Source of the DNA: Boletus sp. NGJ | Lineage: Eukaryota > Basidiomycota > Agaricomycetes > Boletales > Boletaceae | Assembly (NCBI GenBank): GCA_019096195.1 | Contig: JAGTXK010000091.1 | Span: 682,001 to 746,000 of the forward strand | Reading direction: 5' to 3' | Length of the DNA stretch: 64,000 bases | In this document: piece after piece, positions 1 to 64,000 of the stretch | How the letters are laid out: every line of letters starts with the position of its first letter | Numbering within the stretch: the stretch's first letter is position 1 | Notes under the pieces: model-generated | What the model was told of the DNA's origin: nothing | What the model saw: the letters and a program-made list of their open reading frames with translations, nothing else | The model's database searches: none | Translations under genes and position numbers: made by a program

Positions 1-2560
1 CGATTCATGTCACAGCGCTGTCAATTTGCCCTCCGACACGCCTCCCCTCCTCTCTCCGATGCCTCCATCAGATTCAGCTGCAGACCTTGGTGAGGAGGAG
101 ATCACCCTGGCCGCGAACCTCGACAAGTCGACAACGGCACCATCGCCCACTACGACTCCCGCCCAGCCAAAGACATCCACACCCGCAAGTCCCGCCCCCG
201 TCTATCTCCCTCGCCTAACTGCACCGAGCATGTTCCTTCCCATTCCGAATGTATGCCTGATTTTCCCACTCTCACACACCTTGGTGTGGTGGATGGCACG
301 AGGTGGTCCTCCGGAACTCATTCGGGGATTGAATCACCATTCGGGTCTCCGCAACCGAAACGAATCGCCGGTTGGTGCCACCCATTTCTACCCATTCCTT
401 TCGTCCCTTTTCTTTCGTTCGACCTTGCAGCTAACCTGTGATGTTTACAGACTGATCCCCCAAGTGCTCTTTTAACAAAGCATGTCCCCGCTGAACAAAG
501 GCCACGGAGGGACGTCGTAGGAGAGTATGCAGGTAGAGACGTTCATGACATGATCGTAAGTTGCATGCGCAAAGTTTCTTTTTCAATCCGCCGTACTTCA
601 TTGTCTTTCATCTCTCACATCTTCTCTCGTTACCATCAACATTCACACTACAGCTCTGTTTCTCGTATATGCATCCGATCTTTTATCACTTTATTTTGTC
701 TTTCCCTTCTGTTGTCTGTGCGAGTATCGAGCCTCCAGTTTTTCAGTCGCTGGCGGTCTCTTTATGTCTTGTATCCCCACAGTGTAGCGAGATACTATTA
801 AATGTGAAGCATCCACTGTCTTGTGCCTTCGTGCATTAACACCGCGCTGATTCGTGGACGAGAGAGTGGTACTATTCTAATGATTCGTTTCGGTAGATGT
901 CGAATTCATGGCGTGCCCTGGCAAAAATGGCACGCGACAGGATCGTAGCAAGTGACCCCGAGGATTTGGGCAGGATCTTGGACGTGAGTGTCACCTTGTG
1001 TCCTCGAGTCCGTAGCTCAATATTCAATCCTCGCTGCTAAGCTCTGGTCTCTTCGCCTCTCCTCGCTTGCTCGCCTCCGTCTGACGAACCAAGCCTCTGC
1101 AGAATGCACCAATTTGTTCGCAGTCCTCAACGCCGTACCCCCTACGTCCGTGCCCGGATCGTTCCCCGGCTCAGGTTCCTTGCCCCCCTCCGTACCCCTC
1201 CCTGCTTCCCCTACTCCCGCGGCATCTTTGTCCCTCTCCCCATCCGGCCTGAGTGGACTAGCTCAACTCCCCGGGACGCCCTCTCAAAAAGCGTCCCCCC
1301 TCCCCCCTCTGCCCCCCGGTGGGACCACGTCTGCGACGGCACCGCGACAAGGCGCCAACGAGCTCTTGCACCCGTTCGAGCTGACGGTGTTTCATGCGCG
1401 CGTGCATTATTGGTCGGGGGATCCGTTGGGGTATGTCGATGCGCTGAGTCGGATTTTAGGGCGCTGTAAGGAGAAGGCGAGGGAGGAGGGGCGGGTCGTT
1501 GCGCAGCGGAGGGAGAGGAGGGTGGTGGTTGGAGGTGATGTGGAAGGTTTAAGTCAGTCGGAGCGGGCGAACGAAGACGCCGATGAAGAGAGCACGGACG
1601 ACGCCAAAGTCCAAGGTAAGGAGGAGCTAGACGCCGTCCTCGTCGCAGCCGAAGCCAATCTGTCAATGTGGCTCGAACGCATCGCGAGGGTCTGCCTGAT
1701 TCTCGCAAGCCAGATGATTGAGATGAACGTAAGTACCCGTATCTTATTCCCCTCTTTCAAGAGTTGTCTCTTTTTGACATCCTTGTCGTTTTCCCTCACG
1801 CCGTTGGCATTTGCATTTGCCCTCGTAGGATTACCAAGCGGCGATCAACTTGCTCGTCCCACTCTGCACCTACCGCGTTCCACCCACCTTGGTGCCGACA
1901 CCTTCCCCGACCCTTCATTCGGCCCTCGCACGGATCTATCTTCTCTCTGGAAACCTCCGAAAAGCAGAGGAACACTTTTCCATCGCCACATCGGCCGCAG
2001 GAAACAGCGCCAACCGGACCGACATCCACATCGTAGTCATGAACACCGCGTTATTGGCCGCTGCGTCGGGCGAATGGACGCGTGCCGAAGAAGCACTCGG
2101 GGAGCTGGTCGCCAAAAACCCAGGGAACTTTACGGTGCGTGTGTGTTTTGGGACACAAGACCGGGGGTTCGCTGACTGTACGTCGGGGTGCCTAGGCGAT
2201 CAATAATCTCGCTGTCACGCTGTTGTGTCAGGGAAGAATCAAAGAGGTACGGAAAATGGGAAATGGCTAGTGGGGGAGCTGACGGAGGATGATGGGTACA
2301 GGGCATCGATCTCCTCGAAGCAGCGTTGAAGATGTCGCCTTCCTCCGTGGTCGTCGCAGAGCCCTTCCTGTTCAACTTGTGTATGTATTACTCCCCTTTT
2401 CCTTTTTTTTTTTTCGTTCGTTGACCTTGCCTGTACAGCCACCCTATACGAGCTTCGCTCGACTACCGCCATAGACAAGAAGCGCGAGCTCCTGCTCCAA
2501 GTTGCAAAGTGGAGCGGCGATGGCCTCAAAATGTCCTGCTTAAAGATGCCTTCGAGTTGA
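1..2560 (+). CDS. TRAPPC12-like TPR protein of the TRAPP complex (5' end probably outside the window)
   Basis: Eight exons join in one frame: up to 250, 451-555, 897-983, 1042-1728, 1829-2134, 2196-2246, 2302-2380 and 2439-2560. Landmarks are FLPIPN joined to TDPPSALLTKHVPAEQRPRR, then SNSWRALAKMARDRIVASDP, a Ser/Pro-rich linker, and C-terminal TPR-like helices (LARIYLLSGNLRKAEEHFS, AINNLAVTLLCQGRIKEGID). This order matches TRAPP subunit 12, a tethering-complex component acting in ER-Golgi and endosomal traffic. The frame is open from base 2 with no clear initiation context. An ATG at 59 is possible, but the true start probably lies upstream. The call rests on remembered family motifs. A different TPR trafficking subunit is the main alternative. 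Confidence 0.72.
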
Positions 2561-3091
2561 GACGTGTCATCATATGTGATGAATACCACCTGTTCGCCCC
2601 AACTAATGCATTTGACCGTCGGAAGAGCATTGCACAAGTGAATTCCCATAGCTAGCGCGACACAAAACAACACGACGACAATTGACATGGCATACGGGCA
2701 AACGCGACAAAAAACCATCCCAAGGTACTAGTAGTCAGAGAAAAAAAAAAGCTGGACGCTGTCGTGATACTGCGATGAAGTAGACGCGTAGTAAGGCTAT
2801 AGGTTATGGTATAGGAAGGACGCTAAAAATATGTATGTCTTAAAGAAAGGCTAAAGTTGCGAAAATGTTGTTCAAGAAGAGCGGAAGGAAACATGCATGG
2901 GGGCGTGATACAATTGTGTTGGTATCGTTGTCGTTCGAATGCTTTCTAGTTCGTGCAAGGAATCATTGGTTGCTTTCACTGATAGGTCCTCAACTTGCAA
3001 TGAGGATATTAAGAGAGGTTTAGCAATAGTCGTTCTCGGAGGCAAGCTTGGAGCGGATATCCGCTGGGAACGTGCGAGGACATCCTGGAGT
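2561..3091. other. Convergent 3' flank between the TRAPPC12-like and GAR-domain genes
   Basis: About 530 bases without a supported gene. The stretch is AT-richer than its neighbours, has A-runs near 2740, and presumably holds the 3' UTRs of the two converging genes. A long forward reading frame that starts in its right part continues antisense to the GAR gene and is not believed. Confidence 0.5.
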
Positions 3092-6073
3092 TTACATGCC
3101 TGCTTGACGGTTCAGCATGTAAAGCTGAAGATCTTGCCAGCCTATACCGCACACTTTCAATATCACGAACCGGTACGAAAAAAAAAAAACGCCACACTCA
3201 CCCCCTCCGACGCGACACATGACTTTCTTGGTCATCGTGTTTTCACCGCTAGTCCGGCCCAATCTTGTCAAGGTCGTCAACCGACACGTGACAACCTTCC
3301 TCGAGAGCGAATTCGAAAAGGCATACGAGGCCCTGATCTCTTCGCCCTCCTTTGGTATCGTCTTGAGGGGCGGGTCGACACGTTCGATAAAGAGCCCGTG
3401 GGGGATCGCATTCACGATGGCCGCAAACTCCGCGTCGAGCGGATCCTTGGAGTTCCCTGGGACGTAGATATTCGTAGGACCGTCCAGGGATGGGGTATAT
3501 GCACCCGAGCGCGATACAGCCCTCGACGGTGTGCGTGGCGTCGAGGCGTCTCGGTAACTCGAGGGCGGCATCTTGACTCCTGCAATAGAGGGCCGGGCTG
3601 TCGGACGCACACCGAGTCCGGTGTATACCGGAACCAGCTGTGCTCGCGCTTTGAGCATCGCTTCAGGGGTCTGTGCTCTGAATGTCAACCCTTTGCTGAT
3701 TTCCGTCAACGGGCTTTCAGGTCGATAGAAGGACATCGTAGACGAGGGTCTCGAGTCAGAGGATACGTGCACGCTGGGGAGTGGTATCATGGATCGACTC
3801 GGGGGTCGTGGAGGAGGGATGCGAATACCGCTCGGTGTGCGTGCACGTATGTTACCGGATGTACCAGGTGACGAGGTAGAATGACTAAGAGCCGGGGAAA
3901 ACGCGCGCTGCATGAGCGTCGTAAACTCGGCTTCGTCACCATCGTCTTCTCCACCTGGATGGTTTAAGGATATAGACCGCCAGTACGGCGATGGACCAGG
4001 AATCCCACTTGGGGTCCGAGGTCTTGGACGAGGCGCTGCGCCTAGACTCGGCGTTTGGGCACGCGAAGGTGGCCTTGTACCAGGTGTGAGTGAAGGAAAT
4101 GGGGGAATCGAGGGATTGGATGACGGGGCAGTTGATATAGACGAAGTAACAGGAGACCATGGTCTTGAAGAAGCATTGGAACTCCGAGACAAGCTACGCT
4201 GGGGAGTGAAAGGAACCAATGGTACATGCCCTGAGGTGATGATTGATTTCGTAGTTGGCCGTTTCGGAGTGGTGGGTTTAACAGTTGCCATGGCTTCATC
4301 CTCGACCCTCGTTGAAGAATTCCAAGGTTGTTTGCCAAGCTTGGGCTTTATCGTGGTGTTGTTCGACTCTGGTGTTCGCTTTGACGCAGGAGAGGATGTA
4401 GGTGTCATACTCTTGCTATGTTTGTGTCCCTTTTCCGCCGGCAACGTTTCTCGATTGCCGTCGGAGGTAAAAAGTGAAGAGCGTTGTTTTCGGATAGCCT
4501 TAGCCCTAGCCGGCTCTGAGGAAGGCGCTCCAGACGACGCTCTCGATACCGGTAACGGAACAGCGGGTGTGGCAGGTGATCTGACAGTGTCAACAAGCCT
4601 TTTAGCAAGCTTTCTGAATGGCGACATCGACCTTGATAGCGTGCTTGTGCGACTCGATGCCCGACTTTTCCCGCTTGCGCTTGGAGGGGTGGCGAGGTAG
4701 CCATTAATATTGGTAGTTTGGCCAGAAACGGAGGATCCGTTCTCGCTCGGTGCTTGATCCGCGCGAATCAGGATGTCTCGTACTTTGCCCATTTCCTTCT
4801 CAGTACGTTCTATCCGTTCTTGAAGAACACGCCACCGCTTCGCCGCCTCTGCGTGCCGCCGTAACGCCTCGCCGTTCTTGGTGACTCGATTCTTCACTCC
4901 ATTGTCCATGATTGTCAAGACTTTCGTGGTGGCAGGGACATAGTGGCTGACACAACGGTCAAATTCGTCAACGAGAAGATGAGAGGTGGACTTACGCCTT
5001 CTTAGCCAGGAAGGACCCAAGCAAGTTGTTGAACACATCCATGCTAACCGGAGATTTCTCCGAGCGAACAGAGCTGGCAAACGATACGCGGGATGTATTT
5101 TGATCATTTCTCTTGTGTACTTGCCATATGAAATCCTGTAGAGACTGAGCATACCCCAAGGACAAACGTCTGCCAACACACCTGACATCGGTTCACAGCC
5201 TTCTCCAAACTGGTCATCATTCCGTCTGCTTGCTCGGTGACTGTGCGAAACACTGTGATCCACTTATCCTCCTTGAGTTCTTGCTGGAGCTCGTCGGTCT
5301 CCTGCTGTACCGCATCCCACTCTACCTGTAGTGCGGTATGCTTTCTGAGCATGAGGGCGCGTTCGGAGGAGTCATCGAGTGGTTTGTCCTCGGGAGGTTG
5401 AAATGGTGTTACGGATTCGTTGATATCTTTCATGCCTTGTTCGATGGATTCAAGGCGTTCGTTCATATTCATGATCGCATTATCAATCTCAGCAGTCGTT
5501 TTGACATCTACTCCCTCTGCCTGTGGCTTGTGTCGAAGCTCTTGTATCTCTACGCGGCGACATGAGCGTCAGCGTTGCGAGGGTTTACACCGCAACAAGT
5601 GACGAACCAAATATGCGAGTCTGAACGTCGGAGATGGCGTAGGAGAGCTCGGTAATATGCGTCGAGATGGCCAATAAGCGGATGTCCCTGAAAGAGAACG
5701 CTCTCTTGAGCATCGACCACCAGACCATGTCGCTCAGAAGACAAGAGTGATAAGCACTCACTCCTGACTCTTCCGTTTTCCCTTGCGTCTTGGGAGCAAA
5801 GCGCGGCTCGCGGTGATCGTGATGTTCTCTGTAATGAGACGCATGGCAGATCATTTCACGTAAGTTTCCAAAAGACGCGAGATGCCTCGAGGCCGGAGCA
5901 GGGCAAACAAATTATAAAAGTGATCCGTGCTTACCTTCATCTTCTACCGTCAAGGATGCGCTAGATGATGACGCGGAGTTGAGGGTGCTTGTGGCCAAAA
6001 CTGGAGAGGGATCAAGGGAGTGGTATTGCGAGAGAGGCGTCGAACCGGTGGTCGTGGGTGAGAGCAGAGCCAT
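3092..6073 (-). CDS. GAR (Gas2-related) domain microtubule-associated protein, possibly Kar9-like
   Basis: The start ATG at 6073-6071 opens a 46-codon Ser-rich exon. Further exons are 5828-5762, 5687-5608 and 5549-5182, then a segment containing DFIWQVHKRND and a large last exon. The N-terminal third is predicted helical with coiled-coil stretches (LESIEQGMKDINES, WDAVQQETDELQQELKEDK, RWRVLQERIERTEKEMGKVR). A long Ser/Pro/Thr/Arg-rich region follows. The C-terminus is a GAR domain split by an intron: KVVTCRLTTLTRLGR, KKVMCRVGGG, then WQDLQLYMLNRQAGM and stop. GAR domains bind microtubules in Gas2 and spectraplakins. The helical N-terminus plus basic Ser-rich tail resembles fungal Kar9-type spindle-positioning proteins, which is inference. 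Two long antisense frames over the Ser-rich region come only from its codon composition. Confidence 0.75.
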
Positions 6074-6455
6074 GAGAGTCGACAATGTTGACGGTCGGTT
6101 TCGGTGTCGTTCGAAGCGGCAAAAAAGGGACGGATGGGTCTAAGGAGGATCCGCCGAGTCTGCGTCAAAGGTACCTTTGTGTAATCGAATGGTAGTCAGA
6201 AACCAGACGAGACACGACGGACCCCCAGATCCGCTCAGTTGGACGATGAGCCAGCTGTGTTGAACGGCAATGGAACGAGCGAGTCGACGAGACGTGTATC
6301 GTGGTCGACGTGTCGAACAGCGAGCGAGGTAATTTCCTTGGTTTAAAGTGTGCGACAAGTCGACCCACTCCGATAACGTACATGCATCACAATGGCAACC
6401 AACCACAATCATTTAACACATTCGACCAGACATACAACAATGAATACAACAGACG
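6074..6455. other. Upstream region of the GAR gene and 3' flank of clr2
   Basis: This 382-base stretch lies between the GAR gene start and the Clr2 stop. Open frames here are short, mutually overlapping and end in no recognisable motif. It probably holds the promoter and 5' UTR of the GAR gene. Confidence 0.45.
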
Positions 6456-9121
6456 CTAAGAGTCAACCACCATAGCCTCGGGCTGGATATCCTGCTGCCG
6501 CACAACTGGCGCGTCACTGTCTGTATCCATCGCCGTCGACGATGGCAGTGGTTGCGGGGCAAGGTGCCCCGATTCCAGTGCCCGTATCTCATCTCTTTCC
6601 CTAATACGTGCGCGCCAGTGCTCCTCCAACCCCTGACGAGCCTCCTTATCCGCCTCGCGTACCATAATGACTCGGCTTGCCCGCCAACGAACCGGGTCCA
6701 TCGTGTTGTAATAACCAGGAGCGAGTCCCTCCAGTGCCCAGAGCTGACTTGTTTCTATCACATGTCCACCTTCTCTGTGCAGTGCCTCCTCAACATAGTT
6801 GTCAAGCAGGGGATGCCTGAGAAGTCGGGGATAGTAGCGTCCAGCGATCAGTGTGAGCGACAGGACAGCTTCATACCCAGGATAGAGGATCGGTCGGAAT
6901 TTAAACCCTTCCGGAGGGAGCGGGAGAGGGAATGGCGACGAAAGGATCGGGTGTGAAAGTTGCTCGTTGGCTGAACGTTCTTTGGATTTCGAGACCACAT
7001 CAACAGCAGGAGCGCTTCCTCGTGCAGCTGTGGAGTCGCCCCTCTCTCCGCTTGTTCCATTCTCGAGCGTCGCAGGCACTTCAACAGCCTTGCCCTTGCC
7101 CTTGCCCTTGCCCTTGCCACCATCATCGTCGTTCCCACCTCCTCCCGGCAAATCCCCCTCCCAGTCTTCATCTACCAGCTCATAGAGCATACCCATAGCT
7201 CTACATACCTTTCCCGTCGTTCCGTTGGACCTTGAGATGTCCGCAACGTAGAGCCCATCGATACGCATGAACACTCCCCGACTTTCGGCTCCTACCACTG
7301 CTCCACCGTTGCCCTCCGCAACACTTAACGTCTTCGTATACTCCAGTGAGTTTCGTGATGGACCAGCCGGGGGCAGAATATTCTCTGACCCTTTGGGAGC
7401 TATTTGTGACCGCGACAATTTGAGCCGCACAAGCTCGTCGGCCCAGATGCGCTCGGCACCCCACCACAATCCTTGATAGCGTGTCTGAGTCACCGTCTGG
7501 GTAAGTGCAATGGGGGGTGGAGCGGAAACGGAACCAGTGTGCGAATGGGCTGCGAAAGAGGGTCCAGCGCTACTGATGGCATTCGCAAGACTCGCGTTGA
7601 ATGTCATACTGGCATTCATCACCGAGTCGAGTGATGCCCCAAGATGAGCACTGGGCATGGGACGGGGTGGTATACCCAAGGTTGGAGAAACATTGGGTGG
7701 CGGAACAGAGAATTTATATTCCCAGTCATCTGTAGGAGCCCAATAACCAGCGAGATTAGCGGCGATTTGGACCGCAAGTGCATAGGCTGCAGCAGCGTCG
7801 ATAAAAGTGGAACTGTCTGTAGGCCGGAAGGAGTCCGTGTCGGTATTCATTTGTTCTATGGGAACACGGTGGATTGCCTGGATGAGCTCGTCTGACGGCG
7901 CGTGAGCTTGATATGGAAGGACTTGATCGGCCGGAATGTAGTAGGAAAATGGTATCCCTAGTAATTTTACTTTGTACGACAGCGTCTGAATAACGGTCCA
8001 GGGGACTTCTTTATTCCCAGCGTTCGACCCGTTTCCGTTTTGTGTGGCCTTTGAACTTTCATCATCTTGGGCTCCATTCTCTCCGGCGATGTGAACGCCT
8101 TCGCCAACGGCAGGAAATTTGATAGCCTCGGCTTTCATCCTGGCTTCCTCAACGATACCAGGCCAGAAAGTGATGGCATCCTTCTCACAAGTGAGCCCGG
8201 GTATCGGAGTGTTCAGAGCGCACCACAACAGTTCTCCATCTCTATACCATTTTCTGAGATTGACCCCTTCAGCATAAGCGGATCGTAAATCGACGTTGCG
8301 CTCTCTGAGCATACTCTGTTTTGGACCGTGAGACTGCTTCACGGGCCGGGGTACACGACGGATAGCTGCATAAGGCTGCGCTCGTTCACGAGCTGGGCGG
8401 ATGGATATGGGCGCAGATGGAACGGCGGCGGCGGAAGCTGCGGAGGCAAGGCCCCTCCCAGTGGTCGCACGCCGCACTGCAGGAGGCGCAGATAACGGCG
8501 TCGACCGCCTGGGAAGCAGTCCCATGGAGGCGGTGATTTCGCGTTGGGGTTTCTTGTTGCAATATTTGCAGTTACAATTAGAACGAACGAGATTCGGATC
8601 CGTGAGTAGCCAGAGAGCATGAGGGATGAATTCCGGGACTGAACGGAATCGCCTGGTATGACGTGAACCTGCGTCGAAAAGGTCTGGTGAGGGATATGGA
8701 ATGGAGAGACGAGAATACGCACCAACAAGATAGGCATCGTGTCGTGGCGCGCTCGCTGGCCCTTTATTATGGTCATACATTTGATAACCAGCCGGCCAGC
8801 CACGAAGGACATAGCTTGGCCCAACTTGATAGTGCGATGCACAGATGACTCGTCAATGAATATTTTAGCCAAAAGAACGGATGGAAGCATACCCGGTTTC
8901 TTTAGTTGGAGTGCCAGACTGGTACCGACTTCGCACCTCCATTTTATTGAGAGACTCTCATCGATGGGCACAGGTCGCATGTAGTTGACGTGGCCCTCGT
9001 TGTCGACGACGCGAGTGGTATTGGTTGGCCATTGACTCTCGTCCCCGTCTGAGAGAGGAAAATCTATGAAGGTCGGGTTTGATGGTAGAGCGTGTGCTGT
9101 GGATATGCCCCGTGCCGACAT
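6456..9121 (-). CDS. clr2: Cryptic loci regulator 2 (Clr2) family transcription-silencing protein
   Basis: Three exons. The first (ATG 9121) carries LPSNPTFIDFPLSDGDES and ends after LQLKKP. The second reads VGPSYVLRGWPAGYQMYDHN and then PRHDAYLVG. The third runs to the stop at 6456. This is the N-terminal Clr2 domain, including RFRSVPEFIPHALWLLTD and the Cys pair SNCNCKYCNKKP. The C-terminal half (WAALEGLAPGYYN-like region, PVRWRASRVIMV) fits the second Clr2 domain. In fission yeast Clr2 belongs to SHREC, the Snf2/HDAC repressor complex of heterochromatin. A (GK)n run follows an acidic Gly-rich patch and is encoded by a hexanucleotide repeat. Family assignment is firm; membership of a SHREC-like complex in this fungus is inferred. 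Confidence 0.85.
7088..7118. repeat. TTGCCC hexanucleotide repeat inside clr2
   Basis: About five copies of TTGCCC on the plus strand encode an alternating Gly-Lys run on the minus strand. It stays in frame and is therefore likely to vary in length among strains without breaking the gene. Confidence 0.9.
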
Positions 9122-9781
9122 TGGCGCAACTTCGTGACAGTGAGCAGCGCGCTAGTGGCAGCTCCAAGTGAACGAAAAGCGGAACGTATTAGTAAGTGGC
9201 CAAAGGCCAAATAAGCGAGCTTTCTTTCTTGTCACTGAACTTGTCGCACAATAAGAAAGATATTCAACATATGTTCTTATCATTTGTCTTTTTCGCCGTG
9301 ATTATCTACGTCTTGTGTTCTTGTCTTGTGGCATTGGCGTTAAACAACACGGCAAGAACGATAGGTACTTAGTATATCTTCGACCTTGCAGATCATCTAC
9401 TCGTGCCCCCCATACAGTTGATGTTTTGATAGGGTTCGTACATTTACTCAAGTTCAACGTGCAATTCGATCTGTTTCATCAGTGACTTGGACAAGTCACC
9501 CGTTGTGAAGAAGCAAGTTTCTTCCGACATGTATCTGCCTTGAAACTGAGCCCTGTTCAACGTAGACCTAGTAAACGCCAGAGGACTTACTGCGAGATTG
9601 AATTCTGAACCCTCGGTACTGAGGTGCTTACTTGCTGGGCAGGATTCCGTTTAAGAGGGATTCATATATCCTAGTCATGACCCGAGGAGGGAGTGTATGG
9701 ACGGCACATGAACAGTTGCCCGTTACTTTGGTAAAATAATGAAAATGTATTCACCAACGAACTGTGATCGATGAAATCTCG
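9122..9781. other. Intergenic region upstream of clr2
   Basis: A 660-base stretch with no supported reading frame. It should contain the clr2 promoter on the right of the clr2 start and the 3' UTR of the GST-like gene. AT-rich patches occur around 9240-9300. I see no repeat or RNA gene. Confidence 0.5.
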
Positions 9782-10546
9782 TCACCGAATCTTTTCTAGC
9801 AAGCTTCCGTATTCCGGAAACAGTAAGTTCGTCATGTCTCCCACAAACAACCTCAACGCCGTGCTCTTCAAAACCAGGCTCGAAAAATACGGATTCCCGT
9901 CCGACGACAAGACCTTGGCGAGGAAACCATGCACCGTCAGGTCAACGCGTGATGGAAGCTCCCCGCCGTGAAGGTACTTGTGCTCTGCATACTTGGCCTC
10001 GAGTGCTTCGAACGCTTCCTTTTGCAAACGATACACCTCCTCTGGTGAATGACGCCCCATCCCGGCAGAGTACAACGCATCAGTGACCCTCCATTTGGCA
10101 AACCATGACATGAACAACCGCAGGGGCCACAGGGTGCCGCCAAACGCCTCCTGAGTCGTGACCGCGTAGTTTTCGTTGATGTACCATCGGTCGTATAAGA
10201 TGGCGGGATACAACACTTCCTCGACGTATGCTTGGAATGCCCTCGACTCGGCTCTCTGAGCCATCGTCAGACCTGCTACCTCGTCAGGATCCTTGATGAG
10301 ACCTTTCTCCACCAGGTACTGAATGATAAAATGCGAATCGGGAACTACGACTGTCTGGCCATCGTGGGTTATCTCCGCATAGGGAACCTTCCCTTTCGGC
10401 GCTTTGGAGGGATATGTATCGCGGAGCTCATATGAGATCTTGCTGTATCTCAGGAAGGTTTCTAGTTTCTGGCAGAACCCAGAAGAGCTTGGGTGATTGG
10501 GCTCCTTTGGTACACCCAAGAGGACGACGTGAGGCGAGTTCGTCAT
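9782..10546 (-). CDS. Glutathione S-transferase-fold protein (metaxin / failed-axon-connections type)
   Basis: A single intronless frame of 254 residues starts MTNSPHVVLLGVPKEPNHPS. The N-terminal thioredoxin-like half includes SGFCQKLETFLRYSKISYEL, KAPKGKVPYAEI and PDSHFIIQYLVEKG, the usual beta-alpha-beta plus cis-Pro (KVPY) and acidic-Ser (PDS) signature. The C-terminal helical half contains ALEAKYAEHKYLHGGELPSR and DLTVHGFLAKVL. This pattern matches the fungal group with GST_N_4-like and metaxin-like GST_C domains. A transferase activity is not proven, because that group includes non-catalytic members. Its promoter must lie within 10547-10950, next to a decayed gene. Confidence 0.8.
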   Translation of the reverse strand: MTNSPHVVLLGVPKEPNHPSSSGFCQKLETFLRYSKISYELRDTYPSKAPKGKVPYAEITHDGQTVVVPDSHFIIQYLVEKGLIKDPDEVAGLTMAQRAESRAFQAYVEEVLYPAILYDRWYINENYAVTTQEAFGGTLWPLRLFMSWFAKWRVTDALYSAGMGRHSPEEVYRLQKEAFEALEAKYAEHKYLHGGELPSRVDLTVHGFLAKVLSSDGNPYFSSLVLKSTALRLFVGDMTNLLFPEYGSLLEKIR

Positions 10547-10947
10547 AATCTGTCAGTGCGCTTGGGGATACGGGACAGGACAATGAACAAAGGCGAGCCT
10601 TTTGTGACGACCGTCTGAGGTGGTCAAAGGACGTCCCGTGAACGAACAGCAACGAACCTGGCGTTCTTCGACGTTTCCAAGAAGATGATTCTGGATGACG
10701 ATTGCCCAGCAAGAACTTTGGCTTCCGCAGTAAAATGATACTGCGCAAAGTATGGTCGAGCACAGCTCCTTGTCGGATGACCCTGATGGGGAAGGAGCTC
10801 CAAAGTCTAGAGCTGTGAAACACGGCAAGGATCCGAAAATGGTACGGGCATCCTGATTGCCAGAGGCCAATCACTTGCCACAAACGTCACCGGGAGTGTC
10901 GCTAAACTCGTAGCATGTCTAGTCACCCGCTGTCCTTCCGGCACTAC

Positions 10948-12105
10948 CTTTGTCTTCTGCGCTTCGCCCCGATAATTCCCGTCGCTCCTCGATCTGGATC
11001 TCGTGCGCGCATTTCTCCAGCACTCGACTTGTAGACTGACCACTCTTCGCGCATCATGCCTCCACTTCACCCGGTCGTACATCCATCACGTCGAGACCCT
11101 CTCGCATCTGCTTCGTCTCCAGAGATTGGTAGAATGTGGGCCCTTTGCGCGGACCTCCGTCGATGCATCATAGTGTGAGGAGAGACGGTTTTCTGCCTTT
11201 GCGAGCTCGTCTTGCACAGCCTCAACGCGTTCAGTAGAAGGTTCGTATAAGGAAGAGATTGACAGGACTGTCTACGAAAACAAGAAAGGTGTCAGTGACA
11301 TGCACAGCTGTCTTTCTACGCATATACGCACAAATGACGTCCTAGGCCGCTGACATGCATCGTGCGCGTGAGGTCCAAATCACGAAAGAAACTTGCGTGT
11401 CGTCGACATCTTCTTCCTGGTGTTGTGGTCTGAGTAGGAGGTATGGTATCTCTGATCACCCATTGATTCGTAACCGCCGGAACTCGTCTTCGTATCCAAT
11501 GATAGGATCGTTCTGCGTTCCAAGTGAATAACACACACACGGAAGAATGGAAGGAAAAACACGCCTCTTCCTCGTTCGATTTGGTGATCTGACTCAGTGA
11601 TCGACGCCCGTTGAATAAAACTACCCAACCACAGCAGAACGCGCTACACGGCACAGTGATAAAAGACTAAGAGCAGACAAGTTTTCATGAATCCGTCTGC
11701 TCACGTAGACCAAGAGAGAAAGAAGACACGCACGTCCACCAACAATGCATCGTACTGTTTCTCATAAACCCTCCCGACTGCCCCTAGTCGACTTCTCGTA
11801 CACTTTGGCCTTGCGCTCTAACGCCGCCCTGCTGACTCGACCGTCACCTTGCTCGCTACTTTCGAGCTCAACGTCGCGCACTGGTCGACCATGGACGCCC
11901 CTTGTTCTAAGGAGTCCGTACAGTCGGTTTCTAGAGCATGCTGCATGGGATACATCGGATCGTCAGAAACGTCAACTTCTTCTCCGCAACTGACAATAAG
12001 GTGAAATGGGATGGATATGTCCCTTGTCTGGTCGCGTCCGTCCCTCACCTGGAATTCGTCCTCGTAAACTCGGTCTGATTTCTGTGCTAGATCAAGGAAG
12101 AACAT
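10948..12105 (-). pseudogene. Decayed host gene related to CCDC174 (coiled-coil domain-containing 174)
   Basis: Fragments of a CCDC174-type protein occur in the right order on the minus strand but in different frames. They are MFFLDLAQKSDRVYEDEFQ (12105), VELESSEQGDGRVSRAALER followed by KAKVYEKSTRGS (near 11860-11780), VYEKQYDALLVDV (near 11750), NDPIIGYEDEFRRLRING (11510-11460), LYEPSTERVEAV through SSHYDASTEVRAKG (11250-11140), FYQSLETKQMREGLD and VRPGEVEA (11130-11060), and LEKCAHEIQIEERREL (11010-10970). At least two frame changes with no room for an intron (after STRGS and after RAKG), an in-frame TGA directly after RRLRING and another stop after GEVEA break it. Splice-like introns remain, so it is a genomic copy and not a processed one. 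I could not rule out that some breaks are assembly errors. Confidence 0.65.
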
Positions 12106-12528
12106 CTAAAAAACTACCCGAGGGTAACCAACCCCGTTTTGGATTGATTATTGCATTTTTTCTAGCCATCCTCCAATCACAGCTCGCAAATGGCCGGAGG
12201 CAGAGTAGTAGTCAGGCGATAACGTTACACAGCGTCTTGCAGATGAAGGTGACGCTGACGCTTGCTGCTTGCGCTTTGTTGGCTGGGGCATTAGGACTCG
12301 TTCAACTGGGTACATTGGGGTTTAAAAAAATATTTTTCTCCTAACCCTGTCCCGTGAACTATAGTCACCCTGCGGGTCGCTTCCTGGACGAATTGGCTTT
12401 GTCAGCGGTATAACTGCACCCGGATCCAATGGAGTCGACACAACCTGAACGTCACTCATCGGTACCCTCAACATTCGATGTTCATTCTCGCGTGCTATCC
12501 CCATCTTCTATAGGTTATCTTGTCCAGG

Positions 12529-14183
12529 ATGCCTACTAGCACAGAAGCAGAGTCTGCCGAGCTCAGGCGGTTTAGGGAGCAGTGGAAGGAGGAAGTCCGA
12601 CAGCGGCGGGAAGAACAGCATGCCCAACGAGGCACTACTACAGAACCCACTCAACAGAGGGTATCTTCCCCTGAGACATACGCTCGGTCTCATGCATATC
12701 CTAGTACTGCTCCACCCGAGACCGAAGCAAAGCCGCCCCCGACGAGGTCCGTTTCTGGCGTCTCACATCATGTTCTACACACGTCACATGGTCAGAGTCC
12801 TCTCAGCGGAAGCATCTCACGTGCCGTCGAAATCTATCGCAGCGCTGTTCAGCATGAACAGGAAAGCGACTTGGACGAAGCGCTGAGGTTATATCGTCAG
12901 GCATTCCGACTTAATCCAGATGTCGACCGTGCGTACTTCAAGGAGGAGCAGAGGCTGCAACAACCAGGTCGCTCCACTGTTGGTACGGGTCACAGGAAGA
13001 CAACATCTATTATCAGAGATGAAGCGACCGAGGACACGGGCGGTCGCGTCACGAGGGCTGCGGAAGGCAGGGAGCCAGTGCAATTGAATGGGACTCTTTC
13101 CAAGGTTCTGGAAAACTTCCCACAAGTGTTGACGTTTGAGCCAGAGGACAACCGGGAGGGTGTGCCGATCAATATGATCCCGGAGGAGTTGCTTTTGTAC
13201 ATCCTGCGCGATCTCGACACGACAACCCTGGAGCGCTTCGCGGCTGTCAGCCGTAAGGCGCGCGTCCTTTGTCTCGACCCGTCAATATGGAGGTATGATT
13301 GTCCTTCATCCCAGAACACAAACGTGATGGTCTCCAATAATAGGGACTTTGTATATTTGGCATATAAACCACCACAGATTCCCGAGGCTATCACAGTGCA
13401 ATCGATAGTTGATGGATATGATTCCAACTATCGGCAAACATACATCGAACATCCGAGATTAAGATCAGACGGCGTATATATCGCCGTATGCCATTATGTG
13501 TGAGTTTCTCGTCTCATAACCTATACCATCTGTTAAATGACTGTCTTCAAAGTCGGAGCGGTCTTGGCGAGAACCCTTGGATCAACGTAGGTCGCGGACT
13601 CTGACCGCCAACTAGTATCGCTCATGCAAAGCCATAGGTCAGCCACCTTATTACATACCATCGATATCTGTGTGTAGTCCCTGGACTACTTCGTCCGTAT
13701 TCACTAACGTGCCTCAGTCGGTTCTTCCCGGACGGACGAGTTCTCTCCCTTTTGGCAAACGAGGAGTACCAGCCCGCACTCGTCATACCCATGCTCAAGC
13801 CCTCGTTGCGTATGAAGGTTCCAATGTTATCGACGCCTACAAAACTAAATCACTGACGCACGCACTCACCATAGGGATTCTACATCGGTGACTGGCGGCT
13901 CGAAGGCTCGAGCGTCCTGATCACTAACCTCGTCGAGAGGCACACACACGCTACACACGCCCCGCCCGCCCACCCCTCCCATTACACCCACATCCCTCAA
14001 CCCACTCGCTACCACTTCCAGATGACGATCACCCTCCGTTCCAAACCGCTCGGTCGGTGGAACAAACTCGATCTCGTCTCGTACGAGTCTGTGAACGCCG
14101 AGGATGGAGAGGTCGTGCCGCTCCCTTTGAAGCACGAGCGGCCGTTTTGGTTTTCCAAGGTCAAGAGTTGGCAGGCTTATTAA
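12529..14183 (+). CDS. F-box protein of the Fbxo9 / Hrt3 / Pof7 family
   Basis: Six exons agree in phase: 12529-13292, 13344-13499, 13553-13586, 13638-13669, 13718-13817 and 13875-14183. The N-terminus is charged. A single TPR/MIT-like helical pair follows (SRAVEIYRSAVQHEQESDLD, EALRLYRQAFRLNP), then the F-box (INMIPEELLLYILRDLDTTT, LERFAAVSRKARVLCLDPSI), and the conserved C-terminal domain (GVYIAVCHYVRSGLGEN, NVSHLITYHRYLRFFPDGRV, YHFQMTITLRSKPLGRWNKL). In yeast and humans this family is the substrate receptor of an SCF ubiquitin ligase. The small 32-34 nt exons 3 and 4 are supported by unbroken family motifs across every junction. Confidence 0.9.
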
Positions 14184-14908
14184 CTTCTGTGTGAACTCGT
14201 GTACAAACTCTGGATCGCATTTTGATGGCACCCGCTGCCTAGATGAATACATTCTATATCGACTCAGCTGCAGCGACACAAGCAGACAGATGAACTCCAT
14301 GTATGTACAATCAAACCATATCCGACGGTACTGGGATATGAAAGTGAAAAAAACCTGTCCATATGATACACCAGCTACGATAACCCATGTATTTCGATTA
14401 CTTCTGTCCTTCCTTAAACTCTCCGCCTTCTACAACTACTAGTACTACTGCCAGATCAGTCTCGCAACCTTTTTACTGTAAACACAAATATGTAGCGGGG
14501 GTGGGGGAACGAAACGAACAAGCGCCAAGACGGAGGTGCCACCAGCGTAGAGAACCACAGAACATCCAGATGCACGGTTTCCCAAGAGACCACAGAAAAC
14601 ACATTGAGAGGCAAGAAATATGTGGAGGAACGACTAAACAAGACAACGTGACGCGGCGAGTAAAGGGTATGGTAAAACATGTATGATGAATTGTCGTCGT
14701 AAGCAAGACATGCGACGGGTGTCAATGGTCGTGGAGGGAACCTAGGATCGTGATTTTTTCGTGACTGGTCGGGGAGAAGGGTGATTAGATTGTCGCCTTG
14801 AAACGAGTGTGTGGTGCATATGTCTTTGGGTCCTGGGTCCAGCGTCAGCTGGGAAGCTAGTGTTCTCTGCGAGGGGTAAGAGCGTGATGGACGGAATGCG
14901 CGAGCAAT
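14184..14908. other. Convergent intergenic region
   Basis: This 725-base stretch lies between the 3' ends of the F-box gene and the PP2A subunit gene. Several short frames overlap with no motif. It is best read as two 3' UTRs plus spacer. Confidence 0.5.
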
Positions 14909-16651
14909 TCATGCCGCGCTGTAAAGGAACAGGTTGTTCGTCGCGGCGATCTGCGACACGTCAGCTCCGCGTCTGCATGATCAAGGATGACACTCACAGC
15001 AATTGTATTCTCCCTCGGATGCCAGCTCGCGTGGAGAATCTTCTTGTTGAAGTCTAATGTTTCCATCTGCATCGCATCCCTCAGACCACCTGGTCGACCG
15101 TTCTTCAGCCCGTTCTTGTTCGGTAGCGGCCCACCCATCTTCTTCGCTTTAAACGCGGACTTGTCCGCTTGAAGGACGACGTCACCGGTTGTCTCCGTGT
15201 CAAATATTCGGAAGAAGTTGTGGTACGATCCAGTCAAGACATGTCTACGAGATAAACGTGATTAAGCATCATCTGAAGAGGAAGGGTACACACTTGTCAT
15301 CACCACCCCAGACACACTCAAACTTGTCGAAAATGCAATCATTCTCGTACAGATCACAAAGTTTCCCGCGGAGGTGGTCATGTATGGGGATCGTCTTGAT
15401 CGGCCGCGACTCCATATTAATGTCCCAGATCTTCAGGGACAAGTAGTCTCTCGATAGGATGTATCGCCCATCATGGCTGAACTTGACATCGGATATAGAG
15501 GAAATAATTTCAGAGAAGAATGAGCGTGCTGATGGATCCTCCTCCTCCTCGAAGCCTAAACCCGTGATAAGGTAATTCGTGGAACAATCTACAACAACGC
15601 ACATTTTGCGTGACGATCACAGAGCGCCGAGTCGCGCATGTCCGCAAGCTTGATGTTACTCTTTGAACTCGAGTACATAAACAAGTTGCAATGTTGTGGA
15701 TGGAACTCAGCAGCGGTGATGACCTCCGTGAGTTCCTCCATATTGACGGGTTTGATGTCTACGATGTCTGACGTGGCAAGGTGATTGGTCACATGTTTGT
15801 AATAGTTAGATCAGAGACGCACTGAAACTCTGGTCGCTGATGCCCAGATTCCACAGGTTGATGCGGAGATCGTCTGCGGAAATGTAGGTTTCCTGGTCTG
15901 AATTGACGGAGATGGAGTGGATGTGGTATGCATGCGCATTGGCGTAGACTTTCCGTGGGATGGCGGCAATGATATTGTCTTGTTGTACCATACGGGGAAG
16001 TTTGAGATGCAGGTGTGAGCTGGGTGGTGTAATGGGTCGCTGGCCCTCATAATGATTCGATTCTGAAACAACTCGCAGCGATTTTTCAAACACTTTCCAG
16101 AGTTTGATTGTTTTGTCTATGGCAGCCGAGAAAGCTCAAGTGGCAACGACAACAGGAAGAGAGAAGGTGCGCACCATTGGTGGACAGCAGGAAATGGGCG
16201 GTGTTTTGCCGTTTGCACCATTTGATCTTGTTGATCTTTTCCTCGATTTCTAGTGACTTGAGGTAGTCGAATTCTGGTTCATGTGATTGAAATTCCGTGT
16301 AGAACTTGTATTCACAGCCTTTTTTCTGCACGGGCGTACGTTGATGTGGGGTGGGGTGGGGTGGGGTGGCAATCGGAGGGAATCAGCCATGAAGGGTGCT
16401 GAGGAAGGCTGCTCACCGACTCGTTCCGCTCGAAGAGGACGACACGGCCACCCTTGTCCCCCGTTGCAAGGTAGTTCCCAGTGGAGTCGAACTCGACGGT
16501 GGATATGATGTCGGCTAATCGAGGAGGGGGGATGAACGATCAGAGCAGAGAGGGCGAACGACATACCTTCGGTGATGTCCTCGACCTCGCCCTTGTCACC
16601 GAAACACTGGGCAAAACGCCAGCCACCTGAGCCTGAGGGATCGATGTCCAT
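14909..16651 (-). CDS. Serine/threonine protein phosphatase 2A regulatory subunit B (B55/Cdc55 type)
   Basis: Eight exons give a seven-blade WD-type propeller. Landmarks in order are [166 protein letters not shown] and the terminal NNLFLYSAA stop. These are hallmarks of the PR55 family, which directs PP2A to substrates in mitosis, septation and stress signalling. The start ATG at 16651 faces the Cox9 gene across 215 bases, a probable shared promoter. An intron in this gene carries a G-tract run on the plus strand. Confidence 0.96.
16347..16369 (+). repeat. Five G-tracts (TGGGG repeats) in a PP2A-B intron, G-quadruplex candidate
   Basis: The plus strand shows four GGGG tracts and a final GG separated by single T residues. 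The gene is on the minus strand, so the G-rich strand is its template strand and the transcript would be C-rich. The tracts are long enough and the loops short enough to satisfy the usual sequence rule for a G-quadruplex. Confidence 0.75.
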
Positions 16652-16866
16652 GATGAGGTGTTGTTACTTTGGATGAATGGGTCTGTACGCGATGTCGTGA
16701 GGGGCGTCTGTGTCTGTGTTCTGATGGTTTTAGCAGTCAAAGAGTCGACCCAGCGGAACCTCCTCCTGCTCGCCCGCTCCCATTTGTTGTGTCCTTGTTT
16801 GGTCACTCCACACGGCACACACCCCTTCCACACTCACTCCGACTCGTACCGCATACATCTTCAACA
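16652..16866. promoter_or_regulatory. Divergent promoter between the PP2A B55 gene and COX9
   Basis: 215 bases separate two outward-facing start codons, so both promoters must lie here or overlap upstream transcript ends. C/T-rich runs precede the COX9 start. No TATA box was identified. Confidence 0.55.
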
Positions 16867-17150
16867 ATGCCCATCGCCCCCATCACCGGAAAACTCAGAA
16901 AGGCCTTCTGGCGCGACTTTTCTCTCTCCCTCGGCCTTGGTATCGGCTCGGGCTACGCATTCTGGTATGTTCGCTTCTTCATCCTTTTTCTCTGTCTCAC
17001 TTTCGGAACAAGGTATGGCTCCCACCTCAAAACAGGTATGACTGCGCACATGCACAGGACAGCCTAAACTCAGTCTCTGCAGTGCAACTCCGTGAGGAGT
17101 ACTACCTAAAGCTCGAGCAGGAGAGGGCACAGGCCCAAGCTGCACAATAG
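16867..17150 (+). CDS. COX9: Cytochrome c oxidase subunit 9 (Cox9, subunit VIIa type)
   Basis: Three exons (16867-16964, 17013-17035, 17083-17150) encode 62 residues starting MPIAPITGKLRKAFWRDFSL. A single membrane helix follows (LSLGLGIGSGYAFWYGSH), then a charged matrix- or IMS-facing tail (QLREEYYLKLEQERAQAQ). Both the motif order and the length match fungal Cox9, a small inner-membrane subunit of complex IV. No separate presequence is seen, as usual for this subunit. The middle exon is only 23 nt, but phase and family sequence agree across both junctions. Confidence 0.9.
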
Positions 17151-17395
17151 TTGCTGTTCGCCGGAATGTAGCCTTGCTGCTCGAAAATAGAGTTGGCTTC
17201 CTACACCATCGCAGTTGTACAAATTCACTATCCTGCATTCTTGTGGCGTTGATGCATATGGTACTCCTTGGGAACGACTGCAGACCGACCTCCATAAGGT
17301 AGCGAGTTATGAGCAAGGTATAAGTAAGACATACGTAAATCGCGTCCATCACCCTCAATTGAACAGGCCAACATGAAACGAAATGGATAAACACA

Positions 17396-18882
17396 TTACT
17401 TGAGCAACCCAAGTCTCTTGAGTTCCTCGCAACTGGCAAACGTCTCCCCCTCGATCCTCTTCACCTTTTCCCAATCCGTCCCGACACCAAAGAATCCAAT
17501 TTCAGCTTCCTTCCGTCTCTCCCGCTTGTTGATGTCTAGTTGACATTGCGTATACAGATTTTGCGCGTACACCTGTTCGATACTGGATTCAAACCGAGAG
17601 AGAGCAGATCCTCGGCGGTACTGGCCCGCTGCAAGATCAGCGGCGATCTTCGGGTGTGCATTGAAGTCGCGCGAATTAACATAGTAATTTATGTGCAGGT
17701 TAACCGTCTGCCGTTCGAGATCAAATCTCGACGTTCTCGTGAATTGAAAGCGAGGGTCCGGAACAGGAGGTGTCGCTAAGAGGTCGGGGAGCATGGTCAG
17801 GAAGGAGAACGCGAAAATGATGATGAGAGGGAGGAGCTGGGTAAGCATCGATCGTGCTTGAGGTGCTCCCCCCTGTGCAGCTCTTTGTGGACGTCCATTC
17901 ATATGTATCCGTGTCGTCCGGAATCCGCCAGGTCCAAAGCTCGCAGTGAACATGGGGCCTCCGAATGGGCCAGGACCGAAAGCGCCGCCATTCATCCCCA
18001 TGCCCCCACCAAAGAACATGTTGAACAGGTTCTTCGGAGGGGGCATTTCACCCTCAAAGCCACCAGCGAACGGTGAGGACGAGAAACCAGGTGAGAAACC
18101 AGACGGTGACATGCCACTAGATCGTGATTCTGGGTCAGAGCCATGTTGGTCGAATGCTGCTCGCTTTTGTGGATCTGAAAGTCGAGTCGAGACGTGAGCA
18201 GATGAGGGATTAAAATACGTACCTGATACGACCTGGAACGCCTTCGAAACCACTGTCAAGTAGATTAGCTGAAATGCACGGCGGAGAGGGACCACTTTCG
18301 TGCGACTTACTTTTGAATGCCTCATCAGCCCCCGGTGCTCCGTTCTTGTCAGGGTGCAGAGCGAGCGCGAGCTATCAAGATTTCACCTCAATAACCCACT
18401 CCTCTGCTGATCAGCGATGTATATACCTTTCGATAAGCCTTCTTGATATCACCTTCTTCGCAGTCCTTCTTGACGCCCAGGATCCCATAATAATCCGTGG
18501 GTTTGCACGTCCGGACCCGCTTCACGATGTTTACCTGTTCGGCTGTATACTCCCTCTTCTCTCCATTCATGCCCCCGGCCGTCCCCTCAGCTTTCGCGTC
18601 GCCCCGGCGTTTCGCCCCTGCAGCCGAAGGATGCGTCTCCGTTGATGTCGATGACGCAGTCGTCGCCTTCCCATTGTTCGTACCTGTACTGGAAGACGGA
18701 CCAGCCGACTCCGCTGCAGCAGCGGAAGTTTCAATGGACTCCTTAAGCAGCTCTGCTTCCGGCGTAGCGAACAGAGAAAGCGATTTTTGGCAGAATTTCC
18801 GCGCGGAAGGGAAGTTGCCTGCGTCCCTGTGCTTCTGAGCGATTCTCAAACATTTGAGGGCTTCGTCTTTGTTGCCCTCCAT
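17396..18882 (-). CDS. ER membrane J-domain co-chaperone (DNAJB12/B14, Hlj1-like) with C-terminal DUF1977
   Basis: Four exons. The N-terminus (MEGNKDEALKCLRIAQKHRD, SARKFCQKSLSLF) is the helical pair typical of DNAJB12. A Ser/Thr/Ala linker follows, then the J domain: DYYGILGVKKDCEEGDIKKA, KLALALHPDKNGAPGADEAF with an intact HPD, and DPQKRAAFDQHG. After a Gly/Phe/Met-rich stretch (GGGMGMNGGAFGPGPFGG), one membrane helix (LLPLIIIFAFSFLTMLPDLL) precedes the DUF1977 tail ending CEELKRLGLLK. Such proteins recruit Hsp70 to the cytosolic face of the ER for membrane-protein quality control. The ATG at 18882 is chosen because family homology begins there. An upstream in-frame extension lacks similarity. 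Confidence 0.92.
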
Positions 18883-19120
18883 CGTGTACGAGGATGCGCG
18901 CACACGAGTGATGGAGAAACGATGAAACCGGGACTTGTCTTTGCTGGGTCGAGGCAATGAGATCACGTTGGTGAGAACTCGGCATTGGGAACAACTTCGG
19001 CACGACAGAGGCGTGGAACTTGACACGTCGTCACTCAAAGTAACTTGTTAGATTTCTCCAAAGCAATCGAAATGCAATATATATGAACCAAAGTGGTATT
19101 ATCAAGAAAAGTTCCAAATT

Positions 19121-20987
19121 CTAGTAGATGCCAGGGATAAATTTGTACTTCACAATTGAACAGTAACGTTCCCAGTCTTTCCCATACTTGATGGAACAGC
19201 GTTCAAAGTCACGGCCACAGCGGTGAATGAGGACCGTGATAAAGAAGACAGAATAGAAATACGGGATGATGGTTGCACCACCGATGATCACACCCCAACA
19301 GAAGGACATGACCCAGTCGGCGACGTAGTTCTAGAAGGATGTCAATGTACGCCCATGCAAGGTAACGCGCAGCTCAAGACTTACGGGTTTGCGAGAGTAC
19401 CTCCACCAACCACTAATTAAGAGGCGGTTGCTGCATACTACCTTAGACGGCAAATCGAGCGAGAATAACTTGTGAGCTCACCCATGAGCAGTTTGAATGA
19501 ACTCTGGATTTTTTAGGGTACCCCAGGGCAGCTGGGGGAAGGTTTTGCGGAACTTGGTAATGCCCTGAGTCTGCATTTTGAAACGGCTCTTTTGCGACAT
19601 AGAGGTATCCCAGCTGTAGAATTGCATAGTCAGAACGAGTGCATCTGCTCAGGTGAATGGAGGTCTTACATGCAGTATGCAGTGAGCAGCGTAGTAAATA
19701 GCAGGACGTAGGTAGGGGTAGAGAACTGGTACTTGGAGGGGTCATGTGAGGCCATGTAAACGACAGAGTACACGTATGTCTAAAATAAGGGTTAGCTCTG
19801 AGGGCCGCAGCATTGCAGAGGACAATTAGTGCTCACAAATGGGACACCGGCAAAATTCCAGAAAATAACCATGAAGCCCCATTTTTCATGGTACATATCC
19901 CAAGTTTGGGGAATACATTCCTCTCCTTTTCCACTGTGCACGCGTTTATTGAGGAAGGCCACCGACAAAATTAAATACGCACCAAGCATTCAGATAGAGC
20001 CAGGTAGCCAGAATCATGAAGGCCATGTTCTAGCCAAACTAAGTAAACAGCGAATATCACCAAACGGGCCAGACTTACAGGCGTGACATATCCATAGTGT
20101 TCATACTGATGGCAACCACCAGAAACTGCCAAAAAGAAGACAATGACCCAAGGAATGCGAACTTCTGCCCACATCTTGAGGTCAATGGGGCCAATGCGGG
20201 GGTTCAAGCAAGCGCCCATAAAGACGTCATAGATGAAATTGCCGGACATCCGCATCTGGTTGCCAGTTGCGACAGTGAGGAAATACACCCCAAAGGAGAC
20301 TGCGAAACCGTAGATGATCGCAACTGACATGATATGTCCGTAGTTATCAATGATTTCCGTGAGCCGAAAAATGTTGTAGTAGTGGAACACGGCGGCAGTG
20401 ATCATCGTGATATAGATGGACCAGAGAGCATTGCAGTTGTACATCAATGTCTTGTAACCAAGCGAAGGGACCGGAAGTCCTTCCTGCTTGTAACCTGGTA
20501 CAACCCAAGCAAGGAAGAGTTGATAGACGATGAGACCGGTGTAAACCTTCCAGGCATAGGCATTCGGACTAGCATCCTGGATACAGGTCATCAACGCCAG
20601 TCGATATCTGAGACCCGTAAAGCACCCACATCGCGAACATGAACCCACATACGCTGAAGGAAGGGAACAATGTCGTCCACGGAAGTAGGCGTAACAAGTT
20701 TCCCGTCGTAGAACCACAGACATATCCAGAGGTAATACATGAGGATGGGGAAACCAATCATCATCGCTGTGACACCCCATGGGCCACCAAACTCGTATCT
20801 GGAGGATACGCTCGTAAGAACAGGTCGCACTCCAGACACGGTATACTCACGATTGGTGTTGGTCCAAGAGCTGGTCGGTTTTGCGGCCCTCATCTGTGGT
20901 GGTCGCCGGGGAATTCGATGCTGACCGCTGCGCGTCAACGCCTCGCTGGCGCAACGCGTTGTCGGTGCTGCCATACGACTGGGACAT
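19121..20987 (-). CDS. ERG4: Delta(24(24(1)))-sterol reductase, ergosterol C-24(28) reductase
   Basis: A multi-exon gene starting [16 protein letters not shown] at 20987. The sterol-reductase (ERG4/ERG24) membrane fold is clear: [145 protein letters not shown] and the C-terminal [20 protein letters not shown]. Among its relatives, the EHYGYVTP and [10 protein letters not shown] segments fit ERG4 (last ergosterol step, NADPH-dependent, ER) better than ERG24 (C-14 reductase). The start faces Mpe1 across 259 bases. Confidence 0.9.
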
Positions 20988-21246
20988 ATTTTGTGGAATG
21001 TCGTGTCTGGAATAATGTCGAACGACATCTTTAAATAAAAGATCGCTTAGTCAACCTATGCCGCTCGAGAAAATTCAAGCGCCTCTCGTAAATGTTTGGG
21101 ATAAACAGTACCAAGTTGCTTATTAATACAACATTGACCCCTTCTTCCAACTCACCGTAGGACGTACTATATACTGGTTTCATTTACCACCTTTGCAAGT
21201 TGCCTCGTGCATCCCAACAACTTTCTTGTCCCCAGTCCTGTGACCC
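20988..21246. promoter_or_regulatory. Divergent promoter between ERG4 and MPE1
   Basis: 259 bases separate outward-facing start codons. An AT-rich block (21080-21130) lies in its middle. No sterol-response element could be recognised with confidence. Confidence 0.5.
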
Positions 21247-23090
21247 ATGGCCTCTTCTGTGTTCTACAAATTTAAATCTCAGAGGGACGAGTCTCGGGTG
21301 ACTTTTGATGGCACTGCGATCTCTGTGTTTGACTTGAAAAAAGAAATCATCCTTGCTAACAATCTCGGTAAGGCCAATGACTTTGATCTTTATGTCTATG
21401 ACGCGTCCACAAATCAGGGTACGTTCACTCCTGTAGCGCGTCCGAATTTTGACCCCCGTTGTCTACTTAGAATACCAGGATGACTCCCAAGTCATTCCGA
21501 GGTCATCCTCTGTGGTCGTAAAGCGTATGCCCTCTCAGCGTCCAGGCAAGGGAAAAGCAGCCATGTACATTGCTGGTACCAATGGAAGTACATCGGTTCC
21601 CATTTCTGAGCCCGTTCAGAGACTAGGTGGCAGCAGTGCATGGCACAAGGGTGCCATGTCAAAACGCTTCGACGTGAAAGAAGAATTTACGTCCTCCAAA
21701 GCTTCAGCTCCTGTACGTAGTTGTTCTAAACTGAACGCACTACTCGCCATCGGCGAGTCTTACACTCTTCGCAGTCGGGTACCCCAGTTACTATCCCAAA
21801 GAACTCGGTCACAAAGGAAGATGAAGCTGCTGCAATGGCTGCCATGTTTCAGGCCCAGACGGCCAACTGGGAGGAAACCCAGGAAAAGATGTCTCAGTTG
21901 GTGTCTCGTTTACGCGGTTCTTCTGCTTTGTGTAGTAGAGTGAAGTCTCATAACATGATTTCTTCTGTTTTACCCCCTTGATCGAAACAGTGCTGTTCGA
22001 ATATATAACCCTCGAGGGACGTCTTTCGGGCGCGGTGGGAAGCCCTCTGCTTCGCATCAGTCCCATGCTCCCGATCGTCCCTTGCCACCATCGTATGTAT
22101 GTTACCGTTGTGGTCAGAAAGGTGAGTTGCCGCGTCTTTGTCTTCTCATTGTTGCTTCATGTTCTTCCAGGGCATTGGATTCAAGACTGTCCGACGAATA
22201 GCGATCGCGAGTTCGACAACAAGCCTCGCATCAAGCGGACCACGGGTATCCCGCGCAGCTTCCTCAAGGCGGTGGAGAATCCTAACAAGGGTGAGATTGC
22301 CCAGGGCGTCATGGTCACCCCCGAGGGTGGCTATGTCGTCGCTCAACCTGATTCGTAAGTCACTGTATCCCATCGTTGAGAGGCAGTCACTCATTCTAGT
22401 AGAGCATCGTGGCAAAAGCAGGTATCTCGGTCGAAGGGCCTCTCCGTAGCAGACGTTCGAGAACGACCTCCGACAGACCCTACACTCGCGTGCCCAATAG
22501 ACAACAGACTTTTCCGTGATGCCGTGAAAACGCCGTGTTGTGAAACCACGTATTGCGAGGAGTGTATCCAGACTCATCTTCTTGAGCGTGACTTTGTTTG
22601 TCCAAAGTGTGGCAAGAAGATCCCATCTCTCGACAAGTTGGTCATGGATAAACCTATGCGAACAAAAGTTGCAGATCACATTGATAAGGTGATTGAGCAG
22701 AGCAGAAGGGAGATTGATGAAGAAGGTTTGACGAACTCCGGTGCGGTAGCCAGCGAACAGGTACTCGATTTTCATGCTACTCTCCAAGATTGCGATGCTA
22801 ACAACTGCTCACAGACACCTCAAGGGGACAGTTCTGTTACGGATGACTTCTATTCAGATCAACAGGCTGGCATGGACGTTTCCCAGATGATAGTCGACAG
22901 CATTCCTCAGCTTCAGGCTCAGATCAACCAGTTATCCATAATGATGCAAAACACCTCATTGCCCGACCATGTGCGACATTCTTCGGAGATGAAATATCAC
23001 CAACTTCAGATGCAGCTCCAACAAGCACAGGCCCTTGCGGCAACTCTCGCGGTCGCAACCACCCTTCAGCAGCAGCAACAACAGCAGCAG

Positions 23091-23122
<32 letters not shown>

Positions 23123-23354
23123 ACAACAGATGCAGAGCGCCGCTGGTGTAGTGGGCTATGGCATGCCGGGATACCAGCAAACAGACACACAGTGGCCAGT
23201 CTCGTTTACGAATCAACAACCTGCTAGTCAGGATTCAGCATATCAACGACTACCGCTCAATAATAGACGGCGAAATCTGAAACGCGAGCGTCCGTCAGAC
23301 TTTTTGGAGGTCGGCGGGGAGAGCGATAGCAAAGTTCCACGGTATTGGGAATGA
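21247..23354 (+). CDS. MPE1: Mpe1/RBBP6-type cleavage and polyadenylation factor subunit
   Basis: Several exons give the diagnostic order. An N-terminal DWNN ubiquitin-like domain (ASSVFYKFKSQRDESRVTFD through VVVKRMPSQRPGKGKAAMYI) is followed by a CCHC zinc knuckle (YVCYRCGQKGHWIQDCPTN) and its partner region (RTTGIPRSFLKAVENPNKGE). A RING/U-box (CPIDNRLFRDAVKTPCCETT, YCEECIQTHLLERDFVCPKC) comes next. The C-terminus is Gln-rich, with an uninterrupted run of about 22 Gln encoded by mixed CAA/CAG codons near 23070-23130. In yeast Mpe1 is an essential CPF subunit that senses poly(A) signals and activates 3'-end cleavage. The stop at 23354 lies 209 bases before the DNMT5 start on the same strand. 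Confidence 0.94.
23070..23131 (+). repeat. Polyglutamine-coding CAR repeat in MPE1
   Basis: A run of CAG and CAA codons in mixed order encodes about 22 consecutive Gln. The mixing suggests an older, fairly stable repeat, unlike a freshly expanded pure CAG tract. Confidence 0.9.
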
Positions 23355-23563
23355 GTAGTTGATCTGGGGGGGTGATTCTTCGCTCTTTCGCTAGTGTAAC
23401 GGTATTTGTGTGTAGTACTTTCGATGGCCATTCCATGACAGTCCATGTGCTGGTGTGGTTTGTAAGCGTGGCGTGACTTGTTGGGATTGGCGTGACAAAG
23501 CGCGAACGTGACTCGAATAAAACGCGCCGACGACGCGTGTGGATTCTTCACTTGTACTCGATC

Positions 23564-26500
23564 ATGCCCAAGACAACGTCGCTCGCCAAAGACCAAAAGT
23601 CCATCGTTTCGTTCTTTGGTGGGGGCGACAAAAAGCCTGCGAAGTCCGCGGCCAAGAAAGCCGGAAAGTCAACGAAGAAAATCGACGACGAGTCCAGCGC
23701 TGAGGAGGTCGAGGACGATGCAGAACCCGAGGTTTCTGATGAAGATGACAGCCCAGCCCAGTACTCAAAGACAGATGGAAAGATAGAATCTTCCAATCTT
23801 CCACCTCTTCACCACATACCCACCATGTTTTCCGACCTCATCTCGCGCATTCCTCAGATCAAAGACGTCGCAGAACGCGTCAGAGGTAGAAAGCTTCGAG
23901 TCGCCACCATGTGTTCCGGCACAGAATCTCCTCTTCTTGCTCTGGATTTGATATCCCAGTCTATCCGAGAGCAGTATGGCATCCCGTTGGAGTTTGAACA
24001 CGTATTTTCATGCGAGATAGAGCCATTCAAGCAGGCCTACATCGAGCGCAATTTCCAACCACCCGTATTGTTTCGCGATGTGTGCGAGCTCGGAGACGTT
24101 GAAGCGTGCGTGCCCTTGTCCACAACTTGGCAGGAATCTGACATCAATCTACAGCACGACTGCATATGGCGCATTAGCCCCTGTCCCTGGTGATGCGGAT
24201 TTGCTTGTTGCGGGCACATCTTGCGTCGACTATTCCAATCTCAACAACGAGAAAAAAGGAATTGACGGAGGAGGAGAGTCAGGGCGAACGTTTCACGGTA
24301 TGATGTCTTGGGTCACCAACCATCGACCACCTATGGTCATTCTAGAGAACGTCTGCTCTGCGCCATGGGAGAAAGTCAAGGAGTTTTTTGGACGTCAGAA
24401 CTATAGTGCTGAGTTTATGCGATTGGACACGAAACAATTCTATATCCCACACACTCGTACCCGTGTTTACTTGCTCGCTGTCGACCAGCGAGCGTCCAAG
24501 TTACCAACTGCTTGGAAGGATTGGGTCACAAACAAACTAAAGCGCCCTGCTTCATCGACTTTGGATGCATTTCTTCTCCCATCAGATGATACGCGCATTC
24601 ATCAAGCTAGAGAGATGCTTGTTCAAGCTGGTGGCGGTGTGTCGGACTCGCGCGCTGGACGAATTGACTGGACGAGGTGCGAATCTAGACATGCGCGAGC
24701 CAGGCTCGAGGAGTTACTAGGTCCGAAACGTCACCTGACAAACTGGGAGGAAGGTGAGCGTCTTGCATTGGTTTGCGAGCCATTATTTCAACCTCGTGAA
24801 TGTAAGGTGGCACTTGTCGTATGCCTGATTTCGCTTGGCAAGATTGGGGAATACGACAAGTCGAACGTGTTTGGGATTTGATGGACATCAATCTCCTTCG
24901 TTCTGCCAAGATTGGCGTCGATCCATCCTACAAAACGTGAGTGAAAAACTCAAAACACATTGGTAGTGTAGTCCGCGCTAACATCTATCTCAGACTTGTC
25001 TGGAATTTGTCGCAAAATGTCGATCGTTCTACCGGCTCGAGCAAGACGGGTATATGTCCATGCCTTACTCCATCTATGATTCCCTATATCACCAATCGCG
25101 GTGGACCCATGGTCGGAGTCGAGGCATTGGCTATGCAGGGTCTTCCAGTGGACAAGCTGCTTCTTACACGAGAAAGCCAGGATGAACTCGCCGATCTCGC
25201 TGGTAATGCCATGTCTTCAACAGTCGTGGGGTCTTGTATACTTGCCGCATTGGTTGTCTGCAAAGGGCTTCTGAAGGAGGGGGATGATAAGGAGACTTAC
25301 GAGATGATGAAGAAGCTCGAAGTCGGATCTCAAGTAAGAGACGAGGATGCTATGGATGTCGATTCCAGACCAAAAACCGCTGTAGGAGACCGGATTTCTG
25401 GCGTTGAGCAGTTGGCCGAACAACCGTTGGACTTGTCCAACGTGAAGATGGACTCAGTGAAGGACGTTCTCGAGCACGCGACCCGAAGTATACGGCTCTG
25501 CCTCTGCGAGGGTCGCAAGGATATCACGACAAGGGAGCTACTTCGCTGCCAGGACTGTGGTTCGTCTTCCTGCAAGAAATGTGCTGGGCGTCCCGAACAC
25601 AATTTCGGACCGCTCGATGTGCAGACAGTCGCACGTATTCCTCCTGGGTCTTTCGTCAGGGAGCTCAAATCCGTCCTTCCCATGTGCTTGTCGATCACTA
25701 ACGCCACCGCAGAACTCCTTGACGATTTAAGATCCGCGTGCAACGTAACTATACCTGAGAAGCAATGGGTTAGTTGGCGTTCTGCAGTGGTTCGGGCCAC
25801 GAGCTCGGAGTTGCGTTTCGTGGAGCTCAAGAGACAAGAACTCTGGTCTGCAGTCTACCAATCCACATCAGCTTCTTTCGAGCTGTACCTAGACCCCAAG
25901 CAGACGGAGTGGCGACTGTATGCGATTCCTCTAGAGAGCGAACCTGCGAATGCAGAAATTCGTCGTCTCTTACAGCTTCCTGTTGCTAGATTCAAATGCC
26001 AGGGCGGCCTGTTGCAGGGTCATTGGCAGTTCGCTTTGCCCTCCAACAGCGAGATCACTGTGACTGTGACTGGGAGCGGGACGCTTGTGCCTTCCTGGGG
26101 GTCCCGGCTTGGCTTGTTGGCTGAAGAATTCAGGGAGGGTCGTGTCCATTCACATCTGAGAATTACTGTACCGGCAGGCAAGGTGTCTTTACTCGATCGT
26201 GACATCTCTGGGACGTATGCCCTCCTGGACAAGTGCGGTACAGCCTGTGGCGCTCTTCATACGCGCGAGCCTACTCCTGAGGACACCGAACTTCCGCCCT
26301 TGTTCATGATGCTCGACCCCACGCGTTGTGGCGATCCCAAAGACGACGCGTTCGTTTTCACCACTACCATTCGAAGATACGACTATGGCGAGTTCCGGCC
26401 GATTATCTGCAAACTCGCTGGTTCGTGGAGACAGTCGGATGTTCAGGGAGATCAAAAGGTCACCTGCCACGTATCCGTATTATGGGTATCTTCAGACAAA

Positions 26501-29500
26501 GTGTCGCTCCAGGTAAACTTGCATAAGTTTTATTTGTCCTGCGCTAGTGATCACGTATTTTGTAGTCTTCCCAGCTCACTGGAGCACATTTCGCCGTTCC
26601 TCGGGGTTCGTTGGACGTGGCTGTCAACACAGACGCTTGTGTCAGAGCCGTTGCTTTGTTGTCTTGCACGGTGCCTCTTCCCGATGATGCTGGTCCCGAG
26701 TGGCCGCGTCAGGAATGGAGGGAAGTCGACAAGCTCAATGAGCGCACGACGTTTAGGTCATTGGCCTGGCTGCTCGAACGCATCCGACACGTCGATGACA
26801 ATTTACATGTGTGGCAGACAACCGACATGCCCGAGGATCTGCACCAATGCCAACGGTGTGCTCCGACGCCTCCCACCATCAAGTGGAGTAAGACTGGAAA
26901 GAAAATTGTCGCCATCGAGGATTCGCAAGAGGCTGGGCAATACGAACGCGATCTGAAGCTTCGTCCCAATCCATTCGTCACTCAACTACGTTTGGAACAG
27001 AACACCGGTATGGTTAAAGTAGGTCTCAACATCGCTTCGTTGTTACATCGTGCCCTGTCCCGCCTTCCTTCGGAGAATCGTCCGGAACGACCTTCACTGT
27101 CATGGCGTCTGGACACCGACTTTGCTCCTGCGGTCAAGATTCAACACCCGCCGTTCACGCTCCAGAGTAACAGGGCTGACCCAGAACACAGTCAGCCGCC
27201 CAATTTCAAGCTCGACCTTCGTAAGGAGCAGTTGCGTTCCTTAACCTGGATGCTGGAGCGGGAGGCCCATGACGTTGCTCCATTTATCGAAGAAGAAATC
27301 TCGGAGGCGACTCTCGAGCCTCTTGGTTGGCGTGCAGAGGGTCGCGCACAAAGACCTGTCAAAGTCAGGGGTGGTGTCCTCGCCGACCAAGTTGGATATG
27401 GAAAGACCGCCATTACCCTTGGTCTCATCGATTGCTCCTATCAAAAGGTCAGAAAGGAGTTCGAGAGCAAGAAAGACAATCTCGGCAAGGTTGCTGTAAA
27501 AGCTACGTTAGCCATCGTTCCACCACATCTCACTCGGCAATGGAGGTCAGAGTCCGAAAAGTTCGCGCCGGGCCGCTTCAAAAAAGTGGTGGTCATCTCC
27601 ACCGCCACTAATATTAACTCGTTGACCATCGAGAAGGTTCAGGAGGCCGATCTCGTGATCGTCGCGTCGAATTTGTTCCAGAGTGCTGTTTACCTGGGGA
27701 ATCTCGAGTCCTTCGCCGCTGGGGGTGCGCTTCCATCTCAAGACGGTCGATATTTCAACGCTCGGCTCGAGATATGTCTGGAAGCCTTGAAGAAGCAGGT
27801 GGAACGCCTGAAAAATGACGGTGCTAACAGTGTCATGAAAACGATACGAGAGGCACGCAGACAGGGTAAGTTGGCTTCTCGTCCTGCTCGGGTTGTAGCG
27901 GCTGATATTTCGTTTCAGAGGAAGAATTGGAGTCTCAATTTTTCGTAGCCCCGAAACGCCTCAAGGGCAAGTCTTACGCTGTTGCTGTGGAGAAGAAAGA
28001 CCAGGACACGAAACCCGTGGCTAAGCCCAGTTCCTCGATAGAACACTTCCCTGCCAAGCCCACGCGGGCAGGCAAGACGCCCGAGGTCGTCCTCAATGCT
28101 CCGAAGTCAAAGAAATGGAAGGTTGTGGAGACGGATGACACCTCAGATGTGGAAGTTGCTGCGTCCCATGCATCAAGGCCCAAGCGGGGGACCACTAGAA
28201 ATGCGATCGCCATTGATTCTGACGATGACGCGGACGGTGATGATGGCAGTGATTACGAGGACAATGGCGTAGCAGACGAGCCCGAAGAAGAGCCTGCTTC
28301 CAGTGATGGGGAACATCTGCCTAGCGTTAAGAAATCCGGGATTTCTCGTGGTAAACCTACTCCCCCACCCACGTCAGAGGAATCGACAATCGAAATATCT
28401 GACGATGACGAAGAAGAGAAGAAACCGCAGAAACGCAAGCCTAACGCGAAGGCGACCAGTAACAAAGGCAAGGCAAAGGCAAATACCAGTTCGTCGAAAT
28501 CCGATGACGACAGTATGGACGTCGACGAACCACCCTCTTCACCATCCTCCGAAAAGTCGGGTGGAATGAAGAGAAAGGCAGCGAGTACCAAGCACGCACC
28601 AGCCAAGAAACAGAAACGCCGAGAGGACACCGACCCTTGGCACCTTGAAAGCGTCACTGTCAAGAGGGATTGGACGAAAATGCAATCACCGCCCTTAGAG
28701 ATCTTCCACTTCGCCCGTGTTGTCGTCGACGAGTATACATATTTGACTGGAAAGGTACATTCTATGGTTACGAAGCTCACTGCAGATCGTCGCTGGGTAC
28801 TGTCTGGTACGCCGCCTATCCACGACTTTGGTGCTGTCAAGACGATCGCGGCCCATCTGAACCTTCGCTTGGGTATCGACGATGACGGAGAGGGGCATTC
28901 AGCTATGATCAAGAAGCGCATCAGGGAGCAAACAAGTGCGTTCTAAGCATCTCTTACAATTTCATGTGACTGACAGTTATCTACAGAGGTGGAAGCTTTC
29001 CACTCCTTTCGTGACGTCCATACGCAAGAATGGCACGCCCACCGTCATCACATTGGCCAAATTTTCTTGGACATGTTTGTTCGTCAGGTTCGCATCGTTT
29101 CTTCCATCTCAAGTACATCACTTGCTAAGATTGTAATGCAGAACATCGCTGAGATCGATGAGATTCCATGCTCACTTGAAGTACAAAAGGTGATGCTCCC
29201 CGCTGCAGAACGCGCTATCTATCTGGAGCTGGAGCACCACTTGCGTGCGCTAGACATGACCATAAAGCGGACGAAGAAGACCGAGAGTGACCGAGAAAAG
29301 CGTTTAAACAATGCACTCGGTGACAGCAAGTACGTTTTAACAACTTCAAATTTTAAAGGTGTCTTATCGACCATTGTCAGGACCGCGGAGGAAGCACTTT
29401 TGAAACGCTGCTCCCATTTCGACTTGGATACTTCCGAAGAAAACTCCAAGGAGAATGCTATGAAGGCTTGTGAAATCATCGTCAAGGATCGTACGAAGCA

Positions 29501-30638
29501 ACTGGATGACTGTAGAGATGAACTCCTTCAGGAACTTGAGAAGGGTGTCGAGCGTGAAAAGAGGATCGGCAGGCTCAACGAGGAATCCATGTTCCAAGAA
29601 TATGCTCGCGTTACCCGTCTGGAAGGTGTCGGGGATCACGAAGCAACGGAGATGGTTGAAGCTCTCCTTGACGAAGCTGAAGTCCCCGTCCTGGCCGCGA
29701 ATTACTGGAAGAACAAGTCCAAAGGGAAAGACGAAAGCCTGTCGAACTCAACCAAGGATCTCATCTGGGACCACCGCGAGAAGACGCACAACATCCGCAA
29801 GTTGACCAAGGAACTTGTCGGACGAGTACGTTCCCGTCGATATTTCACGATCGTGCGTGACCTGCAAAAGCAGCGAGAAACGCCTCCAAAGATCTCGTGT
29901 CCTGGATGTGGTAGAGAAGAAGTTCCGATGGACGAAGTCGCCGTTCTCTCGTCTTGTGGGCACACGGGTTGTATGACGTGTGTCAGACAGAGTGCGGATC
30001 GCGAGGAGTGCGTTTACGCAGCTTCTGGAAAATGCAAGGCCGCTGCAAGGGTCCTGAATATCGTCAAGGGGGAGACACTTGGTGTCGATGACGAAGCTCG
30101 CGATGGGCTTGGCAAGCATTATGGGAAGAAATTGGAAATGGTCATCGACTTGATCAAGTGGGTTGCCTTGCTACGTACTCTGCTTCACACTGACCCATAG
30201 CTTTGGTACTGCAGAAAAACGATCCCTAAGAAGGAGCGTGTGCTCATCTTTGTCCAATTCCAGGACCTCATGGCTAAAGTCGCCAACGCACTCAAGGCGC
30301 ACAAGATCAAGTTCCTCGAAATACGTGGCTCCGCGTCACAGAAGAGTAAAAACCTGGAAAAGTACCAGAACAACGATGGCGAAGAGCGAGTGCTCCTCCT
30401 GAATGTCATGGACGAAAGTGCCAGCGGTGCGAACCTCACCTCTGCCAACCACGCCATATTCCTCTCGCCACTACTCGCGCCGAGTCAGGAGATCTATGAT
30501 GCTTGTGAGACGCAAGCAGTCGGTCGGTTGAGGCGGTACGGACAAGAGAAGCATGTCAGGATCTGGGCCTTCCTGACGCTAGACACCATCGACGTCGAGA
30601 TCTACGAGCAAAGGATGAAGAAGAAAGTATCTACCTAG
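23564..30638 (+). CDS. DNMT5: DNMT5: cytosine-5 DNA methyltransferase fused to RING and SNF2 ATPase
   Basis: Ten exons (23564-24105, 24155-24753, 24807-24936, 24994-26512, 26566-27865, 27919-28935, 28987-29087, 29142-29329, 29381-30157, 30215-30638) agree in phase and give about 2,198 residues. Order: QKSIVSFF motif near residue 11; acidic linker; methyltransferase motif I (LRVATMCSGTESPLLALDL), motif IV as GTSCVDYSNLN, motif VI VILENV, and target-side NRGGPMVGVEALAMQGLP; a Cys-rich patch (CQDCGSSSCKKC); SNF2 motif I (GGVLADQVGYGKTAITLGL), a long charged insert, motif II VVVDEYTYL, motif III LSGTPP; RING (CPGCGREEV, SSCGHTGCMTC); and helicase motif VI (QAVGRLRRYGQEK). DNMT5 is the ATP-dependent CpG maintenance enzyme known from Cryptococcus. 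No chromodomain is visible at the N-terminus here. Confidence 0.95.
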
Positions 30639-30969
30639 GGTCTTTGCATTTTTAAGCTGCATACCATCTACTCACCAGACACGATATCATATCTTGTGTA
30701 TCTTGCATACCATGTGTTGGATGTTACACGGAAATCATGATACTAATAGCTCGCAGTTTATACCTGTATATTATCTAGCATAGTGGAATGTTACTCGCAG
30801 ATGACTCTTCTGAAAAAGACCCTGAGAGCAACTAGGAATCACCTAGACGATGCACCTTGTCCGATGCGACCACGACTCGAGCTTCAAGCGCAGGTTCTTC
30901 CGCATAAATTACAACAAGATCATGAATATACGCTACAGAGGGTATCATACTATCATAGGACCTGGACGG
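30639..30969. other. Convergent 3' flank between DNMT5 and the CRIPT gene
   Basis: 331 bases, AT-rich after the DNMT5 stop, with no supported coding. It presumably carries both polyadenylation regions. Confidence 0.5.
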
Positions 30970-31424
30970 CTACTTGCTAGACATGACGTATCCTGTCGTG
31001 TCAAGGATAGCCTTGCCGCATATTGAACAGAGGCCTTTTTTGTAAGCGCAACCTAGCGGACATGATCAGCGGCATCCTTGACGAGACAAAAAAGCCGACC
31101 TACCATGACAATACTTGGCCTTGTTCTGCGTGACTGGCTGCTTACAATCCTTGCATTTCCCTTGATAAGGCTTTTTGGACCAACTATCAATAACCGAGAG
31201 CGACAGGAAGTTAATACATACCTGGAACCTATTCTTTGAGCTCCCTGGTCGCGTCAGAAGTTTGTTCTCGCCAATCCTCCTCGAGCCCTCCCTGATGCTG
31301 CTAGACGTGGAGGTGAACGGGTCTGGGGCGGCAATTTTCGAGAGTTTCTATCGAGCAAGTCAGCTAACCATGGGATCTGGTGTGCATAAATGGGACTTAC
31401 CGATTCGCACTTTTTGCAGACCAT
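30970..31424 (-). CDS. CRIPT family cysteine-rich protein
   Basis: Four exons. Exon 1 is only 24 nt (31424-31401, MVCKKCES). Exon 2 begins KLSKIAAPDPFTSTSSSIRE and ends GSSKNRFQ. Exon 3 reads PYQGKCKDCKQPVTQNKAKY, and the last exon reads GCAYKKGLCSICGKAILDTT then GYVMSSK and stop. Four CxxC pairs match CRIPT, a small conserved zinc-binding protein linked in animals to PDZ proteins and in humans and yeasts to the minor or general spliceosome. It was too fragmented by introns to show as one frame, and was found from the spliced Cys spacing. The small exon 1 is supported by the invariant N-terminal MVCKKCE motif. Confidence 0.9.
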
Positions 31425-32107
31425 GGCGGTTCGTATTCACAATGACATGGATGTGGAGACCGGGACCAGTGGCAATGGCCCGGGATTACTAAGCATATGG
31501 GTCTCGGGCCTCAGGCTGTTCAATTTGTTCAAGCGGGATGCTCAGCGAGCCTGAACTCCTCGTCGAGTATCTCTGGAATATCGGGTTATGGGATGACAGT
31601 GATCTCGTACGTATCCCGCAGTAGGTACAGAACTCTGAATTAGCTTTTCCGAGCCCAGCTGCCACTCGATGCCAGAGGAATGTTTCCAAATATGGCCAAC
31701 CTTATTGTTGCTTGAACTTCTTGGTGAGTAACACGATGTCCGAGAGAATATTCTTCGAATAATATGAATTCACAGGAGATGCGTTGACATGGCGAGACTA
31801 CAAAAAGATGTTCTCGGTCCCGTTCTTTATGTCAGTATTGTCTTTACGCTCAAGGTAATCTGGCCCCAAGGACATGGTACACTTCACCCGAGCCAACTTT
31901 GGCGCTACGTATTCGTGTCGTGTACATGAAAATTCTCGTCAAGTTTGAAATCTTCCCAACAGTTCTCCGCTTAGTCCTTGTCGACGGCGAAGTGAGGCGG
32001 GCCCGGCGCTTTTGTCTTCGGGTTCGATGGCGTCAACAGCCCTGGTACATATAAATTGGTGCATCAGCGGCGATAGAACCTCACCATTCAGTGTCGGCGT
32101 GCTGGTC
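31425..32107. other. Intergenic region between CRIPT and the F-box-like gene
   Basis: 683 bases between divergent genes. Forward and reverse frames are short and show no family motif. It should include both promoters. A small exon of an unknown gene cannot be excluded around 31500-31700. Confidence 0.4.
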
Positions 32108-33998
32108 ATGTCCTTCTTCACACTTTCTAGCGACATCATACTAATTATATTAGAAGAGCTTGATCCCTTATCATTATTTCATTTCTGCTTGGTATGTCGC
32201 AGTCCTCTTTCACCCGCTGAGTTCGACCCTCCTGATTCTCTTATCATCAAGGCCTCTAGAGCTATATACGATATCGTTACACACTCGACAACCCTACGTT
32301 ACCATTATGAACTCGCGCTATGTGGTACGAGAGATGGCCCTCCTGGCGGTTATACCCCGAAGGCTCGGCTTCTCTCTCTTCTTGGTCATAAAAGAGGATG
32401 GCCGACCTTAAGTCCGAGCGCCGAAGACAAGCTTTGCATCACCCCACCGACGATCATGGGCCTGTCTGGAAATTACCTCTTTCATGCCAGCCAGAGCCCC
32501 CTTAATAATGGTTTCGAATGGATACTACACGTTTACCAGTTACGCTCCTTCAGGATGGCCCCCAAGTCTAGACTACCCTATTATCAACATAATATCCCCT
32601 TCGAAATTCGAAAGGTGGCTATCGATGCTTGCCAAGAGTTGATGGTCCTGGCGCAGCTCTTCTTTCCCCCACAACAGTGCGTCACCCCGTTTCGCATTTC
32701 TTCTCGATTTGAGTGACTTTTTGTTCCACAGGAGTTCCGCTATAACAGTTATGTTACACATTCGCGACCTTTACGTCTGCGAAGATCACCCGCGAGCTGC
32801 CCAACCGAGATTGAGCTTCCAGACGGATTGGTGGGGTGAATTCCCACCCGGTCAACGACTTTCCATAGAGCGAGTACGGATCTGCGGGAGCCTTGTCGCC
32901 GTCACTGTTCGTTTGGAACTGGAGAGCGGAGAAGGGACCACAGAGTTGGTCGTTTTCAACTGGTGTCGTGGTGGTAACCCCGTTCGCACTGTAGGTGCAC
33001 TATCTCAGCATCTGACCGGGTTTGAATTAATTTCCTATCTGCTAGTTTTCAGGCGACCTGCTCACCTTTGATTTTATCGACGAATCTCGTCTCATCGTCG
33101 CCTCCCATCCGGATGACGACGAATCTGATGATAGCACGACATGGGAAAGGCGATCAGACGGCCTCTATGCCAGTGAGAGGGGGAAACGTCCCCCTCAAAT
33201 CACCATCCATGAGATCTACAGGGGGGCCGATCGCGACTTCCCGGGTTCAAGATCGTACGAATTCGCAGAGGCTTGGAGTGACGTTTCCTTTGTGCAGCTC
33301 TGTCCCAATCACTCCTTGAACATGTCCCCACTTCCGGGAACCCTGTTTCATAGTGATCCTTCCTGCCGCTTGACCGCGGTTCTCTTGGAGTTTCAGCCAC
33401 ACTCCATCCCAACCGGTTGTTCCCGCAAGATAGTCATCGTATTCGACCAGTCCAAGTTAACACCCCCGGAAGACAGTTTCGATACCGTGCGTTGGGAAGA
33501 CTGGCAGCACCACTGCATGGTGCTTAACCTACCCGACCGCGCAGATGCGGTCCAACTGTGCGGTAGGCGACTCACGTTCTTTGAGAACCTCAAGGACAAT
33601 GTTGCCACCGCTGTCGACTCGACGAGTCGGGTGCATGTCTTGGATTTGAATCCTTGGATGGCGAGCTTCCTGTGGTCGCTCTCGCGCACCGATCCACCAT
33701 GGAGATGGCGGGATAATCTGACAGCGCTCAGTACCGTCTTTGCGCACCGAGGTTCCCGCTATGTCAGAACCAGCACTGTAGATGCTATCAACATGACCTG
33801 GATGGACACTACCGAGGATAGCCTCGTGCTGTATGATGTACGTCCTCATCCTCGCACCTAGTTACCCATTGCTAATCATAGGCTCAAGGAACGCGAGGGA
33901 CAGTGTCTTATCCGTATCCTGACCTTTGGCAAAGAGACACGAGGGGATACATGAGCGACTTTACGGTTCTACTGCCCTCGAGGCGTATCATGATGTAG
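32108..33998 (+). CDS. F-box-like protein of the large basidiomycete family
   Basis: The start ATG at 32108 begins an F-box-like helix (SDIILIILEELDPLSLFHFC). An intron of 60 nt removes a run that would otherwise be readable, joining FHFCL to ASRAIYDIVTHSTTLRYHYE, the usual second half of such F-boxes. Later introns lie near 32680-32731, 33001-33053 and 33838-33883. The rest is a beta-rich C-terminal region of about 470 residues with no recognised motif (SLVAVTVRLELESGEGTTEL, LLTFDFIDESRLIVASHPDD). It ends RGYMSDFTVLLPSRRIMM. Basidiomycetes have hundreds of such F-box-like proteins with variable tails, presumably SCF substrate receptors; the substrate is unknown. An earlier in-frame ATG at 32026 is possible. 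Confidence 0.75.
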
Positions 33999-34069
33999 AC
34001 CACTGGTTGATATCTCCCGAGCGGTCATGATGTTCTCGAAGCTTCCATTCAATGCATGTCACAGTGGTT
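33999..34069. terminator. 71-base convergent gap holding two 3' ends
   Basis: Only 71 bases separate the stop codons of the converging F-box-like and methyltransferase genes. Their 3' UTRs must overlap as antisense transcripts. Confidence 0.6.
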
Positions 34070-34930
34070 TCAATCCTCCCATTTGAGAATCATCCACACG
34101 ACCCATCTCCGTCTTTCTCGTTCATCCTCACCCTCCGCACGGGACACGTCCCAAGGTCTAGATTGCGTCCCGTCAACTTCTCTTTCTGTCGCGCTCTGAA
34201 GGACGAGCCCCTGTAGCTTTGTGCCGTCGAGAAACGATTGAATGGTGTATCTTCCCGTGTGCAGCCCTGCGACCAAATGAATACGCGAATCGGGACCAGG
34301 TTTAAGACACGTGCAGAGCGTATCGATCAAAGGTGCATGAAGCTCCGGATTCCATAGCGTATCCGCAGCAAAGACGATATCAAAGCGTGCATCCCCGCTG
34401 CGATGCACCAATGCCCCTGTATCTGTACCCCATGCATAAGGAACGGCACGACATCGTTCCGAAACCCTGTTTCGACGGACGTTGTGGGACAAGGTACGTA
34501 TTAGGCGATCGTCTGGATAGTCGCTGACGGTGACGGACACGTCCCTGTGGTACATGCTTGCGAGGAGAATCGATGGGAGGCCGGCGCCGGCGCCGAGCTC
34601 TAGGACGTGCACGACTGTGCCCTCTGTGCCAGTCATCGCGTCTATTTGCAACTCCTCGAGATGGTCTGCGATGAAGAGGGAGGATATCCAGATGGAGGAT
34701 GCATGTAATGACCAGTTGGATGGTTCGGTGTCGGGTATGGTGAGCTCGATCTGTGTCACTGGCAATGGATGGGGGACCCGTCCAGGCTTTATCGGGTACG
34801 TGAAGACGGAGCCTGCGGTGGAGAACGTGATTGGACTGAAGCCGTAGAGGCTCTGGAGGGATGCAGAGAGAATATCCTCGGGATCGTCTTCCAAAGCCAC
34901 GGCTTCGCATAGGTCGAGAGCTACGACCAT
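34070..34930 (-). CDS. EFM7/NNT1-type class I SAM methyltransferase
   Basis: A single exon of 286 residues starts MVVALDLCEAVALEDDPEDI. SAM-binding motif I is VVHVLELGAGAGLPSILLAS. Post-motif acidic residues VSDYPDD, the DxFD-type RFDIVFAADTLWNPELH motif and a C-terminal RRRWVVWMILKWED complete the fold of protein N-methyltransferase NNT1/EFM7. In yeast that enzyme methylates the N-terminus and Lys of elongation factor 1A. The upstream TLPVTQIELTI-like and SNWSLHASSIWISSLFIADH segments are typical of the family. Substrate identity here is inferred. It lies 142 bases upstream (in chromosome order) of the PEX7 stop, transcribed the same way. Confidence 0.85.
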   Translation of the reverse strand: MVVALDLCEAVALEDDPEDILSASLQSLYGFSPITFSTAGSVFTYPIKPGRVPHPLPVTQIELTIPDTEPSNWSLHASSIWISSLFIADHLEELQIDAMTGTEGTVVHVLELGAGAGLPSILLASMYHRDVSVTVSDYPDDRLIRTLSHNVRRNRVSERCRAVPYAWGTDTGALVHRSGDARFDIVFAADTLWNPELHAPLIDTLCTCLKPGPDSRIHLVAGLHTGRYTIQSFLDGTKLQGLVLQSATEREVDGTQSRPWDVSRAEGEDERERRRWVVWMILKWED

Positions 34931-35072
34931 CAAGGGATATCTTCTTCCAAGTGGTTAGAGACGGAAACTGTTTCAGCGCCTGTCCTGTTGCTGACTGACT
35001 TTCCGGTGGAAATTGTCTCGATGATGGGACGCTTGGAAACATATCGATTTATACATAAAATAACTGCTCGTG

Positions 35073-36350
35073 TCATGCCCGAAAGACGTTCAATCGACCA
35101 TCCCAACCACAGCTCGCCAGAAGACCTTCGTCGTACAACGACCAACCACACCCGGCCACAAACTCGGTATGAGGATCATGTATGTACAGTAGGTTCGATC
35201 CCCCCGGTACGGGACTCGCACTCCAGCTGCAAACGTAGAGAGAGATCCATCAACCGTGCATTCGCGGATAGCAGATTGCACGAGACGTACATTCGACAGG
35301 TCATATCATAGCTCGCCGTTGCAAGGATATCTGCTCTATGAGGACTCCACTGAACCTTCCGGACAGCGTATTCGTGACCCGGCAACTGTATCTCACACAC
35401 GCCGCCAACGGACTGGCTCGTCGGAGGCACCGTGCTTGCCATGCGACAGTCCCAGACCCTGACTACCTTGTCCACCCCTCCGCTAGCGATCACAAACGGA
35501 CGGTATTTATTCCAATCTATGGAGAGCAACTCTGTACCCGAGGCTGGGATGGTGAGGACGGCAGCTGAGACAGGGTTGGTAAACGAGTTGGATGTGGGCC
35601 CAGACGCGTATGCCGGCGCTCGTAAATCGAACATTTTAATCGTGCCGTCGGTCGAACACGTAGCGATAATGTCTGGTTGATGTGGGGAGAAAAGTGCTTG
35701 ATATACGCATGACGAGTGCGCTCTCAATGTTGCTACAGAGCGAGGTCGTTCCGGCGTCCACTTTGATATATGCGTTAGAGGGGTGTCACGCTTCAATGAG
35801 GCCACTTACGACTTTGACGTTGCCATCCCAAGACGACGAAAGGAACGTATCCTTCTTGAGATTGGACCAGTCCACAGAAAAGACCTCCTTTGCATGTTCA
35901 TGCCAAGCACGAATCGGAAAGTCCTACCGAAGACTTTGTCACTCTGCCATTGGCCCATACCAACGCGGGACAGGATACGAGGCAAACTCACATTCAGCGT
36001 GACGTCCCATAGCTTGACAGAACCATCTCCCGAACCCGCCACGATCTGATTTTCGTGGACTTCGGACCAAGCGACATCATAGAGCGCATCCTGTGATTCA
36101 TAGCTGATCACTCTTAGCAGTGCATATTGAGGAGAAACGCAGGTACTGACGACTTGTCAATCTTGATCCCGCTTGCGCTGCCTGGTCCTGGGACGAGCGA
36201 GACGAGGTGGAGACGACCGTTGCCCACCAGACCGAAATTGGCGGCAGATGCAACGGCAATGCGTGCATTGTGGAACGGAGACCAGGCAAGAGAGTAGTGG
36301 GCAAAGCCTGGTGTCTGCAACGCAGCAGGAGGTCCTCGCGAAACGTTCAT
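35073..36350 (-). CDS. PEX7: Peroxisomal targeting signal 2 receptor (peroxin-7)
   Basis: A WD40 protein from ATG 36350 (MNVSRGPPAALQTPGFAHYS). Blades read FAHYSLAWSPFHNARIAVAS, ALYDVAWSEVHENQIVAGSG, EVFSVDWSNLKKDTFLSSSW, VYQALFSPHQPDIIATCSTD, LLSIDWNKYRPFVIASGGVD, VRKVQWSPHRADILATASYD, and the terminal HDPHTEFVAGCGWSLYDEGL then ASCGWDGRLNVFRA and stop. This last blade is diagnostic of Pex7, the cytosolic receptor for PTS2 cargo such as thiolase. At least five introns are needed. The N-terminus lies 118 bases from the divergent sirtuin start. Confidence 0.94.
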
Positions 36351-36468
36351 CTCATGAGTAGAAGGAAGAAGTCGGTAATTGACCCGCGTGATTGCTCCTT
36401 TCACCCGAACCCCTTTGAGCAGAGTCTGAGTCGGACATTATCTACAACGGCCAGTAATCACTCTTTGA
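36351..36468. promoter_or_regulatory. 118-base divergent promoter between PEX7 and the sirtuin gene
   Basis: Start codons face outward across only 118 bases, so both genes must share this promoter. No TATA-like box is obvious. Confidence 0.6.
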
Positions 36469-38106
36469 ATGCGAGTTTCTGTCCCTACGATCCCTCGTAT
36501 CGTCTCCCCGGCGTCGACCAATCCCATCTCACCCGCCGCAGCGGTAGAGCGCATCGCATCTTTCCTCGCCTCGGGAAATATCACACTGCTGACAGGCGCA
36601 GGCGTCAGCGTCGACTCCGGCATCAGAGCTTACCGGGGAAAAGACGGGCGGTACATGAACCCCAATTACAGGTGCGTCATTCATCAAACGGTTGTGGTGC
36701 GTTCTCATAATCATAATCATGAACCAAGGCCAATCTTTGTACGAGAGCAGCCAGCTCGGCGTTTCTAAACAATGTACCAGTCTGACAAAATTCCAATAGT
36801 ACCATGAACTCATCGCGGATAATTCCAAAGGACGTGCGTTCAGGCATGTATCACTCCGTCGTCTCCCCCCGTTGCCCGAAGTGTCACTCAAACCAGTCCC
36901 ACAAGTCTAGACAGCGTTACTGGTACGAATATACCGTGTAACCACGTACATCTCGTAGTAAACGACGCCTCGTCGTAGGCTTCGTTCATACCTCGGCTAT
37001 CCGCCCGTCCGGGACACACAACCGAATACCACCCACTACGCCCTCGCAGCCCTCCAATACACCGGTCACATTAACAACATAGTCACCCAAAACGTGGACG
37101 GTCTTCACCAAAAAGCCATTGCCCATCTCTGGGACGACACGCGCATCGACGAGCGCATCCTGGAGCTTCACGGAACGCTGCATGTCAGTATTGTGGTCCA
37201 ACCCTGACACGCGCGCTTGGAAAATTCTGACGGGCGGTAGAGAGTACATTGTCAATTCGGCCATGTCGTCGATAGAGACGTATTTCAGGACCGGTTGTCC
37301 GCTAACAACCCCAAGTGGAAAGCGTTCGTCGACGACCTCGAAGCGACGGGAAAGAAGCCTCGGACCAATCCAGATGGTGATGTCCGTGTCGAAATGGCGC
37401 TTGCCAAACGACACTCATGCTTATCGGGGGAACATAGGTCGAATTGGAGGGCGTTTCTTACGACGATTTCGTGGTGCCAGAATGTCTGGAATGTTTGGCA
37501 CAGGGCCGACATAACACAAACGTACGAGGCTTTCCGCTCTCCGTCCCTTCCTAACGCCCTTTTCAAGCTAAAACCAGAAGTCATATTCTTTGGCGAATCG
37601 ATACCCCAAACCATCAAGAAACGCTCGTAAGCTCTCCATTCTTTTTCAACATCAAGACCACCACCACCATCTGTCTGGTCTGCCAGGTTTCGTGACGTAG
37701 AACGATCCGACAAGCTCTTTCTCATCGGGACTACCCTCGCTACGTTCTCGGCTTATCGGTGAGCGCACATGCAAATCGTAGAATTACATCCATGGAGAAA
37801 ACGTTCTTCTCACAGATTGGCCAAACACGCGCTCGAACTTGGGAGGCCGGTATTACTTCTCAACGTTGGTCCGACCCGCGCGGACGGGCTTTCGGGGGTC
37901 GACAAGATAGAGATTGCAACGTCGCACGTGATGCGCGACACTGTCAGAGCCGTGCTGTACGATTTTTTTTTCCGTCCAAGAGTAGAGTTTCTGAACCACA
38001 CTGACGATCATCTTACAGGGGTAGTCGCGCCGACATCGATCCTGTCATTGTCAAGCTGCTGAACAATGGGGTACATAAACCTCCGTTGGATGATAGCGAC
38101 GGATAG
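36469..38106 (+). CDS. SIRT4-type (class II) NAD-dependent sirtuin, likely mitochondrial
   Basis: About ten exons. Motifs: TLLTGAGVSVDSGIRAYRG (NAD pocket), RPIFYHELIADNSKGRAF, QRYWLRSYLGYPPVRDTQPN, VTQNVDGLHQKA (catalytic QNVDGLH), VHCQFGHVVDRDVFQDRLSA, ECLECLAQGRHNTN (zinc side), LKPEVIFFGESIPQ and LLNVGPTRADGLSG. The gene contains a 10-nt exon (36729-36738, PIF) and a 12-nt exon (36911-36922, QRYW part). The intron at 36844-36910 is GC-AG. Each is needed to keep the family sequence unbroken. The N-terminus has basic residues and no acids before residue 28, compatible with mitochondrial import. SIRT4-like enzymes have weak deacylase, lipoamidase or ADP-ribosyl activity; the activity here is not known. 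The first zinc pair shows one Cys (VHC) followed by a His. Confidence 0.88.
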
Positions 38107-38463
38107 CAAGCGGATACTTGTAATTCGAGGAAAGTGCTGTTGGTAATAGAAAAGTGCCATAGAATGTATAGATTATTGCCCTTGTCCGAGCGAATGTAAA
38201 AAAAAAAAAGAAAAACGTCCTCCTGGTATATACAAGTTATGAGTAGATATTTTTTGATTTGATGCAAAACTAGGTAGCTTGAAGATGTGGCGAAAGATGA
38301 CTACAAAGAGGGGGATGCTGTCAGTGAGGAAATAGTTCCGGGAGATATGGAGTCAACATGAAAGTTAAGCGTGCGGTAGAGTAGGACGGATGCGAGTAAA
38401 CAACAACAGAGCGAAAGCGATAGCACCTGGAGATGAAGGTGGGGGATAATATAAGGTGGTAGT
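38107..38463. other. Convergent spacer after the sirtuin gene
   Basis: 357 bases, AT-rich with an A-run near 38200, no supported coding. Two 3' UTRs are expected. Confidence 0.5.
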
Positions 38464-39286
38464 TTATGACGATAACGAGGGGGTGTCTTGATTATGCGTA
38501 CCCGGATGGCGAGTGAGCCGGGGTGCCGGATAACGCATTTCTACGGGGTCGAGGAGGGAATCATCATGCTCGTCATCATAATCGTCCTGATCGTCAGAGG
38601 TGGACGCGAAATTGTTGATGTTGTTGGCGATCCACGTGGGAGGTCGGAGTTCGGACCAATTCCAAGTTTGCCAGCGTTCGATGAGGGGAATATGCTTTGG
38701 TAAAGGACGTTGAGAGCGATGCAGGTAGTCGAGAAACGCAGAGTCTAGTTCACGTACAACAGGCTTGGTAGACAGATCGAGGTCATCGATATTCGGAGAA
38801 AGAGATCGCTCTCTAAAGACATCAGAGGCGGCGGGACGATCATCGTCGGGCGTCAGAGGCGGGGGTGTCGCGTTATCGCCATCGGTATTGGAGGACGAAG
38901 CAGGTGACTTTTGAGCCGGAGATGTGTACTTGTGACGAACCGAATCAGTCCCGTACAAGCGTATCAGATTGGCGTCTACGTACGATGTCTTTGGGAGTTC
39001 GTCGAGTGGCGCGAGCCATACCGACCGGTTTGCGAAGGCACCGCTCCCTATGTTTCATCCAGTGAAATGGATCATAAGAGCTTTTTGGGGAAAGCTTGAT
39101 ACGGCTGCCGCATCGTTTGCAAGTGACAAAAAGCGGACCATGTACCTCGGCCATGGAATCGTCCCGCAACTTCTTTTCTCGAGCAAGTTCGGCGGGAGTC
39201 CTCGGTGGGGCGTCCGCCCCGCTGCGGTCATGAGTTAGCGCGGTAGAGACGACTCGGATGGGGACGGACGTTGTGAGGATTTTCAT
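38464..39286 (-). CDS. Uncharacterised protein with one Cx2C-Wx2Hx3C module
   Basis: Two exons: ATG 39286 down to DI before the donor at about 38985, then YTSPAQKSPASSSN through the stop at 38464. The only ordered part near the N-terminus reads EKKLRDDSMAEVHGPLF, VTCKRCGSRIKLSPKSSYDP and FHWMKHRERC. This has spacing C-x2-C-x(about 18)-W-x2-H-x3-C and suggests one zinc-binding finger. The second exon is acidic and Ser/Pro-rich with a Trp-rich patch (LIERWQTWNWSELRPPTWIA). Both the finger and its preceding L-x-D-D stretch recur twice in the next gene (39754-40827). I do not recognise a named family and infer common origin of the two genes. Function is unknown; DNA or protein binding is only a guess. 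Confidence 0.7.
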
Positions 39287-39753
39287 GACAGAATCGTTGT
39301 TCGGTGACTCCCTAGAGTGTATCACCGATGAGCGGATGGATGGCTATTGCCAGGAAATAGCGCACATGTTAGGAAGCGGGAAAAACTGAAGGATCCGAGT
39401 AACGGGCTGGGGGAAGGGGCGGCTGAGAGGGGGAACGGTTAGGAAAGCGAGCGCAAGATATTCGAGAGAGACTTTACGTGTTAGTTTGACTCCCCCCGCG
39501 AACCAGGCAGATTGCAGCGAAGAAATCCAGCCACGAAAAATGCACGGAACAAAGACAAAAACACGGCGAGCGAGTCGTCCACTCGGAAATTCCCGAACCC
39601 CGCATACCGCACGCAACGGGTCAGGCAGGTACACGAAGACTCGGAGGGGCCGCCGTCTCCGAAACCGGTCCAGATGTATTCAGACAACGGAATCATACAG
39701 CAACGAATCCAAGAATGCTCTCTCTGAAACAAGATCTTACGCTGTCCGACGTT
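39287..39753. other. Spacer between the two finger-module genes
   Basis: 467 bases upstream of the first gene and downstream of the second, same orientation. No motif-bearing frame was found. It should hold the promoter of 38464-39286. Confidence 0.45.
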
Positions 39754-40827
39754 TTACGTAGAGCCTAACCCTTGTCGGAATCCACGGGCAAATTCTTTCA
39801 ACGGTTGCATGAACCACCCGAACAGATTCGGCGCCTCCTTCTCTGGAGGCCTGTACGTCTCTGTCCGTGGGCGGCTCGTTGGACGTTCATCTTTCGCCAC
39901 CTCTGCTTCATCTTCCGTCTCTTCCTCACGACTCCGCTTCACCCCGACTTTCATGGCCGCGGGGGAGCTTTCGGTGACTGCAGTTGTTTCGGTCGAATTG
40001 TTACTCGAGTTCTCGCCCACAGGCGTGGGTGATCGCGCAGACCTGCCTGCAGAAACTTGGGAATGGGTACTCGACGTGGAAGGTGGGGGGAACACGCGTG
40101 GTCTACTCGACGTGGACCCCTGTGGGGTGATCGGTGTAGGGGTCATTCTGTATCATAAATTAGGCTAAACCAACAGAGTGTATGACTCGTTAGAAATACT
40201 GACGGTATACATTTTCCCTTGTGCTCAGTCCATTTAGTTAGCTCGTAGTCCACCTCACCCTCCAGTGCCACCACCGACTTGCAGGTACCACACTGTACGT
40301 GTCCTGCTGAACACGCCTTGACCTGGGGATCATTCAACAAGACAATCTTTCGTTCCGCAGTGGCAACTCTGCTACTAGGGCTAAAGTTAGGCTTGGATGG
40401 TGTACGGCGCACAGACTGAGGTGCCGGTGTTGAACCACGACATCGGTGCTTGTGTGATTGCCAATTGGCCAAGCTATAGTCGCTAATCCCCGAGAGTTTG
40501 ATCCATTTCTGACAAGCTCGACACAGCACTCTCCGAGACTCCACTTCCTGAGCCTGGGGATCATTCCGGAAAACGGCTCGACGCTGTGCTGGCGTCCTCC
40601 GGGTTGATCTGCTCGGGGAAGATGATGGCGCATCTGGATTTACTTCTGACTGTGCGACACTGGTTGTGGGTGATGGCAAAGTCAATGATTCTTCTTCTTT
40701 CACTCGGACTTCTGTGTCCGGTTTTTGTCTTGCGGTATGTTAAAATCGAGCAGGGAGCCGACTAGGTGTATACTCACTGTGTTGTAGGAACGGATACTGG
40801 TGAGGGTGAAGATGCGTGATCGCTCAT
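39754..40827 (-). CDS. Uncharacterised protein with two Cx2C-Wx2Hx4C modules
   Basis: Three exons: MSDHASSPSPVSVPTT (ATG 40827), then QQKPDTEVRVKEEESLTLPS onward with the two modules, and a last exon of 39754-40146. Module 1: AVFRNDPQAQEVES, RRVLCRACQKWIKLSGISDY, SLANWQSHKHRC. Module 2: IVLLNDPQVKACSA, GHVQCGTCKSVVALEGEVDY, ELTKWTEHKGKC. Both have C-x2-C, a hydrophobic strand, D-Y, W-x2-H and a final Cys, as in the neighbouring gene. The tail is Ser/Pro-rich with a short basic NLS-like stretch (VGVKRSREEE) and ends WFMQPLKEFARGFRQGLGS. The duplicated module in one protein plus a single one next door argues for local duplication. No function can be assigned. Confidence 0.72.
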
Positions 40828-41100
40828 GACAAGGAATGTATGTGGTCAGGAGAAAAAAAGGAGGCGAGGATATAAGGACAATCAAGTCCTTGGAGGTGGA
40901 CAATGACAGCGCCCACAATGGTACATAGGCACCGTATGACAGTGTCCAAATACGCCCAAACTCGATCGTTATCGCTTTTGTACAAAATACAAGACGAAGC
41001 CCGCTTACACTCACAACAGTACCTAGTCGACCGCAGTCCACGATACAAAGAATGCATAATGGTTCTATGAGAACCAACGAAACAGTGTTGAGCGCCCGCG
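40828..41100. other. Spacer between 39754-40827 and the multi-zinc-cluster gene
   Basis: 273 bases, probably the promoter of the finger-module gene and the 3' UTR of the zinc-cluster gene. Nothing else seen. Confidence 0.45.
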
Positions 41101-42607
41101 TTACGAGGACCCACTCGAGGCACTAGTCTGCGCAGAGGATGCGTCAAACCGTTCAGATGAAATATTGGGTTGTGGAGCGTCAATCTGAGGATCGATAGCC
41201 GGATAATACGGAGCGCGTGGGTAACCCGTTGACGAGCCCTCGCCAGGGCTATGAATGGGGTGCTGTGCAGCAAGCAAGTGGTACGCAGACGGCCCATACA
41301 CATGAGAAGGGAACATCGCTGGCGCTATCTCTGCATGAGGCATAGGTAACGGCGGATGGTTTGGAATATAAGGATGGTGTGCACCGGCGGTCGTTTCCGC
41401 GGGAGTCAGTTGACCATTGCGGCGGCCTGAACCATCGCCGTCCGAAGTATCCGCCTCTTGCCCAGGTCGATGAGGGCATTCGCCCTCGAGCCCCTGCTGC
41501 ACGCACGTAGCACAGACACGGTCAACGCACTGATACCCTTTTCGAACGCAAGTCGTGCATGGCCTGCATGCAGCAAAGATTATCGGATCAAGTATGATTC
41601 GGCGTAACAACCACGTTACCTTACTCCGTCACAACGTACTTTATCACGTCTGGATCTAGATGAGACAATCCTCATATCAAGCGGGAATCGAAATCCTCAC
41701 CTGCATGTCGCACACGCCTGCAATAATATAAGTCAGATCGATGAGAGAACAGAATGGCAGAATGAACCGACCGCTTTCACCCGCGTTCCATGACCCCTCC
41801 CTTTTCTTTGTACACTCACGCACTCTTTCCCCTGTTCAACACACTGCTTGCAAGGCCGAGCGTCCTCGCATTTGCGATTCTCCTGTCGACATCCTTCGCA
41901 ACGCAGCTTGACGAGCTTCGGTCCGCGCCCAACATGAACACACTCTTCGTTCCGTGCAATACACCGCGAACAAGGTCGTTGATCGTCACACTGCAAAATA
42001 AAACACATCCAGACCAACGTGTACAAAGAGAGAGCAAGTACACACCTTTTTATTATCCCGACGACAATTCTGACAAGCCAACTTGGCACGCTCGCTCTTT
42101 TGGCGATTCCGAATGACAAACACGGGCGGGGCCACATCAGAGCGCGTCCCCGTCGTAATCTGTTCATCCGTACACTCCTGATCGATTTCTCGACATCGTT
42201 GACATGGTTTGCCACCTTCACAGCGAACGCGCGCTTTGCGACAGCTCTCGCATCCGTCGATGCATTGATCGATGCTATACCCTTTCTTGACACATGCGCC
42301 ACAGGGTCTAGTGATAAGGCCCATCGGTTACAAGGCGATGTGTACGGATACACGGACTGCCTACTTTGTTCCGTCGCAGCGGATTTTATCACGTCTGAGG
42401 TTGAACGAGTCAGAGTAGCGCCGTGGTGGGGTGAGGGATGACATTACCTGCAGCTCGCACAGGCCTTGCGATTCTGGATGATCAGTTGACGTTCGAATTT
42501 CGAGAGGAGACTCGGCAAACCTTAACAGCTCTTCTTGGCCATGCTGTCGTTATGATGTCGGAAACCGGGATCAGTGCTGGGTCATGATGCGGAGGCTGGG
42601 AATTCAT
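41101..42607 (-). CDS. Protein with five tandem Zn2Cys6 clusters, putative transcription regulator
   Basis: Exons are small and split the clusters. Spliced order from ATG 42607 (MNSQPPHHDPALIPVSDI): cluster 1 ACASCRRDKIRCDGTKPCGA then C; cluster 2 CESCRKARVRCEGGKPCQRC; cluster 3 CQNCRRDNKKCDDQRPCSRC; cluster 4 CEGCRQENRKCEDARPCKQC; cluster 5 ACATCR, RRDKVRCDG and RPCTTCVRKGYQC. Each shows C-x2-C-x6-C-x5-C-x2-C-x6-9-C. A further Cys-rich remnant (VCATCVQQGLEGEC) follows cluster 5. The rest is a Pro/His/Ser-rich tail. Normal fungal Zn2Cys6 factors have one cluster plus a coiled coil; neither a coiled coil nor a fungal-specific regulatory domain is visible here. A DNA- or RNA-binding scaffold is equally possible. 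Confidence 0.8.
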
Positions 42608-42857
42608 CCGAAACTTTTGGTGGAGATGGACAAAGGCAAGGTCAGGTGTGAATTTCTCTCATCATCCTTTTTCGATCTCAGCGACAAAAGCCTTGCACGA
42701 CAATATATTCATCCGTAGATACCATACGATTTGCTTCCGCATGAACACTGAACAGCGAAGCATTAACTGAGACTTCTAGCTAGAAATAAAGACGAATGTG
42801 ACGGGTAACTATGCGATATTAATCAAACGATTGTGTGATGTCGCGGATACCAATTGT

Positions 42858-44082
42858 CTACTGGTAGACGGCAACGTAGTTGATCACCCATTTGGCATCT
42901 AAAGGGCGTTTGAGCAAAGGGAACAATGAAATAATGACCGACAAACTCACTGACAAAGTTGGTCGCGTTCGCTACCATATCAGTACACGTCCCGACGCAG
43001 CCAGAACTACTATAGGCGGATCCAGCCCAGCCGCCACAGATGGTGGTGTCGATGATCATCGAGTGTTGGTAAAAATTGGCAGAAATGTTGCACGTCGCAG
43101 GACTCCAAAAGCCTTTTGGCAAACCCCAACTTTCAGGTGTGGGTTTTTGATTGATGATATCCGCAGGGATGCTTGCACGTTCAAAGTGGTATATCGAGAT
43201 GCCAGTCGACGGGTCCCACAGAAGCGCGAAGACACCGCCGCCAGCATTGTTAAACCCATAACCAAACGAAGTAGAATTGGTATCACTGATGCCACACCCA
43301 GCATCTGCAGTCGCTGTGCTGTAGCAATTCGTGCCGAGGGCATGACCGGTGAACGCTGCCTCGTTGGCTGTGTCAATCGTACATGTTTCCGATGTTCCAC
43401 TGTGAAGAGTCATCTGATTGTTGGTCTGATTGTTGACGCCTTCCACGACATCTATCTCTCCAGCCATAGGCCAGTTAGGTCCATTGGTCTACAGTCGACA
43501 GTTCAGTCGCGTCGTTCGTACACGTCCAAACAAAGGGTGAACGACGAACCCAAAAGCTGGGCCATGTGCCACAACCGACAGGCATAGCAGCGGCGTCTAG
43601 AATAAACAAACCACCAGTGTAGTTTTTGTTCGATGTAAGGCGCACACTGCCATTATTAATTAATCAATCAACACGCGGCGTGGCGAACGACGTCTCTCAC
43701 GAATTGCGTTGTCCGCCAGCAGGGACGGTACTCGTGGAGTCGACGGCAAGGACAGTGGAGTTATCGCAATCGTCCACGTAGGCAAGTCCCTCGGCCGTTG
43801 CATTTTGCATGCTCTGGTAATCCACATTGCCATTCGTAGGGTCTGCGCCGGTAAAGAATGTCCATTCTCTGGAGAGGGTCATGATCACGAGTGACATGAT
43901 ACATACAGAACAGATACACACGTGAAGAAATCTTCGGCTCGGTAAAAATCTTCGAGGGCGTATGTCTTGTTCGTACTTTGACGGGCAATGTTGCGGTGGC
44001 GAGATCTTGACTGGGTTCTATGAGCACCAACCAGGGTGCCGAACGGAACAGCGGCCAAGAGGCATACGAAAAGAGCGTGCAT
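42858..44082 (-). CDS. Secreted glycoside hydrolase family 16 protein, copy 1
   Basis: About five exons. The start (ATG 44082) gives a signal peptide MHALFVCLLAAVPFGTLVGA followed by a basic 20-residue stretch absent from the second copy. Mature sequence: ALEDFYRAEDFF, EWTFFTGADPTNGNVDYQSM, NYTGGLFILDAAAMPVGCGT, WPSFWTNGPNWPMAGEIDVV and EGVNNQTNNQMTLHSG. The GEIDVVEG motif is the GH16 catalytic E-x-D-x-x-E (nucleophile and acid/base). Family members cleave beta-1,3(4)-glucans. The C-terminus ends DAKWVINYVAVYQ and stop at 42858. In substrate terms, wall glucan remodelling and plant or fungal glucan digestion are both possible. Confidence 0.9.
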
Positions 44083-45200
44083 CGTAATGCCAGTCAGCAA
44101 TGAAAGGAATGAACCTGGATGAAGGACAGAGTGTTGCAGGGAAGGACGAGGGAATCAAGAATGAATGATTCGGAAACTGTCGCCACTTATGTCGGTTTTC
44201 GAAGAAACCAGTGCTACAATGGCACGCGGCTTCGGGCTCTAGAACCTGTTGTGGGCCGTGTGGTTGGCCACACCGCTTGCCTTGTGTCATACATGAGCGT
44301 AATGCCGGGATAGCCACTGTTGTACATACCATCACAAAAGCGGGTCGCGGAGCGAAAAACACAAAGCTCACAGGGTGACCCTGCCAATCTGGCAACGCTG
44401 GTGGGCCATCATGATGCTATGCAATTTCGTGGCCTCGCTGCCAGCCTACTAGGCAAGCTGGATCCTACATTCGAAATCGTCATTCAACTGGCAAATCCGT
44501 TTTGAACGGGTGGTTGTGGGTAACCATCGTCGCCATCAAAGTACCTTTCCTAGTCAGCGCCGAGCTCCACGAGATACGGGCCAAGGATAGCACGCATTTT
44601 CCGTGCCCGGTTCATAATGATATGGACCCGAGCAATCGGGGGATCGGATTAGCTTTGGATATAGTAGTGGTACGACATTGCAAATAGTTCTTTTTATCTC
44701 ACCTCCCTTTTTTGTTTAACTACGCCTTGCCATTTCAGCAAGGGCGGCGCAGCGACGGTTGTCTCAGGGCCAGCTGTGCCGCGTGCACGTGCCTCGTTCT
44801 AATACCGTCGTATGGCATGTGGTATATTTGCTCCATTTCTGACTCCAAGCTCGAGTTAGTTGTGATCTCACCTCACCTAGTACTCCAACTTCTGTCAATT
44901 AACAGCTTGACCCATGACGCAAGCTTACACTGGAACGGTATTCTTGTCTGTCCGAAACACGTAAAATCTATATCTCTGGTATCGCCTTTGCCATCGTGAT
45001 CATGTCTGAATCTCAAATCCAACAGATACATCCGTTAGTGGAGATGAGCGGGTCAACAGACTGGGTACCTTTCTGTGACGTCTGCCCACACAACATCAGG
45101 AAGCAAAGGTACGCAGGACGTTCCCACCTGGAGTCACTCAGACCATAGGATAAACGAACAAAAAAATATTGGCGTTGTAATACGACATGTTAATGCTTCA
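44083..45200. other. Intergenic region between the two GH16 genes
   Basis: 1.1 kb holding the promoter of copy 1. The first 90 bases upstream of its ATG resemble the same stretch upstream of copy 2 (shared GATGA-GG...AAGGACGAGGG-ATCAAGA pattern), so the duplication took in promoter-proximal DNA. Open frames here have no motif and are not believed. Confidence 0.55.
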
Positions 45201-45464
45201 ACCCTCGAGGGCCGAAGAAACAACGTATAAAAGAGTGTGAAACAACTTCGAACTATGTGGTATCAAATGAAAGAATGCATCGGATGCGTGACGAGCACAC
45301 GATGGCACGATTTCTCATTGGTAGACGGCAACCCTCGAGGGCCGAAGAAACAACGTATAAAAGAGTGTGAAACAATTTCGAACTATCCATGTGGTATCAA
45401 TTGGAGGAATGCATCGGATGCGTGACGAGCACACGATGGCACGATTTCTCATTGGTAGACGGCA
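45201..45464. repeat. Two-unit tandem duplication of the 3' end of GH16 copy 2
   Basis: Unit 1 (45201-45330, 130 bases) and unit 2 (45331-45464, 134 bases) are nearly identical over their whole length. The difference is mostly one 4-base insertion in unit 2. Each ends with the last codons of the GH16 gene (GTC TAC CAA TGA on the minus strand), so the true stop lies in unit 2 and unit 1 is a spare copy of the gene tail plus 3' UTR downstream of it. Confidence 0.9.
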
Positions 45465-46616
45465 ACATAGTTGATCACCCATTTGGCATCTAAAGGGCGT
45501 TTGAGCAAAGGGAACAACGAAATAATGGCCGACCAACTCACTGGCATAGTTGCTCGGGTCCGGTACCATGTCACTACACGTCCCGGGGCAGCCAGACGAG
45601 GAATACGCAGAGTTAGCCCAGCCACCGCAGAGGGTGGTATCGATGATTATCGAGTGATCATAGAAATTATCGGTAATGTCGCACGTCGAAACACTCCAAA
45701 AGGCTGCTGGCTCACCCCAACTTGTAGGTGTAGCCGTGGCCGCTCCACCGTTGATAGACGAAGGGACGTCTGCCCGAGTCCAGAACCACATCGACATGCC
45801 ATACGACGAGTCCCACTCAAACGCATAAACACCTCCCCCAGCATTGTTGAACGCAGAACCAAATGAATCCGAGTGGGAGTCACTGATGCCACACCCAGCA
45901 TCGGCAGACGCAGTGCTGTAGCAATTCGTGCCAAGGACCTGACCAGTGAACGCTTTGCTAGTGTCGGTAGTGCAGGGATTCGATGTTCCACTGTGGAGCG
46001 TCATCTGATTGTGCATCTGATCGTTGACGCCTTCTACGATATCTATCTCTCCAGCCATAGGCCAGTTAGGTCCATTGGTCTACAATCAACAACAGTTCAG
46101 TCGCGTCGTTCGTCCAACAAAAAGCGAACAACGAACCCAAAAGGCGGGCCAAACGGAACAACCGGCTGGCATCGCAGCTGCATCCAAAATAAACACACCA
46201 CCAGTGTACGATTTGCCCGACGTGATCCGAGTGCTGCCGATCGAACATGTATCAATCCGTCGACACGCGGCCAAGCAAATCCAATGACTCACGAATTGCG
46301 GTTTACGCCAGGTGCGAGCCAGTTCTGGGAGTCTACGCCGAGGACAGCGCGGCCACTCGAATCCACGTATGCAATGCCCTGGGATTCTGCATCCTGCTGG
46401 CCCACGTAATTCACATAGCCGTTCGTGGGATCTGGGCCGGTAAAGAATGACCATTCACTGGAGAGGGTCAGGACGCGAGTGACATGATACATGCAGAACA
46501 GACACATACTTGAGTAAAGCTGAACCTGTATACAGGTCTTGAATACTGTAGGTGGTTGCGCCCACCAGAGTGCCAAGCGGAACCACGGCCAAGAGGCAAA
46601 CGAAACGAGGATACAT
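45449..46616 (-). CDS. Secreted glycoside hydrolase family 16 protein, copy 2
   Basis: Start at 46616 with signal peptide MYPRFVCLLAVVPLGTLVGA. Mature sequence: TTYSIQDLYTGSALLK, LTLSSEWSFFTGPDPTNGYV, YTGGVFILDAAAMPAGCSVW, WPMAGEIDIVEGVNDQMHNQ, YDHSIIIDTTLCGGWANSAY and a terminal INYVAVYQ stop at 45449. GEIDIVEG carries the GH16 catalytic residues. Identity to copy 1 is high but clearly below 100 percent (for example IDIVEGVNDQMHNQ against IDVVEGVNNQTNNQ), so the tandem duplication is not recent. Copy 2 lacks the basic insert after the signal peptide found in copy 1, probably the ancestral state. Confidence 0.9.
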
Positions 46617-47692
46617 CGCAAGACCTGTCGAGTACGAAATGGATGATCCTAGATGAGGGAAACCGAGTTCAAGGAAGACGAGGGGATCAAGAGCGAAATC
46701 CAGTACCGTTTATATAGACTCTTCAGAGCTCACATGACCGCGGTCTCTAATCGAACCTTGTCGTGAACCGACGGGCCTGGACCATCGCATGAGCTTGACA
46801 GGTCATTCATGCAACGGTGCCAGGCAGATGATATAGCATCATTTCACGAAATGAGGTGTGGAATAAAAACTGGACAGGCAGGAACATCTGCTCAGTAGCC
46901 GAGATTGTGAGGAACCTCTTCTACTGTCCGGGAGTTCACGAGGGAACGCTTGAACCCTCAAGAGTCAAAGGCGTTCATTAATAATTTCCTTTCCTGTTAG
47001 TTAGAGTGCACAAAGCACCTGTGGTAGAGTCATAAAGCGACAACGTGACACACCTGTTTTGCACATGGCTGGCAGCGGCAGACTCTCCAGAAGTTCTTGG
47101 AATTTGCGGCTAAGTTGGCCTAGCTGGCAAGTTACTGCGCCTAGCTGGCGAGTACTGCGTCTAGCTGGCAGCTCCATACAATTAGCCATATCCGCCGCCT
47201 GCGCATGCGCCTGCCATCCAAAGGATACAACAAAGGCCTTTCCAATTGTGGTTGAATCTGTCCCTTGCACGAATTAAGCCCTCTCAGGGCAAGTCGCAGG
47301 AAGAGAGCTCGTTTCTTCTTCCACCATGACCCGTTTCCTCGTGGTGGGGGCTTGTGCGGCAACCTCGTGCATCAACGGGATCCGAGTCGAGTGACGCGGT
47401 TCAACCATTCGTTCGCTGATCAGAGACTTGCGCGCGCGGAGATCCCAGCCTTCCAGCACATGCATTTTCTTGTCTTGTGTTCGGCGTTTGACGTGGCATC
47501 CTCGTTGCAGATCGAACTTGGGTAGACAAGTTGCACTGTTCGGTCCGACGGCGATTGGTCGGAAATGACAACATCCCTTCACCCGAACAAGTACCCTGCG
47601 AACAAGATAGCAAAAAATCTATTGCGCAACATCGCAAGTACAAATCAAGACTTTAGAACACGCCCACCATACTCATTTCTGGCATTGAGCTA
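46617..47692. other. Intergenic region between GH16 copy 2 and phosphoglucomutase
   Basis: 1.08 kb. The left end should hold the GH16 promoter, the right end the 3' UTR of PGM. A short CTAGCTGGC repeat lies at 47110-47169. No reading frame shows a recognised motif. Confidence 0.5.
47110..47169. repeat. CTAGCTGGC short tandem repeat, three exact copies plus one degenerate
   Basis: Exact copies start at 47120, 47141 and 47161, a period of 20-21 bases, close to two helical turns. A degenerate copy (CTAAGTTGGC) precedes them at 47110. Confidence 0.85.
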
Positions 47693-49721
47693 TTACTAAA
47701 ATCACGTCGTGAGTCGGCGTTTCAGCGTGGGAAAACAGCCAGTCAAAAAAGACGCACCGTAATGACCGTAGGCTCGTCCCGTTGCAAATACTCCTTGAGG
47801 CTCGAGAACTCTAATGCCACTTCAATGAGGCCTTTGAGACCCTCTGCGGTATCCCTGCTTAACTCCTTCTCTCCCGCATCTGGTCCGACATATCGCTCAA
47901 CGTACATCCTGACCGTGGCACCCGCGCTGCCCGTACCGCTGAGCCGGAACACCACTCTCGAGCCGTCATCGAACAACACGACCTGGCCCTGGTTCGCGCT
48001 GACGCTCTTGTCGATGGGATCGGTGTAGGAGAAATTCGAGACAGAGGCGATCTTATAATCTTGGTCCGTGCTCTTTGAGCGATAGGTCGTATTTGCGAGC
48101 GAGGAGGTCTTGATGGCCTCGTTCAGACGCACGACTAACTTGTTTGCACCCTCGGAGGACACTTCTTCATAGTCATAGCGACTGAAGAATGAGCGGCCGT
48201 AGACGGCGTAGTGCTTCTGAAGTAGTTCCTTAATGCCTATGAGCTTGTTAGGAGACTCCTTGTTGGCGGCGGCAAGAATGTTTAACCACGCTTCGGTCCG
48301 AGGAAATGAGCTACCGCCGAAAGACGGATCGGGTCGCAACTTACCAACAATTGCCCACAGCCCGTCCTTTTCACGGATATGATCTGAGCCTGTTCCGAAT
48401 GATTCCTCTCCGCAGATAGAGAGGCGCCCGGCGTCCATCAAGTTTCCGAAGAACTTCCAGCCTATCAGAGAATTCGGTGAACCAAAGTGACTGCATGCCA
48501 GTCAAACAACCCGCCTGTGGGAACCTCGAAATATTCAAGACTCTTCTTCTGCGCAACGAGATCGATGGCCTTGCTCGTCGGCATGCTACGCGCCAAACCT
48601 TTCACGCCTCCCTTCTTGAAGTAAGGAATGACGTGCGCCCAGTCCGCGATGATAGCGACGGAGTCTGACGGCGTGACGAACGCGCCCTTGCCGTAGATCA
48701 TGTTTCTATCACCGTCACCATCACTCGCAGCACCGAACTGGATGCCGTTCTTATCCACGACCTCGACAAGCGAATGTGCATACGTCAAGTTCGGGTCGGG
48801 GTGTCCTCCACCAAAGTCTGGCAACGGGATACTGTTCTGAATCGCAGCCTCGGGGAGATCTAGCTGCTCGATGAAAATAGCACGCGCGTAGGGACCAGTG
48901 ACACCATGCAGACCGTCGAACAGGACGCGGAACGACTCTGCATTGTTCTGAAGGAACGCTTTGATGAGCGGAAAATCAAAGATCTCCTTCAACAAGATGA
49001 CGTAGTCCGCGACGGAGTCGATGATCTGCACTTGGGAGGGTCCGTAGGTCGTCTCGCCAATCTTTGAGAGATCGACCTAACTTTCATTGTGAGGTCATGT
49101 ATCCAGTACGATGATGACTGCAGCGACGTACAGGCGGAGCCTCGATGACCTTGTATCTCAGGATCGTCTTGGTGACCTCGTAAATCTTGTTCGTCACGTT
49201 CTCTGGCGCTGGTCCACCGTTGGACACGTTGTACTTGATTCCAAAGTCGTTGTTGGGACCGCCAGGATTGTGGCTCGCCGTGAGGAGGATACCGCCGTCG
49301 GCTTTGTACTTTCGGATCACGTTGGACGCGGCGGGGGTGGACAAGATCGAGTCTTTGCCGACGATGAATTTTTTCACGCCGTTGGCGGAACCGATCTTGA
49401 GGATGGTCTGGACGGTCTCCGGGGAGAAGTAACGACCATCGCCACCGATAACGAGCGTTGCGCCCTGTGCGGTGATGGAATCGAAGATGGACTGGATAAA
49501 GTTTTCGGTGTAGTGCTACAAGAATGTGTGTGTGGGCCAAGATCTCAAACGGAGCACGTTGATCGCGTACGGGTTGTTGGAATACCTTGACTCTGTGGTC
49601 CATTGATCAGACGGATTCGAGAGGATCGCTGGTGGTGTACTGACCTCTTCCTCAGCCCCGACGTACCAGGTTTCTGACCGTCAAATGGTTTAGTGGTTAT
49701 TTCCTTGACCTGGTGAGCCAT
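47693..49721 (-). CDS. PGM: Phosphoglucomutase
   Basis: Multi-exon gene starting [20 protein letters not shown] at 49721. The active-site serine loop is [20 protein letters not shown], the metal loop [13 protein letters not shown], the sugar loop [20 protein letters not shown] and the phosphate loop [17 protein letters not shown]. It interconverts glucose-1-phosphate and glucose-6-phosphate in the cytosol. One intron (48462-48514) is GC-AG: only this splice joins FEVPTG to [11 protein letters not shown]. The conserved end EEPTVIT of yeast Pgm is matched by DEPTVIT at 47758. Splicing there to TAA at 47695-47693 would leave the stop alone in the last exon; reading through instead adds VRLF and stops at 47743. 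Confidence 0.94.
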
Positions 49722-49864
49722 CGTTGCAAGGCGATATACGGACTGGTCACTCAAAGTGACGCTCAACTTTTGTGTCTCCATCATCACACGTGACGAGTCC
49801 GTACATACCCGCAACTTGAGCCGCCATTTGTATATTGTCAAGTGTTTTATCTAAAGTTTCACCC

Positions 49865-51185
49865 TCATATGTCCTCACCAAAGATTTCTGTGAACGCTTT
49901 CGCCAGATGTGGTATCATGTCCTGCGTGACCAGTCCGCGGCCCTCCACCTGAAATGCCCGCCTGCTGCTCGTGCGCGTAACGATACTCCCACCGATTGCA
50001 GCTAACATGGGGAGTCTCGACACCGGAAGAGCGTGATCCCTATCGACTATCCGTCAGAGTCGATACAAGACACGCAACGCATGACGCACCCATACGCCCC
50101 TTCCTCGTAACACTTGCCCCACGCCAACATCGTGCCCACACACCCGCTCAACACGTCTCCCTGCCCCCCACACCGCTTCAGCCCACCCTCGACATCGACA
50201 TCCACCACCTCCCTCACCTTCTCCCTCCCCTCTCCCTCCCCCTCCTCCACCCGAATCCCACTCGCACCTAAATCCGCCTCCTCCCCCGTCGTATCACTCG
50301 CAATCACATCCTTCGCCCCCTTCTCCAACACTACCACCCCCCCAAGCTTCCTCGACACCGCAGCCGCCCTCTCGCCCCCAGGCACACACCCCACCCCCGT
50401 CTGTTCGCTCAAGCGCTTAAACTCGACCACGTTCGGCGTCATCACCGCCCGGCGGTACCCCCGCACGAGCGACAGCTCCTGTCCGACCATCCAGAGCGCG
50501 TCCGCGTCGAGGACGACGAACATGGCGCGCTGGCGGGCGAGGGTGAGCGCCGTGCGGGCGTAGTGCTGCATGTAGGCTTCCCGGCCAAGCCCAGGGCCGA
50601 GAACGAGGACGTGTAGCCGTGCGAGAATCGCATCGATGTCGTTCTTCACTCTGTCTTGTGCACTGTACGCCGCGGGGCGAGGGGGCAAGGGAAAAGGGGT
50701 ATGCGCGGGTCCGAGGGGCACGAGTGGGTATGAACGTGAGAGTGGGGTAGAAAGGGTGGGACGTACGCATCTTCGCGGAGGATAGGGTGGACGATCAAGT
50801 CGGGCGAGTAGGACTTGATCGCCTGGGCTGCAGTCGGCGCACAGATGACGTGCGAGAGGTCAGCGCCCTTGCATGCGGGTCGTGTCCGTGTCAGATATCT
50901 CTTTGTTTGTAGACGATCATACCAGGCGAAGCGCCGACATGGCTGCAAAGAATGGCGCGCCGGTGTAGCTATGTCGTCGTGAAATGAGGGGTCGCACGAA
51001 CAACAAAAGGGGATGACAAACTCGAGAGCCCCTCCTAGGACGCCGACCCTGCCTGCGCACCTGTCTTGCTCTCACGACCCCTTCAATGTGGGCGACGACG
51101 CACCTGACTGGCCCTTGTGCAGGGACCCATTGAGAGGGGGAATGATTTGTTTTATTTGATCGATGATTACTTTTGGGACGGGCAT
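49865..51185 (-). CDS. ATP-dependent (S)-NAD(P)H-hydrate dehydratase
   Basis: Start [20 protein letters not shown] at 51185. The carbohydrate-kinase-like fold reads [138 protein letters not shown] and the end [10 protein letters not shown]. The GGxGD loop is catalytic. The enzyme repairs hydrated NAD(P)H damaged by heat or GAPDH, using ATP. It is usually about 300-350 residues. It is transcribed toward PGM with 143 bases between. There are several introns; two at the N-terminus are closely spaced. Confidence 0.9.
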
Positions 51186-51563
51186 GTTGGCTGCGCTCGG
51201 AGAGGTGCTTAAATGTCATTTACGATTACATGGAGTGCGGATTCAGAATAAGGATATCGAGAGAACAGCGAGTGATACACCCATGTCCAACAACGGGCGA
51301 GAACAAAGAGGTAGACACTAAAACACCATTAAAAGTTTGAATTTGTATCCTAAAAGAAAGACGACATTAAAAAGAAGGCTTGCGCGCGGGAATCCAACCT
51401 GGTAAAAAGAAGAAAAGTCCAAGGGGTAATATGTACTATGCGATGAAGACAAAGGACACAGTAGAAAGAAACGGTAGGACCCAAGCAAGGGTCAATAATT
51501 CCAAAATATAAGTAAGGACGTCGGTCTCAAAGGTCAACACGAGATGGACTGAGCCACCGACGA
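51186..51563. other. Spacer between the dehydratase and Reg1-like genes
   Basis: 378 bases, AT-rich, in tandem orientation. It holds the dehydratase promoter and the Reg1-like 3' UTR. No coding seen. Confidence 0.5.
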
Positions 51564-54483
51564 TCATGAGGTTGGGACGCCAGCAGGAGCTCCGCTATGC
51601 CAGAAAGAACCCAAGAAAGCCCCGGCGTTAGACATTATTTCCACAGCACGACCGACAAGGGTGCCCTGCTCGTCGTCTCCATCTCGGGTGGGACTCCTAG
51701 AACTACCGGAAAAAGCTTTCCGTTCATGGCGAACGATGCGCGAGTGCGGAGACGGCTTGGAGGGCGAAGGTGGCGAGCGCATGCGAAGAACTGGCGAGTT
51801 GGCGGGTGTAGGTTGACGCGAGATGAATTCCTGTTCCTCTTGCGTGTAACTGGGGGAAATGGGTATCGTTGCGGATGGCGCTTCGGTGTAGCTCGTCTGA
51901 GTAATTGGCTTAGCATCGAGTACGAGACGTGGTGGCAAGCGGGCGGTGGACGTCGGAACGACGGTAAGTAGTGAAGATCCGGATGAACAAGATCCGGAAG
52001 TAGGCTTCATTCGCACCTCAGGAACTGGCGGTTGCTCCGGTTGGGGTTGGTTCACGACAACGCACGTAGCAACATGCGGATCCTCGGGACTCAAGCTGGA
52101 ACCAGAGCCAGAGTGCGATCCTCGCGTGTACCGATCTCGTCCTCTCTCCGTAGTCCGTCGACCTTCCCTCTCGCCTTTCGTATCACGCTCCCGATCTCTC
52201 ACGCCAACACTACCAATACCGAGCCCAACATTTCCGTCGGGACTCAAACTGCCCAGTGGACTGCCAGTACTGAGGCTTTCGCGATCCGAAAATGATGACG
52301 TGCGCGTGATACTGCGGCCACGGGGCTGTTCAACCTGTGCCTGAGAAGACAATGACGGGGAAGATGCAGAACGGCCTCGTGAAGAACCGGAATCTGATGG
52401 AGCGAGAAAGGGGCCGCTGGTGCCCTGGGTAGTGGTGTTGGCACGAGAAACAACAGTAGCCGAACTCGAGGAAGCGGCGTTGGTCGATGTAATGATCGCA
52501 CCTGGCGAAGGGGTGCGGGAACGCGATCTACTTCGGGATCTCGAGCGTGAGGTTGACCGCGGAATGTCTGGGTGGCCATCTGGAGAGCTGACGATGACTT
52601 CGGGGCCAGTCGGACTCCAATCGATTGTGATAGTCTCTGCACATCGGGGTGTGCGAGTGGCGTTGGGGTCAAGACCTTGGCTAAGAAGCTGCGTGGGATC
52701 AGCTGAATTCACTTGTTGGACAACTGAGGCTTGTGGAACAGGAAGTGGGGCCACGGTGGGGTGATCCAACAGCTGCGGCTTGTCTACCAGGCTCGGTTCG
52801 TATATTACATTCTGTCTGTGGGCTTCGATCGCGTCGTCGCTCTCCTCGGTCGTCGAGTAGACATACGATGGGGGTACATAGACGAGCTCCACAGGGGAAT
52901 CATGTGGGCCAGAAGGAGACCAGTTATGGGGATCACGAGCGCGACGGGTGTGCGAGGGGAGGTGTGTATGTGGGAGCGGGTAGGGCGAGTGTTCGTCATC
53001 GTCATCGATCCTCGTTTTGAGGATCGTGGGGGCAATGAGGGCAATAGTGACCAATTCCTTGTCTGTGCTTTGGGAGTGCATGATGGAGCTGTTGCTGGCA
53101 CGCTCACGGTGAGGGATAGTCGTGTGGGACGCGGATCGGGCCTTGGGTGGCCGCGAGCGCGAGGAGGAAGAGTCGGAGGAGGAGTGGGATGGAGAATGAG
53201 GGATGGGAGAAGGGGCATGGCGGACACGCATTTGAAGAACGTCGTCTTCGTCTTCGTCGTCGTCGTCGTCGTCGTCATCCTCTTCGGAGGTGGATGAAGA
53301 GGAGGGGGATACGCTGTGAGGGGGCGGGGAATGAGATAGCTGGGGAAAGGAGGGGGAGTGTGGGTGGTCGTCGTCAAAGAGGATCTCGTCGGCCTCGTCG
53401 AGGATGCCGTCCTCTGAGTCCTCGTCGTAGCTGGGAGGGAGAGATGAGCGTGGAGGTGAAAAGTGAGTGGAGAACTGACCCGTCGTCGTCGAGGTGATCA
53501 GCATTGCCAAAATGGGTGGCGTAGTGGGCGCGTTTCTTTTTCGGCTTGTCGATGGCGATGCACTGCTCCACAAACGTGTTGAAGCTGATGTGCTTACGTT
53601 TCTGTCCGTGCAACTCGGACTGTAGCAGCGCCGGCATCTCCCCCGCCACACTCGGCGCCACGCGCGGCGGAGAATCCCGTCGGAATGCGCGGCTCGGTCC
53701 CCACCGCGTGATGTGTGTATCGCTCTTCGTGTGCAGCAGCGACGGCCGAACCGGTTTGCGCGGCGAACCAGGCGGGCAGTCCGACATGATCTGCGGCACA
53801 TCCTCCTCCTCAGACTCGGGTGGACTAAACATGGGCGACAGCGGGAACTCGGACGTGAGCAGCTCGCAGATGGATCGGTGTTTCAGGATGGGTTTCCGCA
53901 TGGCACCGGTCGAGCTCTCCAGCGGGGGTGAGGGGGACGACGGCAGGTCGAGCGCAGCAGCGGCGCTGAGAGACGGCCTTGGTATCGGATCTGCCGTGTG
54001 CAGAGGACCGTAGAGCCAGGTGACATCAGAGTCTTTGAGCCTACACACACGAGTGTCAGCTCCCATATCACCTTGTTCGACAGGGTAGGGTAAAAAGCAC
54101 AGTCGCGATCAGAGCAGGATCCAAGGAGGTTCAAATCGCATCAAGAGAGTGCGAAATAAAATGGTGCGAGCAAGCGTGGCTCAAAGATCTTGACGATCAG
54201 AAAGGGTGAGAAAAAAAAAGACCAACCAGTTGAGTGTCTCTGGAGTGACGGTTTTAAGGCCATTCCTCTGTTTCCACCAAGTACGCCAGGAGGCGTTTTC
54301 GAGACGGGCGCCGTTGGCGATTTCGTTCTTGAGGCGGGTCATGTTGCGCCATGAGCGCCAAACGTCCTCTTCGCGCCATTCGTGGGAGAGGTAGTCGACT
54401 TGACCACGGGGAAGGTCTGACAATGCAGAGTCGTCCGGTATGGCGTTTACTGAGCCGAGCAGGACAGGAAGGTAGATGGCCAT
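51564..54483 (-). CDS. Reg1/GATA-like DUF1752 protein, probable PP1 regulatory subunit
   Basis: Three exons. The start is the in-frame ATG 54483 (MAIYLPVLLGSVNAIPDDSA) because family-like sequence begins there. The DUF1752 region is DYLSHEWREEDVWRSWRNMT, LENASWRTWWKQRNGLKTVT and PETLNWLKDSDVTWLYGPL. Then comes RKHISFNTFVEQCIAI, where KHISF fits the RVxF-type PP1 docking site, next to acidic SEDGILDEADEILFDDD and a long acidic Ser-rich tail with an Asp run. Yeast Reg1 uses such a site to bring Glc7 phosphatase to Snf1 in glucose repression. Yeast-style glucose control is inferred; the DUF1752 plus KHISF order is seen. Confidence 0.85.
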
Positions 54484-54957
54484 CAGGAGGACGGAGCTCA
54501 CCCGAACCGTTGTGGTGGGGGATAGTGCGCGTCGAGAGGCACGTGAGAGGGAACAAGGAGGATTCGACTGATTGTTTCGACCTCCTTTTCAAGCAACGAG
54601 GGGGCCAGAGAGGGGGAAGCGGAAACACAGAAAATGTGGTATGGGAAACGTTTCGCGGAGGGGGTAAAAAAAGGACAAGAGCGATGACAACCAAGGTCCG
54701 AACGACCTGACCCAGAATATTGCACGTGCAAGTATCAAAGAAACACAGCTGCTCGCAGCATCCGGGGAAATTTAGCTGCGTGCTGTGGAGAAATCAAAGT
54801 TCGGGTAAGTGTTGGGATGTTTCCCTATTCACAATCACAAGCAAGGGGAAAGAAAAAAAAAAAAAGGAGAAAAAAAAAAAGGGAAAACATAATGTTGAAC
54901 AAGTCACGTGTTTGCAGCAGAATTAGACCAGGAGTGCGACTGCAGCAAATATTGGCC
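54484..54957. promoter_or_regulatory. Divergent promoter between the Reg1-like and VPS9 genes
   Basis: 474 bases between outward-facing starts. An A/G-rich low-complexity run (54850-54892) lies about 70-110 bases before the VPS9 ATG. It would read as a Lys/Arg-rich peptide but most likely is 5' UTR or a poly(dA:dT)-like nucleosome-depleting tract. Confidence 0.5.
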
Positions 54958-57675
54958 ATGTCCACTTCCCCTCTCCACATCGACAAGCCCGTCCCTCAGA
55001 ATGAGCTCAGTCCAAATCCCTGGGCGGACGCACCCACCAAGCTCGACCTCGACCTCGACCTCTCCTCTGGCGTTCAGGGGTTGTCCTTGACCGACCCTAC
55101 CAACCAACCAGACACCGTCGACGCTCGCACTGCCTGGGCAGATGTCCGGGGCCATCCCCCACCCCCACCCCGCCCAGAGTCCGGCCAGAGCATCCGCGGC
55201 CATTCGCGTTCCAGCACGCACGATCTCTCTCGCCGACTCCCATCCCGTCCGAGCTCTCCAGATCCGCAGTCGTCTGTTCCTTCCCCCGCATTCCCTTCCT
55301 TTGCCGCCATCGCTCGCTCCTTTTCTATCCCAGGCGTCGTCCGACCCCGGATACGCCCCCTATCGATGGACTCTGCAAAGCCGATACCCACCCCATCTCC
55401 AACCACAGCCGATTCCTTTGCTGCACAGCAACAACAGCCCCCCCAAGTCAATGTACCCTCTCCTCTGTCTAAACCACTTCCACTCCAACCCGATGCCATG
55501 CCATCCCCTCACTCTGCGCCTACCACCCGATCTGCAACACCACCCGCTGCGAATGATAGCGCGACACTTAGCGGGGATAAAGACCCACAGTTTGACTTTC
55601 AAACCTTTCTCGATCAGATGAAGTCCCGCGGCGCAGAACCCGTCGCAAAGTACCTCAGATCGCAAGTCCTCCTCCTCCCTCTTTCGTACCCCTAACGAAT
55701 ACTGCGCGCCCAGTTTTCTAAGCAATTTTGCAAAGAGAACGTTTACCGTCAACGATCAAGTCAAACTCATCAATGATTTCCTGAATGTACGAATATGCGA
55801 CTACGATCCCGCTTGATGCAGCTCAATCATGCCATTTGTTCAGTTCATCACAGCAAAGATGAGAGAATCCGACGTTTGGCGAAATGCCTCCGATGCGGAA
55901 TTCGAGAATGCGATGGAAGGCATGGAAAAACTTGTCATGAATAAACTCTACGACTTGTTCGTCGCCGTACGCACTCACCTTGGCAACTCTCGTTCACGCC
56001 CTCTTGCAGCACCTTCACGCCTTCCCTCCCGCTACTAACCCCTCCACGCCCCGTAACTGCAGACGATCTCGAACGGGATCGAATCTTGGCACAGAGAATC
56101 AGCTTGTTCCATTGGATCAAACCTACCCATCTCGACATTTCCGAGCTAGAGAGCAAAGAGCCAGGCATTGCAGGGTTTCTCGAATTCGCGCAACAAGGTC
56201 TTTCATCTTATCCAACTCCTATCCTCCTCCACCTGACCATTTCCCACAAAGAATTATGTAAAGTGAACCACTACAAAGCACCGAGGGACAAACTGATCTG
56301 CATCCTGAATTGTTGCAAGGTCATATTTGGTTAGTCCTTTGTCATGTTACTGCACATGTGTAACTGACGACGAATTTAATGGCAAGGTCTTCTCCGTCAC
56401 TTGCGAAGAGACGAGGGAGCAGATTCGTTTGTGCCTGTCCTCATTTTCGTGGTTCTTAAAGCAAACCCAGACCACCTTCTTTCTAACGTGGAGTATGCGT
56501 GCTCTCCCATTCTGGCTCGATGTGCTCATTAACAAGTGTACCGCGATAGATTCATAAATCGCTTCCGAAATCCCGTGAAGCTGCAGAGTGAGGCAGGTTA
56601 TTACCTGTCAAGTCTCGTGAGTAATCATAATTAAGGCGAACCCTGAATAACAAGCGGGATTCGGTGTAGATGGGTGCAGTTCAATTCATCGAGACAATGG
56701 ACCATACGTCGGTTTCAAATCTCACTCAGCAAGAATTCGAGCGGTGAGCACATTCCTGGATGTAACCTGCCCCCTCTGTGTTCACTGCTGGTTCATAGAA
56801 ACGTCGAATTAGCTATCCAGTCCCTACCTCCCTCGTCACCTTCTTCACCAACGTCGTCCACATCCTCATTTGCCCCTTCTATGAAATCTCCCCTCTCCTC
56901 TCCGCACGCAGGAGAAGAATCTGCTCAGCCACTGACATTATCTGTTCCCTCTCAAGCACAGAGTATAGGCGAAGATGCGCGCCGACTGCTTCAAAAGACC
57001 GGGGATGTAGTCTCCAAGCCACTTGGCGCGATTAGTCGCATCTTTAGCGATGCCCTCGACGAGAAAATGTCTTACCTCCCAGGTCCATTCGCGCCGTTTG
57101 AACTTGCAAGAGAACGGGCACAGGAAGGGTCAGACAATCAAACCGAACGACATTGGGCGCATCCTGATCAGATTGCTCAATTTAGGCTCGGGGGAGGGAA
57201 TACCTCAAAGCCACCCATCCAGACGACATATAAACCCCGCGTTCGTCGGCCTTCACCTGTCTCACCATCTCCCGGTGGCGCGTCTTTCGCAGCTGAAGAC
57301 ACATCCGGAACATTGAGACCACCATACACTCCAAAGGTTATTCCTGGCGCCGTCCAGGCACCAGGAACTGCCCTCTGGCAACGGGATGTCGGACCCGTGT
57401 CCAGTGTTGTTCACCCAAGCTCTCTTCCTCAGCATTTGCAGCCGCCCTCCCAGGCACAACATATTTCCCGGACGCCAACGCCATCCCTTGATTTGTCTGC
57501 CGTGCAAGCTGAGATAGACAAGGCGCACGCGCATGCCAGCGCTGCCTCTCGCAGTACACTTGCCCAAATATTCCCAGGCATGGATGCTGAAGTGCGTGAC
57601 TGGGTACTCGAAGCGAATGGCGGGGACTTGGGGCAGAGTATCGAGGCGTTGCTGGAGATGAGCGGGGGCTCGTAG
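54958..57675 (+). CDS. VPS9: Rab5 guanine nucleotide exchange factor with VPS9 and CUE domains
   Basis: Start MSTSPLHIDKPVPQNELSPN at 54958; several exons. A disordered N-terminal third precedes FDFQTFLDQMKSRGAEPVAK, FLSNFAKRTFTVNDQVKLIN and DFLN, the helical bundle of the RABX5/Vps9 region. The VPS9 core follows (SLFHWIKPTHLDISELE, KVNHYKAPRDKLICILNCCK, DSFVPVLIFVVLKANPDHLL, KLQSEAGYYLSSLMGAVQFI). After a long Ser/Pro linker, a CUE domain closes the protein (LAQIFPGMDAEVRDWVLEAN, GGDLGQSIEALLEMSGGS). It activates endosomal Rab5 homologues and binds ubiquitin. One intron (55662-55713) starts GCAAGT, a GC-AG intron with the ideal GC donor. This domain order is standard for Vps9. Confidence 0.93.
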
Positions 57676-58344
57676 TCACCACTGGACGCGGATTGGTCGT
57701 TAGGGATTACTTTGCGCGGATAATCACGCACACGCCGAGAACAAGATCATCAACTATCGTGGGTTCAGTCTTTATCTGTTGTTGAAACGCTTGCTGTTAC
57801 GTCGTAATCTCACTGTAATCCATCTTGACCGGGAGTTGGTGCTATTCTGGTCGCGTGTTTGATTGGCTCGGGACACAAGTTATCCGCCGTATGGTCCAGC
57901 TATGCGGTTATAAGGTAAGCCTAGCCGAACTTTGTTCGTGGAAACATTTGCTCCAGCCTGGTCTATTACGGCCATATACTGACCTGGAAACCTGTTTTGG
58001 ACACAGATAGCGGGGCAGGGACTCTCACTGTCTGACCCTCGTGACATCCTCGTGTTTCAGAAAGTGTATGTATTTTTGGCAGACAAATTTTTCCCCGGGT
58101 CAAGTGTTCATGATGACAAGTGCCGACGTGACTGGCGAGGAGCGTGTAGCCTCCCCAAGGACGCCCGAAGGCACGATTGGTGAAATTGTACACTTGGACC
58201 TGGCATTATCATGCCCCAAAATGTCTACGGTAAGTAGTATATAGCAGGTGCGGTCAAATCAGGTCGGTGTGTCCTCTCCCTTCTTTCCCTCCCTTGCACT
58301 TTGTCGTACGAACCACGACTACTGAGGAGCAGGCGACCGAGAAC
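57676..58344. other. Intergenic region between VPS9 and the MFS gene
   Basis: 669 bases in tandem orientation. Small frames have no motif. It should carry the MFS promoter. Nothing else can be supported. Confidence 0.5.
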
Positions 58345-60922
58345 ATGGTTAATTCCAACACGAACGACAGCGCGTCCCCCGCCTCTCCCCAGAGCCTCTC
58401 AGACAAGGAACACGTCTCCCAGATCGAAGATGGTGGCAAACAGGTAGCGACGCAGACGCTGTTCAACGCCGATGTGGACGTATCGGGCATCGACGAGCGC
58501 AAACTGATGCGCAAAGTGGACATGCGCACGATTCCTTGGTTGGCGTTCTTGTATCTGCTCGCGTTTCTCGACCGGACGAGCATCGGTAATGCCAAGGTGG
58601 GTACCACAAATGGAGCTTCCCCTTCCCCCCGGCGCGTGTTTATTGACTCCCCTCCTTCCCTGATTATCTCCTCCTTTTCCATGACGGCATAGTTGTACAG
58701 CATGGAAGCGGACCTGCATCTAACGGATACACAATACTTGCTTGCTTTGACGCTCTTCTTCATCTCGTATGCCATCTTTGAGGCGAGTGACATGTCGATC
58801 GTGTGTCTCTCTCTCCCCGCTGGAACTGATACCACCCAGGTTCCTTCCAACGTCATCCTAAAGCGTCTACGGCCATCTATCTGGTTGTCTACCCTCATGG
58901 TATTGTGGGGCATCACGATGGTATGTCCAAAGAATAAAACAAATCATGTCTCGCCAGATGGTCTAATCCATCCCTGATACAGACAGTTCAAGGTCTCATT
59001 TCAGATTTCAACGGTCTTATGGGTGCGTGGCTGTCGTGAATTAAACATCGTCTTTTGAGATCGTTCATCCGGTAGCGATGCGGTGGTTACTCGGCATGTT
59101 CGAGGCTGGGCTGTTCCCGGGAGTAACATACTATCTTTCATGGTGCGTTGCTCGCCTCTCATTGTGTGCCGGACGAAACCGATTTTTTTTCTTCACTTGC
59201 ATATGGCTCGACTTGGCGATGGCAGTTGGTACAAGCGCACCGAGTTCGGTATCCGGATAGCGATATTTTTCTCCGCAGCGACCATCTCCGGCGCATTCGG
59301 CGGTCTACTTGCAGTCAGCATTCCCCATTTCTCCGTCGCACTTACCCTGACGTATGTTCCTCAATAAGGCTGCGATCTCTGACATGAACGGTATCGGTGG
59401 TAAAGCCGCCTGGGCCTGGATATTCATCATCGAGGGTCTTGCGACGGTCGTCGCGGGTGTGATCTCGTTTTGGGTCATCGTCGACTTTCCCGACGATGCC
59501 AGATTCCTCAGCGATGCGGAGCGCACGGTCGTCATCCGGCGACTTCAGGGGGACGACCAGTTTAGTGCTGCTGGCGAGCGTCTCAAGTGGAAAAACGTGG
59601 TGTCGAGTATGACAGATTGGAAGATGTATTTATACAGTGCGTCCGTCTCGAACGTGATCGATGCGGAAGGGAGTGACTAAATGGACCCGGGTCACCATCC
59701 TAGCTATTGTATACTCTGGAACCGACATGCCCTTGTACGCATTCGCGTTGTTCTTGCCGAGTATCATTTCCCAGGTATGTTTCTCTTTCTCAAGCCTGGT
59801 TTGCCATCCGTCCTTGCATTCTTTTGTTTCTTCTCACCGCTGAGGATATACTTACTCACGCGAAATTGACTCTCTCACGCCAACCAGCTCGGTAAGTCGA
59901 CCCCGCGCAGAATTCTTTTTCAAGGAATGTTGATTCTGATGGAACGTAGGTTACAAGGCGACCACGGCAAACTTGTTGACGGTCCCGGTGTATGTAGCGG
60001 CGTGCATAGTCACCTGCACCATCGGCTTCTTGGCCGACCGTTATGGTAATCGCGGAACGTTTGGTTTGTAAGTCCTCGTACGCCCCTGAAATATTGATCG
60101 TGTGGCTTATGGTCGTAACCCCTCTACTGCAGTGGTTGCCTCTGCGTTGGTACGTGACCGATTGATAGATATAGTCGAAAGATGTCGAACCATGCCGCAC
60201 ATCCAGCTGCAGTGGGGTACATCATCTTGATTAGTTCTCGCAACGCGGCGTTGTCATACTTTGCGGTATATTTAGCAGCTTGGTGAGCACGTTTCCCCCC
60301 TCTGATGGTCATTCGCTGATCATCAACTCTCGTAGCGGGATCTATCCGGGCATTCGTGAGTAGCCTATCTGCCGTGTTTTACATCAAGTGCGTGTGGGAT
60401 TGACTGACGGACGACGGACGCGCATAAACAGCCAATTCGGCGTGAGTGTAACGTTTGATTTCTCCCATCGGGCGTACTGACGATACATACGTGTCACACA
60501 GCGCATGGGTCGCGAATAACGTCGAAGGGTCCTACAAACGCAGCGTCTCTCTCGCGATGGTTATCTCCGTGTACGTCATGCACCCGAAACAAATCCACGT
60601 GTGCCAGCTGACGACGTGTTTCGACTGTTGCAGGGGAAATATACAGGGTGCGATCAGTTCCAATGTGTACCGTGCGAACCAAACGCCGTGGTACCCCATG
60701 GGTCACGGACTTGTGTTGATGTACATTTGCTTTGGGCTGATCTCGACGATCGCCATGAAGTTTATGCTCAAGGCGGAGAATGCGCGACGAGACCGAGGGG
60801 AGAGGGATGAGGTGATCGAGGGCTATGATGGGGGGTTGGAGGTGAATGGACGGTTTGAGAGCGTGGCAGAGGCCAAGAGGGAGAAGGGGGATCGGTGGAG
60901 CGGGTATCGGTATACCTTGTGA
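58345..60922 (+). CDS. MFS transporter of the allantoate permease (anion:cation symporter) family
   Basis: More than ten short exons from ATG 58345 (MVNSNTNDSASPASPQSLSD). Membrane segments in order: TIPWLAFLYLLAFLDRTSIG NAK (typical LDRxNIGNA-type first helix), TDTQYLLALTLFFISYAIFE, VPSNVILKRLRPSIWLS, LVQGLISDF-like TVQGLISDFNGLM, RWLLGMFEAGLFPGVTYYLS, WYKRTEFGIRIAIFFSAATI, AWAWIFIIEGLATVVAGVIS, DMPLYAFALFLPSIIS, ACIVTCTIGFLADRYG, AWVANNVEGSYKRSVSLAM and ALLSTIAMKF-like LISTIAMKFMLKAENARRD. These mark the Dal5/Tna1-like family, which moves carboxylate vitamins, ureides or nicotinate. The substrate here is unknown. Some exon limits in 59970-60480 are uncertain. Confidence 0.85.
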
Positions 60923-61925
60923 TGGACGTTCCCGAGATCACGTAGCGGGTGAGAGTCCAACAGGGACGGTGAGAATGATTACACCCGGGACAAATCAAGA
61001 GACGGAGATTAATAAGTTGAACCCACTGATTTTTTGTGAATGGTGTACACATGGAAAGGTGATCTAGGGAACAGAAGATGGTTAAGCTGGCAGTGTAACA
61101 CCTTCATGGGACCAAGTAAGGTTACCCGGTAGCCTGAGCCCAGACACACACACGGGACGCTTATGTAGGCTGGGTCTGGTCTTGGCGTCATATTCAAGGG
61201 TCGGCCGGAAATTTGATGAGTCGGTCCTCCAGGGTCGCTGAAGGTCTGGAACCGAATTATTGGGTCAGATCTCGCGGGAGCCTTGAAGCTAAATGTCACT
61301 TTGCGGGGCACATCGACTGGAATGATATTCTGCCAGCGGCGGTTGATGAAGACCGATGCTGTTATGCCACTGCACTAGATGATTCGAAACGTGCACGCCC
61401 AGTGCTTGGCGGAAGAAAGAAAGAAAAAAACTAGGATTTGTGACCTTTTGAACTTATCAGCGCTGATCGGATCATGAGGACGATACGGTCGCATGGTCGT
61501 GGGGAACTGGTGAACACAAAAGTTGACAACGTCAATGTCCATTAAGGCACTTGTTGTCACCCAAGACCTTGGACGTTTCCACGCTATCGCGCTTGCGGGT
61601 GGTCGATTACACGCGTTCCCTAGCTTGGTGTTGTTCGAGGAAAAAAAAAAAGAAAAAAGAAAAACATACCTGTCAGATTGGCACTCGGTCGGTGGGACGA
61701 AAGGTAAATTTGCCGAGTCAGTTCCAGAGCGCAATCCGCTTAACTCCGCACCTGCCCTAAACTCGTTACAGGATTGCCCGTTCCTTGCATTTATAAAGGA
61801 CCGCCGCGTCGGGCCTTGTCCACTTTTTTTCCTTTCAGGTCCTGTCTTTTTAATACCCCCCACACAGAGCTCTTCCTCTATCCTTGTTTTATTAGCAAAA
61901 TCCAAAGAAAAAAGAAAAAGAAAAG
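60923..61925. other. Intergenic region of about 1 kb
   Basis: No supported gene. A reverse frame of 192 residues overlaps the next gene's start and is low-complexity; it is judged a shadow. A-rich runs near 61640 and 61900 could be promoter poly(dA:dT) tracts of the next gene. Confidence 0.45.
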
Positions 61926-62750
61926 ATGGGCCGTCCGCTTTATTCAAACGCATTCAAAACCATGCCTGCGGTGCGGGACCCAGAGCCGTCGAGTTGCGAA
62001 AAGTGGTCTTATCTCAACGCTTTCGATCCCGACTCGGACGAGTTTTTTGACAATGAAAATGCCGTGTACGAGGACTTTATTGACCCTGTCACGTCCGTGA
62101 ACCGGGGAGAGGAGGAGGATGATGAAAGAGACATGTTGGTCGTCCGGATGGGCAACGCCAGTCCGATTACATCCGAGAGCAGCTTGAGTGACAGCGACAG
62201 TCCACTCGCTGTTGGTGCAGAAGATCTCGCGCATCTCGTCGATGCGTTCCATGATATCAGACAGATCGAGGAGGCAGAGTTGGCGCTCGTGGAACCCGCG
62301 GTGCGCGTCCGTCTCGCGACACGTACCTTGCCCGGGGAGCTGCGATGGGGCGCTCAGATATCAGATTCTGGACGGTCGCATTCGCGGCGCGGGTTTGCGA
62401 CGCCAGCCGCGGTTCGAACTGTCTCTTATCGCCCTTACCCGCAACGAGAAGAATCGTTTCCTGTACCCGCTCCAAGCGCACCTATCCCTGTGCCTGCCGT
62501 CTCCCGACGCTCTGCCGCAGTCGATGAGCGTGCATTACCATCACCATCTACTCCGTCCCGTCAGACTCCCATGACGTATTTCTCCATGTCCCCCCCACCC
62601 ACCAGCACTCCCAGGCTTTACTCGTGGGCGCGCAACCAAAGTCACTCTGCCTCGCCGTCTTCTGGTGGCCCCTTTACCAATCCACACGCCCGCACATCAT
62701 ACGCCCATCTCTCACCCGCACTCATTCGTATCCGCGATGTAACTGTCTAA
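61926..62750 (+). CDS. Uncharacterised disordered protein
   Basis: One exon of 274 residues from MGRPLYSNAFKTMPAVRDPE. The N-terminal half is acidic (DPDSDEFFDNENAVYEDFID, NRGEEEDDERDMLVVRMGN) with a short helical stretch (LAHLVDAFHDIRQIEEAELA LVEP). The C-terminal half is Ser/Pro/Arg-rich and basic. No domain, signal peptide or membrane segment is seen. The length of open frame, the acidic-to-basic change and the ATG preceded by an A-rich leader favour a real gene, but I have no homology support. Confidence 0.6.
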   Translation: MGRPLYSNAFKTMPAVRDPEPSSCEKWSYLNAFDPDSDEFFDNENAVYEDFIDPVTSVNRGEEEDDERDMLVVRMGNASPITSESSLSDSDSPLAVGAEDLAHLVDAFHDIRQIEEAELALVEPAVRVRLATRTLPGELRWGAQISDSGRSHSRRGFATPAAVRTVSYRPYPQREESFPVPAPSAPIPVPAVSRRSAAVDERALPSPSTPSRQTPMTYFSMSPPPTSTPRLYSWARNQSHSASPSSGGPFTNPHARTSYAHLSPALIRIRDVTV

Positions 62751-62779
62751 ATCCCGACTCGTCGCATTGCTCTCAAATC

Positions 62780-62801
62780 TCCCCCCCCCCCCCCCCCCCC
62801 C
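62780..62801 (+). repeat. 22-base poly(C) run 3' of the uncharacterised gene
   Basis: An uninterrupted run of 22 C starts 30 bases after the stop codon at 62750, probably in the 3' UTR. The length may be a sequencing or assembly artefact, as homopolymers this long are often miscalled. Confidence 0.85.
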
Positions 62802-63094
62802 GATTTTCCTTTACCCCATTCCTTTCCGCATTCTCCTTGTTTGAGGGACATTTTGCACGCATCTACCGTCATTTTTATATTCTTTCTACCGCACATCTAA
62901 TCCACTCACTTATCCATCATATATACAATGACCGCAAAGTACTACGACACATGCTTTGCTGTACCATCATGTGCTTCTATAGTTATTGCGGCAAGTGATT
63001 AGATTAGACAAGCTTAGGGCCCGACTCTCGAATCTCAATCTGCTTTCCAATGTATACACCCCCCTTTTTGCTTGCGACCATCATCCAACGACAT
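62802..63094. other. Convergent 3' flank
   Basis: AT-rich spacer between two converging genes; no coding seen. Confidence 0.45.
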
Positions 63095-64000
63095 TCAACC
63101 CCACCGTGCGTCCCACTTGCCAATACTCTGACCGATCGCCCACGTCGACTTGCTCGGCGTTTTGGATAGAATCAAGCAAATAGTATCCTCTGCTTCTGGT
63201 CCAGGCACCCTCAGAGGTGCTTCTTTAGTCGGTGACTCTGGGATGTACGACACGGGTGTCGTAAGATTAGAATGCAGCGTGACCGAGACAAAAGGGTGTT
63301 CGTCTCCGCTAGACGTGGACGTGGACAAGACCGACCTGTAGATCATCTAGCATCAGCGGTAGGAAAAATGAGGGGGACCGCGTACACGGCAGTATCAATC
63401 ACGGATTGGACAAAGGTACTGTCCATCAAGCCTTTCCATCGGAGATGCGTCACGTCGTCGATCGAGGCTGGAGAGGGCGCGTCGTACGCGGCTACATACG
63501 GATCGACGCGATCGTTGGCGTGAAGTCTGTTTCGGCGACGTCCAAAGATATCGATAAATTTCCAGAGGACGATGATGCGGATGTACCCACCTCTGCGCAC
63601 CCAGACAAGCCATGCCGACCCATTCAAAGAGTGCTTCGAGGCGCTCCCGATGGTCCTCTGCGATTTCTTCCTCGGTGGATTGGGTGAGGTCGCCGACGTG
63701 GGGGACGTACACGTCCGGCTGGTGTCGCACGTGTACTGTCACATCTTTTGTCGTGTACCCCTCAGGTTCGTTCGTCGACGCCAACGGACCTGCCATACCA
63801 ACCAACGGAGTGCCGTTTAATAGGAGAGAGGGACGGGACTTGAAAGAATAAAAAAACACACCACCTGCACCCGCACTCACACCAACATACGCAACATGCC
63901 ACCTCCCAAGCCCCTCCACCGCCCTCACGCCATCCCAAACACCGACCGCTGTCTTCTGACGCGCCTGCACCGCAACGCTCGTCGTCTCGCGCTTCAGCGG
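63095..64000 (-). CDS. Probable RNase P/MRP subunit (Rpp40-like), 3' part only
   Basis: The gene enters from the right edge and ends at 63095. Readable exons: SLLLNGTPLVGMAGPLASTN, YTTKDVTVHVRHQPDVYVPH, LEALFEWVGMACLGAQR; then RLHANDRVDPYVAAYDAPSP, ASIDDVTHLRWKGLMDSTFV, QSVIDTAV; and last SVLSTSTSSGDEHPFVSVTL, HSNLTTPVSYIPESP, EDTICLIL, ending KWDARWG. The pattern W-x-G-L-x-x-x-F-V-x-S-V followed by FVSVTLH...PVSY resembles the C-terminal half of Rpp40 proteins, which help assemble RNase P. It is a remembered pattern, not an alignment, and another family remains possible. The 5' part lies beyond the window. Confidence 0.5.

Follow-up and report, generated by a model that had tools for sequence, protein, structure and literature searches.

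The DNMT5 locus

The window, a stretch of 64,000 nucleotides of the Boletus sp. NGJ genome, contains a forward-strand gene that, judged by its sequence, encodes DNMT5, with a cytosine methyltransferase and an SNF2 ATPase in one protein (Table 1). The gene model was made by manual splicing at GT-AG sites while the frame was held open. This gave nine introns of 49-57 bases and a 2,198-residue protein without internal stop; for the last intron another placement is possible. The initial annotation had named the gene DNMT5, and the identity was confirmed. A phmmer search with the first 1,200 residues aligned residues 76-1200 to Cryptococcus DNMT5 (PDB 7r76) at a score of 1,094 bits, and the Pfam profiles DNA_methylase, SNF2-rel_dom and Helicase_C all scored above cut-off in the one hand-spliced protein. 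The segments AGTSCVDYSNLNN and ILENVC align to 7r76, and GGVLADQVGYGKTA was found in the protein as well. The AGTSC, ENV and Walker A sequences, which we take to be the catalytic motifs, are all kept.

DNMT5 is a single-copy gene: a search of the genome (32.8 Mb, 141 contigs) with the first 535 residues matched its own gene only. One scan each of a viral and a prokaryote collection gave 82 and 47 pattern matches, respectively, with no DNMT5 relatives among them. The SNF2 part of the protein is split by a long low-complexity acidic/basic stretch (window ~27950-28640, approximately residues 1370-1610) that precedes the DEYTY sequence. The upstream neighbour is a forward-strand frame (window 22380-23354) with a RING-like cysteine block followed by a long polyglutamine run, and its stop lies 209 bp before the DNMT5 ATG.

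Table 1. Features of the DNMT5 gene, in window coordinates.
Feature	Position	Residues	Strand	Evidence or remark
DNMT5 gene	23564-30638	2,198 aa	+	10 exons; hand-made model
Introns 1-5	24106-24154, 24754-24806, 24937-24993, 26513-26565, 27866-27918		+	GT-AG
Introns 6-9	28936-28986, 29088-29141, 29330-29380, 30158-30214		+	GT-AG
PIP-box-like motif QKSIVSFF	23594-23617	11-18	+	read directly from the sequence
Lysine-rich tract KKPAKSAAKKAGKSTKK	23630-23680	23-39	+	sequence
Acidic linker	23684-23749	41-62	+	sequence
Start of conservation with Cryptococcus DNMT5	23789-23827	76 on	+	phmmer, query 76 against 7r76 chain 283
C5-cytosine methyltransferase match	23990-24539	143-309	+	PF00145, E 2.8e-10; spans intron 1
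SNF2 ATPase match, best stretch	27229-27663	1152-1296	+	PF00176, E 1.1e-14
RING-like zinc finger	29898-30011	1972-2009	+	PF14634, 17.1 bits, below the cut-off of 27.9
Helicase C-lobe	30129-30542	2049-2167	+	PF00271, E 3.2e-7; interrupted by the last intron

Start codon and translation of the N-terminal tail

The motif discussed below lies close to the first methionine, and the initial annotation had considered that the start codon might lie downstream of it. Methionines occur at positions 1, 88 and 116 of the first 120 residues. Since the region similar to the Cryptococcus protein sets in at residue 76, which is 12 residues ahead of Met88, translation should start upstream of residue 88. Going upstream from Met88 to the first in-frame stop, the only ATG in frame is that of the gene model, which has A at position -3. 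With codon usage in the remainder of the gene as the reference, the 225 bases at the start of the coding sequence scored +0.278 per codon; the 225-base blocks of the remaining gene, which served as the training set of the score, had a median of 0.177 and a minimum of 0.034. The other frames of the same stretch scored -0.20 and -0.26 (forward) and 0.00, 0.10 and -0.06 (reverse). The homology and the coding-like usage of the tail both speak against a start at Met88, which was rejected, and the start at position 23564 with a translated tail is well supported at the sequence level.

An upstream exon hiding a chromodomain was also considered and rejected. The gap between the stop of the neighbouring frame (23354) and the ATG is only 209 bp long and looks non-coding by codon usage in its three forward frames, with scores of -0.21 to -0.41. 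A small exon ahead of the ATG may nevertheless exist.

The PIP-box-like motif and its surroundings

The tail reads MPKTTSLAKD-QKSIVSFF-GGGDKKPAKSAAKKAGKSTKK and is acidic thereafter. As the initial annotation had proposed, the octamer at residues 11-18 fits the PCNA-interacting (PIP) box by direct reading: all four anchors are present, with Q at 1, an aliphatic residue at 4 and aromatics at 7 and 8. It is the sole match to the strict or canonical pattern, the latter being Q..[ILM]..[FY][FY], in the entire protein, and a relaxed pattern that also allows V, W and H adds only QTKVEAFH at residue 1701. The two phenylalanines of the motif (F17 and F18) are the only ones within residues 1-75, where Y67 is the sole further aromatic residue.

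The glycines and basic stretch that had been noted behind the motif were found as well, the octamer being directly followed by G-G-G-D-K-K-P-A-K-S-A-A-K-K-A-G-K-S-T-K-K. The lysine-rich tract at residues 23-39 probably forms a basic flank of the motif, a nuclear localisation signal, or both. The net charge is +1 for the motif with 5-residue flanks, which include D10 and D22, +2 with 7-residue flanks and +8 across residues 1-38; the net charge per residue (NCPR) is +0.09 with 7-residue flanks and +0.21 for residues 1-38. The near flanks are thus only mildly basic, which counts against reading the octamer as a PIP box, as does the fact that such an octamer in a single sequence can be due to chance.

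The octamer could accordingly be a chance match or lack a function, in a charged tail that evolves fast and serves only as nuclear localisation signal and DNA-binding leader. This explanation is unlikely, though it deserves weight. It agrees with the composition of the tail, a lysine-rich sequence of low complexity that matched nothing in the PDB at E 10, and with the Pfam search, in which no domain passed its cut-off in residues 1-109. On the other hand, a purely charged tail has no need of Q-x-x-I-x-x-F-F, and the confinement of phenylalanine to F17 and F18 does not follow from charge.

Expectation by chance

By chance, residues 1-40 would contain a canonical match with a probability of 3.3e-4 given the composition of DNMT5 and 5.0e-4 given that of the window frames. 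These values, for an enzyme whose substrate is newly replicated DNA, speak against a chance origin. Because the corresponding figure for a match anywhere in the protein is 2-3%, it is the N-terminal position that carries weight. Shuffling residues 2-75 of DNMT5 200,000 times produced 20 canonical and 4 strict matches. The window contains 141 ATG frames that are 80 residues or longer, most of which are not genes, and in one of them, DNMT5 itself, a canonical or relaxed match occurred within the first 40 residues. All these figures exaggerate the surprise, since the motif was picked after reading and other motifs or genes could have caught attention.

Short motifs are also frequent, which favours the chance explanation: the strict pattern occurs at 223 places genome-wide at the DNA level. 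Thirty of these were examined with introns ignored, and one (L030) lay in a frame of at least 100 residues with a Met at most 40 residues upstream, this Met not being the first of its frame. The reversed pattern was found at 104 places, a difference that carries no inference as the reversal alters codon make-up.

Comparison with known PIP boxes and related motifs

The accessible part of one study (PMC6881253) reports a KD of 34 µM for human PCNA and the UNG2-variant PIP QKTLYSFF, and binding of PCNA at 3 µM by QSTLYSFF of MSH6. According to the same portion of that source, affinity rises with positive flanks, and canonical matches can prove false positives where the flanks misfit. QKSIVSFF is identical to the UNG2 variant at 5 of 8 positions, and by analogy the two affinities suggest what the DNMT5 octamer might do. 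The N-terminal PIP boxes of MSH6, UNG2, MSH3 and DNA ligase 1 resemble the DNMT5 arrangement in that the octamer lies near the first Met with basic residues nearby, and the SFF ending is common to the MSH6, UNG2, MSH3 and DNMT5 motifs. These four are replication or repair enzymes and, unlike DNMT5, none is a DNA methyltransferase.

Two further explanations start from the same octamer. The motif might bind another partner, as a REV1-interacting region (RIR) or an MLH1-type peptide (MIP), or it might bind PCNA in repair synthesis instead of at forks. The RIR pattern is xFFxxxx, for which Q at 1 and I at 4 are dispensable, and the MIP pattern is [RK]S[KR][YF]F. The FF followed by G-G-G-D satisfies the loose RIR pattern, and PIP, RIR and MIP motifs may overlap, as stated in the available text of PMC6881253. 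The presence of both Q at 1 and I at 4 argues against this explanation, as does the misfit of SIVSFF to the MIP pattern, and we consider it improbable.

The same octamer is also used by PIP degrons, through which CRL4-Cdt2 would destroy DNMT5 on PCNA-loaded DNA in S phase. A PIP degron needs TD at box positions 5-6, where DNMT5 has VS. It also needs a basic residue at +4, as given in the accessible part of PMC6881253, and this position is Asp in DNMT5. Although the Cdt2 substrates listed in the portion available of PMC11763709 include a chromatin methyltransferase, PR-Set7/SET8, a degron is largely excluded by the sequence and would be very surprising here.

Comparison with Cryptococcus DNMT5 and with PCNA-recruited methyltransferases

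Cryptococcus neoformans DNMT5 (PDB 7r76/7r77/7r78/7t02, listed in the PDB as DNA repair protein Rad8) has the same methyltransferase-SNF2 architecture. The two proteins differ ahead of the common block, which is preceded by 282 residues in the 7r76 chain and by 75 in Boletus DNMT5. In the review PMC13297926, as far as its text was accessible, the chromodomain of the Cryptococcus protein is described as engaging the H3 tail; we take an N-terminal chromodomain as a feature of that protein, not of the entire DNMT5 family. The initial annotation had seen no chromodomain in the Boletus protein. This agrees with Pfam searches of the whole protein at E 0.1 and of residues 1-109 at E 10, which detected none at a sensitivity that was not calibrated on the Cryptococcus chromodomain. 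Boletus DNMT5 thus carries a PIP-like motif without a Pfam chromodomain, whereas the Cryptococcus enzyme has the chromodomain.

Mammalian DNMT1, like DNMT5, maintains CpG methylation and carries a PIP-type element, which lies in a disordered region in DNMT1 and in a charged, possibly disordered tail in DNMT5. DNMT1 binds PCNA through one of its segments, and the accessible part of PMC12474915 cites a structure in which its PIP box is complexed with PCNA. The architectures differ, as DNMT1 contains RFTS, CXXC and BAH domains (same portion of PMC12474915). The PIP boxes are also placed differently: that of DNMT1 is found midway along an extended disordered segment (PMC6881253, in the part available), that of DNMT5 within the first 18 residues. 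UHRF1 and PAF15 assist DNMT1, according to the available text of PMC11343034. The initial annotation viewed a PCNA link on DNMT5 as convergent with DNMT1, and if the link exists it would probably be so. That this convergence is unique is made less likely by the Tetrahymena AMT6 6mA complex, an independent case of a maintenance DNA methyltransferase reportedly recruited by PCNA (PMC13297926, accessible portion). AMT6 is an MT-A70 enzyme that methylates adenine in a ciliate, whereas DNMT5 is a cytosine methyltransferase.

PCNA and candidate clients in the same genome

A search of the genome for PCNA gave one match, and the exons retrieved there match PCNA structures. They read AMDNSHV, DSENLGIPD and NDVPLLV in what we presume to be the pocket segments of PCNA.

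MSH3 and DNA ligase 1 are PCNA clients elsewhere. As internal controls, a small set of seven ligase and MutS loci (L057-L063) was fetched. In two of the seven, the gene strand carried a match to the relaxed PIP pattern close to a Met, and at four no PIP match near a Met was found. The two positive loci were the MutS gene most like MSH3, which begins MKRKTVIGLSGTDK-QPRISSFF with the motif at residue 15, and a ligase-1-like gene with QAILDAYF 33 residues past a Met. Upstream of the gene that most resembles DNA ligase 1 lies a frame, MPKNAKPTPPQQSSLAEMWGAGKTKRK (MPKNAKPTPPQ-QSSLAEMW-GAGKTKRK), with three of the four PIP anchors, and this frame probably belongs to the gene. Its layout resembles that of the DNMT5 tail, MPKTTSLAKDQKSIVSFFGGGDKKP. 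Judged from these sequences, the DNMT5 tail follows the same plan as the MSH3 and ligase N-termini of the same genome. The small number of controls and the four negative loci count against a PCNA tether.

Other methyltransferase loci

The genome also contains a DNMT1-RFD match of 36.1 bits (L066, contig C22). The presence of DNMT1-RFD together with DNMT5 is the situation described for Agaricomycotina, and the DNMT1-RFD class is placed at replication sites, both in the accessible part of PMC13297926. Since a gene of this class is present, any tie of DNMT5 to PCNA may be redundant. A BAH match, scoring 40.5 bits, was found at L065 on contig C45, where L064 has a stretch in common with it.

The relaxed PIP pattern was not found on the gene strand of the stretches fetched for L064, L065 and L066, and residues 1-120 of the L066 frame contain no octamer with even three of the four anchors. 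At the SRA loci (L067-L070) the only relaxed match was QIVLCCFW in L069, which was set aside as outside any gene because it lies in a 32-residue frame without Met. These scans are blind to motifs split by introns and to first exons beyond the fetched stretches.

A possible PCNA tether on DNMT5

The presence of all four anchors, the low chance of an N-terminal match, the support for the start codon, and the occurrence of PCNA and similar client motifs in the same genome favour reading the octamer as a PIP box. On these grounds we consider that the N-terminal PIP box of DNMT5 is probably a working PCNA tether, with a probability of roughly 0.7. The flexible tail would dock QKSIVSFF in the PIP pocket of PCNA rings that remain on newly copied DNA, and the lysine-rich tract would contribute electrostatic pull. 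The tether would then keep DNMT5 at newly made daughter duplexes, the place where CpGs become hemimethylated, so that the SNF2-gated active site could copy the methylation mark. Such a tether might replace the chromodomain used by Cryptococcus DNMT5 or work beside it. The binding of DNMT5 to PCNA and its recruitment to forks, both put forward by the initial annotation, are inferred from the sequence, as are recruitment in S phase and an effect on methylation.

This differs from the 2026 review PMC13297926, whose accessible text describes DNMT5 as independent of the replication apparatus and states that experiments have yet to resolve what DNMT5 and DNMT1-RFD each contribute in Basidiomycota. 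PCNA is not reported as a DNMT5 partner in the available parts of the literature naming both, which includes PMC13297926, PMC10538959 and PMC11343034. A PIP motif on DNMT5 was likewise not mentioned in the literature searched, as far as its texts were accessible, a body that mostly excludes subscription papers and perhaps the hyphenated spelling. DNMT5 and the N-terminal PIP box are each already known, and a PIP box on DNMT5 appears to be a new reading within this literature.

If the tether exists, it would provide a direct path from the fork to remethylation, and the link to replication would fall on the unexpected enzyme, DNMT5. It would also mean that deleting eight residues could part replication-coupled from chromatin-coupled maintenance. 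More tentatively, and with somewhat more doubt than confidence, the sequence comparison raises the idea that in mushroom-forming fungi, or in one lineage of them, DNMT5 and not the DNMT1-type enzymes ties maintenance methylation to the clamp. Chromodomain-guided DNMT5, as in Cryptococcus, and PCNA-guided DNMT5 might then be two alternative targeting modes of a single ATP-dependent methyltransferase, acquired or lost through a swap of the N-terminal tail.

Additional observations

The PCNA gene (L010, G000:C97:130023-133253) encodes a highly charged insertion of ~115 residues with D/E and K runs at bases 2013-2410. It sits between the conserved ...GSVLLKQ and GGVFIEMNQ and consists of 100 + 17 residues in two frames, with a probable intron joining them. 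A similar insertion is said to occur in the PCNA of Coprinus cinereus. PCNA and four SRA-domain matches, three of them over cut-off, lie within ~8 kb on one contig (G000:C97:131523-139255; L010, L070), and the four matches look like two tandem SRA genes.

The matches at L064 and L065 (G000:C45) are ~28 kb apart and both contain SIPKPHRYQLRCGLLQAAHYGTPQRRVRFFLIAAKRG, and the L064 match crosses seven stops, which may reflect introns or decay. From their sequences the two loci are a duplication, with one copy perhaps degenerate.

At L031 (G000:C13:110239, ~1411-1608) a frame that follows another frame ends in QRSIREFFGGGGAKRPVEALEHAESNALDEVGSPRM and a stop. The preceding frame resembles what we presume to be a histidine-phosphatase (phosphoglycerate-mutase-like) protein, and QRSIREFFGGGGAKRPVEALEHAESNALDEVGSPRM could be a PIP box at the C-terminus of a protein where none would be expected.
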